Source: Tistrella mobilis
GTDB taxonomy: Bacteria > Pseudomonadota > Alphaproteobacteria > Tistrellales > Tistrellaceae
Assembly (NCBI RefSeq): GCF_041468085.1
Contig: NZ_CP121017.1
Span: 4,375,501 to 4,439,500, forward strand
Direction: 5' to 3'
Length of the DNA: 64,000 nt
In this document: in pieces, positions 1 through 64,000 of the stretch
Position numbering within the stretch: the first letter of the stretch is position 1
Layout: the number at the start of each line of letters is the position of its first letter
Notes under the pieces: model-generated
The model's database searches: none
What the model saw: the letters and a program-made list of their open reading frames with translations, nothing else
Told to the model about the DNA's origin: nothing
Position numbers and translations under genes: made by a program

Positions 1-1
1 G

Positions 2-802
2 CTGGTGGATTGGGGCGTGCCGACCGGCACCGAACTCAGCCTGTCCATCGAAGACTACGTCGCCCGCCGGCTGGGTGCGATGATTGCCCACGCCTCGGAA
101 CTTGCCGGCGGCCCCGTGCCGGTCGTCGGCTATTGCATGGGCGGGCTGTTGACCATCGCGGGCGTTCAGCTGGCACGCGAACGTGTCGCCCGCATGGCAC
201 TGATGGCGACACCCTGGGATTTCGCGGCCGGCGATACCGCCGAGCGCCGCCTGATCCGGGTGTTGGGTCGTTCCATCCTGAAGACGGTGGAGCAGACCGG
301 AAGCATGCCGGTCGACATGCTGCAGATTCTGTTCGTCGCCACCGACCCCGCTATGGTTCCACGCAAGTTCCGCGATTTCGCGGCGCTGGATCCCGCAAGC
401 GATGCCGCCCGGGATTTCGTCGCGCTGGAAGACTGGCTGAACGACGGTGTACCGCTGGCAGGACCGGTCGCCCGCACGGTGGTTCACGACTGGTACGGGA
501 CCAACAAACCGGCGGAAGGCTGCTGGGAGGTGGCGGGTGAGATCATCGACCCCGGTGTTCTGGCGCCGATGCCGGTGCTGGTGGCGGTTCCGGAACGTGA
601 CCGGATCGTGCCGCCCCCGACTGCGGCCGCCCTGGCGGCTGTTCTGCCCGATGCCCGGCTGATCCGTCCCGCCGCCGGACATATCGGGATGATGGTGGGC
701 AGCCGATCGGCGAAAGAACTCTGGGAGCCGCTCGCGCACTGGCTGTGCGAAGAGCCGGCCCCGGCAGCGCGGCGACGACGGCGCAGCCCCCCTCGAAAGT
801 AG
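2..802 (+). CDS. PHA synthase-like alpha/beta hydrolase, C-terminal part (5' end outside window)
   Basis: The reading frame is open from the first bases of the window, so the N-terminus lies upstream; 266 residues are visible. They contain the lipase-like box GYCMGG with cysteine as nucleophile, an Asp in the stretch PERDRIVPP, and a His in AGHIGMMVG. This Cys-Asp-His triad is the signature of polyhydroxyalkanoate synthases (PhaC family), which polymerise 3-hydroxyacyl-CoA into storage granules. The tail is very basic (RRRRRSPPRK). phaA and phaB follow on the same strand, which supports a role in PHB synthesis. The class (I, or a PhaC-like relative) cannot be decided without the N-terminal half. 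Confidence 0.8.
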   Translation: MVDWGVPTGTELSLSIEDYVARRLGAMIAHASELAGGPVPVVGYCMGGLLTIAGVQLARERVARMALMATPWDFAAGDTAERRLIRVLGRSILKTVEQTGSMPVDMLQILFVATDPAMVPRKFRDFAALDPASDAARDFVALEDWLNDGVPLAGPVARTVVHDWYGTNKPAEGCWEVAGEIIDPGVLAPMPVLVAVPERDRIVPPPTAAALAAVLPDARLIRPAAGHIGMMVGSRSAKELWEPLAHWLCEEPAPAARRRRRSPPRK

Positions 803-829
803 GGTGCCGCGACCACCCGCCACGCTTTT

Positions 830-847
830 CCGGCGAGAAAACGCCGG
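830..847. other. Short inverted repeat upstream of phaA
   Basis: CCGGCG (830-835) and CGCCGG (842-847) flank a six-base A-rich spacer. The hairpin lies between the PHA synthase-like gene and phaA and is followed at once by TATAGT, which could be a -10 box. There is no U-tract after it on the plus strand, so it may be an operator or a weak terminator. The rest of the 803-944 gap shows nothing else I recognise. Confidence 0.3.
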
Positions 848-944
848 TATAGTAGGAACCGAAATAACGATCTGCGGCCCGGGGAGATAAGCCTCGTACC
901 CGCAGCCTGCGCGCCCCGCGCGACAGAACAGGAGACAGTCTCCC

Positions 945-2117
945 ATGACCGACGCCGTCATCGTTGCCGCCGCCCGCACGCCGGTCGGTGCCTTCAACGG
1001 CGCGCTCGCGCCGCTTTCCGCCGCCGAGTTGGGCACCATCGCCATCCGCGAGGCCATCGCCCGCGCCGGCGTCGATGCCGCCGACGTGTCCGAAGTGATC
1101 ATGGGCCAGGTTCTGACCGCCGCTGCCGGCCAGAACCCCGCCCGTCAGGCCTCGCTGCATGCAGGCGTCCCGCAGGAAGTTCCGGCCTGGGTCGTGAACC
1201 ATGTCTGCGGTTCGGGCCTGAAGACCGTGGCGCTGGCCGCCCAGGCCATCAAGTCGGGCGAGGCAAAGATCGTGGTCGCCGGTGGCCAGGAGAGCATGTC
1301 GAACGCGCCGCACGCGGCCCCGCTGCGCCAGGGCAAGAAGATGGGCGACCTGTCGCTGGTCGACACCATGATCAAGGATGGCCTGTGGTGCGCCTTCAAC
1401 GGCTATCACATGGGCAACACCGCCGAGAACGTGGCGCGCCAGTGGCAGATCACCCGCGAAGAACAGGACGAATTCGCCCTGGCCTCGCAGACCAAGGCCG
1501 AAGCCGCCCAGAAGGCCGGCCGATTCGCCGACGAGATCGTGCCCGTCACCATCGCCGGACGTAAAGGCGATGTGGTGATCGACACCGACGAGTATCCGCG
1601 CCACGGCACCACGCTCGACATGCTGACCAAGCTGAAACCCGCCTTCGACAAGGCCGGCAGCGTCACCGCCGGCTCGGCCTCGGGCATCAATGACGGCGCC
1701 GCGGCGACCATCGTGATGTCGGCCGAGGAAGCGGAGCGTCGCGGGCTCGAACCGCTGGGCCGCATCGTGGCCTGGGCGCAGGCGGGCGTCGATCCGGCGA
1801 TCATGGGCTCGGGCCCGATCCCGGCTACCCGCGCAGCACTGGCCAAGGCCGGCTGGACCATCGACGATCTGGACCTGATCGAGGCCAACGAAGCCTTCGC
1901 CGCCCAGGCGCTGGCGGTCGGCAAGGATCTGGGTTTCGATCCCGCGAAGCTCAACGTCAATGGCGGCGCCATCGCCATCGGCCACCCCATCGGCGCCAGC
2001 GGCACCCGCATCCTCACCACCCTGCTCTTCGAAATGAAGAAGCGCGACGCCCGCCGCGGTCTCGCCACGCTGTGCATCGGCGGCGGCCAGGGCATTGCGA
2101 TGCTGGTGGAGCGCTGA
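945..2117 (+). CDS. phaA: Acetyl-CoA C-acetyltransferase (beta-ketothiolase)
   Basis: A 390-residue thiolase, the normal length for the family. It condenses two acetyl-CoA to acetoacetyl-CoA, the first step of PHB synthesis and the entry to the ethylmalonyl-CoA route. The acyl-accepting Cys88 is in NHVCGSG, His347 is in GHPIGASG and Cys377 is in CIGGGQG. ATG 945 is preceded by GGAG at 931-934. It sits between a PHA synthase-like gene and phaB, so the biosynthetic role is favoured over fatty acid degradation, although thiolases of this type work in both directions. Confidence 0.95.
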
Positions 2118-2130
2118 CAGATCAGCCGGT

Positions 2131-2194
2131 TACGTTTTGAAGTGTCTGGTTCACGAAAAAGTCATTTTATTTCGAAACCAACCTTCGTAACGTA
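2131..2194. promoter_or_regulatory. Nested imperfect inverted repeat between phaA and phaB
   Basis: The outer arms TACGTTTTGAAG (2131-2142) and CTTCGTAACGTA (2183-2194) match at 10 of 12 positions as inverted repeats. Inside them lies a second pair, TGGTTCACGAAA (2147-2158) and TTTCGAAACCA (2170-2180). The block is far more AT-rich than its surroundings. It could fold into one long mRNA hairpin or serve as an operator. No U-tract follows, so a simple terminator is unlikely. Confidence 0.5.
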
Positions 2195-2303
2195 GCATCG
2201 TTTCCCGGGGGCGCCGGGCCCGTCGTCATGCTCAGGCGGCGGGTCCGGCGGGGAGCGAGACCCAGAGCAGTCCAATAAGCCTAGATCCAGGAGGCCAGGG
2301 AAG

Positions 2304-3029
2304 ATGGCACGAGTGGCAATCGTCACCGGCGGTACACGTGGTATCGGCCGTGCGATTTCAGAGCGTCTGAAGGCGGACGGGTTCACCGTCGCCGCCAATT
2401 ATGCCGGCAATGACGCAGCGGCACAGGCGTTCTCGTCGGAGACCGGCATCGCCGTCTACAAGTGGGATGTGGGCAGCTACGAGGCCTGCGCCGAAGGCAT
2501 CGCCAAGGTCGAGGCGGATCTCGGGCCGGTGGACGTGGTGGTGAACAATGCCGGCATCACCCGCGACGCCACCCTGCACAAGATGACCCAGGCCCAGTGG
2601 GACGACGTCATCCGCACCGACCTGACGTCGATCTTCAACATGTGCCGCCTGGTGATCGAGGGCATGCGCGCCCGCAGCTATGGCCGCATCGTCAACATCA
2701 GCTCGATCAACGGCCAGAAGGGCCAGATCGGCCAGGCCAATTATTCGGCCGCCAAGGCCGGCATGATCGGCTTCACCAAGGCGCTGGCGCAGGAAGCCGC
2801 GTCCAAGGGCATCACCGTGAACGTGATCGCCCCCGGCTATGTTGACACAGAAATGGTTGCGGCGGTTCCCGAGCCGGTGCTGCAGAAGATTATCGGGACC
2901 ATCCCCGTCGGCCGCCTGGGCAAGGCCGAAGAGATCGCCCGCGCGGTGAGCTTCCTCACCGCCGAGGATGCCGGCTTTATCACCGGCGCCACCCTCACCG
3001 TCAACGGCGCCCAGTATATCGCCGGCTGA
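2304..3029 (+). CDS. phaB: Acetoacetyl-CoA reductase
   Basis: A 241-residue classical short-chain dehydrogenase that reduces acetoacetyl-CoA to (R)-3-hydroxybutyryl-CoA with NADPH, the monomer for PHB. It shows the nucleotide-binding GGTRGIG (residues 9-15), NNAG near residue 81, and the catalytic triad Ser134, Tyr147 and Lys151. A perfect AGGAGG at 2289-2294 lies nine bases before the ATG, a stronger ribosome site than that of phaA. Length, motifs and position after phaA make this assignment firm. A FabG-like paralogue is the only alternative. Confidence 0.93.
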   Translation: MARVAIVTGGTRGIGRAISERLKADGFTVAANYAGNDAAAQAFSSETGIAVYKWDVGSYEACAEGIAKVEADLGPVDVVVNNAGITRDATLHKMTQAQWDDVIRTDLTSIFNMCRLVIEGMRARSYGRIVNISSINGQKGQIGQANYSAAKAGMIGFTKALAQEAASKGITVNVIAPGYVDTEMVAAVPEPVLQKIIGTIPVGRLGKAEEIARAVSFLTAEDAGFITGATLTVNGAQYIAG

Positions 3030-3037
3030 CCGGTCCC

Positions 3038-3067
3038 GCCCGCCGGCCGCATCCGCGACCGGCGGGC
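3038..3067 (+). terminator. Hairpin after phaB
   Basis: GCCCGCCGG (3038-3046) pairs perfectly with CCGGCGGGC (3059-3067) across a 12-base loop just after the phaB stop. No U-run follows, so it may be a weak or factor-assisted terminator. Confidence 0.45.
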
Positions 3068-3126
3068 CCCGACCCAGGGGCCGGTCGCCGCATTGCCGAT
3101 CCATCATCGGAAGGTGACACCGACCT

Positions 3127-3876
3127 ATGACCAGCCCCCTCGCCATCACCACCAGCCGCCGTCTGCGCAGCGCGGTTGCCCTTGGTGCCCTGCTGGCGGC
3201 CCTGGCCGCAGTCTCGCCATCGCCCGCACGCGCCGAGCGCGATGTGCCTGATGCCGCCACGGTGCTGACCCTGTCCGAGACCGCCACCACCATCGTCGCT
3301 GCCGATCGTGCACGGGCGACACTGGCAGCCGAGGAACGCGGCGCCGATGCGGCAAAGGTTCAGGCGGACATCAACCGCAAGATCGAAGCCGCCCTGAAGC
3401 TTGCGCGTGAAGCCGCGCCCGTGAAGGTCGAAACCGGCGGGTATGGCGTCTACCCGATCGACCAGGAAGACCAGGCCCGCATCTGGAACGGCCGCCAGAC
3501 CATCGAACTCGACAGCGCCGACATGACCGCCCTGGCCGAGCTTGCCGGGAAACTCCAGGCCCAGGGCCTGGTGCTGCAGGATCTGTCGACTTACGTGTCG
3601 GAGGAACGCGCCCGGGTGGAAAGCGACAAGCTGACGGTTGAAGCCATCCGTCAGATCCGCGCCCGTGCCGATCTGATCGGGAAGGAAATCGGGACCCGTA
3701 CCGTGAAAATTCGGGCGCTGAGCCCGGGTAGCGGCCCCGGCACCCCCCAGCCGATCCCGTTCAAGGCCATGCGCATGGAAGCGATGGCGGCGTCTGATAT
3801 GGCGGCCCCGTCAATCGAACCGGGTGAACGGACATTGCGCCTGACCGTCCAGGCGGAGCTGCTTCTGGAGCCGTGA
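3127..3876 (+). CDS. SIMPL-domain (DUF541) periplasmic protein
   Basis: A 249-residue protein with a signal peptide: basic start, hydrophobic stretch around residues 16-30 and a likely cleavage after ARA near residue 36. The mature part reads as a SIMPL/DUF541 domain, with TLSETATTIVAADRARATL near its start and the family's alternating coiled and beta segments. Members are exported proteins of poorly known function, some linked to oxidative stress or secretion. GGAAGG at about 3110 precedes ATG 3127. It follows phaB on the same strand but is separated by a hairpin, so cotranscription is uncertain. Confidence 0.75.
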   Translation: MTSPLAITTSRRLRSAVALGALLAALAAVSPSPARAERDVPDAATVLTLSETATTIVAADRARATLAAEERGADAAKVQADINRKIEAALKLAREAAPVKVETGGYGVYPIDQEDQARIWNGRQTIELDSADMTALAELAGKLQAQGLVLQDLSTYVSEERARVESDKLTVEAIRQIRARADLIGKEIGTRTVKIRALSPGSGPGTPQPIPFKAMRMEAMAASDMAAPSIEPGERTLRLTVQAELLLEP

Positions 3877-3981
3877 GACCTGCCCCGGCGCCGTGGCCGC
3901 ATGAGGCCGCAGCGTCGGGGCTGCATGAACCGGCCGGAAGGGGCAGAGTGACGGGGTCGGCAATCACCCCAGAGCCCCTGG

Positions 3982-4395
3982 ATGCTCAAGAGCGCTTTTC
4001 TCCCCCTTCAACGGCTGCACGATCAGTCGCCTTCATTCGAAGCGGAGCTGAACGACGCCAGCGCTGCGTTGACGTGTCGGCTCGCATGGTTCGACGAGGC
4101 AGATCCCGAGGAGAATGACGATGCTGCGCTGGAAGCGCTCATCGACGACCTGTTGCTGCTGTACGAACGCATACTGATGCGGTCTCACCACGCGAGGGCT
4201 GCAGCGGGAAGGAAGACGGAGGAGATGTCGCCGATGGAGCACCTGGTTGTGCCCGGGGCGGCTTGCCGTACCACCAGTATGATCCGGCCCGTTGCGCCGA
4301 CCGTGTTCAAGGTCGACCTGCAGGCGGGCTGTCTGCTGGTGCCGGCCGGAGACCGTGATGCCCTCGACGCATGGCTTGCCGCCATGCCCGAGTGA
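3982..4395 (+). CDS. Hypothetical protein
   Basis: A 137-residue reading frame that I do not recognise. The middle (about residues 22-70) is acidic and probably helical, and the C-terminal third has a compact pattern (FKVDLQAGCLLVPAGDRDAL) that looks like real protein. No signal peptide or membrane segment is visible. It fills the gap between the SIMPL gene and the convergent GST gene, where no competing frame looks better. There is no clear ribosome site, and codon choice is less GC-biased than in neighbouring genes, so it is a moderate-confidence call. Confidence 0.45.
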   Translation: MLKSAFLPLQRLHDQSPSFEAELNDASAALTCRLAWFDEADPEENDDAALEALIDDLLLLYERILMRSHHARAAAGRKTEEMSPMEHLVVPGAACRTTSMIRPVAPTVFKVDLQAGCLLVPAGDRDALDAWLAAMPE

Positions 4396-4428
4396 GGCTC
4401 CGGTCTCCGGCGTGATATCCGCAGGAGT

Positions 4429-5034
4429 TCAGCCGGGCATGGTCTGTTGCATGGCCGGGCGCGCCGACATCGCTTCGTACCATTCCGCAAGGCGAGGCCG
4501 TCCGTTTCGCCATGTATCGTCGGCGAAACGGAAATCCATATAGCCCAGCGCCGCGGCCAATGCGATTCGTCCAAGGCTGGGATCGGTGCCGGCGAAACCG
4601 GCGGCCTCACCTTCCAGCAGATCGAGTGTCCGAACCATCTTTGCCTTCTGCCGCGCGTCCCAGCCCGCCCAGCGATAGGGCTCCGGCCGGCGCAGCCGCT
4701 CGATCAGCCGGGCGACACCTGCCTCGGTGATGCCATGACCGAGGGTGGCCAGGCGACGTTCCGCCACCCAGCCCCCCGGATCGACCGGCAGCAGGCGGTT
4801 GCCGCCGAGGGTGCGGTCCAGATACTCGGCGATCGTCAGGCTGTCGACCAGGATCCGACCGTCATCCAGTTGAAGTGCGGGCACCTTCTCCAGAGGGTTC
4901 ACCCGGTACAGCCCGGACTCTTCGGTCCATGGGTCTGCGATGGCCATCTCCAGCCGGTCCGCGATGTCGAGTTCAAGGATCGCGAGGCGCACGATGCGCG
5001 CAAAGGGCGAGGTGTTCGTGTAGTACAGCTTCAT
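4429..5034 (-). CDS. Glutathione S-transferase family protein
   Basis: A 201-residue cytosolic GST. The thioredoxin-like N-domain opens with MKLYYTNTSPFARIVRLA, where the Ser or Thr near residue 8-9 is the usual thiol-activating position. It continues with the cis-proline loop EKVPAL and the glutathione gamma-Glu contact DSLTIAEYL. The all-helical C-domain covers about residues 85-200. I start at ATG 5034, because the fold begins there; an upstream in-frame GTG (5061) would add only nine residues. It lies downstream of gloB on the same strand, suggesting a shared role in glutathione-based detoxification. The substrate is unknown. Confidence 0.85.
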   Translation of the reverse strand: MKLYYTNTSPFARIVRLAILELDIADRLEMAIADPWTEESGLYRVNPLEKVPALQLDDGRILVDSLTIAEYLDRTLGGNRLLPVDPGGWVAERRLATLGHGITEAGVARLIERLRRPEPYRWAGWDARQKAKMVRTLDLLEGEAAGFAGTDPSLGRIALAAALGYMDFRFADDTWRNGRPRLAEWYEAMSARPAMQQTMPG

Positions 5035-5187
5035 GGACCGCAGGTCTCTCTGATCGGGCACATCTTTCCGGCCCGACGCGGAATGTCGGGCTGGAAATCC
5101 TGGCGTTTCTCCCGGTCGAGAACGGTAGAGCAGATCCCGATCAGGTGGAACCGCTGATCGGCCGCAGCCCCTGAGGACAGACGCCGC

Positions 5188-5967
5188 TCAGGCCCGATCT
5201 TTGGCGCTGCGGATCGCCGCGAAGACATCTTCGGCAGACCGGCCGGCAAGCCCCATCGCGGCCGCCAGAACCGGATCATCGGCGCGCAGGAAGGGATTGG
5301 TCTCCTTTTCGTCGCCGAGCCGAGACGGCACGGTGGGACGTCCCTCTTCCCGCGCCCGTGCCACGGCTTCCGCCCGAACCGCCAGCGCCGGATTGGACGG
5401 ATCGATGCCGCGCGCGAAGCGGGCGTTGGACAGGGTGTATTCATGGGCGCAGTAGACGGTGGTGTCGTCGGGCAGATCGCGCAGCTTCAGCAGCGACTGC
5501 CACATCTGGGGCATGGTGCCCTCGAACACCCGGCCACAGCCCAGCGCGAACAGGGTATCGCCGCAGAACAGCGCGCCGTGCCGCTCGAAATACCAGGCGA
5601 TATGGCCTGAGGTATGGCCCGGCACATCCAGGACCCTTGCCACTGCACCGCCCAGATCATAGGCATCATCCTGGGCAAGGGCGATATCGATACCGGGAAT
5701 GCGTGCCCGATCTGCCGCAGGACCGACGACGGTCAGCCCGTAGCGCGCCTTCAGCTCCAGATTGCCACCGACATGATCGCCATGATGATGGGTGTTCAGG
5801 ATGTGGGTCGGCCGCCGTCCGGCCCGCTCCAGCGCCGCCACCACCGGCCCGACCTCGGCCGGGTCGACAATTGCGGTGGCGGTCGGCTGAGCGTCATCAT
5901 CGACCTTGATCATCCAGACGTAATTGTCCGAGAGGCAGGGAATACGTTCGACATCGATGCGGATCAT
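5188..5967 (-). CDS. gloB: Hydroxyacylglutathione hydrolase (glyoxalase II)
   Basis: A 259-residue metallo-beta-lactamase-fold enzyme that hydrolyses S-lactoylglutathione to lactate and glutathione, the second step of methylglyoxal detoxification. The metal motif THHHGDH is at residues 59-65. Further ligands are in HTSGH, in CGDTLFALGCGR and in CAHEYT. The C-terminal ETNPFLR is typical of GloB rather than of other family members. It is divergent from a methyltransferase gene, with a 184-base gap. A GST follows downstream. Confidence 0.95.
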   Translation of the reverse strand: MIRIDVERIPCLSDNYVWMIKVDDDAQPTATAIVDPAEVGPVVAALERAGRRPTHILNTHHHGDHVGGNLELKARYGLTVVGPAADRARIPGIDIALAQDDAYDLGGAVARVLDVPGHTSGHIAWYFERHGALFCGDTLFALGCGRVFEGTMPQMWQSLLKLRDLPDDTTVYCAHEYTLSNARFARGIDPSNPALAVRAEAVARAREEGRPTVPSRLGDEKETNPFLRADDPVLAAAMGLAGRSAEDVFAAIRSAKDRA

Positions 5968-6151
5968 CTGGCTCGTCCTCAGGATTCCGGAAGAGGCGGG
6001 GCGGCTGCATGCCGGCGATTTTCAACCATCATAGCACGTCCGGGCGGGTGGCATGCGACGGTGCCGCGCCTTGCCGCCGGGCATTTGCGGCCCCATCTTG
6101 GGGGCTGCCGGACATGACGCCTGGCCCCGCCGCCGGAGGATCCGCGCCACC

Positions 6152-6928
6152 ATGTGGCACGACATCATCGACCTCAGAAACTTCTATCAGTCGCGTGGCG
6201 GCCGCATCGCCCAGCGCCTGCTCCGTCGCGAGATCCGCCGGATCTGGCCGCGGATCGGACCGGCCGAAACCCTGCTGGGCCTCGGCTACGCCACGCCCTT
6301 CCTGCGCCCATTCCTGGGCGAGGCCGGCCGGGTGATCGCCGCCATGCCGGCTCCACAAGGCGGGCATGTCTGGCCCCATGAGGGCCCCAATCTGGTCACG
6401 CTGGTCGAGGAGGCGGAACTCCCCTATCCCGACCAGAGCATCGACCGGCTGCTGATGGTACACGCACTGGAGTTCGCCCCGTCGGCCCAGGCCCTGTTGC
6501 GGGAATGCTGGCGGGTACTGCGCCCTTCGGGGCGGCTGGTGGTGGTGGTGCCGAACCGGCGCGGTATCTGGGCGCGGGTCGACCGCACCCCCTTCGGCCA
6601 CGGCCACCCCTTCAGCACCGGGCAGCTGACCCGGCTGCTGCGCAATGCCATGTTCGTGACCGGCGCCCCCGAGACCGCCCTGTTCGCCCCGCCTGCCGAG
6701 CGCGGACTGTTCCTGCGGCTGGCGGGACCGATCGAGCATTTCGGCCGGCGCTGGCTGCCGGCGGTGGGCGGTGTGGTGGTCATCGAGGCACAGAAGCAGG
6801 TCTATGCCGCCACGCCGCCCGGGGGGCGCCGGGCGCCGGCCCGGCTGGCAGTCCGCAGCCGTGCGCGCGGGGCCTGGGCCCCGGCGCGCACGGCCACGCT
6901 CAGCGATAGACGAGATCGCGAAGGGTGA
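6152..6928 (+). CDS. Class I SAM-dependent methyltransferase
   Basis: A 258-residue protein starting at ATG 6152 after GGAGGA (6135-6140); a longer frame exists upstream but lacks family features. The SAM-binding region is reduced (TLLGLGYATPFLRPFL), followed by the acidic SIDRLLMVHALEF strand and the RECWRVLRPSGRLVVVVPNR segment typical of methyltransferase domains. The tail is Arg- and Ala-rich. This gene often lies next to gloB in alphaproteobacteria, as I recall. The substrate is unknown. Its 3' end overlaps the convergent dctM gene by 29 bases. Confidence 0.8.
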   Translation: MWHDIIDLRNFYQSRGGRIAQRLLRREIRRIWPRIGPAETLLGLGYATPFLRPFLGEAGRVIAAMPAPQGGHVWPHEGPNLVTLVEEAELPYPDQSIDRLLMVHALEFAPSAQALLRECWRVLRPSGRLVVVVPNRRGIWARVDRTPFGHGHPFSTGQLTRLLRNAMFVTGAPETALFAPPAERGLFLRLAGPIEHFGRRWLPAVGGVVVIEAQKQVYAATPPGGRRAPARLAVRSRARGAWAPARTATLSDRRDREG

Positions 6929-8177
6929 GCGCCAGCGGCGACCAGTAGGTGATGACCGCCTGACACAGCATAACCACCCCGATGAAGGGCAGCAGATAGG
7001 GCACCATCCGGTTCAACGGCACCCGGGCCACGGCGCTGGCTGCGAACAGGTTCACGCCAAAAGGCGGGGTGAACATGCCCATCGCCAGATTGACCACCAT
7101 GATGATGCCGAAATGCACCGGATCGATGCCGAAGGCGATCGCCACCGGCGCCAGGATCGGTGCGAGCACGATGATCGAGGCCGAGGTCTCGATGAACATG
7201 CCGACCACGAACAGCACCACATTGACCGCAATCAGGAAGGCCCAGGGGCCAGAGAAGGTATCGGCCAGATACCGCCCCAGAGCCGCCGGCACGCCTGCCT
7301 GCGTGATCAGATACGAGAACAGCCCCGCCGCTGCGATGATGAACATGATCACCGACGACGAGATCACCGACTTGCGGAAGATCACCGGCAGGTCACGAAG
7401 CTTCAGTTCACGGTGGAAAACGAAGCCGATCACCAGAGCCGCCACCACAGCGATGACAGACGCCTCGGTCGGTGTGAAGACACCGCCGTAGATGCCGCCC
7501 AGAACCACCACCGGCAGCATGAGCGACGCGAAAGCACGTCGCGCGGCGGTAAAGAGCGGCAACCGGTCCTCGCCGTCACGTGCCCCCCAACCCTTGATCC
7601 GGCACCAGATCAGCACGGTCACCGCGAGTGCCGAGGCGATGAGCAGCCCCGGGCCGAAGCCCGCGATGAACAGCTCGCCGATCGACACCTCCGCTGACAC
7701 GCCATAGAGGATCAGCGGGATCGAGGGCGGCACGATCACGCCCAGCTCGGCCGAGACGGCCTGCAGCGAGGCGGCATGCGGCCTTGGATAGCCATGGCGG
7801 GCAAGCGCCGGGATCAGGATCGCACCGATGGCGAAAGTGGTTGCGACCGACGAGCCCGAGATTGCAGCGAAGATCATACAGGTCAGCACACAAGTGACGG
7901 CAAGGCCGCCGCGAAGGCCACCGACCAGCGCCTTGGCAAAGTCGACCAGACGCTGGGATATCCCGGCCCGCTCCATGACGTTGCCGGCCAGGATGAAGAA
8001 GGGCACCGCGACCAGCGGAAACTTGTCGACGGCAATGAACAGCTGCTGCACCACGATGAGCAGCGGCAGTTTGGTGAAGGCATAGACGCCGATGGCGGCG
8101 GCCAGACCGACGGAAATGCCGACCGGGACGGAGAGCCCGAGCAGCACCAGCATGGCGATGAGCATACCCGCGGTCAT
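6900..8177 (-). CDS. dctM: TRAP transporter large permease subunit (DctM)
   Basis: A 425-residue, very hydrophobic protein with about a dozen membrane segments. It has the DctM-type start MLIAMLVLLGLSVPVG, the loop FAAISGSSVATTFAIG and the C-terminal MFTPPFGVNLF. It is the ion-coupled channel part of a tripartite ATP-independent periplasmic transporter for organic acids. It is the last gene of dctP-dctQ-dctM, with the small permease ending four bases upstream. Substrate specificity is set by DctP and cannot be read here. Confidence 0.93.
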   Translation of the reverse strand: MTAGMLIAMLVLLGLSVPVGISVGLAAAIGVYAFTKLPLLIVVQQLFIAVDKFPLVAVPFFILAGNVMERAGISQRLVDFAKALVGGLRGGLAVTCVLTCMIFAAISGSSVATTFAIGAILIPALARHGYPRPHAASLQAVSAELGVIVPPSIPLILYGVSAEVSIGELFIAGFGPGLLIASALAVTVLIWCRIKGWGARDGEDRLPLFTAARRAFASLMLPVVVLGGIYGGVFTPTEASVIAVVAALVIGFVFHRELKLRDLPVIFRKSVISSSVIMFIIAAAGLFSYLITQAGVPAALGRYLADTFSGPWAFLIAVNVVLFVVGMFIETSASIIVLAPILAPVAIAFGIDPVHFGIIMVVNLAMGMFTPPFGVNLFAASAVARVPLNRMVPYLLPFIGVVMLCQAVITYWSPLALTLRDLVYR

Positions 8178-8181
8178 GGCG

Positions 8182-8694
8182 TCAGACCTGCGTTTCGAGC
8201 GAGGGGTCGGTTTCCTCTCGCCGGCTTTCGGGATCGAGCAGCCGTGCCAGCACCGCGATCATGCAGAAGGCAGCCCCCACCGGGAGGGCCGCATAGGCAT
8301 AGCTGACCGGGATGTCGAGACCGGCCAGATTCTGGAACCGTACCCGGCGAACCACGATCCAGCCCTGCCAGACCACGAGCGCCAGGAATCCGGCCGACGC
8401 GGCGCCGATGACCACGTCCAGCACCAGCCGGGCACGTCCCTTGAGCGCGCGACGCGCCAGATCCACCGAGACCGCAGCACCGGTGCGGAAGGCGCCGGCG
8501 GCGCCGAGAAACACCATCCAGGCGATCAGCAGCTGAATGGCGACCTCGGTCCAGGGGCTGGGCTGGGCCAGCACGAAGCGCGCCACGACCTGCCAGAAGC
8601 CCAGGGCCACCGCCAGGGCAAGCGCGACCATGGCGGTGAGCACCGCAAGACCGGTCAGCACCCGGTCGGCGGTGAGAATCAGACGAATGATCAT
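8182..8694 (-). CDS. dctQ: TRAP transporter small permease subunit (DctQ)
   Basis: A 170-residue inner-membrane protein with four predicted helices. The family motif is visible as FWQVVARFVLAQPSPWTEVAIQ, where the Trp-Thr/Ser-Glu region contacts the large subunit, and AFRTGAAVSVDL follows. It sits between dctP and dctM and would scaffold the transporter. ATG 8694 is preceded by a G-rich stretch (GGTGGGG). Confidence 0.9.
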   Translation of the reverse strand: MIIRLILTADRVLTGLAVLTAMVALALAVALGFWQVVARFVLAQPSPWTEVAIQLLIAWMVFLGAAGAFRTGAAVSVDLARRALKGRARLVLDVVIGAASAGFLALVVWQGWIVVRRVRFQNLAGLDIPVSYAYAALPVGAAFCMIAVLARLLDPESRREETDPSLETQV

Positions 8695-8793
8695 GTGGCC
8701 CCACCGATCAGAGGCGTGAGCGGCCCGACCACCACCCCGGGATAGAGCGGGCGGCGGGTCGGGCCGTCACGGGTCAAGTCCGGCGGGAGTCGA

Positions 8794-9783
8794 TCACTGC
8801 TTCCAATCGCGGATGCGCTTGATCAGCTCCGGATCGAACCGCTTCTCGTATTCGGCATAGGCCGGCTTCAGCTCTTCCAGGAAGCGCGCCTTGTCGGGCT
8901 GCTCCACCACCGTCATGCCGGCAGCCTCAAGCTTGGCGATGCCGTCGGCCTCAAACGTCTCGACCTGCTTACGCATGGCATCGGCACCGGTCTTGGCCGC
9001 CGCCTTGAACGCCGCCTTGTCCTGGTCCGACAGCTCCTCCCAGCGCGACGGTGCCATGATGAACAGCGCCGGCGAATAGACGTGGCCGGTGAGCGACAGA
9101 TACTTCTGCACCTGCGCAAAATTGCCCGAGACGATCACCGGGATCGGATTTTCCTGACCGTCGATGGTGTGCTGCTGCAGAGCCGTGAACACCTCGGGGA
9201 AAGCCATCGGCGTCGGCAGCGCGCCCAGCGTGGTGAAGGCCCGCATGTGCACATCGTTCTGCATGGTACGGATCTTCAGGCCCTTGACGTCCTCGGGCTC
9301 AGTCACGGCCTGTTTGCTGTTGGTCAGATGGCGGAAGCCGTTCTCAGCCCAGGCAAGCGCGATCAGGCCACGCTCGGGGAACTTGTCCAGCACCTCCTGA
9401 CCGATCTCCCCGTCGAGCACACCGCGAGCATGGGCATAGTCGCGGAACAGGAAAGGAATGTCGAAGACCAGGGTCTCGGGCACAAAATTGCCCACAGGGC
9501 CGGTTGACGTCACCACCAGATCGATGGTGCCGAACTGAGCGCCCTCGATCATCTCGCGCTCACCGCCCAGCGCATTGGAGGGAAACATCTCCACCTTGAA
9601 CCGGCCATCGGTCTTTTCAGCCAGCGCATCGGCGAAAGCCTGGGCGCCGACGCCGTAATGCGACGTGGCCGGCAGGCTGTAGCCCAGTTTCAGTGTCACC
9701 GGATCGGCTGCAACCGCAGCACCGCCGAACATCACCATTCCCAGCAGGGCGGCCGCAGCCGTTCCGAGCATCGTCGGTTTCAT
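8794..9783 (-). CDS. dctP: TRAP transporter solute-binding protein (DctP family)
   Basis: A 329-residue periplasmic binding protein. I start at ATG 9783 because a clean signal peptide follows (MKPTMLGTAAAALLGMVMFG, cleaved near AVAA), and GAGGGAGAA lies just upstream. The mature protein shows TLKLGYSLPATSHYGVGAQ, the ANGxRHLTNSK-like segment ENGFRHLTNSKQAV, and LKIRTMQ, with the conserved Arg that binds the ligand carboxylate. It therefore probably carries a carboxylate to DctQM. It is the first gene of the operon and is divergent from a histidine kinase gene that may control it. Confidence 0.92.
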   Translation of the reverse strand: MKPTMLGTAAAALLGMVMFGGAAVAADPVTLKLGYSLPATSHYGVGAQAFADALAEKTDGRFKVEMFPSNALGGEREMIEGAQFGTIDLVVTSTGPVGNFVPETLVFDIPFLFRDYAHARGVLDGEIGQEVLDKFPERGLIALAWAENGFRHLTNSKQAVTEPEDVKGLKIRTMQNDVHMRAFTTLGALPTPMAFPEVFTALQQHTIDGQENPIPVIVSGNFAQVQKYLSLTGHVYSPALFIMAPSRWEELSDQDKAAFKAAAKTGADAMRKQVETFEADGIAKLEAAGMTVVEQPDKARFLEELKPAYAEYEKRFDPELIKRIRDWKQ

Positions 9784-10121
9784 CAGGACGTTCTCCCTCT
9801 CAGGTCCCTCGTTCTTCTCGTCGTCCGGCGGGGCCGGCTCAGGCGCAATGCGCCGGACGCTCGTCCCCGGGCCGCCGTTGGCCGCGGCTCGTTCCGGTTC
9901 AGCGACGACACCCCCTTTTCCCCCAGGGTTATGTCGTCGCACCCTCCTGTTTTATCCTGCGGGCGGGGCCATGTCTCCCCTGGATCCACATGTTGGACGA
10001 GACCATTCTTTTCGGGAGACTGCACCCGGCACGGAAGAGAGGGCACCCAGGCTTAAGGTGTTGCGCTCAGCCTTCATGCCGGGCGATCCTGCAACCGTCC
10101 GACCACAGATCGGCATTCCAC
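9784..10121. promoter_or_regulatory. Divergent dctP / histidine kinase intergenic region
   Basis: This 338-base gap must hold the promoters of both divergent units. The main feature is a wide dyad, GCGACGACA (9902-9910) and TGTCGTCGC (9932-9940), with perfect nine-base arms 30 bases apart. That places both arms on one face of the helix, as expected for a dimeric activator or repressor. I see no convincing -35/-10 pair and no small gene. Confidence 0.5.
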
Positions 10122-11384
10122 ATGACCCGCCAGCATCCCGACCTGTCAGCCAGCCCCGATACCACGTGGCGACGCACCCTCGCTGCGGCTGATCGGGCGG
10201 CGTTGCGTGCTCTTGCACGGGGATGGCCGCTTGAGCGGGTGCTGACCATCATCTGCACGGCGATGGAGCGCCTGATCGATGGCTCTGCCTGCTCGGTGCT
10301 GTTGCTCGATGATGATCGGAAGCTGCACCACGGTGCAGCACCTCACCTTCCGCAGGCCTACAACGCCGCTATCGACGGCTTAGAGATCGGACCGTCAGCC
10401 GGATCATGTGGCACGGCCGCCTATACCGGCCGGCAGGTGGTGGTCGAAGACATCCGCGAGAGCCCGCTCTGGGCCGATTATCGGGATCTTGCGGAGACCG
10501 CAGGGCTCCGGGCCTGCTGGTCTACACCGATCCGCGACCCTGAACGACGGACCATCGGCACATTCGCCATCTATTTCCCGGAGCGCCGTGGCCCCACCCG
10601 CCAGCATCTGCGGACCGCCGCCCATATGGCGGCACTCGCGGCGGTGGCCATCGGGCGACGGCGGGCCGACGATGCGGTTTTCGAGGCCAAGGCCCGGGCC
10701 GAGGCGGCAAGCGCCACCAAGACCACTTTCCTTGCCGGCATGAGCCATGAATTGCGCACGCCGCTGAACGCGATCATCGGCTTTGCCGAGATCATGTCGG
10801 CCGAAATGTATGGCCCGCTGGGTTCATCCCGCTATCAGGATTATGCGCGGATCATCGCCACCAGCGGCCGGCATCTGCTTACCCTGATCGATGACCTGCT
10901 CGATCTGTCCAAGATCGAGGCCGGCCGCATGACTCTCTCCGCCGAACCGGTGGACCTGCTTACGGTCGCGGTCGACGCCCTCTCCATGGCCGGGGCGGAT
11001 GCCGGAGCGGTGGAGATCCAGGCGCCCGATGTCCCGGTCACCGCGCGTGGCGATCGGCGCGCACTGACTCAGGTCGCCCTGAATCTCGTCAGCAATGCGC
11101 TCAAGTTCAGCAGACCCGACGGCCGGGTGGCACTGCGGATCTACAGGCCGGATCAGGATCATGCAGGGCTGGAAGTCAGGGATGACGGCATCGGCATTCC
11201 GGCAGACCGGCTGGCTGAACTGGGCCAGCCTTTCGTGCGGGTGGAGAGCGATCACAAGCACAAGGGGACAGGGCTTGGCCTCTATATCTCGCGCAGCCTG
11301 GTGGAGCTGCAGGGAGGGCGGCTTGACATCGACAGCACCGAAGGTATCGGAACCACGGTTCGTGTCACGCTGCCCGTTGCCTGA
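10122..11384 (+). CDS. Soluble GAF-domain sensor histidine kinase
   Basis: A 420-residue kinase with no membrane segment. A GAF domain covers about residues 35-180 (SCGTAAYTGRQVVVEDI and RACWSTPI are typical). The dimerisation/phosphoacceptor helix follows with His209 in MSHELRTPLNAIIGFAEIM. The ATPase domain shows the N-box NLVSNALKFS, the G1 box DDGIGIP and the G2 box GTGLGLYIS. No response regulator is encoded nearby, so it is an orphan kinase. Its divergence from dctPQM suggests that it may control that transporter; this is inference. The start is the first good ATG in front of the GAF domain and has no clear ribosome site, so an upstream start is possible. Confidence 0.88.
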   Translation: MTRQHPDLSASPDTTWRRTLAAADRAALRALARGWPLERVLTIICTAMERLIDGSACSVLLLDDDRKLHHGAAPHLPQAYNAAIDGLEIGPSAGSCGTAAYTGRQVVVEDIRESPLWADYRDLAETAGLRACWSTPIRDPERRTIGTFAIYFPERRGPTRQHLRTAAHMAALAAVAIGRRRADDAVFEAKARAEAASATKTTFLAGMSHELRTPLNAIIGFAEIMSAEMYGPLGSSRYQDYARIIATSGRHLLTLIDDLLDLSKIEAGRMTLSAEPVDLLTVAVDALSMAGADAGAVEIQAPDVPVTARGDRRALTQVALNLVSNALKFSRPDGRVALRIYRPDQDHAGLEVRDDGIGIPADRLAELGQPFVRVESDHKHKGTGLGLYISRSLVELQGGRLDIDSTEGIGTTVRVTLPVA

Positions 11385-11393
11385 CCGGCTCTG

Positions 11394-12086
11394 TCAGACC
11401 CGGTCGCGTGTCAGCACGAACATGCCGATCTCGCCGATCAGATTGGCATAACCGTCCGGCGCATTGCGGCGCACCACCCGGCCGCGACTGTCGAGTGCGA
11501 GCGAGGTTTCGATCCGCACGCCGGCATGTGCGCAGGAGCGGACGAAATCGGTGATGGTACAGAGATGGATGTTGGGCGTGTCGTACCAGGCATAGGGCAG
11601 CCCGCGTGTCCGTGGCATCCGTCCGCGGATCAGAAGATGTGCCCGGCAACGCCAGTGGCCGAAATTGGGAAAGGACACGATCGCCCGCCGGCCGATACGC
11701 ACCAGGTTGCGGATCACCATGTCCGGCCGCCGGGTCGCCTGCAGGGTCTGGCTCAGCACGACCACATCGAAGGCATCATCGGGAAAGAAGTCGAGATCGT
11801 GGTCCGCATCGCCCTGGATCACCGACAGGCCCCGGGCGACCGATTCCTGCACGCCCTGCTGGCTGATCTCGATGCCACGGCCGTCGCAGCCCTTCTCGCG
11901 ATCCAGATAGTGCAGCAGCACGCCATCACCGCAGCCGATGTCGAGGACCCGGACCTGAGGCTCCACCATGCCGGCAATCAAGTCCAGATCGGGCCGCAGC
12001 GCCGGATAGCCGTGCGCATCACGGATGACCCCGGGGCCCATCGGCCGGATCCGGTCGTCGGCCGGCGGGGAGAAGGATCTGGTCAT
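11394..12086 (-). CDS. metW: Methionine biosynthesis protein MetW
   Basis: A 230-residue methyltransferase-fold protein. It has the SAM-binding [15 protein letters not shown], then [17 protein letters not shown] and [17 protein letters not shown], the hallmark segments of MetW. MetW works with MetX, the homoserine acetyltransferase, in many proteobacteria and is needed for full MetX activity. Its ATG overlaps the metX stop by four bases, so the two are translationally coupled. It is convergent with the GAF kinase gene. Confidence 0.95.
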
Positions 12087-13312
12087 GTCCGGTCTATCCC
12101 CGCATGCCCTGCCGCGCCGTCCAGAAAGCCCTCGACGATGCGGGCGAAGACCGGCTCATCGAGCAGAAAGGCATCGTGGCCGCGATCGGTCTCGATCTCG
12201 GTGAAGCTGACATTGCCGGCTACCGCGGCGATCGCACGCGCCACGGCACGGCTCTCCGCCGTCGGAAACAACCAGTCCGACGAGAACGAGATCACGCAGA
12301 ACCGGACCCGGCTGCCACGGAAGGCGTGCGCCAGCACCCCACCGTGATCGGCTGCCAGATCGAAATAATCCATCGCGCGGGTGATATAGAGATAGCTGTT
12401 GGCATCGAAACGATCGACGAAGGTGCTGCCCTGATGGCGCAGATAGCTTTCGACCTGAAAATCCGCATCGAATCCATAAGAGCGCGCGCCCCGGTCCTGC
12501 AGGCGCCGACCGAATTTGTTGTGCAACGCCATTTCGGACAGATAGGTGATGTGCGCCGTCATCCGCGCCACCGCCAGCCCCTTGACCGGCCGGCTGCCAT
12601 GCTCGGCATAGCGCCCGTGATGCCAGTCGGGATCGGCCATGATCGCCTGGCGCCCCACTTCGTGGAAGGCGATGTTCTGCGCAGAATGACGGGCCGCCGT
12701 GGCGATCGGCACCGCCGCGAACAGCCGGTCGGGCAGGGATGCCGCCCATTGCAGTACCTGCATGCCGCCCATGGAACCACCGACCACCGCGAACAGCCGC
12801 TTGATGCCCAGATGGTCGATCAACAGGGCCTGGGCACGCACCATGTCGGCAATGGTCACGACCGGGAAATCGGTCCCCCAGATCCGGCCGGTCGCAGGAT
12901 CGATCCCGGCAGGGCCGGTGGACCCCATGCAGCCCCCCAGGATGTTGGAGCAGATCAGGAAGTAGCGGTCGGTATCGATCGCCCGGCCGGGGCCGACCAG
13001 AGTTTCCCACCAGCCGGGCTTGCCGGTCACCGGATGGGTGCCGAGCACATGCTGATCGCCGGTCAGGGCATGACAGATCAGGATCGCATTCGACCGCGCC
13101 GCGTTCAGCCGGCCGAATGTGGTATAGGCGATCTCGATCGGCCCCAGGCTGCGGCCGCAATCGAGCGGCATCGGCTTGTCCACGGCCAGACATGCGATGC
13201 GGGTGACGCCGTCGGCCGCCAGCGGATCCTTTTGTCCGGAATCATCGTGTCCGGGGTTCTCCGGCCCCGGATCCTCCGGCCCGGCCGGGGCCCGGCCGGT
13301 ATCAGGAGCCAT
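12083..13312 (-). CDS. metX: Homoserine O-acetyltransferase
   Basis: A 409-residue alpha/beta hydrolase-fold enzyme that acetylates homoserine from acetyl-CoA in methionine synthesis. The nucleophile elbow is GGSMGGMQ, the Asp is in SSDWLFP and the His is in RGHDAFL. I choose ATG 13312 because GGGAGG stands five bases before it; a GTG two codons upstream lies inside that ribosome site. The first 30 residues are a Pro/Asp-rich extension. A perfect TTGACA on the minus strand (13398-13403) could be the -35 box. I found no convincing SAM riboswitch in the leader. Confidence 0.95.
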
Positions 13313-13613
13313 GGGCACCTCCCTTCATCTCAGGTTGTATCCGGATCTCATTATGATGACTGATCGGCAAGACAGCTAGCGGCCGCCGCCCGGCCAGTGT
13401 CAACGTTTTCTTTGATTTTGGCCGTGCCCGCGACTATCAATGGACGCCGGGCAATGGACGTCCGGCGATCGGCAGCGTTCGACGTCTGCACGCAGCAGCA
13501 CCTGTCGCACCGACCGTTCCCGTCCGATGCCCGCCTGCTCGTCCCCCTCGTCCACGATCGACCGCGCCGGCCGCACCCACGCGCCTCGCGTGTTCCCGGA
13601 GATCGCGCCGCCC
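13313..13613. promoter_or_regulatory. Divergent metX / chorismate mutase intergenic region
   Basis: This gap of 301 bases separates two amino-acid operons. It holds a possible minus-strand -35 box (TTGACA, 13398-13403) for metX next to a locally AT-rich patch (13400-13425). An in-frame extension of the chorismate mutase gene reaches back to 13440 but shows no conserved sequence, so I treat it as leader. No attenuator or riboswitch fold is evident. Confidence 0.4.
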
Positions 13614-14534
13614 ATGTCCAGCACGGAACCGACGCCCGAAGAACGCCTTGATGCGCTGCGCCGGCAGATCGACACCATCGACGACGATCTCCATGAGCTG
13701 ATCGTTCGTCGGACGGAGCTGGTGGAGCGGGTTGGGGAGATCAAGCGCGAAGCCTGGGGACAGGTCAGCTTCATTCGCCCCGGCCGCGAGGCACGCATGC
13801 TCCGCCGTCTGAACGCGCAGCATCGCGGACGTTTCCCGAGACCGGTCCTGCTCCGGCTCTGGCGCGAGATGATCATCGGCTCACTCTGCCTGGAAGGTCC
13901 GTTCTCGGTCGCGGTACTGGATGCGCGCGGCGATGGCGAATACTGGGATCTCTCCCGCGATCATTTCGGCTCCTTCGCGCCGATGCATGCCTGGCGGAGC
14001 GCCTCCGACGTGCTCACCGAGGTCAGTTCGGGCAACGCCACGGTGGGGGTGCTCCCGATACCCGGCACAAGCAGTGCCGATGGTGACGCCCATTGGTGGC
14101 GCGGTCTGTTCAGCGAGCGGCCCGGCACGCCCAAGGTCATCGCCCGTCTGCCTTTCGTGCGCATGCCCAACAGCCGTGCTCAGGATCTGGACGGTCTGGT
14201 GATCGCCGCCCTTGAGCCCGAGGAAACGGGTGACGATCGCACGCTGATCGCGATCGAACTCGAAGGCTCTGAAATCAGCCGCGACCGGCTGTTCGAGGGC
14301 TTCGAGCGTGCGGGCCTCAAGGCCCGTTGGGTGGACAGCCATGTAACCGGTGGCCCGGCCAATCTGCGCACCCATCTTCTGGAAGTGGCCGAATTCGTCG
14401 GGGCCCGCGACGAACGGCTGGCGCGCCTGACCGGCTGCTTCAACGACGTGTCCGTCCGGGTGATCCCGATCGGCGGGTACGCCACGCCACTTTCGGCCGA
14501 AGAACTGCGATACCCCGCGCCGCCGGCCGAATAA
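13614..14534 (+). CDS. Chorismate mutase (AroQ type) with a prephenate dehydratase-like C-terminal region
   Basis: A 306-residue protein. Residues about 8-90 form an AroQ chorismate mutase helix bundle: LDALRRQIDTIDDDLHELIVRR, the KREA segment, REARMLRRL and LWREMIIGS, whose spacing matches the mutase half of bacterial P-proteins. Chorismate is converted to prephenate. The remaining 210 residues resemble prephenate dehydratase in layout (SASDVLTEVSSGNATVGVLPIPG is like the substrate-domain DVFxAVxxGxADxGVxPIEN). The essential TRF motif is replaced by DDRTLIAIELEG, so dehydratase activity is doubtful. It heads an operon with hisC and tyrA, pointing to tyrosine synthesis. Confidence 0.8.
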   Translation: MSSTEPTPEERLDALRRQIDTIDDDLHELIVRRTELVERVGEIKREAWGQVSFIRPGREARMLRRLNAQHRGRFPRPVLLRLWREMIIGSLCLEGPFSVAVLDARGDGEYWDLSRDHFGSFAPMHAWRSASDVLTEVSSGNATVGVLPIPGTSSADGDAHWWRGLFSERPGTPKVIARLPFVRMPNSRAQDLDGLVIAALEPEETGDDRTLIAIELEGSEISRDRLFEGFERAGLKARWVDSHVTGGPANLRTHLLEVAEFVGARDERLARLTGCFNDVSVRVIPIGGYATPLSAEELRYPAPPAE

Positions 14535-14674
14535 GCCGGCGGCTGAACCCGTGTCGGCAGGACGTCCGAGCCCCCTCGGGCCCGAAGACCAGAGACAGAG
14601 ATCCGCCCGGCAGCCGCGACATTCCTGCGCACGGCCTTGCACGGGCCGCGGTTGACGATGAGTGGAGACCCCGC

Positions 14675-15775
14675 ATGACCGCCCTTACGCCCCGTCCGGG
14701 CATCATGGACATCAAGCCCTATGTCGGTGGCAAGAACTCGGCCGACGGCGCCGTCCGGTCGATCAAGCTCGCCTCGAACGAGAACGATCTGGGCCCCAGC
14801 CCGAAGGCCGTGGAGGCCTATCTGTCCTGCGCCACGATGCTGCACCGCTATCCCGAAGGCGGTGCCGACGATCTGCGCGAGGCGATTGCCGAGGTGCATG
14901 GGCTCGATCCGGCACGGATCGTCACCGGCTGCGGCTCGGATGAGGTGCTGACCCTGCTGACCCGTGCCTATGCGGGTCCCGAGGACCATGTCCTCTACAG
15001 CCAGTACGGCTTCCTGATGTACCCGCTGAACGCCAAGGGCGTGGGCGCAAAGCCGGTGGCGGCCCCCGAACAGGCGCTGGTCGCCGATGTCGACCAGCTT
15101 CTGGCCAATGTCACGCCGACCACCCGGATCGTGTTCCTGGCCAACCCGAACAACCCGACCGGCAGTCTGCTGCCGTTCTCGGAGGTCCGCCGCCTGCATG
15201 CCGGCCTGCCGGCCTCGACCCTGCTGGTGCTGGACGCGGCCTATGCCGAATACGTCACGGACCCCGACTACTCGCCCGGCACCGAACTGGTCGATGCGGC
15301 CGATAATGTGGTGATGGCCCGGACCTTCTCGAAGATCTACGGCCTCGCTGCCCTGCGGGTCGGCTGGGCCTATTGCTCGCCCGTCGTCGCCGACGTCCTC
15401 AACCGGATCCGCAACCCCTTCAACGTGCCGCTGCCGGCGCAGATCGCCGCCGCCGCCGCCGTGCGTGACCAGGAGCATGTGGCCCGGGTGCGCGATTACA
15501 CGGTCGCAAAGCGGAGCTGGCTTGCAGGCGAGCTGACCGCCCTTGGCCTCACCGTCCATCCAAGCCATGGCAACTTCCTGCTGGTCGACTTCCCTGCCGA
15601 AGGGCCAAACACTGCCGCCCGCGTTTACGAAGCGCTGATGGCCGACGGCATTATCCTGCGCGCCATGGCGAGCTACGGCCTGCCCAACGCGTTGCGCATC
15701 ACCATCGGTGCAGCCGACAGCCTGGACGCCATGCTGGTCTCGCTGAAGAACATCCTGGGCCGCAACGCCGACTGA
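14675..15775 (+). CDS. hisC: Histidinol-phosphate / aromatic aminotransferase
   Basis: A 366-residue class I/II PLP aminotransferase of the HisC group. It opens with PGIMDIKPYVGGK, carries LASNENDLGPSP and NPNNPTG, and has the PLP lysine in FSKIYGLAALRVGWAY. GGAG at 14664-14667 precedes ATG 14675. Its place between chorismate mutase and tyrA suggests that it transaminates prephenate or an aromatic 2-oxo acid as well as, or instead of, imidazole acetol phosphate. The sequence alone cannot separate these roles. Confidence 0.88.
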   Translation: MTALTPRPGIMDIKPYVGGKNSADGAVRSIKLASNENDLGPSPKAVEAYLSCATMLHRYPEGGADDLREAIAEVHGLDPARIVTGCGSDEVLTLLTRAYAGPEDHVLYSQYGFLMYPLNAKGVGAKPVAAPEQALVADVDQLLANVTPTTRIVFLANPNNPTGSLLPFSEVRRLHAGLPASTLLVLDAAYAEYVTDPDYSPGTELVDAADNVVMARTFSKIYGLAALRVGWAYCSPVVADVLNRIRNPFNVPLPAQIAAAAAVRDQEHVARVRDYTVAKRSWLAGELTALGLTVHPSHGNFLLVDFPAEGPNTAARVYEALMADGIILRAMASYGLPNALRITIGAADSLDAMLVSLKNILGRNAD

Positions 15776-15852
15776 TCATCGCCGCAGCGAAAGGGGTGCC
15801 GGTCATCCCTTTCGCTGCCGACACCTGCCCTTCGCCTTTCGGAACCCGTCTC

Positions 15853-16749
15853 ATGGTCAAGCACCCCCCGGTCATCGGCCGCCTTGCCATCCTCGGCATC
15901 GGCCTCATCGGCAGCTCCGTATCCCGGGCGGCCCGCCAGTACGGCGCCGCGGGCGAGGTTGTGGCCTATGACCCGGATGCCGGACGGCTTGCAAAGGCGC
16001 TGGAACTGTCGGCCATCGATCGCGCGGCCGGCAGCATCGAAGACGCCGTGGCGGATGCCGACATGGTCCTGATCTGTGCGCCGGTGGGTGCCATGGGCCG
16101 TATCGCGGCGGCCGCGGCCCCGGCCATGCGGCCAGGTGCGATCCTGTCCGATGTGGGTTCGACCAAGACGTCGGTGGTCGCCGATGTCGCCCCTCACGTG
16201 CCGGCCGGCATCCACTTCGTGCCGGCCCATCCGGTCGCCGGTACCGAGAAATCAGGCCCGGAACACGGCTTCGCCACACTGTTCGACGGCCGCTGGTGCA
16301 TCCTGACCCCGCCGTCGATCGAGGGCGCCGACGCCGGTGCGGTCGATCTCTGCACCCGCTTCTGGCGGGCGCTGGGCAGCAATGTCGACGTGATGACGCC
16401 CGAACACCATGACACGGTGCTGGCCATCACCTCGCATCTGCCGCATCTGATCTCCTACACCATCGTCGGCACGGTCATGGACCTGGAGGAGCACCACCAC
16501 TGGGAGGTGTTCAAATATGCCGCCGGCGGCTTCCGCGACTTCTCGCGCCTGGCGGGGTCCGACCCGGTGATGTGGCGCGACGTCTTCCTGAACAATCGGG
16601 ATGCGGTGCTGGAGATGCTCGGCCGCTTCACCGAGGATCTTCAGGCCCTGCAGCGGGCGATCCGCTGGGGGGAGGCGGACAAGCTCGAAGCCCTGTTCAC
16701 CCGTACTCGCGATGCCCGCCGGGCGATCATCGAGGCGCGTCAGGCCTGA
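15853..16749 (+). CDS. tyrA: Prephenate/arogenate dehydrogenase
   Basis: A 298-residue NAD(P)-dependent dehydrogenase of tyrosine synthesis. The dinucleotide fold is LAILGIGLIGSSVSRAARQ, followed by SDVGSTKTSVV and the catalytic His/Gly segment HFVPAHPVAGTEKSGPEHG; HDTVLAITSHLPHL and GGFRDFSRLAGSDPVMWRDV are also typical. No ACT or chorismate mutase domain is attached, so it is a single-domain cyclohexadienyl-type enzyme, complementing the separate mutase two genes upstream. The start at ATG 15853 is chosen because the fold begins at once; a GTG at 15796 is possible. Confidence 0.93.
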   Translation: MVKHPPVIGRLAILGIGLIGSSVSRAARQYGAAGEVVAYDPDAGRLAKALELSAIDRAAGSIEDAVADADMVLICAPVGAMGRIAAAAAPAMRPGAILSDVGSTKTSVVADVAPHVPAGIHFVPAHPVAGTEKSGPEHGFATLFDGRWCILTPPSIEGADAGAVDLCTRFWRALGSNVDVMTPEHHDTVLAITSHLPHLISYTIVGTVMDLEEHHHWEVFKYAAGGFRDFSRLAGSDPVMWRDVFLNNRDAVLEMLGRFTEDLQALQRAIRWGEADKLEALFTRTRDARRAIIEARQA

Positions 16750-16787
16750 CGCGCCCCCCGGCCTTGAGAACACCCTCCGGGTCGTTG

Positions 16788-17795
16788 TCAGGACGGCTGC
16801 TCGGGCGGCAGCAGCGGTGCGACGGGCACGATCGGCAGGCCGGCCACGGTCAGCACGCCGGCCTGGATCGTCACCGGCACCCGCACCGCCTTGCGGCCGC
16901 CCTCCTCGACCTGTTCGAACAGGCCCAGCATCTGTTCCAACATGGTGCGGACCTGCGGCGTCATGCGGCCGGAGTCTTCCAGCCGGGCCAGCAGTTCCTC
17001 GGCGCCTGCGATGCGGAAGGAGGCCGCCCCCTCGGGCCTCAGCAGTTTGTCGATCGCGAACGTGCCGTCGCCGGTCACCGTCACCTCGCCGGCGATCGCC
17101 TCGAAGCGGGTGAGGTCGACCGTGCCCCCGGCGTCGCGCCAGCGTTCCAGCGCCGCCCGATCGACCGGCTCGTCGATCGGCTGCGGCCGGGTGACGTCGA
17201 TGAACAGCCGCGACAGCGTCGGATAATCTTCCGCCTCGGGGTCGAGCCCTTCCATCTCCAGTGCCGCCCGGGCGCCACCCTCGGCCTCGCGGCGCTCATG
17301 GACCTGAAGCCGCTCCATGGTGAAGGCGGCAGGCGGAGCATCGCCTTCGATCCTGCGCCCCTTGATCTTCGTCATGTCGAGCGCCCCGCGCTCCAGCCGG
17401 CCGGCCTCGTCGAAGACCAGGCTCGACGCGGCGTGCTCGGGCTCAAGCTCGATCCGCGCCGTGGCGTCGGCAAAGGCGATCGGGCCCTCGATCACCGCCA
17501 CCAGATGGCGCATCTGCAAGGGCTGCACATAGACCACCACCCGGTCGGCCCGGACGGTATTGCGGCCGTTCTCCGCCGTCAGCACCGGCTGCGGCACGGT
17601 CGCCTCCACCCGGAAAGGCCAGCCATTCACGACCACACCCCCGTGCGCAAAGCTGCGCCCGGATTTCGCCTGTTCGGCCGCAAAGCCGTCGACGGACGCC
17701 TTCACCTCGTCGGCGATACGGAACCAGACCGCCGTCCAGGCCCCAAGGGCGATCACCGGGATGGCAAGGAGAACGAACACACGCTTCAGTCGCAT
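16788..17795 (-). CDS. DUF2125-type exported or membrane-anchored protein
   Basis: A 335-residue protein with an N-terminal hydrophobic helix (MRLKRVFVLLAIPVIALGAW) that acts as signal or anchor. The rest is a long beta-rich region with the alphaproteobacterial DUF2125 pattern: FAHGGVVVNGWPFRVEATV, then VYVQPLQMRHLVAVIEGP. Its function is unknown, and members are probably periplasmic. GGAGAAGG about nine bases before ATG 17795 favours this start over the 38-residue-longer frame. The gene is convergent with tyrA. Confidence 0.75.
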   Translation of the reverse strand: MRLKRVFVLLAIPVIALGAWTAVWFRIADEVKASVDGFAAEQAKSGRSFAHGGVVVNGWPFRVEATVPQPVLTAENGRNTVRADRVVVYVQPLQMRHLVAVIEGPIAFADATARIELEPEHAASSLVFDEAGRLERGALDMTKIKGRRIEGDAPPAAFTMERLQVHERREAEGGARAALEMEGLDPEAEDYPTLSRLFIDVTRPQPIDEPVDRAALERWRDAGGTVDLTRFEAIAGEVTVTGDGTFAIDKLLRPEGAASFRIAGAEELLARLEDSGRMTPQVRTMLEQMLGLFEQVEEGGRKAVRVPVTIQAGVLTVAGLPIVPVAPLLPPEQPS

Positions 17796-18003
17796 GGGGC
17801 CAGGGCCTTCTCCAATGGACAGCGGCACCGGGGATGGCGCAGCTCGGGCCTGTATAACGCGGAGAGCACCTGGGGTCGAGACATGGGGAGGACGTCCGTG
17901 AATGGTCACGAGGGCCCTGCGGTCACAAAGCTTTTCGCCTCAGCCGGTCGGAGCGTAGACTGGCCTGCTGAAGATGCCGGGCGGGCGTGCTATGGGAAGG
18001 CGA

Positions 18004-18618
18004 ATGATGTCGATGGACGGCGGCGATGTCTGGGTGTTCGGCTACGGCTCTCTGATGTGGCGGCCGGGCTTCGAGCCGGCCGAGGCACAGGCAGCGCTGC
18101 TCTACGGCTATCACCGGGCCCTGTGCATCTATTCCACCCGCTATCGCGGTACGCCTGAACGGCCCGGCCTGGTGATGGGGCTGGATCGTGGCGGCGCCTG
18201 CCGGGGTATTGCCTTCCGCATCCGGGCCGATGAAACCCGAACCGTGCTCGCCTATCTGGACGACCGCGAGATGGGCCAGGATGATCGAGTTTATCTGCGC
18301 CGGATCCTGCCGATCCGGCTCGACGACGGCCGCCGGGTGCCGGCCGTCACCTATGTCGCCGATCGCAACGGCGCCCGCTATACCGGCCGGCTCGGGCTGG
18401 AGCACATGGCAGAGCTGGTCCGCGCCGGTACCGGCATGATGGGAACGGCCCGGGACTATCTGTCGCAGACGCTGGAGCGGATGGCCGAAATGGGCCTGCA
18501 TGGCGGCCCGCTCCGCGACGTTCTGGATGCGGTGGCACGCGGCATCGAGGTCCCGACGGCGGAGTACACCAGCGCAACAAATTTGCCTTCCGGGCCCGCC
18601 TCGGGTAAGCACGTGTAG
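18004..18618 (+). CDS. Gamma-glutamylcyclotransferase (ChaC family)
   Basis: A 204-residue cytosolic protein with the diagnostic VFGYGSLMWRPGF loop near the start, which binds the gamma-glutamyl moiety, and RADETRTVLAYLDDREMGQD, where the Glu of REM is the likely general base. ChaC enzymes release 5-oxoproline from glutathione. A GGGAAGG at 17994-18000 fits ATG 18004 or 18007, and a start at 17974 is also open. Together with gloB and the GST, it adds a glutathione turnover function to the window. Confidence 0.87.
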   Translation: MMSMDGGDVWVFGYGSLMWRPGFEPAEAQAALLYGYHRALCIYSTRYRGTPERPGLVMGLDRGGACRGIAFRIRADETRTVLAYLDDREMGQDDRVYLRRILPIRLDDGRRVPAVTYVADRNGARYTGRLGLEHMAELVRAGTGMMGTARDYLSQTLERMAEMGLHGGPLRDVLDAVARGIEVPTAEYTSATNLPSGPASGKHV

Positions 18619-18666
18619 GATCAGAAGAACCAGGGCGATGGAAACGCACAGGACGGCCGCCAGACG

Positions 18667-19155
18667 ATGACCGAAACGGACGGAACGCCCGCCGGAAAAG
18701 GGGCACTCGACACGGGCGATAATCCCGCGCTCAGGGCGATCTTCGGCGAAGACCACCCGCTGATCAGCCATTTCGGTCTCGAGGTGCTTGAGATCGACAA
18801 GGGCCTGGCCGTGGTGCGCCTGCCCTATCGCAGCTTCATGATCGGCAACCCCGAGACCGGCGTGCTGCACGGCGGCGTGGTCACCACGCTGATCGACAGC
18901 GCCTGCGGCATCGCGGTCTTCACCGCCCTGCCCCGGCTGCAGCCGATCGCGACGCTCGACCTGCGGATCGACTACATGCGCCCGTCCACACCGAACAAGT
19001 GGCTGCATGCCCGCGCCCGGGTGACCAGGGTCACCCCCAATGTTGCCTTCGTCACCGCCGAAGCCTGGCATGAGGGCGAGGATGGCCCGATCGCCACTGC
19101 CGCCGGCAGCTTCATGATCGGCACCAAGCTGACCCATCGCGAGGACGCCGAATGA
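18667..19155 (+). CDS. PaaI-family hotdog-fold thioesterase
   Basis: A 162-residue hotdog-fold protein. The family motif GVLHGGVVTTLIDSACG carries the HGG turn and the Asp expected for catalysis, and LDLRIDYMRP is the conserved strand after it. It probably hydrolyses an acyl-CoA; the substrate is unknown. Its stop overlaps the start of the next thioesterase by four bases (ATGA), so the pair is translationally coupled. Confidence 0.88.
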   Translation: MTETDGTPAGKGALDTGDNPALRAIFGEDHPLISHFGLEVLEIDKGLAVVRLPYRSFMIGNPETGVLHGGVVTTLIDSACGIAVFTALPRLQPIATLDLRIDYMRPSTPNKWLHARARVTRVTPNVAFVTAEAWHEGEDGPIATAAGSFMIGTKLTHREDAE

Positions 19156-19586
19156 CCAGCCTTCAGGATGCTATTGAACGGTCGCGCGCCACCGGCGACT
19201 TTGCCCCCCTGAACCAGGCAGTCCCCTATGCGCGGTTCCTGAACCTCACCGCCAATCTGGTTGAGGACGAGCTGGTGTTCCGGATGGGCTATCGTCCGGA
19301 GCATATCGGCAACCCGGTGCTTCGGGCGCTGCATGGCGGGATCATCGGCTCGCTGCTGGAAACCGCAGCCCTCTCCCACGTCACCTGGGAGATGTCTCAG
19401 GTCCGCGTGCCGAAAACGATCACCATCACGATCGATTACCTGCGCTCTGGCCGCGCGGTGGATACCTATGCCACCAGCCGGATCACCAAGATGGGCCGTC
19501 GGGTGGTCAATGTTCACACCACGGCATGGCAGGAAGACCGGGCGCGCCCGATCGCCTCGGCCATCGCCCATTTCCTGATCGATTGA
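19152..19586 (+). CDS. PaaI-family hotdog-fold thioesterase, second copy
   Basis: A 144-residue hotdog protein coupled to the previous gene. It has RALHGGIIGSLLETAAL, where Glu stands at the place of the Asp in its partner, and TITIDYLRSGRAVDTYA. The two proteins differ too much to be a recent duplication and could form a heteromer, or two enzymes of different chain length. The stop lies next to the DnaA-box-rich gap. Confidence 0.85.
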   Translation: MTSLQDAIERSRATGDFAPLNQAVPYARFLNLTANLVEDELVFRMGYRPEHIGNPVLRALHGGIIGSLLETAALSHVTWEMSQVRVPKTITITIDYLRSGRAVDTYATSRITKMGRRVVNVHTTAWQEDRARPIASAIAHFLID

Positions 19587-19761
19587 TCCGGCCTCCGGGG
19601 ATTTCATCCACATTTCGGGGAACATGTGGATGTCGAGCCTGACTCTCATCCCGATCAGATGGTTAGATCGAATTTCAGACTCTGTTCAGGGCGGATATCC
19701 GCACGGATCCCCAGATCATACACAGATTTATCCACAGACTGCGGTGGATGGTCGCAGCACC
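19587..19761. other. Cluster of DnaA-box-like sequences in a convergent intergenic gap
   Basis: The flanking genes converge on this gap of 175 bases, so no promoter is expected. It holds a perfect DnaA box TTATCCACA (19728-19736). TCATACACA (19716-19724) and TCATCCACA (19604-19612) each have one mismatch, and TGTGGATGT (19625-19633, opposite orientation) has two. Two GANTC sites (19641-19645 and 19678-19682) and an AT-richer stretch (about 19650-19690) lie between them. This could be a replication origin, a DnaA-titration site or chance; see findings. Confidence 0.4.
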
Positions 19762-20484
19762 TCAACGACCGTCAGACGAGCCGTCCGCCAGCCGGGTCGA
19801 GGCCGGCTCGATGACCGCTGCGACGGCATCGAGCAGCGCATCCCCCTGAAGCCCGGGGGCCAGCGGCGGCAGGATCTCGATCACCGCCACCCCCGGCCGC
19901 TTGTCCAGCAGGCCCTTGCCCCAGAACAGGCCGGTGTTGAGCGCCACCGGCACCACCGGCAGATCGGGGGTGGCCCGCGCCACCAGGGCAAGCCCGCGCT
20001 TGTAATCGGGCGGCGCACCGGGCGCACGGCGGGTGCCTTCGGGAAAGATGATCAGGGGCCGGCGCTCCGCCGCGCAGGCCCGGGCGGCGGTGTGCATCCG
20101 CCTGAGCGCAGACGGCCCGCGCGCCCGATCGATCGGCACCATGCCCACCCGTTTCAGATACCAGCCGAAGACTGGAATCGAGGTCAGCTCTCGCTTGAGC
20201 ACGAAGGCCGGCCGGTCGAAGAGCGCGCCCAGCACGAAGGTCTCCAGCATCGACTGATGCTTGGCGGCGACGATGAAGGGTTCGGGCGGCAGATGGGCGC
20301 GGCCGCGGATCTCGACCCTGAGGCCCACCACCAGCCTCAGCACCGCCAGGAATCCCCGGATCCACACCCGGCGCAGCCACCAGAGCGCCCCCCGGCTCCA
20401 GGCGACGGGCAGGGCGGCCAGCATGATCACCGTGCCCCAGAGATAGAAGAACAGGCTGAAGACCAGCGCCCGCACAGTAGTCAT
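19762..20484 (-). CDS. plsC: 1-acyl-sn-glycerol-3-phosphate acyltransferase
   Basis: A 240-residue membrane-bound acyltransferase that makes phosphatidic acid from lysophosphatidic acid. An N-terminal hydrophobic segment (residues about 8-28) anchors it. Motif I reads KHQSMLET, i.e. HX4E where HX4D is canonical. Motif II includes PVFGWYLKRVGMVPIDR, motif III is FPEGTRR and motif IV is VPVALNTG. Its ATG overlaps the ydcF stop by four bases, so I do not use the longer in-frame extension. It is the last gene of the coupled run from ftsE. Confidence 0.9.
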   Translation of the reverse strand: MTTVRALVFSLFFYLWGTVIMLAALPVAWSRGALWWLRRVWIRGFLAVLRLVVGLRVEIRGRAHLPPEPFIVAAKHQSMLETFVLGALFDRPAFVLKRELTSIPVFGWYLKRVGMVPIDRARGPSALRRMHTAARACAAERRPLIIFPEGTRRAPGAPPDYKRGLALVARATPDLPVVPVALNTGLFWGKGLLDKRPGVAVIEILPPLAPGLQGDALLDAVAAVIEPASTRLADGSSDGR

Positions 20485-21167
20485 GCCCCGACCTCGTCGA
20501 CCGTGCCGGCCGGCCAGGGCAGCAGCTTGCGGAGCAGCCAGTCCCGCGCCCAGGCGACCAGGAATTTCTGATACTCGGCCAGGAACAGCGCGGCCGTGCC
20601 CGGCCAGCGCCACCAGCCGTCCTGCTTGACATGTTCCGGGATGACCGGATGGGGCAGGATCTCCACCCCCGGCAGGGCGCGGCGAAACTCGATCAGGGCC
20701 CGCGGCAGATGATAGGACGCCGTAACCAGGCGAATGGACCGCACGCCTTGCGCCTCTGCCCAGCCATAGGTCTCGCGGGCATTGCCCACCGTGTCGCCGG
20801 CGGAAAAGCCCAGCACCACGCGCCCCGCATAGTCTGCGGCCTCACGTCCCGACGCCTTCAGCAGGCCGGGCAGGTCGACCCGGCGGTCGACGCCCGAAAT
20901 GAACAGCCGCGGGGCCGCACCCGCATCCAGCAGATCCAGCCCCACGCCCAGCCGGTCGGCGCCGCCGGTCAACACCACGATCGCATCGGTGCGCCGCCAG
21001 TCGGGCAGGGTTTCGGACGGCAGGGTTTCGGCATAGATCACGAAACCGGCTGCCCAGGCCCCCACCGCCACCAGCAGCAGGCGCCAGGCCAGCAGGCGTA
21101 ACCGCCAGGGACGCCGCCGGGGTCCCCCTGCCGATGCGCTGCCCAGCCGCCGGCCACGGCGGCTCAC
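20481..21167 (-). CDS. YdcF/ElyC family (DUF218) membrane protein
   Basis: A 228-residue protein with one N-terminal membrane helix (residues about 25-45), then a DUF218 domain: DAIVVLTGGADRLGVGLDLL, then ARETYGWAEAQGVRSIRLVTASYH and MPRA-like LPRALIEF. Members are linked to envelope polysaccharide or peptidoglycan metabolism. I start at GTG 21167, which overlaps the ftsX stop (GTGA) exactly as expected for coupling; the upstream extension is unlike the family. The neighbours ftsEX and plsC fit an envelope role. Confidence 0.82.
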   Translation of the reverse strand: MSRRGRRLGSASAGGPRRRPWRLRLLAWRLLLVAVGAWAAGFVIYAETLPSETLPDWRRTDAIVVLTGGADRLGVGLDLLDAGAAPRLFISGVDRRVDLPGLLKASGREAADYAGRVVLGFSAGDTVGNARETYGWAEAQGVRSIRLVTASYHLPRALIEFRRALPGVEILPHPVIPEHVKQDGWWRWPGTAALFLAEYQKFLVAWARDWLLRKLLPWPAGTVDEVGA

Positions 21168-22051
21168 GGCATCGCCCTCAGGCGCCGGATGACGGTGATG
21201 CGGGCGACCAGCGCCGCCACCACCGCCAGCGCCGGCGTCACCAGGATAAGACCGCCCCAACCCACTGGCCCGGGATCCAGCCGGGGCAGCAGCGGCGCCG
21301 TCGTCTCAGGCAGAACCGCCCCGGCCGCAAAGACCAGCGCGGCGGCAACCAGGCTGCCGGCCAGGCCACCCCAGAAGCCGACCCGGAGGCCCTGCATGGC
21401 GAACTGCCGGGCGACATAGTCGTCAGGTGCACCCATGACGTGAAGGATGTCGATGGTCTCGCGATGGATGGCGAGCGCCGTCTTGACCGCGAAGATCACC
21501 GCCAGCGCCGCGGCAAGGCCAAAGAGGGCGCCGAGTCCTGCCGCCGCAGCCTGCACGGTTCGTCCGATTGCCGCCAGTCTGGCTACCCAGTCGCCCGGCT
21601 GTTCCAGCCGGGCACCCTCGATCAGATCAGCGATACGATCCGACAGTACCTCGATCTCCCCCGGTCGGGCCGGTGCGAGCGTCAGGTCGACCAGGGTCGG
21701 CAGCGGCAAGTCCACCTCGGCCAGTTCCGGCCCAAGCCAGGGCGAGACAAGGGCCTCGGCATCCTCGCGCGGGACCGGCCGGATCTCGCGCACCAGCGGC
21801 TCGGCCTCCAGCAGCCCGATCAACGGTCCCAGCCGGGCATCAGGTCCGTGATCCTGATCTTCTGAGGCTGGCAGCCAGACTGTGGCCCGATCGCCGAGTG
21901 CGGCAGCCCAACGATCGATCGCCTGGTCGGCCGTGCCGATCGCAATCATGGCCAGCGCCAGCAGCGCCGCCATCGGCGCCAGCAGCCAGGGCAGAAAACG
22001 CGCCGACAGATCCCGGCCGAGCGGCAAGCCCGCTCCGCGACGACCGATCAT
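21164..22051 (-). CDS. ftsX: Cell division protein FtsX
   Basis: A 295-residue ABC-type permease of the division machinery that couples FtsE ATP hydrolysis to septal peptidoglycan hydrolase activation. There is one helix at residues about 20-42, a large periplasmic domain (about 45-165), and three more helices in the C-terminal half with [26 protein letters not shown], the FtsX-family cytoplasmic loop. It overlaps ftsE by four bases. Confidence 0.9.
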
Positions 22052-22806
22052 GGCTGCCCCTCCCCCCGTGTCTCTTCGGCGCGCGCCGGAGCGGCACGCT
22101 GGACGACGGGCGCCCGCGGCGGCGGGGCGGGAGGCATCAGCTTCAGCCGCCCTTCGTTCAGAACCAGACGGGGGTGGCGGAACCGGGCGAGCAGGGTTGT
22201 ATCGTGCGTGGCGATCACGAGGGTCGTGCCCAGCTTGTTCAGCTCTTCGAAAAGATGCATCAGCTTCAGGCCCATCTCGGCGTCCAGATTGCCGGTCGGC
22301 TCGTCGGCAAGCAGCAGCCGTGGCCGGACGACCACGGCCCGGGCGATCGCCAGGCGCTGCTGCTGGCCACCGGACAGCGTGGCGGGCGAGGCGGCTTCAT
22401 GCTCGCCCAGACCGACCCAGGCCAGCAACTCCCCGACATCCCGCCGGATTTCGGCTTCCGGAGTCTTCAGGATGCGCAGGGGCAAGGCGACGTTGTCGAA
22501 CACACTCAGATGCGGCAGCAGGCGGAAATCCTGGAAGACCACGCCGATGCGCTGACGCATGCGAGCGCGATCGGAGCGGCCAAGCCCGCGGACATCGCGG
22601 CCGAAGAGCGAGATCTGCCCGGCCGTCGGCCGCTGGGCCAGGTAGAGCAGCCGCAGAAGCGTGGACTTGCCGGCACCGCTCGGGCCGGTCAGAAAATGAT
22701 AAGAGCCGGGTGCGAGGCTGAAGCTGACGCCGTGCAGCACCTCGGCGCCGCCGTCATACCGCATGCCGACGTCGTCGAACCGGACTAGAGCCGTCTCGTC
22801 GGCCAT
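22048..22806 (-). CDS. ftsE: Cell division ATP-binding protein FtsE
   Basis: A 252-residue ABC ATPase. Walker A is GPSGAGKST, the Q-loop is [21 protein letters not shown] (FtsE-like), the signature is [14 protein letters not shown], Walker B is [12 protein letters not shown] and the switch His is in ATHD. The last 30 residues are a Pro/Ala/Arg-rich tail not present in typical FtsE. ATG 22806 is chosen because the family starts there. It works with FtsX at the divisome and starts the coupled unit ftsE-ftsX-ydcF-plsC. Confidence 0.95.
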
Positions 22807-23035
22807 CGATCCTGCCTGTTGCGAGGGGGTTCCGTAGGAGGGTATCCTCATGACGCGCCGCGGGAAGCATGGCACGGGGCCGGTGGCCTTGCAACCGGCA
22901 CCCGGTGGAGCCTATAACCCGCCCGGACGGAGGCTGCAACCTTGGCTGCACCCGTTCATCCGGCGCGAGGACCTCCCCTGCCAGGCCGCCCGGCGGCACG
23001 GCGCATGCCGCCCCGCACACCCTCGGTTTCGAGCG

Positions 23036-23695
23036 ATGATCCTGACCTGCCCGGCCTGTTCGACCCGCTATACGCTCGACCCGCAGTCCCTGGGCCCCGA
23101 TGGCCGGAAGGTGCGTTGCACCCAATGTGGCCATGTCTGGCACCAGGATCCGCCGGCCGACATGCCGCGCCCGCTGGCGCTGCCTCGCGATGAGAATCCC
23201 GATGAACCCGCCAGCCTTTACGAGCGGCGGCCGGTTGCCATGGAAGTGGCCCCCGCCCGCAGCCCGCGCTGGCCGGCCTTCACGGCACTCGGCATCGTGG
23301 TCGCAGCAATGATCGGCGGCCTGATCGTGGGCCGTGAGCAGGTGGTGCGAGCCCTGCCCTTCACGGCAGCCGTCTATGGCACCCTGGGCCTGGGTGTGGG
23401 CGGTGAGGTGCTGGGGCTCGAAGTCCGCAACCTGGTTGCCCGGGGCGAAACGGTCGAGGGACGCCCGATCCTCGAAATCGACGGCGAGATCTACAATCTC
23501 TCCGACGGTGTCCGCGCCGTGCCGCCGCTCACGATCATGTATTACGGTTCGGGCGGTCAGGAACTCGGAACGTCGACCTTCAGTGTCTCGTCGAACCGCA
23601 TGCTGCCCGGCGAGGTCCTGCGCTTCAACCAGCGGGTCGAGAACCCGCCGCGGGAGGCGGTCCGTTTCGACGTGCGCTTCGCCGCCGCTCAATGA
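23036..23695 (+). CDS. Zinc-ribbon (MJ0042 type) single-span membrane protein
   Basis: A 219-residue protein that begins with an MJ0042 zinc finger: MILTCPACSTRY and then RCTQCGHVW supply four Cys. A membrane helix follows at about residues 82-101. The extracytoplasmic part (about 105-219) has LEVRNLVARGETVEGRPILEIDGEIYN, like the DUF3426 region that follows such fingers. Function is unknown. It is divergent from ftsE, a common alphaproteobacterial arrangement. The longer upstream frame is ignored because the finger marks the start. Confidence 0.82.
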   Translation: MILTCPACSTRYTLDPQSLGPDGRKVRCTQCGHVWHQDPPADMPRPLALPRDENPDEPASLYERRPVAMEVAPARSPRWPAFTALGIVVAAMIGGLIVGREQVVRALPFTAAVYGTLGLGVGGEVLGLEVRNLVARGETVEGRPILEIDGEIYNLSDGVRAVPPLTIMYYGSGGQELGTSTFSVSSNRMLPGEVLRFNQRVENPPREAVRFDVRFAAAQ

Positions 23696-23702
23696 CATCC
23701 TG

Positions 23703-23733
23703 AAGGCGCCGCCATCGTCAGGCGCGGCGCCTT
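23703..23733 (+). terminator. Hairpin between zinc-ribbon gene and hpt
   Basis: AAGGCGCCGC (23703-23712) pairs perfectly with GCGGCGCCTT (23724-23733) across an 11-base loop, just after the zinc-ribbon gene. There is no strong U-tract. Confidence 0.55.
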
Positions 23734-23764
23734 ATCCATCCCCGACATCTGGAGACCAGACCGC

Positions 23765-24307
23765 ATGCGTCCGGAAGGCGATATCCGCACCCTGATCAGC
23801 CGAGGCGAAATCGACCAGAGGATCCAGGGGCTCTCCTCCGAGATCGCGTCGAGCATGGGGCCGGAACCGCTGCTGGTCGCCATCCTGAAGGGCAGCTTCG
23901 TCTTCTGCGCCGATCTGATCCGGGGTCTGCACGGCGCCGGCATGCAGCCGCAGGTCGATTTCATGATGCTGTCCAGCTATGGCCGCAGCACGACCAGTTC
24001 GGGCGTGGTCGAAATCCGCAAGGACGTGACCGACTCGGTCGAGGGCCGCCAGATCCTGCTGATCGACGACATCCTGGAAAGCGGCCGCACCCTGCGCTTC
24101 GCCCGCGACCATCTGCTGTCGCGCGGCGCTGCGGAGGTGAAGTCCTGTGTGCTGCTCCACAAGCCCGGCAAGGCGAAGGTGGAGTTCCAGGCCGATCATG
24201 TGGGCTTCACCGTCGACGACCTGTTCGTGATCGGCTACGGCCTCGACTACGCCCATTATTTCCGCGAGCTGCCCTTTATCGGCGTGCTGGCCCCCAAAGA
24301 GGGCTGA
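23765..24307 (+). CDS. hpt: Hypoxanthine phosphoribosyltransferase
   Basis: A 180-residue purine-salvage enzyme that joins hypoxanthine or guanine to PRPP. The PRPP-binding motif is ILLIDDILESGRTL; LLVAILKGSFVFCADLIR near residue 40 and VDFMMLSSYG complete the family pattern. GGAG about ten bases upstream supports ATG 23765. It is convergent with lysA, with a strong hairpin between them. Confidence 0.93.
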   Translation: MRPEGDIRTLISRGEIDQRIQGLSSEIASSMGPEPLLVAILKGSFVFCADLIRGLHGAGMQPQVDFMMLSSYGRSTTSSGVVEIRKDVTDSVEGRQILLIDDILESGRTLRFARDHLLSRGAAEVKSCVLLHKPGKAKVEFQADHVGFTVDDLFVIGYGLDYAHYFRELPFIGVLAPKEG

Positions 24308-24337
24308 CCCCGCTCGGCAGCTCGGCAGTCGGACAGC

Positions 24338-24374
24338 AAGAGGGCGGCAGCCGGTGACCGGCTGCCGCCCTCTT
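24338..24374. terminator. Bidirectional terminator between hpt and lysA
   Basis: A 17-base perfect stem (24338-24354 with 24358-24374) closes on a three-base TGA loop. The arms begin with AA and end with TT, so either strand gives A-stem-T ends. It lies between convergent genes and can serve both. Confidence 0.8.
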
Positions 24375-24395
24375 CATGCGCAGATCCGCCGGATC

Positions 24396-25655
24396 TCAGA
24401 TCCAGTCGGGGACACGGTCCATCGCGATCAGTTCGTCGACCGTCTGGCGCGGACGGATGACGGCATAGCGGTCGCCATCGACCAGCACCTCGGGCACCAA
24501 TTCGCGCGCGTTGTAGGTGTTGGACATGGTGGCGCCATAGGCACCGGCCGAGCGGAAGGCGACCAGATCGCCCCGCGCCACCGGCGGCATCGGCCGTTCC
24601 CGGGCGAAAACATCGGTGCTCTCGCACACGGGACCGACGATCTCCACCGGCGCCCTGGGCGCCCCAGGGGCGGGCTCGTTCACCGCCACCACTTCGTGAT
24701 AGGCGTCATAGAGTGCCGGACGCATCAGATCGTTCATGCCCGCATCCAGGATCAGGAAGCGCTTGCTCGCCGTGTCCTTGACATAGACCACCTCGGAGAG
24801 CATCAGTCCGGCATTGCCGACGATCACGCGGCCCGGCTCGAAGATCAGCTTCAGATCCAGATCGCCGGTCACCCGGTGCACCATCTCGGCATAGGCCTGA
24901 GGCGCCGGTGGCGTCTCGTCGCTGTAGGGGATACCGAGGCCGCCACCGAGATCGAGATGACGGATCGTATGGCCTTCGGCCTTGAGCTTCCGGATCAGCT
25001 CCACCGTACGGGTGAAGGCCGCCTCGAAGGGCTCAAGCTTCGAGAGCTGCGAGCCGATATGCAGGTCGATGCCGGTCGCCTCGACATGCGGCAGCCGTCG
25101 GGCATGGGCGTAGACGTCGATCGCGCGATCCCAGGCGATGCCGAACTTGTTGTCGGCCTTGCCGGTCGTGATCTTGGCATGCGTGCCGGCATCGACATCG
25201 GGGTTGATGCGCAGCGACACCCGCGCCGTCACCCCCATCGCTGCCGCCACCTGCTCGATCGCATCCAGTTCAGCATCGCTTTCGACGTTGAACTGCAGAA
25301 TGCCCGCCTCCAGCGCCGCGCGGATCTCGGCATCGGTCTTGGCAACGCCCGAGAACACGATCTTCTCCGCCGGGATGCCGGCAGCCAGGGCGCGCCTCAT
25401 CTCGCCTGCCGAGACGACGTCGGCACCATAACCCTCTGCCGCCAGCAGCTTCAGGACCGCCTGATTGCCATTGGCCTTCACGGCATAGCAGATCAGCGGA
25501 TCCAGCCCCGCCAGAGCGTCGCGAAAGACGCGGGCATGTCGGGTCAGGGTCGCGCGGGAATAGACGTAGACCGGGGTCCCCACCTCGGCCGCGATCCGGG
25601 TCAGCGGCACGTCCTCGGCATGGAGGATGCCGTTGCGGTATTCGAAATGATCCAT
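24396..25655 (-). CDS. lysA: Diaminopimelate decarboxylase
   Basis: A 419-residue PLP enzyme that makes lysine from meso-diaminopimelate. The PLP lysine is in YAVKANGN near residue 60. GGGLGIPY binds the cofactor phosphate, and GPVCESTDVFARER supplies the active-site Cys-Glu of the partner subunit. The start MDHFEYRNGILHAEDVPL is typical. It ends the run argH-lptM-lysA, with lptM ending 21 bases upstream. Confidence 0.96.
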   Translation of the reverse strand: MDHFEYRNGILHAEDVPLTRIAAEVGTPVYVYSRATLTRHARVFRDALAGLDPLICYAVKANGNQAVLKLLAAEGYGADVVSAGEMRRALAAGIPAEKIVFSGVAKTDAEIRAALEAGILQFNVESDAELDAIEQVAAAMGVTARVSLRINPDVDAGTHAKITTGKADNKFGIAWDRAIDVYAHARRLPHVEATGIDLHIGSQLSKLEPFEAAFTRTVELIRKLKAEGHTIRHLDLGGGLGIPYSDETPPAPQAYAEMVHRVTGDLDLKLIFEPGRVIVGNAGLMLSEVVYVKDTASKRFLILDAGMNDLMRPALYDAYHEVVAVNEPAPGAPRAPVEIVGPVCESTDVFARERPMPPVARGDLVAFRSAGAYGATMSNTYNARELVPEVLVDGDRYAVIRPRQTVDELIAMDRVPDWI

Positions 25656-25676
25656 GTCGTCCTCGGGATCGGGCGG

Positions 25677-25904
25677 TCAGTAGGGCGGCACACCCAGGCC
25701 GGGGCCACTGGTGCGGCCCGGGGTCACCAGGCTCTTCGGGTCGGATCCCACCGGGTAGTTGGGGATCTTCTCCGTGTCGACGGTGCCGTCGGATTTCACC
25801 GCCATCGGCGGTACCAGATCACCCTTCTTGCCGCAGGCAGCGACGGCCGTCGCGACCATCAGGACCAGAACGAGGTGTCGGAGGCGGTTGGAGAGGTGGC
25901 TCAC
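25677..25904 (-). CDS. lptM: Small lipoprotein (LptM/YifL type)
   Basis: A 75-residue lipoprotein too short to stand out by length. A signal peptide (residues 1-23) ends in the lipobox VAAC, giving Cys24 as the lipidated residue, followed by GKKGDLVPP, the conserved CGxKGxLxxP start of LptM, which assists LptD assembly in E. coli. I start at GTG 25904, which overlaps the argH stop as GTGA. Its position between argH and lysA is usual in alphaproteobacteria. Confidence 0.85.
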
Positions 25905-27316
25905 AGAAAGCGCTCCCTGGCTTCGGCCGCACGGGCACGCACGCCGTCGGGCGCGGTACCGCCGAACGAGGTACGACTGCGCACCGAGGCATCGACGGTC
26001 AGCACCGCCATCGCCTCGGCCGTGATCCGGGCATCCACCGCCGCCAGATCCTCGGCGGAAAGTTCGTCGAGCCGGAGCCCGCGGGTCTCGGCGGCGCGGA
26101 CCACGCGGCCGGTCAGGTGATGCGCCTCGCGGAAGGGGAGCCCCACCACCCGCACCAGCCAGTCGGCCAGATCGGTCGCCGTGGAATAGCCGCCGGAGGC
26201 CTGGGCACGCATGGCATCGGGGTTGACGGTCAGGTCGCGGATCATGCCGGTCATGGCCTGAATGGCCAGCGACAGGGCGTCGACCGCATCGAAGGTCGGC
26301 TCCTTGTCTTCCTGCATGTCCTTCGAATAGGCGAGCGGAAGGCCCTTCATCACCGTCATCAGCGCCACCTGGGCGCCCATGATCCGGCCGACCTTGGCCC
26401 GGACCAGTTCGGCGGCATCGGGATTGCGCTTCTGGGGCATGATCGACGAGCCGGTGGTATAGGCGTCGGACATGCGCACAAAGCGGAAGGGTGCCGACGA
26501 CCAGATCACCAGCTCTTCGGCGATGCGCGACAGATGGGTACCGCAGATCGCAGCCGCCCCCAGGAACTCCAGCGCAAAATCCCGTGCCGAGACGCCGTCG
26601 AGCGAGTTGGCCATCGGCCGGTCGAAGCCCAGTTCGGCGGCCGTCATGTGCCGGTCGATCGGGAAGGAGGTGCCGGCCAGCGCCGCCGATCCCAGCGGGC
26701 TCTCGTTCAGCCGGCCGCGGGCGTCGGAAAGCCGGCCGCGATCGCGGCCGAACATCTCGACATAGGCCAGCAGATGATGACCGAAGGTCACCGGCTGGGC
26801 GGTCTGGAGATGGGTGAAGCCGGGCATCACCGTCTCGGCATGCTGTTCCGCACGCTCGATCAGGGCCGCCTGCAGATCGCGGAGCTGGCCGTCGAAACGG
26901 TCGAGCATGTCGCGCAGCCACAGGCGGAAATCGGTGGCGACCTGATCGTTGCGCGACCGACCGGTGTGCAGCCGCTTGCCGGCATCGCCGATGATCTCGG
27001 TCAGCCGGGCTTCGACATTCATGTGGATGTCTTCAAGCTCGCGGCTGAACGGGAAATTGCCGCCTTCGATCTCGGCCAGAACCTGGTCGAGGCCGCCTTC
27101 GATCGCTGCCACATCCTCAGCCGACAGGATACCTCTGGCGCCCAGCATCCGGGCATGAGCGCGCGAGCCGGCGATGTCCTGGGCGTAGAGGCGCTTGTCG
27201 AAATCGATGGAGGCGTTAATCTCCTGCATCAGATCCGAGGGCGCGCTGTCGAAGTGGCCGCCCCACATGTTCACGCCGCTCGCGCGGCCGGCGCCGCCCT
27301 TGCTGTCGCTGGTCAT
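25901..27316 (-). CDS. argH: Argininosuccinate lyase
   Basis: A 471-residue member of the fumarase/aspartase superfamily that splits argininosuccinate into arginine and fumarate. It shows [20 protein letters not shown] at the start of the fold, [16 protein letters not shown], the catalytic-Ser loop [15 protein letters not shown] and [13 protein letters not shown]. The first 15 residues are a variable lead. It is divergent from the thioredoxin-like gene. Confidence 0.96.
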
Positions 27317-27445
27317 CTCGCTCCTCGGCTTCCTGGCAGATCAGGGGACCCTGAGGGCCTCCCCGGGTTTCGATGGATGGGGACGGCGATTACGCGGCAG
27401 GCGGACATTCGCGACAGGCCTTCCTCACACGGAGATCCTCCTCGC

Positions 27446-28042
27446 ATGAAGAAACCGGTCATCGCCGCTCTCGCCGCCGCAGTCGTCGTCATCGTGGCGG
27501 GTGTCCTTATCTACCGCGGCTTCGGCCCCGCCGACAAGCCGGGCGGGATCGATGCCTCCTTCGCACGGGACAGTCTGGCGAAGCTTCAGGTCCAGGACCA
27601 GCCCGCTCCGCTGCCGGTGCTTGAAATGACCAGGCTCGACGGCAGTCCCGTGACGCTTGCCGACTACCGGGGCAAGGTCGTGCTGCTCAACTTCTGGGCC
27701 ACATGGTGTGCGCCCTGTATCGAGGAAATGCCGGCCCTGAACCGCCTGCAGGCCTCGCTTGGCGGCAACGACTTCACGGTGCTGGCAGTGGCGGCCGATC
27801 AGGGGGGAGCCGCCGTGGTCGGTCCCTTCCTGGACAGGCTGAAACTCGACCGGATCGAGGTTGCGATCGACAAGCCTATGCGCACGCTGGGTGCAACGAA
27901 GGTCGCGGGCCTTCCCACCACCCTTCTGATCGACCGCGAGGGCCGCGAGATCGCCCGTCTGGTCGGCATCGCCCATTGGGATGCGCCCGAGGGCGTGGCG
28001 TTGATCAACGCTGCCATCGGCAAACCGGCTGCCGCAGACTGA
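27446..28042 (+). CDS. TlpA-like membrane-anchored thioredoxin
   Basis: A 198-residue protein with an N-terminal membrane anchor (residues about 5-24) and a periplasmic thioredoxin fold carrying WCAPC (residues 87-91) and the cis-Pro loop VAGLPTTLLID. Proteins of this type reduce periplasmic disulfides, for example in cytochrome c or oxidase assembly. GGAG at 27431 precedes ATG 27446; the much longer frame reaching to 26117 is the complement of argH. It is divergent from argH, a conserved pairing. Confidence 0.9.
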   Translation: MKKPVIAALAAAVVVIVAGVLIYRGFGPADKPGGIDASFARDSLAKLQVQDQPAPLPVLEMTRLDGSPVTLADYRGKVVLLNFWATWCAPCIEEMPALNRLQASLGGNDFTVLAVAADQGGAAVVGPFLDRLKLDRIEVAIDKPMRTLGATKVAGLPTTLLIDREGREIARLVGIAHWDAPEGVALINAAIGKPAAAD

Positions 28043-28055
28043 CGGTCAAACGACA

Positions 28056-28077
28056 GGGGCCGCCCGAAGGCGGCCCC
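28056..28077. terminator. Hairpin between tlpA-like gene and hbd
   Basis: GGGGCCGCC (28056-28064) and GGCGGCCCC (28069-28077) form a perfect nine-base stem with a CGAA tetraloop between convergent genes. Confidence 0.65.
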
Positions 28078-28110
28078 GAAGACGTCAGGCAATGGTTCCG
28101 CCGTCCCGCA

Positions 28111-28983
28111 TCAGCGGGTCGGAACAGGCACGTCGCCGCGATAGTCATAGAAGCCACGGTCGGTCTTGCGACCCAGCCAGCCGGCCTCGACATACTTCAC
28201 GAGCAGCGGGCAGGGGCGATACTTGCTGTCGGCGAGGCCGTCATACAGCACCTGCATGATCGACAGGCAGGTATCGAGGCCGATGAAGTCGGCCAGCTCG
28301 AGCGGACCCATCGGATGGTTCGCGCCCAGCTTCATCGCAGTGTCGATCGCCTCGACCGTGCCGACGCCCTCGTAGAGCGTGTAGATCGCCTCGTTGATCA
28401 TCGGCAGCAGAATGCGGTTGACGATGAAGGCCGGGAAGTCTTCCGACACCGCCGGGGTCTTGTCGAGCTTGAAGACCAGCTCGCGCACCACCTCGTAGGT
28501 GGGGTTGTCGGTCGCGATGCCGCGGATCAGTTCCACCAGCTGCATGCGCGGCACCGGGTTCATGAAATGCATGCCCATGAACCGCTCGGGATGACGCATG
28601 GTCGCAGCCAGGCGGGTGATCGACAGCGACGAGGTGTTGGTCGCGACGATCACCTCGTCCTTCAGCATGTCGCGGATTTCGGCGAAGATCTTCCGCTTCA
28701 GATCCTCGTTCTCGGTGGCCGCCTCGATCACCAGGTCGAGCACGTCAAAGCCGGCATAGCCGACCTGTGTCCTGATCCGGGACAGAGCGGCGGGCTTGTC
28801 CGCGGGCTCGATCTCGCTACGCGACACCTGACGGTCGAGCGCCTGCTCGATCCGGTCCATCGCCTTGGCGAGCTGCGCCTCGGAAATGTCGACCATCGTG
28901 ACGTCGTAGCCGGCGAGGGCGCAGACATGCGCGATGCCGCGGCCCATCTGGCCTGCCCCGATGACGCCGATCTTCCTGATCAT
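28111..28983 (-). CDS. hbd: 3-hydroxybutyryl-CoA dehydrogenase
   Basis: A 290-residue NAD-dependent enzyme that interconverts (S)-3-hydroxybutyryl-CoA and acetoacetyl-CoA. The NAD fold is IGVIGAGQMGRGIAHVCA, and the catalytic His is in MGMHFMNPVPRMQLVELI. It follows etfB-etfA on the same strand after a 134-base gap with its own inverted repeats, so it may be separately expressed. With phaA and ccr it links acetoacetyl-CoA to crotonyl-CoA. Confidence 0.94.
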   Translation of the reverse strand: MIRKIGVIGAGQMGRGIAHVCALAGYDVTMVDISEAQLAKAMDRIEQALDRQVSRSEIEPADKPAALSRIRTQVGYAGFDVLDLVIEAATENEDLKRKIFAEIRDMLKDEVIVATNTSSLSITRLAATMRHPERFMGMHFMNPVPRMQLVELIRGIATDNPTYEVVRELVFKLDKTPAVSEDFPAFIVNRILLPMINEAIYTLYEGVGTVEAIDTAMKLGANHPMGPLELADFIGLDTCLSIMQVLYDGLADSKYRPCPLLVKYVEAGWLGRKTDRGFYDYRGDVPVPTR

Positions 28984-29048
28984 GAGGACCGCACCTTCTT
29001 CGACTTGACAGCCCGGGGCAGGGCCCCGCGCCCCCTGTTTAACACAAG

Positions 29049-29056
29049 TTGCGCAA
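29049..29056. promoter_or_regulatory. Possible operator upstream of hbd
   Basis: The palindrome TTGCGCAA sits about 65 bases upstream of the hbd start; on the minus strand it reads GTTTTGCGCAAC. The half-site TTTTGCG is shared with the strong dyad in the ccr/ecm region. A promoter for hbd could lie here, as TTGTGTTAAACA stands next to it on the coding strand. Confidence 0.3.
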
Positions 29057-29086
29057 AACCCCGCACCGGGCTCGGTTTTCTTTCAC

Positions 29087-29109
29087 ATGACCGGCATTCA
29101 TCCGGTCAT
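29087..29109 (-). terminator. Stem-loop after etfA
   Basis: ATGACCGG (29087-29094) and CCGGTCAT (29102-29109) are perfect eight-base arms with a seven-base loop, just downstream of the etfA stop. No U-tract follows in the direction of etfA transcription, so it may instead stabilise the etfA 3' end or act as an operator. Confidence 0.4.
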
Positions 29110-29117
29110 ATGTTACG

Positions 29118-30050
29118 TTACTTCTGCAGCGTCTCGGTCAACTCGGGCACGATCTTGAACAGATCGCCCACAAGGCCGTAATCGGCGACCTGGAAGATCG
29201 GCGCCTCTTCGTCCTTGTTGATCGCCACGATCACCTTGCTGTCCTTCATGCCGGCCAGGTGCTGGATGGCACCCGAAATGCCGACCGCGACATAAAGCTG
29301 CGGAGCGACGACCTTGCCGGTCTGGCCAACCTGGTAATCATTCGGCACATAGCCGGCATCGACGGCCGCGCGGCTCGCGCCGACGGCGGCGCCCAGGGCA
29401 TCCGCCAGGCCTTCGATGATCTTGAAGTTGTCCGAGCTGCCGACGCCGCGGCCGCCCGACACCACGATCTTCGCGCTGGCGAGTTCGGGACGCTCGGACT
29501 TGCTCAGGCTCTGGCCCACAAAGCGGCTGAGGCCCGCATCCTCACCGGCGGCGATGGTCTCGACGGCGGCCGAACCGCCCTCGGCCTCGGCCGCCTTGAA
29601 GGCGGTGCCGCGGATGGTGAGGACCTTCACCTTGTCCGAAGACTGCACGGTAGCAAGCGCGTTACCGGCATAGATCGGACGAACGAAGGTGTCTTCCGAC
29701 ACGATCTCGATGGCATCCGAGATCTGAGCAACGTCGAGAAGAGCAGCCACGCGCGGCAGCACATTCTTTGCAACGCTGCTCGACGAGGCGACGATGTGGC
29801 TGTAGCTGCCGGCCAGACCCACGATCAGCGGGGCCAGGTTCTCGGGCAGGGCGCCCTGGTACTGGTCGCCCTCGGCATGGAGCACCTTGGCAACGCCCTG
29901 GACCTTGGCGGCAGCCTCGGCAGCCGCACCGGCATCCTTGCCGGCGACCAGCACATGCACGTCGCCCAGCTTGGTACCGGCGGTGACGGCGTTCAGGGTC
30001 GCGGCGCCAAGCGACGCGTTGTTGTGATCGGCAATGACGAGAACCGTCAT
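29118..30050 (-). CDS. etfA: Electron transfer flavoprotein alpha subunit
   Basis: A 310-residue ETF alpha chain. The C-terminal FAD domain shows [55 protein letters not shown] and [15 protein letters not shown]. It accepts electrons from acyl-CoA dehydrogenases and passes them to ETF-quinone oxidoreductase. It starts two bases after the etfB stop. Nearby mcd encodes a natural electron donor. Confidence 0.96.
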
Positions 30051-30052
30051 GG

Positions 30053-30802
30053 TCAGATAACCCCCGCCTCGTTCTTCAGCTTGTCCACCAGCGTCGCAAT
30101 ATCCGGCACCTTGATGCCGCCCTTGCGCTTCGGCGGCTCGGTGACCTTCAGGGTCTTCAGGCGCGGCGCAACGTCCACACCGAAATCACCGGGGGTCTTG
30201 GTGTCGAGCGGCTTCTTCTTCGCCTTCATGATATTCGGCAGCGAAGCGTAGCGGGGCTCGTTGAGACGCAGATCGGTGGTCACGATCGCAGGCAGCTTGA
30301 GCGAGACGGTCTCGAGACCGCCGTCGATCTCGCGGATCACCTCGACCTCGCCGTCACCGACGGTGACCTTGGACGCGAAGGTGCCCTGGGCCCAGCCCAG
30401 CAGCGCCGCCAGCATCTGGCCGGTCTGGTTGGAGTCGTCGTCGATCGCCTGCTTGCCCAGCACGACCAGCTGCGGCTGCTCGGCCTCTGCGACCGCCTTC
30501 AGCAGCTTGGCCACGGCGAGCGGCTGGACCTCTTCATCGGTCTCGATCAGCAGGCCGCGATCCGCGCCCATGGCCAGCGCCGTGCGGATCTGTTCCTGTG
30601 CACCCTTAGGGCCGATGGACACGACCACGATCTCGGTGGCCTTGCCGGCTTCCTTCAGCCGCACGGCTTCCTCGACCGCGATCTCGTCGAAGGGGTTCAT
30701 CGACATCTTGACGTTGGCGAGGTCGACGCCGGTCTGGTCAGCCTTGACGCGGACCTTGACGTTATAGTCGACCACGCGCTTGACGGGGACGAGTACCTTC
30801 AT
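30053..30802 (-). CDS. etfB: Electron transfer flavoprotein beta subunit
   Basis: A 249-residue ETF beta chain that binds AMP and docks dehydrogenases. [20 protein letters not shown] at the start, [16 protein letters not shown], and [23 protein letters not shown] are the family signatures, the last containing the recognition loop and nucleotide contacts. It is the first gene of etfB-etfA. Confidence 0.96.
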
Positions 30803-31097
30803 AGATCTCCCGACTCCAGTTGGGTTTTTTCGGCTCTACGTCGTCCGGTCGCATCCCCCGACCCCCTCAGCGGGTGCGGATCCGGACCAGGACGCCCGGC
30901 AGCGAACGGCAGGGCGCCGGCTCTCCGTCGGACGACAGGCGACCGGCTGCCCGGGTGGCGCGCGACGACCTGCGTCACATGGCTCCCGGCTGCCGGTTCC
31001 CCCGATCGAGTCCACCGCACATTAGGCGCTGCGACGTGCGGTGTCAATTTCGGGGCACCTCTCGAAAATTCAAGGAACGCCGCGGCTTAAGGCCGCG
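30803..31097. other. Intergenic region upstream of etfB
   Basis: This gap of 295 bases separates the adenosyltransferase gene from etfB on the same strand and should hold the etfB promoter. The part around 31020-31080 is less GC-rich, but I could not identify convincing promoter boxes, hairpins or a small gene. Confidence 0.4.
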
Positions 31098-31673
31098 TCA
31101 GCGGTTGGCCCCCGGGACCCAGAGGACGTCGCGCGCGCCCTTATCGTTCAGATGACGTGCCAGAACGAACAAATGATCCGACAGCCGGTTGAGATAGCGC
31201 AGTGCCGCCTCGTTCACCGGCTCCACCCTCATCAGCTCGACCAGGTCACGCTCTGCGCGGCGAACGACCGTCCGCGCCAGATGCAGATGCGCCGATGCCG
31301 GCGTACCGCCGGGCAGGATGAAGGATTTGAGCGGCTGCAGCCCGGCATTCATTGCATCGATCTCGGTTTCCAGCCGGTCAACCTGCGCCGGCAGAATGCG
31401 CAATGCCTTCGCCTCACGTGCAGGGTCGTCGCCGGCGGGGCAGGCGAGATCCGCCCCCAGATCGAACAGATCATTCTGGATACGGGCGAGCATGCGGTCT
31501 TCGTCGCTCCCGGTCTCCAGATGCAGCCTGACCAGCCCGATCACGCCGTTCGCCTCGTCGACCGTGCCGTAAGAGGCGACCCTGAGATCATCCTTCGGTC
31601 GTCGGCTACCGTCGCCGAGCGAGGTTTCACCGCGATCGCCGCCACGGGTGTAGATGCGGGTGAGCTGGACCAT
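31098..31673 (-). CDS. Cob(I)yrinic acid a,c-diamide adenosyltransferase (PduO type)
   Basis: A 191-residue helical-bundle ATR. The nucleotide-binding start RIYTRGGDRGETSLGDGSR and VASYGTVDEANGVIGL, then FILPGGTPASAHLHLARTVVRRAER and LNRLSDHLFVLAR, are PduO/MMAB signatures. It transfers adenosyl from ATP to cob(I)alamin, forming coenzyme B12. Ethylmalonyl-CoA mutase, encoded 4 kb away, needs this cofactor. It follows the HIG1-protein gene in the same direction. Confidence 0.94.
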   Translation of the reverse strand: MVQLTRIYTRGGDRGETSLGDGSRRPKDDLRVASYGTVDEANGVIGLVRLHLETGSDEDRMLARIQNDLFDLGADLACPAGDDPAREAKALRILPAQVDRLETEIDAMNAGLQPLKSFILPGGTPASAHLHLARTVVRRAERDLVELMRVEPVNEAALRYLNRLSDHLFVLARHLNDKGARDVLWVPGANR

Positions 31674-31719
31674 CGGGGGCTCCGTTGGTGGTTGAAGGTG
31701 GCAGCGACGGCAGGTCGGG

Positions 31720-31926
31720 TCAGCCGCCCGTCATCGCCAGGAACAGCAGGACGAGCAGGATCGCCAGGGCCTGCAGCAGCACCCGCCACTGCATCAGCTT
31801 GTTCGAATATTTCTGGTTGAAGCGCCCGCCGACGAGCATCGACATCACGCCCACCAGGAGAACGCCGGCCGTGGCGACCATCGCAACCACGATCAGAACC
31901 GGCACCACGCCTGACATCGTATCCAT
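31720..31926 (-). CDS. HIG1-domain twin-transmembrane protein
   Basis: A 68-residue protein with two membrane helices (residues about 8-28 and 45-65) joined by GGRFNQKYSNKLMQWRVLLQ. The basic loop with (M/L)xWRVxLQ is the HIG1/QRRQ-type motif found in respiratory supercomplex factors. Its exact role in bacteria is not settled. ATG 31926 is preferred over an upstream TTG. It forms a conserved pair with the downstream adenosyltransferase gene. Confidence 0.82.
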   Translation of the reverse strand: MDTMSGVVPVLIVVAMVATAGVLLVGVMSMLVGGRFNQKYSNKLMQWRVLLQALAILLVLLFLAMTGG

Positions 31927-32000
31927 GGCCCGCAATATGGCCCCGCCGGGCCCGGTCTGACAGGGTCAACCGGTCCCGGCGGGCGAGATTTTCGCGCGAA

Positions 32001-32026
32001 GGCCGGCGTCCCTGCGGAAGCCGGCC
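32001..32026 (-). terminator. Possible terminator after mcd
   Basis: GGCCGGC (32001-32007) and GCCGGCC (32020-32026) form a seven-base stem just past the mcd stop. It is followed on the minus strand by the palindrome TTCGCGCGAA (31991-32000) and a short A-rich patch. Evidence is moderate. Confidence 0.4.
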
Positions 32027-32035
32027 CCGTCACCC

Positions 32036-33715
32036 TCAACCCAGAAGGCGGCGGGCGATGACCTGTGCCTGGATCTCGGCCGCACCCTCGAACACATTGA
32101 GGATGCGCGCATCACAGAGCACGCGGCTGATCGGATATTCCTCGGCATAGCCATTGCCGCCATGGACCTGGACGGCGTTGTCGGCCGTGGCCCAGGCGAC
32201 GCGGGCTGCCAGAAGCTTGGCCATGCCGGCCTCCAGGTCGCAGCGCCGGTCGCTATCCTTCTCGCGCGCCGAGAAATAGGTCAGCTGGCGGGCGATCATG
32301 ATCTCGACGGCAGCCCAGACCAGCTTGTCGAAAACCCGCGGGAAGGCGTAGATCGGCTTGTTGAACTGCACGCGCTCATGAGCATAGCGCAGCCCCATTT
32401 CCAGCGCCGACTGGGCGACACCGACCGCACGGGCTGCAGTCTGGATACGGGCGCTTTCGAAGGTCGCCATCAGCTGCTTGAAGCCCTGGCCCTCGGTCCG
32501 CCCCAGCAGGTTGTCAGCGGGCACGGTGAAATCGTCGAAACCGATCTCGTATTCCTTCATGCCGCGATAGCCGAGCACGCGGATCTCGCCGCCGCTCATG
32601 CCCTCGGCCGGGAAAGGCTCGGCATCGGTGCCACGGGGCTTCTCGGCCAGAAACATCGACAGGCCGGAATAGTTCTTGGTGGCCGGATCGGTCCGGACCA
32701 GCAGGGTCATCAGATCGGCGCGGGCGGCATGAGTGATCCAGGTCTTGTTGCCGGTCACCCGGTAGACATCGCCATCCCGGGTCGCGCGGGTCTTGAGGCC
32801 GCCGAGGTCGGAACCGGTACCGGGTTCGGTGAAGACCGCGGTCGGCAGGATCTCACCCGAGGCGAGACGCGGCAGCCAGCTCTGCTTCTGGTCTTCCGTG
32901 CCGCCAAGCCGGATCAGCTCGGCCGCGATCTCGGACCGCGTCCCCAGCGAACCGACGCCGATATAACCGCGCGACAGTTCTTCGGTGACCAGACACATCG
33001 CCACCTTGGAAAGGCCGAGCCCGCCGAACTCCTCAGGCACGGTCAGGCCGAACACGCCCAGCTCCGCCATCTGGTTCACGACCTCGAGCGGGATCAGCTC
33101 GTCGGCCTTGTGCCAGTCATGGGCGAAGGGAACGACCTTTTCTTCCACGAAGCGGCGGAACTGGTCACGGATCATCAGCAGGGTCTCGTCTTCGAGCCCC
33201 AGCTCGCCGAAATTGCCGTCGGCGATCAGTGCCGCCAGCCGCGCCCGAACCGCGGCCGTGTTGCCGGCCCGCAGGAACAGGCCCGCATCCCCCTGCGAGA
33301 GCGCTGCCGCCTCGTCGATGAGGCCGAAATCGGCCGGACGAACGATCTCGCCCTGCGACATGGGCAGGCCGCCCTGAAGCTGTGCCACGTACTCGCCGAA
33401 GGCGGTCTGCAGCATCAGCTGTTCGGTCTCGCCAAGGCGCCCCTCGGCATCCAGCCGACGTGCCCAGCCAAGCATCTGGCGCAGGGCCTCGACATAGGTT
33501 GCCGTCCAGGCAAGGCCATGAGCGGCATGCTGGCTAGCATCGAGCACGGCAGCATCGACCTTGCCGTCGCGACGCACCATCCCGCCCACGGCGGTCTGGA
33601 CGGCATCGGCATAGGCCTCGACGGCGGCAAGGGCGCGTTCGGCCCGGTCGAGCAGGTCGTCGATCAGGACGGGGGCGTCGGTCTCGGGCGAAAGGATCGC
33701 GGTGGAAGCGGACAT
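32036..33715 (-). CDS. mcd: (2S)-methylsuccinyl-CoA dehydrogenase
   Basis: A 559-residue acyl-CoA dehydrogenase, longer than the usual 380-400 because of a helical N-terminal region of about 160 residues, as in Mcd of the ethylmalonyl-CoA pathway. The dehydrogenase core shows TEPGTGSDLGGLKTRA, TGNKTWITHAARADLM, FESARIQTAARAVG and VHGGNGYAEEYPISR. It oxidises methylsuccinyl-CoA to mesaconyl-CoA and gives electrons to ETF. ATG 33715 is used because the upstream extension is not conserved in character. ccr lies directly upstream on the same strand. Confidence 0.9.
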   Translation of the reverse strand: MSASTAILSPETDAPVLIDDLLDRAERALAAVEAYADAVQTAVGGMVRRDGKVDAAVLDASQHAAHGLAWTATYVEALRQMLGWARRLDAEGRLGETEQLMLQTAFGEYVAQLQGGLPMSQGEIVRPADFGLIDEAAALSQGDAGLFLRAGNTAAVRARLAALIADGNFGELGLEDETLLMIRDQFRRFVEEKVVPFAHDWHKADELIPLEVVNQMAELGVFGLTVPEEFGGLGLSKVAMCLVTEELSRGYIGVGSLGTRSEIAAELIRLGGTEDQKQSWLPRLASGEILPTAVFTEPGTGSDLGGLKTRATRDGDVYRVTGNKTWITHAARADLMTLLVRTDPATKNYSGLSMFLAEKPRGTDAEPFPAEGMSGGEIRVLGYRGMKEYEIGFDDFTVPADNLLGRTEGQGFKQLMATFESARIQTAARAVGVAQSALEMGLRYAHERVQFNKPIYAFPRVFDKLVWAAVEIMIARQLTYFSAREKDSDRRCDLEAGMAKLLAARVAWATADNAVQVHGGNGYAEEYPISRVLCDARILNVFEGAAEIQAQVIARRLLG

Positions 33716-33963
33716 GGGAGGAATGGTCCTCTGGTCGGAAGACGTGTCGAACACTGCGGATATCGGAAACGGCGGGGTACCGCACCGGATATGGCCCTGA
33801 GGCGGCCGGCGTCCAGCGCCGGTCCGGACGATCCGCTGCGGCATCCTGATCAAGGTGCGGCGCCGCCCGCCCGATCAGGCCCCTGGACGGGGCCGGATCG
33901 GCGCAGGCGGCGCCGGGGCCGGCGTGGCGGTGCCGCGCCGGCCACTCACCGCATCAGTTTCGG
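33716..33963. other. ccr-mcd intergenic region
   Basis: 248 bases of very GC-rich sequence follow ccr and precede mcd. A small inverted repeat CCGGCG/CGCCGG (33806-33811 and 33817-33822) may end the ccr transcript or mark a processing site. No small gene is evident, and whether mcd has its own promoter cannot be decided. Confidence 0.35.
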
Positions 33964-35250
33964 TCAGCCGTCGATGGCGTCCTCGATCGTCCGCAGGCCC
34001 GGGCGCGGCGCCTGGACCAGCACGGCCATGTTGCCGGGCTTGTGCTGGTTGCGGAACATCTTCATATGCGCCTCGGGGATGTCGTCCCACGAGAAGACTT
34101 CCGACATGCAGGGATCGATGCGACGCTCGATCACCAGCCGGTTGGCCTGGGCTGCCTGCTTCAGATTGGCGAAGTGACTGCCCTGGATGCGCTTCTGACG
34201 CATCCACACGAACCGGGCATCCATGGTCAGGTTGTAGCCGGTGGTACCGGCGCAGAACACGACCATGCCGCCGCGCTTGACCACATAGGTCGAGACCGGG
34301 AAGGTCTGCTCACCCGGATGCTCGAAGACGAAATCGACGTCATTGCCCTTGCCGGTCACGTCCCAGATCGCCTTGCCGAAGGCGCGGACGCGGCGGATGT
34401 AGTCGTTATAACCCTGAACGTCGTCGACCTCGGGCAGACGGCCCCAGCAGTCGAAATTCTTGCGGTTGATCGCGGCCTTGGCACCCAGGCTGAGCACGAA
34501 GTCGCGCTTGTTGTCTTCAGAGATGACCGCGATGCCGTTGGCACCGGCCGTGGCGATCAGCTGCAGCGCCATCGAGCCCAGACCGCCGGCGGCGCCCCAG
34601 ACCAGGACGTTGTCACCCGGACGCAGGATGTGCGGGCGATGGCCGAACAGCATGCGATAGGCGGTGGCGAGCGTCAGCATGTAGCAGCCGCTCTCCTCCC
34701 AGGTCAGATGGCGCGGGCGCGGCATCAGCTGGCGCGACTGCACGCGACAGAACTGGGCGAAGGAGCCGTCCGGGGTCTCGTAGCCCCAGATGCGCTGCGA
34801 CGGCGAGAACATCGGGTCGCCGCCGTTGCACTCCTCGTCGTCACCATCATCCTGGTTACAGTGGACGACGACCTCGTCGCCGACCTTGAAGCGCTTCACC
34901 TTGGAGCCGATGGCCCAGACGATGCCCGAAGCATCGGAGCCGGCGATATGATATGGCGCGCCATGGCCGTCAAACGGCGAGATCGGTCGGCCGAGTGAGG
35001 CCCAGACGCCGTTATAGTTGACGCCGGCGGCCATCACCATGACGAGCACTTCGTCCGGCGCCAGGTCCTTGGGGGTTTCGACGACCTCGACCTGCATGGC
35101 GGTGTCGGGGTTGCCGTGACGCTCCCGGCGGATGCACCAGGCGTACATCTGATCCGGAACATGGCCCAGCGGCGGAATTTCGCCGACCTCGTAGAGCGAC
35201 TTGACCGGCTGGGTGCGGGTCGCCTCGGCGGCGGTGGTGTCAGTGTTCAT
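33964..35250 (-). CDS. ccr: Crotonyl-CoA carboxylase/reductase
   Basis: A 428-residue MDR-family enzyme that reductively carboxylates crotonyl-CoA to ethylmalonyl-CoA with NADPH and CO2, the committed step of the ethylmalonyl-CoA pathway. GVNYNGVWASLGRPISPFDGHG near residue 80 carries the Asn used in CO2 binding. VWGAAGGLGSMALQL is the NADPH fold, and DFVFEHPGEQTFPVS is the CCR-type active-site segment. ATG 35250 is the natural start, since the upstream frame is unlike the family. It is divergent from ecm. Confidence 0.96.
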   Translation of the reverse strand: MNTDTTAAEATRTQPVKSLYEVGEIPPLGHVPDQMYAWCIRRERHGNPDTAMQVEVVETPKDLAPDEVLVMVMAAGVNYNGVWASLGRPISPFDGHGAPYHIAGSDASGIVWAIGSKVKRFKVGDEVVVHCNQDDGDDEECNGGDPMFSPSQRIWGYETPDGSFAQFCRVQSRQLMPRPRHLTWEESGCYMLTLATAYRMLFGHRPHILRPGDNVLVWGAAGGLGSMALQLIATAGANGIAVISEDNKRDFVLSLGAKAAINRKNFDCWGRLPEVDDVQGYNDYIRRVRAFGKAIWDVTGKGNDVDFVFEHPGEQTFPVSTYVVKRGGMVVFCAGTTGYNLTMDARFVWMRQKRIQGSHFANLKQAAQANRLVIERRIDPCMSEVFSWDDIPEAHMKMFRNQHKPGNMAVLVQAPRPGLRTIEDAIDG

Positions 35251-35673
35251 GGGAAGACCGTGCCCTCGTTCTACTTCTCTCGACCTTAAGCGTCCGCAGG
35301 TGGGGTCGGGGCACCACGCAATCCTGCGGCCTCCTGGCTGCGCCCCGATGTCCGGGGCCGGCGTACTGTCGTGGAACCGCGCGTATTGTTCGCGCGTTGG
35401 TATTTGTCGTTCGTTCTTGGTGGTATCGTTCGGATGGTCCGGCAGTCCCGTCCGGGAAGGGACAACGGGACCAGAACCCGCCGGAAGATCAATCGCGGTA
35501 CGGTCGCATGCTGCGACGCGATCGCGACCAGAGCTTTCCGGTTGCCGTTCATGATTTTCCGGATATAAGGGATTTTCAAGCCCTTTTTTGCGGCGCAAAA
35601 TAGGGCCTTATTTCCAATGGGGCGCCCTCAGGGTAAGATTCGACACAGAACCCCGCCACGACAGGACGAAAAG
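35251..35673. promoter_or_regulatory. ccr/ecm divergent regulatory region
   Basis: 423 bases lie between the two starts. There is a CGCGCG-N7-CGCGCG repeat (35378-35383 and 35391-35396) on the ccr side. An AT-rich tract (35550-35615) next to ecm contains GATATAAGG, a -10-like box, and the dyad listed separately. An AAGGG/CCCTT pair (35567-35571 and 35581-35585) overlaps that dyad, so two structures may exclude each other. No small gene is evident. Confidence 0.6.
35581..35605. promoter_or_regulatory. Strong operator-like dyad upstream of ecm
   Basis: CCCTTTTTTGCG (35581-35592) and CGCAAAATAGGG (35594-35605) match as inverted repeats at 11 of 12 positions around a single G. The core TTTTGCG-G-CGCAAAA is perfect. 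It ends 68 bases before the ecm start, a natural operator position. Its AT content stands out from the surroundings. Confidence 0.6.
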
Positions 35674-37704
35674 ATGCCGAAGCAGCCGAATTCCGCCGCA
35701 GAAGCGGCAAGCGGCGCCATGCCGCGCCGCGATACGCCCTGGCTGATGCGCACCTATGCCGGCCACTCCTCGGCGGAGGAGAGCAACAAACTGTACCGCA
35801 CCAATCTGTCGCGCGGTCAGACCGGTCTCTCCGTCGCCTTCGACCTGCCGACCCAGACCGGCTATGACGCCGACCATGTGCTCGCCAGGGGAGAGGTGGG
35901 CAAGGTGGGCGTGCCGATCTGTCATATCGGCGACATGATGACGCTCTTCGACGGCATCCCGCTTGAGCGGATGAACACCTCGATGACGATCAATGCGACC
36001 GCAGCCTGGCTGCTGTCGCTCTACATCGCCACCGCCGAGAAGCAGGGAGCGCCGCGGGCATCGCTCCAGGGCACGACCCAGAACGACATCATCAAGGAAT
36101 ATCTGTCGCGCGGCACCTATGTCTTCCCGCCCAAGCCCAGCCTGAACCTGATCGCCGACACCATCGCCTTCACCTACCGGGAACTGCCCAAGTGGAACCC
36201 GACCAATGTCTGCTCCTACCATCTGCAGGAAGCAGGGGCGACGCCCGAGCAGGAACTGGCCTATGCACTGGCGACGGCGGTGGCGGTGCTGGATACGGTG
36301 CGCGCCGGCGGTCAGGTGCCTGAGGCGGATCTGCCGCAGGTGGTGGGACGGATCAGCTTTTTCGTGAATGCCGGCATCCGCTTCGTCACCGAGCTTTGCA
36401 AGATGCGCGCCTTCACCGAGCTTTGGGACGAGATCACCCGCGACCGTTACGGCGTTGCGGAAGAGAAGTTCCGCCGCTTCCGCTACGGCGTGCAGGTGAA
36501 CTCGCTGGGCCTGACCGAGCAGCAGCCCGAGAACAACGTCTACCGCATCCTGCTGGAAATGCTGGCGGTGGTGCTGTCCAAGAACGCCCGCGCCCGCGCC
36601 GTGCAGCTGCCGGCCTGGAACGAGGCTCTGGGCCTGCCGCGCCCCTGGGACCAGCAGTGGTCGCTGCGCCTGCAGCAGATCGTCGCCATGGAAACCGATC
36701 TTCTGGAATACGGCGATCTGTTCGACGGTTCACCGGTGGTGGCGGCCAAGGTCGAGGAGCTGAAGGCCGGCGCCCGCGCCGAACTGGCCCGGATCGAGGA
36801 GATGGGCGGCGCGGTGACCGCGGTCGAGAGCGGCTACATGAAGCAGCGGCTGGTCGAGAGCAATGCCCGCCGCGTGGCCGCGATCGAATCGGGAGAGATG
36901 GCGGTGATCGGCGTCAACAAGTTCGTCGAGACTGCGCCGTCGCCGCTGACCTCTGGCGAGGATGGCGCCATCCTGACCGTCGACCCCGGTGTCGAACGCC
37001 GACAGATCGAGAAGCTTCAGGCCCACAAGGCCGCTCGTGATGCGACAGCGGTCGAGGCGAGCCTCGCCGAACTTGCTCGTGCGGCCAAGGAAGGCCGCAA
37101 TATCATGGAAAGCTCGATCGCCTGCGCCCATGCCGGCGTCACCACCGGGGAATGGGCAGAGACGCTGCGCCAGATCTTCGGCGAATACAGGGCACCCACC
37201 GGCGTCGGCGGCAGCGTGGTCGAGGTGCGTGGCGATCGCGACCGGACCGAGGCGGTGCGCGCCAAGGTCGACAGCCTGTCGGACCGCCTGGGCCGCCGGC
37301 TGAAATTCCTGGTCGGCAAGCCCGGTCTCGATGGCCATTCCAACGGTGCCGAGCAGATCGCCCTGAAGGCCCGCGACTGCGGTATGGAGGTGGTCTACGA
37401 GGGCATCCGCCTCACCCCGGCCCAGATCGTCAATGCCGCTCTTGAAGAGAGCGTTCACGTTGTGGGCCTGTCGATCCTGTCGGGCAGCCATAACGAGCTG
37501 GTCGCCGATGTCATGCGCCGCATGGCCGAAGCCGGGCTCACCGACGTGCCGGTGATCGTGGGCGGCATCATCCCCGACGAGGATGCCCGCAAGCTGAAGG
37601 CGGCCGGCGTCGCCCGGGTCTACACGCCCAAGGACTTCGAAATCACCCAGATCATGGCCGACATCGTCGACCTGGTCGACGGGCTCAGCCGCGAAGCGGC
37701 GTGA
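35674..37704 (+). CDS. ecm: Ethylmalonyl-CoA mutase
   Basis: A 676-residue single-chain coenzyme-B12 mutase that turns (2R)-ethylmalonyl-CoA into (2S)-methylsuccinyl-CoA. The substrate barrel shows YAGHSSAEESNKLYR and AFDLPTQTGYDADHVLARGEVG, the Ecm/Icm-type version rather than methylmalonyl-CoA mutase (DLPTHRGYDSD). The C-terminal B12 domain has DGHSNG with the cobalt-ligand His555. AGGA at 35663 supports ATG 35674. Ecm lies opposite ccr, with mcd next, so three specific pathway enzymes sit together. Confidence 0.94.
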   Translation: MPKQPNSAAEAASGAMPRRDTPWLMRTYAGHSSAEESNKLYRTNLSRGQTGLSVAFDLPTQTGYDADHVLARGEVGKVGVPICHIGDMMTLFDGIPLERMNTSMTINATAAWLLSLYIATAEKQGAPRASLQGTTQNDIIKEYLSRGTYVFPPKPSLNLIADTIAFTYRELPKWNPTNVCSYHLQEAGATPEQELAYALATAVAVLDTVRAGGQVPEADLPQVVGRISFFVNAGIRFVTELCKMRAFTELWDEITRDRYGVAEEKFRRFRYGVQVNSLGLTEQQPENNVYRILLEMLAVVLSKNARARAVQLPAWNEALGLPRPWDQQWSLRLQQIVAMETDLLEYGDLFDGSPVVAAKVEELKAGARAELARIEEMGGAVTAVESGYMKQRLVESNARRVAAIESGEMAVIGVNKFVETAPSPLTSGEDGAILTVDPGVERRQIEKLQAHKAARDATAVEASLAELARAAKEGRNIMESSIACAHAGVTTGEWAETLRQIFGEYRAPTGVGGSVVEVRGDRDRTEAVRAKVDSLSDRLGRRLKFLVGKPGLDGHSNGAEQIALKARDCGMEVVYEGIRLTPAQIVNAALEESVHVVGLSILSGSHNELVADVMRRMAEAGLTDVPVIVGGIIPDEDARKLKAAGVARVYTPKDFEITQIMADIVDLVDGLSREAA

Positions 37705-38210
37705 TGTCCGCGAGCCACGAAAACCGGGCGGCAGACCGCCGCCCGGTTCTGATCTCGGCCTGCCTTCTGGGCAGGCCGGTTCGTTTCGACGGCCGGGGTG
37801 CCGCGCGACCGCATCCGCTGATCAACGATCTCATGGCCGAAGGCCGGCTGATCCCGCTCTGCCCCGAGATGGCGGGCGGTCTGCCGACACCACGACCGCC
37901 GGCGGAGCTCGACAGTCGCCGCCGGGTGATCGATGCAACCGGCACCGATGTCACCGCAGCGTTTTCAGCCGGTGCCCGCATCGCCGTCGAAACTGCCCTG
38001 GCCCGTGGGGTGCGCCTGGCGCTGCTCAAGGCGCGGAGCCCGTCCTGCGGGGTCGGGCGGATCCATGACGGCAGCTTCAGCGGCCGGCTGATCCCAGGCG
38101 ACGGCCTGACGGCCGAGGCTCTTACCGCCGCCGGTATCGAAGTATTTGCCGACGATGATCTCGACGCCGCGGCCCGGCGGCTGGCCGAGATCGATGGCCC
38201 GAATGGTTGA
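37704..38210 (+). CDS. DUF523 family protein
   Basis: A 168-residue cytosolic protein with the DUF523 pattern: LISACLLGRPVRFDG, then LCPEMAGGLPTPRPPAE and LKARSPSCGVGRIHDGSFSG. The conserved Cys residues (in SACLLG, LCPE and SPSCG) suggest a metal or Fe-S site. No biochemical function is established to my knowledge. Its ATG overlaps the ecm stop by one base (TGATG), so it is probably coupled to ecm. Confidence 0.85.
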   Translation: MSASHENRAADRRPVLISACLLGRPVRFDGRGAARPHPLINDLMAEGRLIPLCPEMAGGLPTPRPPAELDSRRRVIDATGTDVTAAFSAGARIAVETALARGVRLALLKARSPSCGVGRIHDGSFSGRLIPGDGLTAEALTAAGIEVFADDDLDAAARRLAEIDGPNG

Positions 38211-38222
38211 TCAGCCGGGGAT

Positions 38223-38366
38223 TCACTTCGTCTCGACCGACAGACCGCCATTGCCGACCTCCACCTCGACTCCGCTCTTCTGACTCTCCTGATAATACTG
38301 ATAGCCACCGACGGCGACGATCACGAGCAGAGCACCGATAATCAGATACAGAACGTTCCGGCTCAT
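38223..38366 (-). CDS. Conserved small single-span membrane protein
   Basis: A 47-residue protein: one membrane helix (residues about 5-22, NVLYLIIGALLVIVAVGGYQ) followed by a short periplasmic tail ending in VEVEVGNGGLSVETK. I recall very similar 45-50 residue proteins in other alphaproteobacteria, with no assigned function. A clear GAGGT eight bases before ATG 38366 supports translation. It is convergent with DUF523. Confidence 0.75.
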   Translation of the reverse strand: MSRNVLYLIIGALLVIVAVGGYQYYQESQKSGVEVEVGNGGLSVETK

Positions 38367-38621
38367 TTGTATGACCTCGTATCTTTCGGGGGCAACGAAT
38401 GTCACCCGACTTCGCTTGACCACATGACGTCATGAAAGATGTATCAGGTCAATCGATCGTAACGTTACAACGGGGTCCGCCCCTGAATGAACACGGGTTA
38501 TGTCATTTGATGGCGCCGGGCGATGACTTGATCCATGACATTGCCTTGGATCTGACGTCGCGTCATCGGCCGGCTTCCTGTAGCGTGGGAACCAGAGCGC
38601 CACCACTGCAGGACCCGGATC
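38367..38621. promoter_or_regulatory. Palindrome-rich region upstream of the BCCT transporter gene
   Basis: This gap of 255 bases between divergent genes holds a perfect 12-base palindrome CATGACGTCATG (38423-38434), a perfect 10-base palindrome GTAACGTTAC (38459-38468), and an interrupted repeat TGACG-tcg-CGTCA (38553-38565). Such a concentration suggests several regulator sites controlling the transporter. The GntR-family gene behind the transporter is the obvious local candidate. Confidence 0.45.
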
Positions 38622-40607
38622 ATGCTAAGGATGACGATCAACCCGCCGGTCTTCTTCGGCGCCGCTTCCATCATCCTCGCCTTTGTGGTCGCAGGGGCCG
38701 CGATACCCGAGCAGATGGAAGCATTGTTCACCGTCGTCCAAAGCGAGATCCTGCATCGCTTCGGCTGGTTCTATATCCTGGTGGTCGCGATCTTCCTGGG
38801 CATGGCCCTGTTTCTCGGCTTCAGCCGCTTTGGGCGCCTGAAACTCGGCCCGGACGACTCCGAACCGGATTTCCGCTATGGCTCGTGGGTGGCCATGCTC
38901 TTTGCCGCCGGTATGGGCATCGGGCTCATGTTCTTTGCGGTCGGCGAGCCCATGACCCATTTCGCGAGCCCGCCTGTGGTCGAGCCCCGCTCGATCGAGG
39001 CGCAACGCTCTGCGATGAACATCACCTTCTTCCACTGGGGCATCCACGCCTGGGCGATCTATGCCATCGTCGGCCTGTCGCTCGCCTATTTCGGCTATCG
39101 CTACAATCTGCCGCTGACGATCCGCTCGGGCCTCTACCCTTTGCTGAAAGAGCGGATCCATGGGCCGATCGGTCATGCGGTCGATATCTTCGCGATCTGC
39201 GGCACGGTCTTCGGTCTCGCCACCTCTCTGGGCTTCGGCGTCCTGCAGATCAATGCCGGTCTCGATCATCTGATCGGGCTTGAAGTCTCCCCCATCGTGC
39301 AGGTGACGCTGATCGCCGCCGTGACCGGTGTCGCCACCATCTCGGTGATCAGCGGCCTCGACAAGGGTGTGCGGATCCTGAGCGAGACCAATCTGGTGCT
39401 CGCCGTTGCGCTCATGCTCTTTGTGCTGGCCGTCGGGCCCACCACGATGCTGTTCCGGGCCTTCGTCCAGAACATCGGCATCTATCTCGACAATTTCGTC
39501 CTCAAGACCTTCAACCTTTATGCCTATGAACCGCGCTCGTGGATCTATTCCTGGACGCTGTTCTACTGGGCCTGGTGGATCTCGTGGTCGCCCTTCGTCG
39601 GCATGTTCATCGCCCGCATCTCGCGTGGTCGGACGGTGCGGGAATTCGTGATTGCGGTGCTGTTCGTGCCGCTGGGCTTCACCTTCCTGTGGATGACGGT
39701 ATTCGGTAACACGGCCATGTTCATCGACACCGAGGTCGCCAACGGCGCACTGGCCGCCGCGGTTGCCGAGGATGTGTCGGTCGCCCTGTTCCGGTTCCTC
39801 GAATATCTGCCGCTCTCGTCGATCACGGCGGTTCTGGCGGTGATGCTGGTGACGGTGTTCTTCGTGACCTCGTCGGATTCTGGTTCGATGGTGGTCGACA
39901 CCATCGCGTCGGGCGGGGCCACCAACACGCCGATCCCGCAGCGGGTGTTCTGGTGCGTGCTCGAAGGCGTGGTCGCGGCGGTCCTGTTGCTGGCCGGCGG
40001 TCTCTCGGCGCTCCAGACCGTCACCATCGCCAGTGCCCTGCCCTTCGCCGTGGTGATGCTGCTGCTGTGCTGGAGCCTGTTCCGCGGCATGAGCGCAGAT
40101 CTTGCCCACCGGCCGCTCGGTGCCCCCGTCCCCTCAACAGGTGTCCCGGGTGTGGAAGCCGGCTGGAAGCGCCGCCTTGGTCAGATCCTGCACACACCGG
40201 ACGAGAAGGACGTACGCCGCTTCCTGGATGGTACCGCCACGGATGCACTCCGGGCGGTGGCGGCGGAGTTCAACGGCCGCGGCCATCCGGCAGACGTGGA
40301 ACGCGACGATGCGACCGGCGGCATCTCGCTGGTGCTGCCGGCCGAAGGCGTACGGAACTTCATCTACGGCATTCAGCCGGCCAGCCATCCGCTGCCGGCC
40401 CTGACGGCGATGGATGCCGCCCGACCCGATCTGCGCCATGAAGCGCGCACCTGGTTCAGCGACGGCAGCCGTGGCTATGACGTCTATGGCCTGACCCGCG
40501 ATCAGCTGATAGCGGACGTGCTCGTCCAGTTCGACCACTACCAGTCCCTGGTCCGGTCACCCGGCGCCGCGCTCTTTGCAGGCGCGCCGGAACAGACACC
40601 AGAATAG
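38622..40607 (+). CDS. BCCT family transporter (BetT type)
   Basis: A 661-residue betaine/choline/carnitine transporter with twelve membrane helices. The sodium/proton-coupling region is [18 protein letters not shown], and the substrate-binding helix is [33 protein letters not shown] cytosolic C-terminal domain of about 150 residues (from about 510) is typical of BetT-like choline transporters and serves in osmotic control there. The likely cargo is choline or a betaine, for osmoprotection; no bet genes lie nearby. A GntR regulator gene follows. Confidence 0.93.
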
Positions 40608-40620
40608 GCTGGGCCATCCC

Positions 40621-41256
40621 ATGCTCCATCCATCCGCGGTCGCCATCACGGCCGGGCTCCGCAAGGCGATCATCGATGGCGCCTGCCCCGCCGGCACGGA
40701 ACTGCACCAGGATGCACTGGCAGGGGAGCATGGGGTCGATCCGGCCGTGATCCGTTCGGCCCTGCTGCAGCTGGATGCAGAAGGGCTGGTACGGATCACG
40801 CCGGGTGTCGGCGCCGTGGTGTCGTCGATCTCGCGAGAGGAAATCGACGATGTCTTCGATCTCAGGGTGATCCTGGAACCGCGGCTGCTACGCGAGGCAG
40901 TTCCTGCACTGACGCCGGCCGACTTCGCCCGGATCGAGACGATCCATCATCTGTTCATCGGCGCCGTTGCCGCCGGTGACATGGCCCGCTGGGGCGCCCT
41001 GAACGCCGAGTTGCATCTGGCCATGTACATGCATGCCCGCCGGCCGCGCAGCCTGCGCATCGTAACCGGGCTGCTGCAGACCTCGGATCGCTACACACGG
41101 CTTCAGCTCTCCACCACACCCTCTCCTGGCCGGGCAGAGCGCGAGCACGGCACATTGATCGCCCTCTGTCGAAGGGGTGAGATCGAAGCAGCCTGTCAGG
41201 TGCTGACCGCTCATATCGAAGGGGTGCGGGCGGATCTGCATGCCGCCCTCACCTGA
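40621..41256 (+). CDS. GntR family transcriptional regulator (FCD domain)
   Basis: A 211-residue regulator. The N-terminal winged helix (residues about 8-70) has LRKAIIDGACPAGTELHQDALAG and VIRSALLQLDAEGLV. The FCD effector domain follows with FDLRVILEPRLLREA, ELHLAMYMHARRP and REHGTLIALCRRG, whose His residues usually bind a metal that holds a carboxylate ligand. ATG 40621 lies 13 bases after the transporter stop, so it is probably cotranscribed with it and controls it. Confidence 0.88.
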   Translation: MLHPSAVAITAGLRKAIIDGACPAGTELHQDALAGEHGVDPAVIRSALLQLDAEGLVRITPGVGAVVSSISREEIDDVFDLRVILEPRLLREAVPALTPADFARIETIHHLFIGAVAAGDMARWGALNAELHLAMYMHARRPRSLRIVTGLLQTSDRYTRLQLSTTPSPGRAEREHGTLIALCRRGEIEAACQVLTAHIEGVRADLHAALT

Positions 41257-41275
41257 CCGACGGCATCGGCCCGTA

Positions 41276-41686
41276 TCAGGGATGCATGCGCGCACCCTTG
41301 GTGATCCGGTCAACCACACGCCGATCTGCCCTGATCCCCAGCCCGACCAGCTTCGCGGTCTCGGGCTGCTGCTCTGCAAATACAGCGCGGTTGGCAGCAT
41401 CGTGGCCGGTTGCAAACATGTCTTCGACATAGAGCGCCGGCACCACTTCCCGCTCCAGGCAGCGGCGGCGGATGGTGACGAGCGTCTGGCCGTCAGCCGC
41501 CAGCACAATTACCGGTTGGATCGACAGCGGCAATGCGATATTGCCGGCAGCATCGCGGTAAGGCTCCCCCATGATCTCGGGCGCCGCCCCGGTGACGCCG
41601 CTCATCAGAAACGCCGTGACGTTCAGCTTCTGCCACACGGCAAGGTCATCGCGCACCACCAGCGCGATCTTGGTCTCGAACTGCAT
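41276..41686 (-). CDS. DUF2000 family protein
   Basis: A 136-residue protein recognised by KIALVVRDDLAVWQKLNVTAF at the start and MSGVTGAAPEIMGEPYRDA, the DUF2000 pattern. The fold is thought to resemble peptidyl-tRNA hydrolase-like or nucleotide-binding proteins; function is unknown. It begins 15 bases after the marR-like gene on the same strand, so the two form a likely operon in which the regulator responds to the same stimulus. Confidence 0.8.
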   Translation of the reverse strand: MQFETKIALVVRDDLAVWQKLNVTAFLMSGVTGAAPEIMGEPYRDAAGNIALPLSIQPVIVLAADGQTLVTIRRRCLEREVVPALYVEDMFATGHDAANRAVFAEQQPETAKLVGLGIRADRRVVDRITKGARMHP

Positions 41687-41701
41687 ATCCCCGCAGGCTC
41701 C

Positions 41702-42127
41702 TTAAGAGAGGGGGGCGGCTGCGATCCGGCGGAGGAGCGATTTCAGCTCCTCTGCTGCCGGGCCACCCAGAGCCGCATCGACATCGGCATTGAGCGCATC
41801 CATCTCCGCCTGGAGCGGATCGCGCAGCGCCCGGCCGCGGTCGGTCAGATGCAGAGCGTTGACTCGCCGGTCCTCTGCGGATGGCCGACGCGCGATCAAC
41901 TCCAGCTTCACCAGACGGTCGATCACGCCGGTGATGGTAGCGCTGTCCAGCACCAGCCGCGCGCCAATGGTCGCGCCGCTCTGGCCGTCCTCTTCCCACA
42001 AGACCTGGAGCACGGCGTACTGAACCGGTGTCACTCCATGCCGGGCCAGCCGGTCACGGGCCGCCCGGGTGACAGCCTGCGCGGCCTTGCCGGTCAGGAA
42101 ACTGATGCAGTCTTCGATGCGGTTCAT
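41702..42127 (-). CDS. MarR family transcriptional regulator
   Basis: A 141-residue winged-helix repressor. VTPVQYAVLQVLWEEDGQSGATIGARLVLDSATITGVIDRL covers the DNA-binding helices, and RRPSAEDRRVNALHLTDRG is the wing, with the Asp-Arg pair typical of MarR proteins. The dimerisation helices lie at both ends. I choose ATG 42127 over ATG 42148 because operator-like repeats (42137-42164) overlap the earlier start. It is probably autoregulated and controls the DUF2000 gene. Confidence 0.88.
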   Translation of the reverse strand: MNRIEDCISFLTGKAAQAVTRAARDRLARHGVTPVQYAVLQVLWEEDGQSGATIGARLVLDSATITGVIDRLVKLELIARRPSAEDRRVNALHLTDRGRALRDPLQAEMDALNADVDAALGGPAAEELKSLLRRIAAAPLS

Positions 42128-42136
42128 AAGATAAAC

Positions 42137-42164
42137 TCTCGCATACATATATCTCGTATACGAG
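42137..42164. promoter_or_regulatory. Operator-like repeats in front of the marR-type gene
   Basis: CTCGTATACGAG (42153-42164) is a perfect 12-base palindrome. TCTCGTATAC (42152-42161) recurs as TCTCGCATAC (42137-42146), a nine-of-ten direct repeat with a 15-base period. The block ends ten bases before ATG 42127. This is the usual arrangement of an autoregulatory MarR operator. Confidence 0.6.
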
Positions 42165-42207
42165 TCTTTTTATCGGCCGATATCGCGGGACGAATGACAG
42201 GCCTGCC

Positions 42208-42894
42208 TTACATCAGCGGCACGCCAGCGATCCAGCGATGGCCTGCGAAAAGGGCCATATAAACCACGAGCGCCACCAGCCAGCGCCACCAGGCGATCTC
42301 GGCAAAGGCCCCCCTGGCCTTGCCCGCGAAGATCGCGGCAAAGGGAATATAAGAGCTGGCGCCGGTAAACAGCATCCACGAGACCGGCATGTCGCGGCGC
42401 TTGCGGATCTCGATCAGCCGGCTGCCGGCAAGGGCGACGACAAAGATCGTGAGGCCCAGAATTGTGGTGGCAAGATCGCCATTGGCCAGAATATGGGCCA
42501 CAGCCCAGATCATGATCCCCCACATCAGCGGGTGGCGGGTGATCTTGAGCACGCCGACCGCCTTGGGTGCAGGCGCGCCGGCGGCATCGGCCCCGGCCAT
42601 GGTCGGGTTGCGCTGGGTCAGCCCCAGCACCGCGAAGGCAACCGCGAACAGCATCAGCGTGAAGGCCAGATGGCGCAGCGCGCCGCTGCCGTCCCAGAGC
42701 GGCACATATGGGGCCTGCCCATAGCCCCAGATCAGAATGCCGAGCGAGAAGAGCGCCACCAGAGAAAAGAGGGCGCGATAGGCGCCCTCACCCAGCGAGG
42801 CGATCATATAGCGTCTGACGGCCGGGATGCCCGGCACCAGATGTGTGATGAGGAACAGCACCGCGCCGATGGCGAGGCCGATCATCTGATGCAT
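42208..42894 (-). CDS. NnrU family membrane protein
   Basis: A 228-residue inner-membrane protein with about six helices and the NnrU pattern: LAFTLMLFAVAFAVLGLTQRNP, KITRHPLMWGIMIWAVAHILANGD and SRLIEIRKRRDMPVSW. NnrU was first seen near denitrification genes and is a relative of isoprenylcysteine methyltransferase-like membrane proteins. No denitrification genes are present here, so the role is open. Confidence 0.85.
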   Translation of the reverse strand: MHQMIGLAIGAVLFLITHLVPGIPAVRRYMIASLGEGAYRALFSLVALFSLGILIWGYGQAPYVPLWDGSGALRHLAFTLMLFAVAFAVLGLTQRNPTMAGADAAGAPAPKAVGVLKITRHPLMWGIMIWAVAHILANGDLATTILGLTIFVVALAGSRLIEIRKRRDMPVSWMLFTGASSYIPFAAIFAGKARGAFAEIAWWRWLVALVVYMALFAGHRWIAGVPLM

Positions 42895-43031
42895 GGATCC
42901 CGTCCTCTGCTTTTTTATGGCACGTGCCCGTGCCCGATCATGCTCAACGCAGCATGACGCAGCAGGATGACGGGTTCAATCCCGGGCAGGTGGCCCGCGC
43001 GGAACATGTTCCGGCTCGGAATATTTCCGGC

Positions 43032-43373
43032 TCAGAACATGTTGAGTTCGAGCCGGGCATCCTCGCTCATCATCTCCGGGGTCCATGGCGGATCCCAGAC
43101 CACCTCGACGGTCACGTCGGAAATACCGGCGATGTCGCGGATCTTGGTCTCGATCTCGACCGGCAGGCTTTCGGCCACCGGGCACATCGGTGAGGTGAGC
43201 GTCATGCGGATATAGGCCAGGTCGCCCGCATCGATACGCACCTCGTAGATCAGCCCCAGATCATAGATGTTGACCGGGATCTCGGGATCATAGCAGCTGC
43301 GCAGCACATCGATCACCGCGGCTTCAAGATCGCCCGGCTCGTCCTGTGGCAATGGCTTGGTGTTGTCGGTCAT
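43032..43373 (-). CDS. sufT: SufT-type Fe-S assembly protein (DUF59/MIP18)
   Basis: A 113-residue MIP18 domain protein. VIDVLRSCYDPEIPVNIYDLGLIYEVRI and MTLTSPMCPVAESLPVEI carry the family DPE, NIYDLGL and TxPxCP motifs; the Cys in SPMCPV is the reactive one. It helps Fe-S cluster maturation. It is the last gene of the suf operon, 74 bases after sufU. Upstream in-frame starts exist but add only non-conserved residues. Confidence 0.88.
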   Translation of the reverse strand: MTDNTKPLPQDEPGDLEAAVIDVLRSCYDPEIPVNIYDLGLIYEVRIDAGDLAYIRMTLTSPMCPVAESLPVEIETKIRDIAGISDVTVEVVWDPPWTPEMMSEDARLELNMF

Positions 43374-43447
43374 ATCGCCTGCTTCCGTTCGAAACCCGTC
43401 GTCTCCGGCCGCCTGCATCGGGCTGGCCTGATGGTTGGGGCGCCGCT

Positions 43448-43951
43448 TCACTCGGTCGAGACCGGGCCGCCGGCCCGGTCTGCATCCCCACCGTTCTCCA
43501 GTGCCCGGGCCAGCGTGTGCCAGGGCAGGGTCGCGCATTTCACCCGGCTCGGAAATTCACGCACGCCCCCGAGTGCCGCCAGCACGCCCAGCGTCGCCTC
43601 GACCTCCGGATGGTCGAGCGCCCGCGGATCGGCACCGGTCACCAGATCACGGAAGCGCATGAACATATCTGCGATCTCGGTCCGGCTGCGGCCCTGCACC
43701 ACCTCGGTCATCATCGATGCAGACGCGGTGGAGATGGCGCAGCCACGACCCTTGAAGGCGATCTCCGCCACCCGGTCCTCCTTGAACCTCAGATCGACCG
43801 TCACCTCGTCGCCGCAGAGCGGGTTATGCCCATGGGCGCTGGCATCGGCCGGGTCCAGCCGGCCGAAATGCCGCGGGTTGCGGTTATGCTCCAGGATGAT
43901 CTGCTGATAGAGCGACCGGAGGTCGTCGTCGAGGGCAGTATCGGCCGGCAT
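43448..43951 (-). CDS. sufU: SufU Fe-S scaffold / sulfurtransferase protein
   Basis: A 167-residue IscU/SufU-fold protein. LYQQIILEHNRNPRHFG at the start, NPLCGDEVTVDL, GRGCAISTASASMM and the C-terminal VKCATLPWHTL supply the three conserved Cys and Asp. The 18-20 residue insertion before RVKCATL marks SufU rather than IscU. SufU takes sulfur from SufS. It follows sufS by 11 bases. Confidence 0.92.
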   Translation of the reverse strand: MPADTALDDDLRSLYQQIILEHNRNPRHFGRLDPADASAHGHNPLCGDEVTVDLRFKEDRVAEIAFKGRGCAISTASASMMTEVVQGRSRTEIADMFMRFRDLVTGADPRALDHPEVEATLGVLAALGGVREFPSRVKCATLPWHTLARALENGGDADRAGGPVSTE

Positions 43952-43962
43952 GGCGGGTCTCC

Positions 43963-45207
43963 TCAGCCCATGAACTTCACGACCTTGCGCAGCCCGTCGA
44001 CCAGCGCATCGACCTCGGCGCGGGTGTTGTACATGCCGAAAGACGCACGCGCCGTTGCCGGCAGGCCAAAACGGGCCATCAGCGGCTGGGTGCAGTGATG
44101 ACCGGTGCGCACCGCAATGCCCTGCTGATCCAGGATCGTGCCGATATCATGCGGATGAATGCCGTCGATGGCAAAGGACACCACACCCGCCTTTTCGCGC
44201 GCTTCGCCCACGATCTTCAGTCGGTTGATCTCGCGCAGCCGCTCATGGGCATAGGCGGTCAGGTCGTGCTCGTGGGCCGCCACGGCCTCGACGCCGACCG
44301 CGGCCAGATAGTCGAGCGCGGCGGCGAAGGCGATCGCCCCCACGATATGCGGCGTGCCGGCCTCGAACTTTGCTGGCGGCGGCGCATAGGTGGTCTTCTC
44401 GAAGCTCACGGTCTCGATCATGTCACCACCACCCTGCCAGGGCGGCATGGCTTCCAGCAGCGGCAGCTTGCCGTAAAGCACGCCGAAACCGGTCGGACCA
44501 TAGGCCTTGTGCGATGAAACCGCGTAGAAATCGGCATCCAGCGCCCGGACATCGACCCTCATATGCGGCAGAGCCTGGGCGCCGTCGATCACCGCGATCG
44601 CCCCCGCGGCATGGGCCGCATCGATCATCCGCCGCAGCGGCAGAATGGTGCCGAGCGCGTTGGAGACATGGGCCACGGCCATGATCTTCACCCGGCCGCT
44701 GGCGATCAGCCGATCGAAGGCGTCCTGGTCGACCTCGCCGGTATCGGTCACCGGCACCACGACCAGCCGTGCGCCCGTCTGCCCCGCCACGATCTGCCAG
44801 GGCACGATATTGGAGTGATGCTCCAGATGCGTGACCAGGATCTCGTCATCCGGCTTCAGATTGGTCCGAGCCCAGGTATAGGCGACCAGGTTCAATCCCT
44901 CGGTCGTGCCGCGGGTGAAGACGATCTCCCGCTCCGAAGCGGCATTGAGCCAGGCACGAACGGTCTCGCGTGCCGCCTCATAGGCCGAGGTCGCCTTTTC
45001 CGACAGATAGTGCACACCGCGATGGACATTGGCGTAAGAGGTCTCATAGACCGCCCGCTCGGCATCCAGCACCTGGCGCGGCTTCTGCGAGGAGGCCGCA
45101 TTGTCGAAATAAACCAGCGGCTTGCCGCGCACCTGGGTGGCCAGGATCGGGAAATCGGCGCGGATCCGCTCCACGTCGTAAACCGGCAGGGTCTTCTGAT
45201 CGGTCAT
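43963..45207 (-). CDS. sufS: Cysteine desulfurase SufS
   Basis: A 414-residue PLP enzyme that takes sulfur from cysteine. YFDNAASSQKPRQVLDA and NVHRGVHYLSEKAT open the fold. The PLP lysine is in AVSSHKAYGPTGFG, and the sulfur-carrying Cys is in RTGHHCTQPLM, the group II (SufS) context. The ATG shares one base with the sufD stop (TGATG). Confidence 0.95.
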   Translation of the reverse strand: MTDQKTLPVYDVERIRADFPILATQVRGKPLVYFDNAASSQKPRQVLDAERAVYETSYANVHRGVHYLSEKATSAYEAARETVRAWLNAASEREIVFTRGTTEGLNLVAYTWARTNLKPDDEILVTHLEHHSNIVPWQIVAGQTGARLVVVPVTDTGEVDQDAFDRLIASGRVKIMAVAHVSNALGTILPLRRMIDAAHAAGAIAVIDGAQALPHMRVDVRALDADFYAVSSHKAYGPTGFGVLYGKLPLLEAMPPWQGGGDMIETVSFEKTTYAPPPAKFEAGTPHIVGAIAFAAALDYLAAVGVEAVAAHEHDLTAYAHERLREINRLKIVGEAREKAGVVSFAIDGIHPHDIGTILDQQGIAVRTGHHCTQPLMARFGLPATARASFGMYNTRAEVDALVDGLRKVVKFMG

Positions 45208-46556
45208 CACGCCGTCGCCTCCTTCGCGACCGTCTCGGTCAGCACGGTCTGGGCCATGTGGCGGTCGACCCAGCCCGAGACCTGCTCGCGGAAGGCCTCG
45301 AAGGGCAGGCGGTCGACGATTTCCTCGGCGAAGGCCCGGGTCAGGATGCGCCGGCCTTCGGCGGCATCCAGCCCGCGGCTCCGCAGGTAGAACAGCTCCT
45401 GCTCCGAGATGGCACCGACGGTCGCGCCATGGGCGCATTTCACCTCGTCGGCATGGATCTCAAGCTCGGGCTTGGGCAGGATCTCGGCCTCACGCGAGGC
45501 AAGCAGGTTACGGCTCGACATCTCCGCATCGGTGCCGATCGCACCCGGAAGGACGTGGACCCGGCCGTTGAAGATGCCGCGCGCCCGGCCGCCCGCCACG
45601 CCCTTCCAGGTCTGGGAGAGGCGGCAGTCGCGGGCGCGGTGCTCGACATTCGACCGGGTGTCGGTCTGCTGCTCGGCACCGATGGCGAAGAGTCCATCCA
45701 GCGTCGCCGCCGCACCGCGGCCCTCCAGCGCCACGTCCAGCGTGTGGCGCGACAGTCGCCCGCCCAGATCGATCTGGATCATGTCGAGTTCGGCATCCCC
45801 GGCGACCGAAGATGCCAGCCGGTCGATATGGAAGCCTTTCTCGCCGCTGGTCTGCAGGCGGATCAGGGTCAGCTTCGCCCCGCGGCCGAGGCGGATCTCC
45901 ACCGTGGCATTGACGAAGGCGGTCTCGCCGGCAAGGCCGCGCCAGTGCTCGATTACCGTCGCCCTGGCATTATCGGCCAGATCGATCACGATCCGCGGCT
46001 GCGCGACCACCGGCATGCGGGGGGCAAGGGCGTGATGGAGCAGGTGCACCGGCCGGGCCAGTTCCACCCCGCGCGGCACCAATACTGCCGCACCGTCGGC
46101 GAGCGCCGCCTGATTGAGGGCGGCAAAGCCGTCACGATCCCCGCGCGCCACCTGCCCCAGCACCGCATGCACCCGATCGGGGGCGGTGGCGAGTGCCTGG
46201 GACAGCCCGGCGACCACCACCCCGTCGGGCAGTTCCCCCACCGCCGAAAGATCGTCGGAGAAGACCCCGTTCACCATGGCGATGCGGTCGCAGTCCAGCC
46301 CCTTGGGCAGGATCGGCTGCAGATGGGCCCAGGTCAGCCGCGGCGCCGCCGCATCCGCAGCGGCGAAGCTCTGACCATAGAGTGCGTTCAGGCGAAGATT
46401 GCGCCAGTCCTCCTGGCGGGGGGTCGGCAGGCCCAGGGCACGGAAGCCGTCACGGCCGGCGGCGCGCAGCGCCTCCAGCCAGTCGGGCCCGGTCTTGGCC
46501 CCCTGGGCCGCGATCAGCAGATCGAGCTTGTCGGGCGTGGCATCCAGAACCGCCAT
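45207..46556 (-). CDS. sufD: Fe-S cluster assembly protein SufD
   Basis: A 449-residue beta-helix protein that forms the SufBC2D scaffold. It shows SRNLLASREAEILPKPELEIHADEVKCAHGATVG and EQELFYLRSRGLD, the C-terminal SufD/SufB signature. Start ATG 46556 is used, with GGAGG upstream inside the sufC 3' end, instead of a longer frame. It lies directly after sufC. Confidence 0.93.
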   Translation of the reverse strand: MAVLDATPDKLDLLIAAQGAKTGPDWLEALRAAGRDGFRALGLPTPRQEDWRNLRLNALYGQSFAAADAAAPRLTWAHLQPILPKGLDCDRIAMVNGVFSDDLSAVGELPDGVVVAGLSQALATAPDRVHAVLGQVARGDRDGFAALNQAALADGAAVLVPRGVELARPVHLLHHALAPRMPVVAQPRIVIDLADNARATVIEHWRGLAGETAFVNATVEIRLGRGAKLTLIRLQTSGEKGFHIDRLASSVAGDAELDMIQIDLGGRLSRHTLDVALEGRGAAATLDGLFAIGAEQQTDTRSNVEHRARDCRLSQTWKGVAGGRARGIFNGRVHVLPGAIGTDAEMSSRNLLASREAEILPKPELEIHADEVKCAHGATVGAISEQELFYLRSRGLDAAEGRRILTRAFAEEIVDRLPFEAFREQVSGWVDRHMAQTVLTETVAKEATA

Positions 46557-46560
46557 GATC

Positions 46561-47319
46561 TCAGGCCTCCGCCCCGGCCAGATCCTCGACCCAGCCATAG
46601 CCCTTTTCCTCCAGCTCAAGCGCCAGCGACTTGTCGCCGGAGCGCACGATCCGGCCCCGGGCCAGCACATGGACGAAATCGGGCACGATATGGTCGAGCA
46701 GGCGCTGATAATGGGTGATCATCACGAAGGACCGTGCGGGATCGCGCAACGTATTCACGCCATCGGCCACCGCCTTGAGCGCATCGATGTCGAGGCCGCT
46801 GTCGGTCTCGTCCAGGATGCAGAGCTTCGGCTCCAGCACCGCCATCTGGAAGATCTCGTTGCGCTTCTTTTCTCCGCCCGAGAAACCGGCATTGACCGGG
46901 CGTTTCAGCAGGCTCTCGTCCAGATGCACGATCTTCAGCTTCTGGCGAACCAGCTTCAGGAACTGCACGCCATCCAGTTCGGGCAGACCCTCATGCTTAC
47001 GTCGGGCGTTGAGCGCTGCCTTCAGCAGATAGGTGTTGTTCACGCCCGGGATCTCGACCGGGTACTGGAACGCCAGAAACACGCCCGACCGCGCCCGCTC
47101 TTCCGGCGCCATCTCCAGCAGATCCTGCCCCATATAGGTGACCGAGCCCTGCGTGACCTCATAGCCGTCGCGGCCGGCCAGGATGTGGGAGAGCGTGCTC
47201 TTGCCGGCGCCGTTCGGCCCCATGATGGCGTGGACCTCGCCGGGCCGCACGTCCAGATTCAGGCCGCGCAGGATCTCCTTGCCGTCGACGCGGGCGTGCA
47301 GGTCGCGGATGATGAGCAT
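46561..47319 (-). CDS. sufC: Fe-S cluster assembly ATPase SufC
   Basis: A 252-residue ABC-type ATPase of the SUF complex. Walker A is GPNGAGKST, followed by VFLAFQYPVEIPGV, the signature FSGGEKKRNEIFQM and Walker B LCILDETDSGLD. The SufC-specific DETDSGLDIDAL is clear. It supplies energy for cluster assembly on SufBD. Confidence 0.96.
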   Translation of the reverse strand: MLIIRDLHARVDGKEILRGLNLDVRPGEVHAIMGPNGAGKSTLSHILAGRDGYEVTQGSVTYMGQDLLEMAPEERARSGVFLAFQYPVEIPGVNNTYLLKAALNARRKHEGLPELDGVQFLKLVRQKLKIVHLDESLLKRPVNAGFSGGEKKRNEIFQMAVLEPKLCILDETDSGLDIDALKAVADGVNTLRDPARSFVMITHYQRLLDHIVPDFVHVLARGRIVRSGDKSLALELEEKGYGWVEDLAGAEA

Positions 47320-47411
47320 GTTGGTCCTCGAATGAGATCGTCCGGCGGCCTGAACGGCCGCAATGCGTCAGGCCCGGCAGGATCCCGGGCCGCGGGAAAC
47401 GGATGGCCGGG

Positions 47412-48857
<1,446 letters not shown>

Positions 48858-48985
48858 CACTCGTCCTCCGCGCGCCCGTTCTTGAAAGAACGGCCCGTCC
48901 ATCGGGCCGGCGGGCGTCGCCTCTTGATCTCGTCGTCACCGGCCCGGACACGAACTCCGCGTCAGCCGGAAGTTTCCGGTCCGGC

Positions 48986-49423
48986 TCAGCCCGCCTGCGC
49001 CGCGGGGAAGGGCTGCACAGCCGCATCCGCCGCCATGTCGGCAAGGCTGATCCCTTCCAGTGCGCGGCTGATCGCCCGGTTGATCCGGATCCAGTTACCG
49101 CGGGTCTGACACACGCTTTCCTGCCGGCAGGTGCCGGGATGTTCGATGCATTCCATGATCGCGACCGGGCCTTCCAGGCTCTCGACGATGTCGACCACCC
49201 GGATCTCGGCCGCCGGACGCGCCAGGCGATACCCCCCGTGAGCCCCGCGATGGGAAATCAGCAGCCCGTCACGGGCCAGCGTCTTGGCCAGTTTCGCGAC
49301 GGTCGGCGCGGGGATGGCCAGCTCTTCGGCAAGCTCCGTCACCCGATGAACACGATCAGGCGCGTTGGCGATATGGGTCAGAACCACGATCCCATAATCG
49401 GTAAGCTTGGCGATTTTCAGCAT
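48986..49423 (-). CDS. Rrf2-family SUF system regulator
   Basis: A 145-residue Rrf2 regulator. MLKIAKLTDYGIVVLTHIA begins the winged helix, IPAPTVAKLAKTLARDGLL is the recognition region and GAHGGYRLARP is the wing. Three Cys in MECIEHPGTCRQESVCQ (C-X6-C-X5-C) can hold an Fe-S cluster, as in IscR. It leads the suf genes, so it most likely senses cluster supply and controls them. ATG 49423 is the family start. Confidence 0.92.
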   Translation of the reverse strand: MLKIAKLTDYGIVVLTHIANAPDRVHRVTELAEELAIPAPTVAKLAKTLARDGLLISHRGAHGGYRLARPAAEIRVVDIVESLEGPVAIMECIEHPGTCRQESVCQTRGNWIRINRAISRALEGISLADMAADAAVQPFPAAQAG

Positions 49424-49574
49424 CGGATGGTCGGTCCCGGGTCGGATGGGCCGGTTGATGGCGAGAGCCACGAAGGGCCCCTCGCCAATCAGGACTGTTC
49501 AGGTCCTATATCGGTCATCAGCGCCTGGAAGGCAAGACCCTACTTTATCAAAAACGCAAGGCGCGGTGCGGCTT

Positions 49575-51644
49575 TCACGCATTCGCAGGCGGGTCCCCGA
49601 TGCCGTCGCGTTCCGCCCCTTGCGTCCGGGGCGGCGTCTCTGCCATGGCCGGCGCGCCACGTCGGGCATCATCGATCCGCGCGGGCCGGGCATCGAAACC
49701 GCCCTGCTGCCGCACGTCTCCGTCACCCCTGGGCTGAACCTGCTGGAATGCCCAGCGTATCCGGGTCTCGGGCCCCTCGGCAACGCCGGTCACCACGACC
49801 TGCTGCGCCGGACGCACCCGACCTTCACGCCCCATGTGGACGCTCTCTTCGATCGCGATGCTCGCGCCATCGGCGCGGACATACCAGCCGGGGCCGTGGA
49901 CCGGCCTCACCAGCACGGCCGCCCCCCCCTGAATCGGCGAGGCCTTGACAGCCGGATGCAGATGGAAGCGCAGCGCGAACCGCGCCGCTCCTCCGCCACG
50001 CCCTGGCAGGGCGGTGAAGCGGTCCTCGCCGCGCAGATCATCGCCATCCGGCCCCAGATAAAAGCGGCGGGCATGGAGCAGGCCATGGTCACGGAAACCG
50101 TAATGGGTGAATTCCAGCCACTGCGCCCCTTCGTCGTCGCGGCGGTCGATGATCACCGGTGGGCCGGCCCTGCGACGACGTTCGCCTGAACCCGCTTCAA
50201 CCCGCTGCGGCCCCTGGTCTTCGACCGTCACGCCGGAATGAGCCGCCGCCTGGGTGACGGCCTGCATCCAGGGGCCCGGCCTCGCGACATAGGCACCGCA
50301 ATTGACCACCAGCCGCTCACGGCCGGTCGACATCTCGAACGACGAGAAACCAGAAAAGCCGGCTTGTCCGGCCGTAGCCGGTGCCGGCAGCCCCAGATCG
50401 ACCAGCACCGTGGTCCGTCGGGCAGCCAGGCGCTCGAACCCGCCGACAGCCCCGTCCAGCCTTTCCATGCCGCGGGCCGGCACATGCCCAAGCACCTGAT
50501 CGACCCGCGCCGCCGGAATTTCGGGCGTTCCGTTGAACAGGGCAAGCACGCCATCGCGGTGGCGCATCAGCCTGAGCGCCGCGGCCAGCCGGCTGATCAG
50601 ATCGTCGAAGCCAGCCGGCAGGGCAGCCTCATGGGCCGCGGCAATCGTCTTCAGCTCGACCAGATCAGAGACGAGATCAAGCTGACAGACCGGCGACCGG
50701 GAGTGATGCACGCCGTCTGCATGAATCTGCCGTTCCAGCGCCTGCACCAGCAGCTTCGCGATCCGGGCAAGCTTGCGCCGCCCCGCGCCCAGCGCAGCCC
50801 GGCCCATCCACAGGCCGCGCAGAGCCTGGATGCGCTCGATCCCGTCCAGGTGGCGCCATTTCACCATCCGCTCCAGGCGGTCGGCATGCTGGCGCAGCGC
50901 CGCCATCAGCCGGCGATCATCGGTGCGGGCCGCCTGCAGCCGGTCGTCATCGGCATCGATCAGAAAACTGACATGAAGCGACAGCGCCGCCAGGCGGCGA
51001 CCGGCGATGCCCGGCGACCAGACATAAGGCTGGAAAGCCGCCCGGTCCGCGGCAATCCATTCAAAAACCAGAGCGCGGGCCAGCGCCCGGGCGCGGGAAG
51101 CATGGGGTCCCGCGACGGCCCTCAGATGCCCCAGCCACTGAAAGCCCTGCCAGGCGACCAACCAGGCATCCGACGCCTCGTCCGGCAGCCAGTCCGGTCG
51201 CGACAGGGCAGGCGTCGGGGTGGTGAATGCCGGAACGGGCACCTCATCTGTCGACACATCCCCGCCTTCAAGCAGGGCTGCATCTTCAGGGCGGGCGGTG
51301 TCGTCGAGGATCGGCTCAGGTGCCGGCGGCTGCGCCGGCACGGGGGTCAGCTCAATGTCCGGTTCGTCGTCCCCCCTGGCGCCCTCCGCCTCGTCCGGAC
51401 GGAACGGATCCGGTCCCAGCTTGTGGCTGGCCTCCACCACCTGCCCCGCCAGGCGGAAATGCCCCTGGACCATCTCCACACCACGGGCTGGATCGCCCGG
51501 GCGTAGCGGTTCCAGCACCCGTTTCAAGCCACCGCGCGCATCCGGCAGCGGCGCCACGAACCACCGATGAGCCAGCGCTCTCAGACGGTCGCCGGCGCCG
51601 GGCAGCGGGCTTCCGGGCGGCGGCATGCGCGTGATCGCGGCCAT
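49575..51644 (-). CDS. Heparinase II/III family protein
   Basis: A 689-residue protein. The N-terminal alpha-helical domain (about 150-430) is typical of alginate/heparin lyase-like proteins (WQGFQWLGHLRAV, SPGIAGRRLAALSLHVSFLI, IHADGVHHSRSPVCQLDLVSDL). The C-terminal beta-sandwich (about 440-660) has RLVVNCGAYVARPGPWM and FTHYGFRDHGLLHARRFYL. Residues about 70-150 are an acidic Pro-rich insertion of low complexity. Lyase activity on a polysaccharide is plausible but unproven. The start is well placed after AGAGG. Confidence 0.85.
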   Translation of the reverse strand: MAAITRMPPPGSPLPGAGDRLRALAHRWFVAPLPDARGGLKRVLEPLRPGDPARGVEMVQGHFRLAGQVVEASHKLGPDPFRPDEAEGARGDDEPDIELTPVPAQPPAPEPILDDTARPEDAALLEGGDVSTDEVPVPAFTTPTPALSRPDWLPDEASDAWLVAWQGFQWLGHLRAVAGPHASRARALARALVFEWIAADRAAFQPYVWSPGIAGRRLAALSLHVSFLIDADDDRLQAARTDDRRLMAALRQHADRLERMVKWRHLDGIERIQALRGLWMGRAALGAGRRKLARIAKLLVQALERQIHADGVHHSRSPVCQLDLVSDLVELKTIAAAHEAALPAGFDDLISRLAAALRLMRHRDGVLALFNGTPEIPAARVDQVLGHVPARGMERLDGAVGGFERLAARRTTVLVDLGLPAPATAGQAGFSGFSSFEMSTGRERLVVNCGAYVARPGPWMQAVTQAAAHSGVTVEDQGPQRVEAGSGERRRRAGPPVIIDRRDDEGAQWLEFTHYGFRDHGLLHARRFYLGPDGDDLRGEDRFTALPGRGGGAARFALRFHLHPAVKASPIQGGAAVLVRPVHGPGWYVRADGASIAIEESVHMGREGRVRPAQQVVVTGVAEGPETRIRWAFQQVQPRGDGDVRQQGGFDARPARIDDARRGAPAMAETPPRTQGAERDGIGDPPANA

Positions 51645-51713
51645 GGGCCTCTGGTCTCTCGATTGCAGGGGAAGGTAAAACGTATCGGCAGATGCAGGTT
51701 AAAAGCGACAGAG

Positions 51714-52439
51714 TCAGCCGCCAGTGCGCCCCCGATCTGCGCCGGTGCGCAGTGCCCGGATATTCAGGGCGTAGGCCTCGGCACCGCCCTTGAAGGCGGC
51801 GGAGCCTGCAACCAGCACGTCGGCCCCGGCGGCGGCTACGAGGGCCGCCGTTTCCGGCGTCACACCGCCATCGACCTCAAGATCGATCGCCCGGCCGGTC
51901 GCATCGATCTTCGACCGCAGGATGCGGATCTTGTCGAGCTGGGACGGGATGAAGCTCTGGCCGCCGAAACCAGGGTTCACACTCATCACCAGCACCAGAT
52001 CCAGATCCGGCAGCACGTAATCCAACACCTCTGGCGGGGTGGAGGGATTGAGCGACACGCCCACCTTCACCCCCAGCGACTTCACCAGCTGCACGGTGCG
52101 ATGCAGATGCGGCCCCGCCTCGGCATGAACCGTTACGATATCGGCCCCGGCCTCGACGAAGGCCGGGATGTAGGGATCGACCGGTGCGATCATCAGATGG
52201 ACGTCGAAGACCTTCTTCGACCACGGCCGGAGCGCCTTCACCACCATCGGCCCGATGGTCAGGTTCGGCACGTAATGGCCGTCCATGACATCGACATGGA
52301 TGTAATCTGCCCCCGCCTGATCAATGGCGGCGACCTCATCGCCCAGCCGGGCGAAATCGGCCGACAGGATCGACGGGGCGATCCGGACCGGTGCCGGGCT
52401 GGGGGTGGCGGGGCGGCTGCTGGCGGCGGTTGCGGTCAT
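51714..52439 (-). CDS. rpe: Ribulose-phosphate 3-epimerase
   Basis: A 241-residue TIM barrel that interconverts ribulose 5-phosphate and xylulose 5-phosphate. [58 protein letters not shown] and [10 protein letters not shown] carry the metal and phosphate ligands. I prefer ATG 52439, which has GGAGG 11 bases upstream, over ATG 52469, which has none. It lies between rsmB and the heparinase-family gene. Confidence 0.94.
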
Positions 52440-52490
52440 CGGGTGGGAAGCCTCCGACGGGGCCGTCATGACGGCTGGTTACGAGTGGTC

Positions 52491-54044
52491 TCAGGCGGCG
52501 TCGCGGCGTCGCAAGCGAACGGCGAAGAAGCCGTCCATGCCGCCGGCATCGGCAAGCAGGGCGGGCGTAGTGCGCAGTTCGCCGGCGGCGTTGATCGCAA
52601 CACCCAGCCGGGCGGGCAGTTCATCGGCACCGATGGGCACACGCTCGGCGGCAAGGCCGCGATCGAGCGCCCGGCGGACAAGATCCTCGCCCTCCGACGG
52701 TTCCAGCGAACAGGTGGCATAAACAATCAGGCCGCCGGGCTTCACCAGCTTCAGCGCCGCCTCAAGCAGCTTTTCCTGCAGCTCCGCCAGTTCCGCCACC
52801 TGATCCGGACGCTTGGACCAGGCAAGGTCAGGACGCCGGCGCAATGTACCGGTGCCGGAGCAGGGTGCGTCCACCAGCACGGCATCGGCTGCCGCCTCGG
52901 GCCGCCATTCAAGAAGATCGGCCGTCACGGGCGTGACGTCGGTGAAGCCCAGCCGGGCCATGTTCTCGCCCAGGCGCATCATCCGACGGGCATTGCGATC
53001 GACGGCCGTGACATGGGCGCCGGCCGCAGCCAGCTGCGCGGTCTTGCCGCCCGGTGCGGCGCAGAGGTCATAGACCACCTTGCCCTTCACGTCGCCGAGC
53101 AGCATGGCCGGCAGGGTGGCTGCCAGATCCTGAACCCACCAGGTGCCTTCATCGTAGCCCTCCAGCCGCTCGACACCACCCTCGGCGCGATCGAGACGGA
53201 CGGTACGGCCGCCGATGGCACGGCCGCCGAGCTTTTCAGCCCAGGCCGCCGCCTCGCGCGGGTTCTTGACCGAGAGATCGATGGGCGGCTCGCGCAGCAG
53301 TACCTCGGCAATGGCGTCGGTGGCCTCTATCCCGTAGGCCGCTTCCCACGAGGCACGCAGCCAGCGGGGCAGGTTCTCGCGCCTGGGGTCGATCTTCGCG
53401 GCGGCGGCGATCTGGTCCCCCTCGGCAGCCAGCCGGCGCAGCACCGCATTGACCAGCCCCGACAGGCCGCCCAGCCCACCCGCCTGAGCGAGGCGCACGG
53501 CATTATCCACCGCCGCATGATCCGGGGTGGACAGAATCCTGAGATCGGCGAGGCCGAGGCGCAGCACATGCATGGCCTTTTCGGGCGCCGGCCGCTGCAT
53601 CACCCGGCCGAGCAGCCGGTCGAATTCGCCCTTCCGGCGCAACACGGTCGCGACCAGCATCCGGGCATGGGCCCGGTCGCGCGGCTCAAGACGGTGGAAG
53701 CCCGGATGGGTTGCGATCGCATCGTCCAGCGGCCGACCATCATCCAGCACGTCCATCAGCAGTTCCGCGGCAACGGCTCGCGACGGTGTCGGCTCGCGGA
53801 AGCTGGCGCGGGCCCGCGGCGCATGGGCGTCGTCGCGGGCCGCACGATAGCGGTCGTTCCGGGGCTTACCACCCTGGATCCTGCCGTCGCGATCCCCCTG
53901 ATAGGTGCGGTCGCGGCCCTGCGGCGGGCGGCTGCCGCGGGGCCGGTCACCGGCGGCCTGATCATGAACGGGGCGATCGTCGCGAGTGGGGCGGGCGCCG
54001 CGATCATTGCGGCGATCGTCCTCGGGGCGGCGGGGCGGGCGCAT
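52491..54044 (-). CDS. rsmB: 16S rRNA m5C967 methyltransferase RsmB
   Basis: A 517-residue protein. Residues about 1-85 are an Arg/Asp-rich, probably disordered extension. A NusB-like RNA-binding domain covers about 85-210 (RAVAAELLMDVLDDGRPLDDAI), and the methyltransferase domain follows with LCAAPGGKTAQLAA, DAPCSGTGTLRRRPDL and YATCSLEPSEGEDLV, giving the two catalytic Cys (PCS and TCS). It methylates C967 of 16S rRNA. The start is open; a later start would remove the extension. It follows htpX by seven bases. Confidence 0.92.
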   Translation of the reverse strand: MRPPRRPEDDRRNDRGARPTRDDRPVHDQAAGDRPRGSRPPQGRDRTYQGDRDGRIQGGKPRNDRYRAARDDAHAPRARASFREPTPSRAVAAELLMDVLDDGRPLDDAIATHPGFHRLEPRDRAHARMLVATVLRRKGEFDRLLGRVMQRPAPEKAMHVLRLGLADLRILSTPDHAAVDNAVRLAQAGGLGGLSGLVNAVLRRLAAEGDQIAAAAKIDPRRENLPRWLRASWEAAYGIEATDAIAEVLLREPPIDLSVKNPREAAAWAEKLGGRAIGGRTVRLDRAEGGVERLEGYDEGTWWVQDLAATLPAMLLGDVKGKVVYDLCAAPGGKTAQLAAAGAHVTAVDRNARRMMRLGENMARLGFTDVTPVTADLLEWRPEAAADAVLVDAPCSGTGTLRRRPDLAWSKRPDQVAELAELQEKLLEAALKLVKPGGLIVYATCSLEPSEGEDLVRRALDRGLAAERVPIGADELPARLGVAINAAGELRTTPALLADAGGMDGFFAVRLRRRDAA

Positions 54045-54051
54045 CCGGCGC

Positions 54052-54969
54052 TCAGCCCCAGGGGCCGCGGCGCGGGCCGCGGGCGAAGCCCGCCGGCGCG
54101 CCGGCGCCGGCCGGGGCAGTGCCGATCGTCATGGCGCGCAGGCGCGCCACCCGGTCAGCGGTGGTCGGATGGGTACGGAACAGGCTGTCAACGGCGTTGG
54201 ATTTCAATGGGTTCACAATGAAGAGATTGGCCGAAGCCGGGTTGTGTTCGGCGTGGGCATTGACCACGCGGCGAGAGGCGTTCTCAAGACGGGTGAGTGC
54301 CGAGGCAAGCCAGTCGGGCCGGCCACAGATCTCGGCACCGATGCGATCGGCCTGATACTCTCGCGAGCGGCTGATCGCCATCTGCACCAGGGCGGCACCG
54401 ATCGGGGCGAGCATCGAGACAAGCAGCACGCCCACGAAGCCCAACGGGTTGGGGTTGCCATTGTCGTCCCGGGTACCGCCGAAAAAGAAGGCAAAATTGG
54501 CGAGCATGCCGATGGCACCCGCGATGACCGAGGTCACCGTCATGATCAGGGTATCGCGGTTGCGAATATGGGCAAGCTCGTGAGCGACCACGCCGGCAAC
54601 TTCTTCGGGCGAGAGCGCCTGTAGCAGCCCGCGGGTTACAGCCACAGCGCCCTTTTCCGGGGAACGGCCGGTCGCGAAGGCGTTGGGCTGCGCCTCTTCC
54701 ACAATGTAGAGCTTCGGCATCGGCAGGCCGGCATTGGCGGCAAGGCGCGCCACCATGTCGTGCAGCTCGGGTGCCGCGCGCGGATCCACTTCGCGTGCAC
54801 CATACATGCGCAGGACCAGCTTGTCCGCGTTCCAATACGCGAAGCCGTTCATTGCGATGGCGATCAGCAGCGCGATCATCATGCCGCTGCCACCGCCGAT
54901 CAGATAGCCCACGACCATGAACAGCCCGGTCATGACCGCGAGCAGCAATGCCGTTCGGATGTGGTTCAT
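54052..54969 (-). CDS. htpX: Membrane zinc metalloprotease HtpX
   Basis: A 305-residue M48 peptidase of the inner membrane that degrades misfolded membrane proteins. Two N-terminal helices (about 6-22 and 27-45) precede the zinc motif HELAH in [18 protein letters not shown]; the third ligand is the Glu of [33 protein letters not shown] is also diagnostic. The C-terminus is Gly/Arg/Pro-rich. ATG 54967-54969 begins the first helix. Confidence 0.95.
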
Positions 54970-55125
54970 GGGATGTGTCGAGCCCGGATGGAGGACGAGG
55001 CCGCAGACGGCTTCCGCATCGGGCGGGGGTGCGCCGCCGGATCGCCTGACATATATGGACAGGCACGGGGGCTTCAAGCGAAACCGCCCGCATCGGTGTC
55101 ATGCAGTGCAGGAGGATCAGAGGCT

Positions 55126-55305
55126 ATGGCCGAAAAGACGCAGAACGACGCCGGCACCGCGGTGGCCGCGGATACGGCCGTCGCGACGGACACAGCCGTC
55201 CCGACGCCGGCACCGGAAAAGCCGGCCGAGATCGGCGGCCCCAAGGGGCTGGATCCCGTGCGCTACGGCGACTGGGAACGCAACGGAAAATGCGTCGACT
55301 TCTGA
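55126..55305 (+). CDS. DUF1674 / SDHAF4-type succinate dehydrogenase assembly factor
   Basis: A 59-residue protein ending in GLDPVRYGDWERNGKCVDF, the DUF1674/SDHAF4 signature. The homologous mitochondrial factor binds flavinylated succinate dehydrogenase subunit A and promotes assembly. The N-terminal half is low complexity, with three near repeats of DTAVxT. AGGAGG at 55110-55115 precedes ATG 55126. It is divergent from htpX, a common alphaproteobacterial arrangement. Confidence 0.88.
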   Translation: MAEKTQNDAGTAVAADTAVATDTAVPTPAPEKPAEIGGPKGLDPVRYGDWERNGKCVDF

Positions 55306-55464
55306 AGACGTTGACAGCCGTTCACCCCCGTTTCGCCCCGCCCTGCGCAGGGTGTTGATCGGCGGCAGGATGTGGTGTGCAAATGCGCGCCCGGCGGAAT
55401 AGGCCCGCCGGGCCGCCACGCAGCGACGACAGGGTCACACCAATCTGCACAGAAAGGGCCGTCG

Positions 55465-55851
55465 ATGAACGCCCTCGCCGCTTTCCATCTGCGCGCCGCC
55501 GCGATTTATGTCGCGCTTGGCATGGTCGCAGGCATCGTAATGGCCGCCGGCCAGCACTTCGAATACGGGCCGGCTCACGGCCATCTCAACCTTCTGGGCT
55601 TCGTCTCCGCCGCCATCTACGGGCTGGTGCTGAAGGACCGCCCGGACCTGGCGGCCACCCGCCTGGCAAAACTCCACGCCATTCTGGCCCATCTCGGCCT
55701 GGTGGTGATGACCATCGGCCTTACCGTCCTGTTCTCGGGCGATGTCGCAACCGGAGAACCGCTCGCCAAAGCCGGCAGCATCGTCGTATTGCTGGGCGGG
55801 CTGGCCTTCATCGCGCTGGTGTTCAAGGCGACCACCCCCCGGACCGCCTGA
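55465..55851 (+). CDS. Four-helix membrane protein related to CcoN-type oxidase subunits
   Basis: A 128-residue protein with four membrane helices (about 8-30, 42-58, 70-92 and 100-122). The segment HFEYGPAHGHLNLLGFVSAAIYGLVL resembles the His-rich helix of the heme-copper oxidase subunit CcoN/NorB (HAHLNLLGW). It is a short stand-alone version with too few His for the full heme-copper centre. Function is unknown; heme or copper binding is possible. ATG 55465 follows GAAAGGG. Confidence 0.7.
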   Translation: MNALAAFHLRAAAIYVALGMVAGIVMAAGQHFEYGPAHGHLNLLGFVSAAIYGLVLKDRPDLAATRLAKLHAILAHLGLVVMTIGLTVLFSGDVATGEPLAKAGSIVVLLGGLAFIALVFKATTPRTA

Positions 55852-55866
55852 GACGGCGCGCCGCCA

Positions 55867-55910
55867 GACGCAAGCGGGCCCGACAGCTTCCTGCCGGGCC
55901 CGCTTGCGTC
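55867..55910. terminator. Bidirectional terminator before acs
   Basis: A 16-base perfect stem (55867-55882 with 55895-55910), extended inside by CAG/CTG after one mismatch, closes on a CTTC loop. It lies between the convergent CcoN-like gene and acs and can stop both. Confidence 0.8.
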
Positions 55911-55922
55911 ATCAGGCGACGC

Positions 55923-57881
55923 TCACTTGTTCATGCGGTTGCCGACCAGATCATCGACCACCGTCGGATCGGCCAGCGTCGAGGTATCGCCCAGCCCGTC
56001 ATGTTCGTTGGCGGCGATCTTGCGCAGGATGCGGCGCATGATCTTGCCCGAACGGGTCTTGGGCAGGCCCGGCGCCCACTGGATCAGATCCGGCGTCGCG
56101 ATCGGGCCGATCTCGTTGCGCACCCAGGCCACCAGCTCCTTGCGCAGCTCCTCCGACGGCGTCTCGCCGGCGATCAGAGTGACATAAGCATAGATGCCCT
56201 GACCCTTCAGTTCGTGCGGGTAGCCGACCACGGCCGCCTCGGCGACCTTGGCATGGGCGACAAGCGCACTCTCGATCTCGGCGGTGCCCATCCGATGGCC
56301 CGAAACGTTGATCACGTCGTCGACCCGGCCGGTGATCCAGTAATAGCCGTCCTCGTCACGCCGGCAGCCGTCGCCGGTGAAGTAGAGGCCGGGGAAGGTG
56401 CTGAAATAGGTCTGGGCGAAGCGCTCGTGATCGCCATAGACGGTGCGCATCTGCCCGGGCCAGCTATCGGCAATGCAGAGATTGCCCTCGCAGGCGCCGT
56501 CCAGCGGCTTGCCTTCATTGTCGACGATCAGAGGCTTCACACCGAACAGCGGCAGGGTGGCTGATCCCGGCTTAAGGTCGGTGGCGCCCGGAAGCGGCGC
56601 GATCATCAAACCTCCGGTTTCGGTCTGCCACCAGGTATCGGTGATCGGGCAGCGGCCGTCGCCGACCACCTCGTGATACCACCGCCAGGCCTCGGGGTTG
56701 ATCGGCTCGCCCACCGAGCCCAGCAGGCGCAGCGACTTGCGCGACGACCGCTTCACCGGTGCCTCGCCCTCGCGCATCAGGGCGCGGATGGCGGTGGGCG
56801 CCGTGTAATAGATCGTGACGCCGTACTTGTCGACCACCTCCCAGTGGCGGCCGGCATCGGGCCAAGTGGGCACGCCCTCGAACATCAAGGTGGTGGCGCC
56901 GTTCGCAAGCGGCCCGTAGAGGATGTAGGAATGCCCGGTCACCCAGCCCACATCGGCCGTGCACCAGTAGACATCGTCCTCCTTCAGATCGAAGACGGTC
57001 TTGTGGGTCAGCGAGGCATAGAGCAGATATCCGGCGGTCGTGTGCAGCACGCCCTTGGGCTTGCCGGTCGACCCCGAGGTATAGAGGATAAACAGCGGAT
57101 CCTCGGACTCCATCGGCTCCGGCGGGCATTCGTCGGAAACCTCGGCCACCGCTTCATGCCACCAGATGTCGCGACCGTCCTTCATGGCGATACTGCCGCC
57201 GGTGTGGCGCACCACGATCACGGTGCCGACGCCGTCCACATGGTCCAGCGCCTTGTCGGCATTGGCCTTCAGCGGCACCTTGCGGCCGCCGCGCAGGCCC
57301 TCGTCGGCCGTGATCAGCACGGTGGAACCGCAATCCTCGATGCGGCCGGCCAGGCTGTCGGGCGAAAAACCGGCGAAGACGACCGAATGGACGGCCCCGA
57401 TCCGGGCGCAGGCGAGCATCGCCACCGCGGCTTCCGGGATCATCGGCAGGTAGATCGTCACCCGGTCGCCCTTCTTCACGCCCTGTGCCTTCAGCACATT
57501 GGCGAAGCGGCGGACATCGGCGGCCAGTTCGGCATAAGTGATCAGGCGGTTCGGTGCCTTCGGATCATCCGGCTCCCAGATGATCGCCGTCTTGGCGCCG
57601 CGGGTCGCCTCGTGGCGGTCCAGGCAGTTCCAGGCCACGTTGATCTGCCCGCCCTCGAACCAGCGGATGGACACATCGCCGGTGAAATCGGTGTTCTTGA
57701 CCCGGTCCCAGCGCCTGATCCAGTCCAGCGCCCCGGCCTGCTCGGCCCAGAAGCCTTCCGGATCCGAAATCGAGCGCGCGTACATCTCGTCGTAGCGGGC
57801 CTTGTCGATCAGGGCCTCACGCGCGAAGGCCTCCGGAACGGGATAGAGCATCTTAGGCTCTGCGGTCTTGTCGTCTGACAT
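55923..57881 (-). CDS. acs: Acetyl-CoA synthetase
   Basis: A 652-residue AMP-forming ligase that activates acetate. [19 protein letters not shown] is the P-loop, WWQTETGG the acetate/AMP site and [23 protein letters not shown] the hinge. [11 protein letters not shown] holds the catalytic Lys that protein acetylases usually modify. ATG 57881 starts [16 protein letters not shown], as in other Acs proteins. It supplies acetyl-CoA for the PHB and ethylmalonyl-CoA genes in this window. Confidence 0.96.
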
Positions 57882-57993
57882 GGGCTGGGTTTCCCCCTCG
57901 GTCGGATCCCTCGCGGCCGCGGTCAGGCGCGGCAGCGTCACTCAGCGCCCGGTTGAAATCCGGGCGTCACACTTACACGTGGCAATGCAGCCG

Positions 57994-58353
57994 TCAGTCA
58001 GGCCGCACCGCATGAAGCACCCCGTCCCCGTCGCACTCCAGCGCCAGTGCCGGAAGCCGCAGCCCCCTGCAGGGGCCGGCGATACAGAGCCCGTCATCGG
58101 GACGGAACCGCGCGCCATGCAGCGCGCAGATCAGCAACTCTCCCGTCCGGTCGAAGAACCGGTCGGGCGTCCAGTCCAGCGAGACGCCGGCATGGGGACA
58201 GGCATTTTCATACGCCCGAAGCTCCCCCTGCCAGCGGATCACGAAGACCCGGAATTCCTCGGGCATGCGCCCGAACACGAAGCCCCGGCCGCCACCTTCC
58301 GGCACCTCGGCCGCCGGACAAAGCCGCAACCGGCGGTCCCCGCCATCCTGCAT
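57994..58353 (-). CDS. Rieske [2Fe-2S] domain protein
   Basis: A 119-residue single-domain Rieske ferredoxin. The cluster ligands are in NACPHAG (Cys-X-His) and LLICALHGARF (Cys-X2-His), about 25 residues apart. It lacks a membrane anchor and a catalytic domain. It is probably an electron carrier or redox sensor with unknown partner. ATG 58353 follows the EVE stop by one base; a GTG at 58362 would overlap that gene by eight bases. Either is possible. Confidence 0.85.
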   Translation of the reverse strand: MQDGGDRRLRLCPAAEVPEGGGRGFVFGRMPEEFRVFVIRWQGELRAYENACPHAGVSLDWTPDRFFDRTGELLICALHGARFRPDDGLCIAGPCRGLRLPALALECDGDGVLHAVRPD

Positions 58354-58354
58354 C

Positions 58355-58774
58355 TCAGACACCGGGCTCGATGCCGGCCAGGCGGCAGATATGATCCCAG
58401 TGCTCGTCCGACACCGGCATCACCGACAGCCGGGACTGGCGGACCAGCGCAATGCCTTCCAGCGCCGGATCGGCCTTGATCTCCGCCAGGGTCACCGGCC
58501 GCCCGACCGCCGTCACCGGTGCCACATCGACCATGCCGAAACGGCCCTTTTCATCCGACGGGTCCGGATAATATTCGCGGACGATCTCGACCACGCCCAC
58601 GATCTCCTTGCCCTCGTTCGAATGATAGAAAAAGGCACGATCGCCGATCTTCATAGCCTTCAGATTGGCCGAGGCCTGATGATTGCGCACGCCGTCCCAA
58701 TGGGTACGGCCATCGGCGACCATCCGGTCCCAGGAATACTTGAACGGTTCCGATTTGACCAACCAGCGGGCCAT
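58355..58774 (-). CDS. EVE domain protein
   Basis: A 139-residue EVE-domain protein (PUA-like fold). WLVKSEPFKYSWDRM, THWDGVRNHQASANLKAMKIGDRAFFYHS and LVRQSRLSVMPVS match the THYN1-like group. Such domains bind modified bases in DNA or RNA in other systems; the bacterial role of this stand-alone form is not known. It is followed by the Rieske gene. Confidence 0.88.
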   Translation of the reverse strand: MARWLVKSEPFKYSWDRMVADGRTHWDGVRNHQASANLKAMKIGDRAFFYHSNEGKEIVGVVEIVREYYPDPSDEKGRFGMVDVAPVTAVGRPVTLAEIKADPALEGIALVRQSRLSVMPVSDEHWDHICRLAGIEPGV

Positions 58775-58795
58775 CGCGTCGCGTCTCCTGGCCGA

Positions 58796-59080
58796 TCAGC
58801 GATTGTCGAAAACCTTGCGCCACGGACGGATCGTGACGCTTTCGAACAGCCCGGCCTTCGCGTAAGGATCGCCGGCGGCGAAGTCCTTCGCCTCGTCCAG
58901 CGTCTCGGCATCATAGATCAGAAGGCTACCGATCATCGTGGCGCCGTCGTCGGAGAGGAAAGGTCCGGCCAGTACCACCTGTTCGCCCTCTTCCTTGAGG
59001 AAGGCCACATGGTCGGGGCGGTTCTCAAGACGAACGGCCTCGTGGCCGGGCTTGTCGATACAGATGATGGCGAACAGCAT
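58796..59080 (-). CDS. YciI family protein
   Basis: A 94-residue ferredoxin-like fold protein: MLFAIICIDKPGHEAVRLENRPDH, then VLAGPFLSDDGATMIGSLLIYDA with the conserved His-Asp pair. Family members are small, possibly enzymatic proteins without a firm role. It comes 21 bases before the EVE-domain gene on the same strand. ATG 59080 is the only start fitting the fold. Confidence 0.87.
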   Translation of the reverse strand: MLFAIICIDKPGHEAVRLENRPDHVAFLKEEGEQVVLAGPFLSDDGATMIGSLLIYDAETLDEAKDFAAGDPYAKAGLFESVTIRPWRKVFDNR

Positions 59081-59338
59081 GGGGGCCTTACTCCTCGGCA
59101 GCAGGATGGTTCGGGCGTCGCCATTCTGCGCCGATGACGTCCTCTGCGGCAAGTCCGGGACGGCCGCGACCGCCCGGGAGCGCGTTCCACGAGGGGCCTC
59201 CACCCTCTCCCTCCCCGGAGCGGTGGCTCGCGGAACGCGCCATGGTTGCCGTCGGTTGTCCTTCACACATCATGACATTGGCAGACCGGCCCCGCGCCCC
59301 CTACCTTTGGCGATATCGGTCCGGAGCGGGAGACGCGC
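59081..59338. other. YciI / epimerase divergent region
   Basis: 258 bases of GC-rich sequence between divergent starts. Promoters for both must lie here, but no clear boxes, dyads or small genes could be picked out. Confidence 0.35.
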
Positions 59339-60322
59339 ATGGTCGACAGCGGCAACAGGCAGGCCCTGATCCTTGGGGCGGCGGGCGGGTTCGGCGGCGC
59401 GATGGCGCAGGAGCTGGGCCGGCGCGGCTGGTACCTGCGGCTTCTGGTCCGCGATCCGGCCCGGCTCGGCCGGCTGGGCCTGCCGGAAGACGCCGATATC
59501 GTGGTCGGCGACGCCCGTGATCCGGCGCTCGTCGCCCATGCCGCGCAGGGCATGGATGCGATCGTCCATGCCGTGAACCTGCCCTATCCGCAATGGGACC
59601 CGGCGATGCGCCGGATCACCGCCGCCGCAGTCGGGGGCGCCCGGGCCAGCGGTGCCCGCCTGGTCTTCCCCGGCAATGTCTATGCCTTCGGCCGCCAGGA
59701 TGCCCGGCCGCTGCACGAAGAAGCCGAACGCCGCCCCGATACGGTGAAGGGGAGGTTGCGCGCCGATCTTGAGGGCGCCATCGAAACGCTCGGCCACGAA
59801 GGGGCGGCGCCGGTGCTGATCCTGCGCGCCGGCGATTTCTACGGCCCGACCGTGCGCAACGGGCTGACCGATATGATCTTCGCCCGGCTGGCGAAGGGGC
59901 AGGCGCCGCGCTGGCCCGGGCCGCTCGACCTGCCGCACCAGTGGTGCTTCGTGCCCGACCTTGCGCGGCTCGCCGCCGACCTGCTCGAAGCCCCGGAACG
60001 CCTCGCGCCGGTGGAGCACGTCCATCTGGCGGCCCAGACGTTCGAAACGCAGCGCCGCTTCATGGAGATGGCGGCAGCTGCGGCCGGCCGACCGCAGCTT
60101 GGCCCGAAGCGCCTGCCCTGGTGGCTGTTGCGCATGGCCGCCCTCACCGATCCGGTCGCCCGCGAGCTGCTGGAACTGCGCTATCTGTTCGACGATCCGG
60201 TCGTGCTCACCGGCAACCGCCTTCAGGTGCTGGTGCCCGATTTCCGGCCGACGGCGCCCGAGCGGGCGATTGCGGCCACCATGGCCGCCCATATGAATGA
60301 TGCCCGCACCGGCGACGGCTGA
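59339..60322 (+). CDS. NAD-dependent epimerase/dehydratase-like (atypical extended SDR)
   Basis: A 327-residue SDR protein. The nucleotide-binding loop is LGAAGGFGGAMAQELGRRG, and DARDPALVAHAAQGMDAIVHAVN and RLVFPGNVYAFGRQ follow. At the active site the usual YxxxK reads YAFGR, so the Lys is lacking and activity may be changed. GGGAGA at about 59328 supports ATG 59339. The substrate is unknown. It is followed by a TauE/SafE gene in the same direction after about 110 bases. Confidence 0.8.
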   Translation: MVDSGNRQALILGAAGGFGGAMAQELGRRGWYLRLLVRDPARLGRLGLPEDADIVVGDARDPALVAHAAQGMDAIVHAVNLPYPQWDPAMRRITAAAVGGARASGARLVFPGNVYAFGRQDARPLHEEAERRPDTVKGRLRADLEGAIETLGHEGAAPVLILRAGDFYGPTVRNGLTDMIFARLAKGQAPRWPGPLDLPHQWCFVPDLARLAADLLEAPERLAPVEHVHLAAQTFETQRRFMEMAAAAAGRPQLGPKRLPWWLLRMAALTDPVARELLELRYLFDDPVVLTGNRLQVLVPDFRPTAPERAIAATMAAHMNDARTGDG

Positions 60323-60434
60323 CGGAGGATGCAGGGCGGCCCTGCGTCGGGCGCGAAGGAAATTCGGGTGACCGGCAGGCGGGCGGAGCGTACACCCGGA
60401 GGCCCCTCAGCCCCCACCCCGGCTTCTGCACGTC

Positions 60435-61274
60435 ATGGACATCCTGTCGGCCTTCCTCACCCATCCCGTCGGCCCGGAGCTGCTGCTGGCCCTGTTCGCA
60501 GCCGCGGTCGTGGCTGCGGCCATCGACGCCATCGCCGGCGGCGGCGGACTGATCACCCTGCCCGCCATGCTTGCAGCCGGTGTCGCCCCGGCCACCGCGA
60601 TCGCCACCAATAAGGTCCAGTCCTCGATGGGCACGGCCATGGCGGCGATCACCTATGTCCGCTCGGGCCAGGTACGGGTGCGCGAGGTGGTGCCGCGGAT
60701 GCTGACCGTGCTGGCCGGCGCGGCACTGGGCTCGCTTGCCGTGCAAGCGATCGATCCCTCGGCACTGGGCCGCATCCTGCCGGTGCTGTTGGGTGTGATG
60801 GCCGCCTATTTCCTGCTCTCGCCACGGGTGGGCGACCTCGATGCCGAGTCCCGCGTGCCGGGCTGGGTCACCGGCTGGATCGTGGCGCCGCTGATCGGCT
60901 TCTATGACGGCTTCTTCGGGCCCGGGACCGGGTCCTTCTTCATGCTGGCGCTGGTCGCCCTCGACGGGCGCGGCATGCGCCGGGCCGTGGCCGAGACCAA
61001 GCTGCTCAACCTGACCAGCAATCTCTCGGCGCTCGCCGTCTTCGCACTGGGCGGCCATATCGACTGGATGTTGGGCGCGGTGATGGCCACGGGCGCAGTC
61101 ATCGGTGCCCGCATCGGCGCCGCCCTGGTGATCGCCCGCGGTACCCGGATCGTGAAACCGCTGCTGGTCTGCACCTGCCTGGCACTCTCAGCTCGTCTTG
61201 CCTGGACCGAATATCGGGCCGATGCGGCACCGCCGCCACCGGCCGCGACGGTAGAAATCTCCGCCCCAGAGTGA
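60435..61274 (+). CDS. TauE/SafE family sulfite/anion exporter-like permease
   Basis: A 279-residue membrane protein with about eight helices. It has the duplicated TauE pattern: DAIAGGGGLITLPAMLAAGVAPATAIATNKVQS in the first half and FYDGFFGPGTGSFFMLALV and AVAETKLLNLTSNLSALAVF in the second. Such permeases move sulfite, sulfoacetate or other organic anions. Specificity cannot be inferred; no sulfur genes are adjacent. Confidence 0.88.
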   Translation: MDILSAFLTHPVGPELLLALFAAAVVAAAIDAIAGGGGLITLPAMLAAGVAPATAIATNKVQSSMGTAMAAITYVRSGQVRVREVVPRMLTVLAGAALGSLAVQAIDPSALGRILPVLLGVMAAYFLLSPRVGDLDAESRVPGWVTGWIVAPLIGFYDGFFGPGTGSFFMLALVALDGRGMRRAVAETKLLNLTSNLSALAVFALGGHIDWMLGAVMATGAVIGARIGAALVIARGTRIVKPLLVCTCLALSARLAWTEYRADAAPPPPAATVEISAPE

Positions 61275-61391
61275 TCCGCCGGATACGTTCATGACCGGCA
61301 GGGCTTTGCGCCCCTGGACCCGGCGGGCCGGCTGCGCCTAAGATTCCGCAGCGCGATCCAGCCCGCAGGTCACGGGAGCCTCTGTCACCAC

Positions 61392-62555
61392 ATGACCCAG
61401 GTCTTGGACATACCCGCCGCCTTCCGGGACGGCTTCGACCGGGCCCGGCTTGTCGATGCCGGGCTGGCGGAGCGCTATGCCCGCCATCTGAGCCTGGGCG
61501 ACCCGCTCGCCGATGCGGCGGTGGCGGCTGCCGCCACCGCGCGACAACGCGCGTGGATCCGGATCGGATTGGACGAAGGTCTGGCCGGGCTGGACGACGC
61601 GCCAGAGGCGCTTCGCGACCTCTTCGCGCATGCCACGGACGTGCCCTACTGGTTCACCCAGAGCCGGACCCTGCCCGGCTGCAGGGCCTTTCACGGCAAT
61701 TCACGCATGTTTCTCGCGGCCTTCGTCGCGGGCTCGCTGGTCGAAGCCTATTCGACCCTGATCGCCAAGGCCTTCATCACCAGCGGCCGGCTGGGGGATC
61801 AGGCCGGCCGGCGCTTCCGCCAGAACAACCAGCTGCTGTCCGAAATTTTCCTGCCGGGCGGGCTCGGCACGTTCGGCGAAGGCTGGAAGATGGCGCTGCG
61901 CATCCGGCTCATGCATGCCCGTCTGCGCCTCCTGACCGCCCGCTCTCCCGACTGGAACCATGCAGACTGGGGTACGCCGCTCAGTGCCGCCCATATCGCC
62001 TTCATGAATGCCGCGCTGTCGGGCCGGCTTCTGGAGCGCGCCCGGGTGCTGGGTGTGGAGCTGTTCCCCGAAGAACGCCGCGCCTTCATGATGATCTGGC
62101 GCATGGCCGGCCATCTGGCCGGTGTGCCGGCCGAGCTGCTGCCGCGCCATGAAATCGAGGCCCAGCAGCTGTTCCGGATCGGCCGGATGATGGAACCGCC
62201 GCCCGAGATCGAAGGCATCGTGCTCGCCAACGGGCTGATCAATTCCGCCCCGATGGCCGCCGGGGTCGATGACCCCGATTTGCGCCGCAAGCTGGTACGG
62301 CAGCTCTACGGCATCTCGCGCGGGTTGATCGGTGGCGATCTCGCAACCGCCCTGCACTTCCCCGAAACCCGCGGCATGGATACCCTGACCGCGATCCGGC
62401 TGCGCAACCGGGCCGATCTGCTGCTGCGCCGGCATATCGGTTTCTATGACCGCCGCCGCCGTGCCGGCCAGTTCACCCAGCTGCTCGATCTCTCTTTCGA
62501 GGGGCTGGAGAGCGACCTTCCCAAGGCCACGGCAGAGGATGAGTTGCCCGCCTGA
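61392..62555 (+). CDS. MpaB-family oxygenase (DUF2236)
   Basis: A 387-residue helical protein of the DUF2236/MpaB family, related to rubber-cleaving latex clearing protein. WKMALRIRLMHARLRLLTARSPDWNHADWGTPLSAAHIAF and RRAFMMIWRMAGHLAGVPAELLP hold the conserved Arg and His residues thought to bind heme. Function here is unknown, possibly oxygenation of a lipid or terpenoid substrate. The start ATG 61392 has no clear ribosome site. Confidence 0.82.
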   Translation: MTQVLDIPAAFRDGFDRARLVDAGLAERYARHLSLGDPLADAAVAAAATARQRAWIRIGLDEGLAGLDDAPEALRDLFAHATDVPYWFTQSRTLPGCRAFHGNSRMFLAAFVAGSLVEAYSTLIAKAFITSGRLGDQAGRRFRQNNQLLSEIFLPGGLGTFGEGWKMALRIRLMHARLRLLTARSPDWNHADWGTPLSAAHIAFMNAALSGRLLERARVLGVELFPEERRAFMMIWRMAGHLAGVPAELLPRHEIEAQQLFRIGRMMEPPPEIEGIVLANGLINSAPMAAGVDDPDLRRKLVRQLYGISRGLIGGDLATALHFPETRGMDTLTAIRLRNRADLLLRRHIGFYDRRRRAGQFTQLLDLSFEGLESDLPKATAEDELPA

Positions 62556-62743
62556 GGACGGGGCCGAGCCGCCTGCACCGGCGCCGACGCCCCGTCGGCC
62601 GGGGCCGAGCCTGTCGGCCAGCCCTGGACAGGGCACGCACATCCCGACCGGAGACCGCCCCTTCCCACAGACAATTCTGCTCGATGGGGACATCCCCGGG
62701 CGCCCGGTCGAACTCCTTGCGGATATCCGAACCCACGGCCGGA
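62556..62743. other. Gap between the MpaB-family gene and tsaD
   Basis: 188 bases between convergent genes. A plus-strand frame across 62640-62770 reads like protein (PFPQTILLDGDIPGRPVELL), but it has no good start and runs into the complement of tsaD, so it may be a gene remnant. The 11-base GGGGCCGAGCC occurs twice (about 62561 and 62598). Confidence 0.3.
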
Positions 62744-63901
62744 TCAGCCCCGATGCCGCCCCCGCCCACCAGCCACGGTCTGCCCGGCATCGGGGTCGAG
62801 CGGCCAGCGGGCGCGGGGGATCAGAGCAAGGCCGTCTCCGGCGGGCAGATCGCCGCCGGCTGCCAGATGCTCCAGACCTGCCCAGGCAATCATCGCGCCG
62901 TTGTCCGTACACAGCCTGACGGGGGGGGCGATCAGATGCAGGCCGCGCCGGGCGGCGACATCGGTCAGCCGGGTGCGCAGTGCGGTGTTGGCGGCAACGC
63001 CGCCGGCCACGACCAGCGCATGGCCGCGGCCATGGATGGCGACGAATGCCTTGGCCGCGCGGCCGACCCGGTCGGCGACGCTGTCGGACACCGCGGCCTG
63101 AAAGCTCGCCGCCAGATCGGCGACGTCCTGCCGGCTCAGCACCCGGATCCGCTCCGCCTCCTGACGGACCGCGGTCTTGAGGCCCGAAAACGAGAAGTCG
63201 CAATCCGGCCGGCCGATCATCGGCCGCGGAAAGGCAAAACGGGCGGGATCGCCGTCGCGGGCGGCCACTTCGACCGCCGGCCCGCCGGGATAGCCGAGAC
63301 CCAGCAGACGGGCGGTCTTGTCGAAGGCTTCACCCACTGCGTCATCGATGGTGGCGCCCAGACGGCGATACTGCCCGAGGCCGGTAACTTCGGCGATCAG
63401 GCAATGGCCGCCCGAGACCAGCAGCAGCAGGAAGGGAAAGGCGACGCCATGGGTGAGGCGGGCGGTCAGCGCATGCGCCTCCAGATGATTGATGCCGAGC
63501 AGCGGCACGCCCGCGCCCAGCGCCAGCCCCTTGGCGGTCATCAGCCCGACCATCACACCGCCGATCAACCCCGGCCCCGAGGTGACCGCGATCGCATCCA
63601 GATCGCCCAGGCCCAGCTTCGCTTCGTCCAGCGTGGCCGCAACCAGCCGGTCAAGATGGTCGATATGAGCGCGTGCCGCGATCTCGGGCACCACGCCGCC
63701 GAAACCCTGATGCTCGGCGATCTGAGAGAGCACCAGATGGGCGCGGATGGTGCCAAGCGGCCGCCCCTGCCCCGGCTGCGCGGCCGGATCGGACACCACC
63801 ACAGCGGCCGCCGTCTCGTCGCAGCTGGTCTCGATACCGAGACAGATGCGGGGACGTTCGGCAGCGGCGGGATCAGAAAGGCTGGCGGCGGACGCGGTCA
63901 T
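62744..63901 (-). CDS. tsaD: tRNA N6-adenosine threonylcarbamoyltransferase TsaD
   Basis: A 385-residue ASKHA-fold protein that completes threonylcarbamoyladenosine (t6A37) in ANN-decoding tRNAs. [16 protein letters not shown] is the nucleotide-binding start, [13 protein letters not shown] has the metal-binding His residues, and [15 protein letters not shown] and GVAANTALR follow. It has a 16-residue Ala-rich lead and a short extra tail. The gpsA gene often found after tsaD is not present here. Confidence 0.95.
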
Positions 63902-64000
63902 CGGGCAGGGTTCCGGTTCGCGGGTGGGACCGCGGCAAGAGGTAGCGGCTCAGGCCGCCGATTACCACTTCCCAAAGCGCACGTCAGGCACTAACACAGG
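63902..64000. other. Upstream region of tsaD at window edge
   Basis: These last 99 bases should hold the tsaD promoter. In other alphaproteobacteria a divergent hemC commonly lies next, but no start codon with coding sequence is visible before the window ends. Confidence 0.3.

Follow-up and report, generated by a model that had tools for sequence, protein, structure and literature searches.

A conserved DnaA-box cluster between convergent genes of Tistrella mobilis with the layout of a variant DARS element

Does a cluster of DnaA boxes in a short gap between two convergent genes of Tistrella mobilis mark an origin of replication, or is it a site at which DnaA itself is controlled? The question arose from the initial annotation of a window of 64,000 nucleotides (G000:C4:4375501-4439500, on a replicon of 4,916,686 bp). 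The gap is bordered on its left by a hot-dog thioesterase gene (19152-19586, plus strand), which ends at the gap edge, and on its right by plsC, read from the minus strand, with its stop codon at 19762. A box scan confirmed that the cluster is real (Table 1). All four boxes initially listed are present: the perfect one at 19728-19736, the one-mismatch box at 19604-19612, the two-mismatch box of the other strand at 19625-19633, and the box at 19716-19724. This last one has a single mismatch, as had been said, when compared with TTATNCACA, where the fifth position is free, but two when compared with TTATCCACA. Two boxes had been overlooked, ATATCCGCA at 19695 and the inverted box at 19743-19751. 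The two GANTC sites (19641 and 19678) and the AT-richer character were found again, the GC content of the gap being 53.7%, versus about 67% around it.

Table 1. Features of the intergenic element (window coordinates; invariance is across three Tistrella species)
Feature	Position	Strand	Remarks
Whole intergenic element	19587..19761	.	175 bp; between convergent thioesterase and plsC genes; conserved in three Tistrella genomes
Outer DnaA box TCATCCACA	19604..19612	+	1 mismatch; in palindrome; 9/9 invariant
Perfect inverted repeat, 9 bp arms, CATCCACAT-N10-ATGTGGATG	19605..19632	.	contains both outer boxes
Outer inverted DnaA box ACATCCACA	19625..19633	-	2 mismatches; head to head with 19604-19612; 8/9 invariant
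IHF-like site GATCAGATGGTTA (consensus WATCARNNNNTTR, one mismatch)	19653..19665	+	50 bp outside box III
Conserved block B (includes the core)	19676..19756	.	76/81 invariant (94%); invariant runs of 28 and 29 nt
DnaA-box-like ATATCCGCA	start 19695	+	2 mismatches
DnaA box TCATACACA, counterpart of DARS box III	19716..19724	+	9/9 invariant
Perfect DnaA box TTATCCACA, counterpart of DARS box II	19728..19736	+	3 bp from box III; 9/9 invariant
Weak inverted box GGTGGATGG (= CCATCCACC), counterpart of DARS box I	19743..19751	-	9/9 invariant

Over the entire window, TTATCCACA with at most one mismatch was observed 4 times for 3.2 expected, which is not unusual, and it is therefore the clustering that stands out. 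Five boxes with at most two mismatches to TTATCCACA lie in the gap, whereas the maximum elsewhere in the 64 kb is 2 per 175 bp. Among 3000 dinucleotide shuffles of the gap, 0.4% contained five such boxes, and none (0/3000) reached three when up to one mismatch to TTATNCACA was allowed.

The density of boxes and the locally AT-richer sequence had suggested a chromosomal origin, for which a skew minimum would be expected in the gap. GC skew was sampled in 20-kb steps placed every 125 kb or closer, which gives an outline of the replicon rather than a complete profile. In this sampling the skew was negative throughout the window, so that the cumulative curve is still falling as it passes the gap; its minimum lies near 4.75 Mb and its maximum near 2.25 Mb. 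The polarity of KOPS-like octamers switches at the same two places. The hemE gene starts at about 4.7367 Mb, and the gap of about 0.7 kb preceding it (G000:C4, about 4735990-4736720) contains DnaA boxes, one of them perfect and several with a single mismatch, and lies where the GC skew switches. A box-bearing gap before hemE is the usual setting of oriC in Alphaproteobacteria, and this larger cluster, 341 kb away from the element, is likely to be the true oriC. Moreover, no replication initiator gene adjoins the element: upon inspection, its flanks were found to encode thioesterases, PlsC, a DUF218-like protein, FtsX and FtsE. The skew, the position of hemE and the KOPS polarity rule out the origin reading, and we consider the chance that the gap is a chromosomal or plasmid-derived origin to be negligible.

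The same gap is present in two further Tistrella genomes, where it is found 315 kb (G002) and 277 kb (G001) from hemE. In both of them the element has the opposite orientation and is found across oriC when compared with the genome of the window. Such a placement on the opposite side at a similar distance is what a symmetrical inversion about the origin is expected to leave.

Conservation was measured on these three closely related species only (G000, G001 and G002); the relatives sampled belonged to the same genus and then to the class level, with none nearer outside the genus. Block A (19593-19632) was 93% invariant across the three species, close to the value of block B, the middle spacer (19634-19675) 52%, and the fourfold codon sites of the neighbouring genes 84%. 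In the box core (19716-19751), 35 positions out of 36 were invariant. As the box core is almost invariant and the spacer is conserved at 52% only, selection acts on the boxes and not on the whole gap. Conservation through coding is made less likely by a one-base indel in G001 and by the divergence of the middle. The boxes being kept in the related genomes, the proposal that the gap is a DnaA-binding locus is well supported at the level of sequence. The palindrome at 19605-19632, in which two DnaA boxes face each other with 12 bp between them, is also invariant, except for its loop.

The arrangement of the boxes in the core suggests what such binding might serve. The core reads TCATACACA-gat-TTATCCACA-gactgc-GGTGGATGG, i.e. 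box III, 3 bp, box II, 6 bp and an inverted box I, head to head with box II and having 3 mismatches to TTATNCACA. We took the definitions of DARS, the sites reactivating DnaA, from two reviews, according to which a DARS is functionally marked by boxes I and II standing head to head and the box spacing is equal in both E. coli DARS (PMC10380432; PMC5742627). Reading the loci of E. coli MG1655, we found that DARS1 and DARS2 both follow the order III-3bp-II-5bp-inverted I, DARS1 being TAATACACA-tgg-TTATCCACA-ggaat-AGTGGATAA on the reverse strand. The Tistrella core likewise has three boxes with box I opposite to II and III, the arrangement by which a DARS is defined (PMC5742627), the 3 bp between boxes II and III, and an intergenic position outside oriC. 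In each of the three Tistrella species boxes I and II are 6 bp apart instead of 5 bp, and for this reason we did not file the element as a strict DARS. Its core is probably a variant that functions like one.

With E. coli DARS2, in the rppH-mutH region, the gap shares the order and orientation of the boxes, the III-II spacing, an intergenic location and extra boxes beyond the core. On the box III side of E. coli MG1655 DARS2, the first IHF site is found 58 bp outside box III, and a sequence match to an IHF site lies on the same side in Tistrella, at 50 bp. E. coli DARS2 differs in having 5 bp between boxes II and I, two IHF sites instead of one IHF-like site, and other neighbouring genes. With DARS1, in the bioD-uvrB gap, the likeness extends to core order, orientation, III-II spacing and an identical box II, but the Tistrella gap has the 6-bp spacing and no uvrB neighbour.

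A datA-like titration site had been the other reading proposed. Here the boxes, together with a loop bent by IHF, would titrate DnaA or promote the hydrolysis of its ATP (DDAH), and initiation would be lowered. Like datA of E. coli, the gap is a non-coding DnaA-box cluster with a possible IHF site; boxes are found on both sides of this site, and the distance to oriC is 0.28-0.34 Mb in all three species. However, the two perfect boxes of E. coli datA have the same orientation, are 162 bp apart from start to start, and form no DARS core. The gap has no strong boxes of the same orientation around its IHF-like site (boxes 2-IBS-3 of datA); its strong boxes are packed instead as in a DARS, a head-to-head pair included, and this core is the most conserved part. 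The arrangement thus fits a site of DnaA reactivation, not one of inactivation or titration, and a DnaA sink or datA-like element seems unlikely to us. Taken as a whole, the initial annotation is partly supported.

When the gap was used as query in a DNA search of the class, short matches centred at the TTATCCACA end were obtained, several of them directly upstream of uvrC. A core pattern, CACANNNTTATCCACAN{0,20}GTGGAT, leaving the II-I gap free from 0 to 20 bp, was then run on 385 alphaproteobacterial genomes. It gave 66 matches in 63 genomes, and the reversed control pattern gave none in the same 385 genomes. The II-I spacing was 5 bp in 57 of the matches, 6 bp in 3 (the Tistrella gap sites) and different in the remaining 6. 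Given these 66 matches, 57 of which have the E. coli spacing, and the empty control, we conclude that the class has the DARS layout as a genuine element. At 22 of the 30 loci inspected, uvrC was directly downstream of the core; Pelagibius, Paracoccus, Rubricella and other Alphaproteobacteria have such cores upstream of uvrC. These uvrC-linked cores resemble the gap core in their CACANNNTTATCCACA...GTGGAT composite, and differ from it by their 5-bp spacing and by adjoining uvrC, the gap core lying between plsC and the thioesterase gene.

Tistrella also has a uvrC copy, ATATACACA-tgg-TTATCCACA-gtttc-CGTGGATAT (G000:C4:1327906-1327933, minus strand), invariant in the three species. By all the sequence criteria tested it is a canonical DARS1-like core, and it is the closer counterpart of E. 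coli DARS1, CACATGGTTATCCACAG being identical in both. Among the genomes sampled with the core pattern, only those of Tistrella had two cores. The pattern is blind to cores like that of E. coli DARS2, so that second sites may exist elsewhere; a relaxed search of the class (TNATCCACA, 4-8 bp), to which E. coli DARS2 would be invisible as well, revealed no second cores beyond these. Ten other perfect DnaA-box sites inspected in the Tistrella genome showed no DARS core.

Two further explanations were considered. The gap might hold a bidirectional terminator or a small RNA, in which case hairpin arms (CATCCACAT...ATGTGGATG, ATCCAC...GTGGAT) would incidentally resemble DnaA boxes. The perfect 9-bp inverted repeat and the convergent genes are in keeping with this, and folding of the minus strand is somewhat stronger than that of shuffled sequences (z -1.8). 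However, folding of the plus strand is no better than chance, and hairpins leave unexplained both box III and the reappearance of the III-II-I order upstream of uvrC across the class, which makes the proposal improbable. Searches for specific candidates were negative: no intrinsic terminator was called in the gap, and an Rfam search of the gap returned no match, so that an intrinsic terminator and an RNA gene or Rfam family were both rejected. The second explanation is that DnaA regulates the transcription of a neighbouring gene from here. DnaA does control genes through such boxes, uvrB of E. coli being an example (PMC6015884), but both neighbouring genes end at the gap. No sigma-70-like promoter was found in the gap either, and we regard this role as very improbable.

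Tistrella DnaA retains K178, R227, D269, R281, R285 and R334, the ATPase residues checked, as well as the box-reading residues R399, D433, H434 and T435; the sole exception among the residues checked is L290, replaced by M. IHF-alpha is encoded, and so is an Hda-like protein distinct from DnaA, with a score below the curated cut-off. In the IHF-like site, 8 of the 9 consensus positions are kept within a spacer where 22 of 41 positions are conserved (p about 0.02), a statistically weak result that is suggestive only. Fis, which E. coli DARS2 requires, is reported to be confined to E. coli and its relatives among the gammaproteobacteria (PMC4245941).

The mechanism that we infer, from the binding of DnaA and IHF to the loss of ADP and its timing, is the following. 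Box II (TTATCCACA) would be occupied by ADP-DnaA, as would box III, in a head-to-tail arrangement, and box I, head to head. Contact between the AAA+ domains of the head-to-head pair would loosen ADP, and apo-DnaA would depart and reload with ATP. This would increase ATP-DnaA, and with it the initiation potential, ahead of the next round at oriC (hemE), which lies some 0.3 Mb from the element. The DNA would be bent, as at E. coli DARS2, by IHF bound some 50 bp beyond box III.

Box order, orientation, III-II spacing, conservation and the lack of an origin at this place all speak for a DARS-like site, together with the canonical uvrC core and a genome that encodes DnaA, IHF-alpha and an Hda-like protein. 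Against it stand the 6-bp II-I spacing, which differs from E. coli DARS and from 57 of the 66 matches, the weakness of box I, the dependence of E. coli DARS2 on Fis, and an IHF-like site with one mismatch and weak statistics. The best reading of the gap is a second, variant DARS which would reactivate ADP-DnaA, and on balance we find it somewhat probable that the element is a DnaA-binding regulatory site working like DARS. More tentatively, with chances that we put below even, a second, DARS2-like site may have evolved in Tistrella, one that would rely on IHF, not Fis, operate at a head-to-head spacing of 6 bp, and supplement the DARS1-like site widespread upstream of uvrC in Alphaproteobacteria.

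The mechanism of DnaA reactivation is known from E. coli. The uvrC-linked core found across the class and the Tistrella variant offer exact and small targets for testing whether DNA sites control the ADP/ATP-DnaA cycle in Alphaproteobacteria, and the 6-bp variant probes how strict the head-to-head geometry is. Similar DARS sequences are reported to be conserved in many proteobacteria (PMC10380432), so that sites outside E. coli are not new per se; our literature search found no paper on DARS in Alphaproteobacteria.

The genomic placement of the uvrC core varies within the genus. In the genome of the window, uvrC and its DARS-like core are on the 4.92-Mb main replicon, whereas in G002 they are found (G002:C4:137858-137885) on a contig of 1.13 Mb, apart from the 3.92-Mb chromosome. 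The reason may be a replicon fusion, or else a secondary replicon would carry a DnaA-reactivating site. The composite seen in the uvrC-linked cores often takes the form of a near-perfect palindrome, TTATCCACAGAWTCTGTGGATAA, in beta- and gammaproteobacteria, and uvrB is also found at some of the loci.
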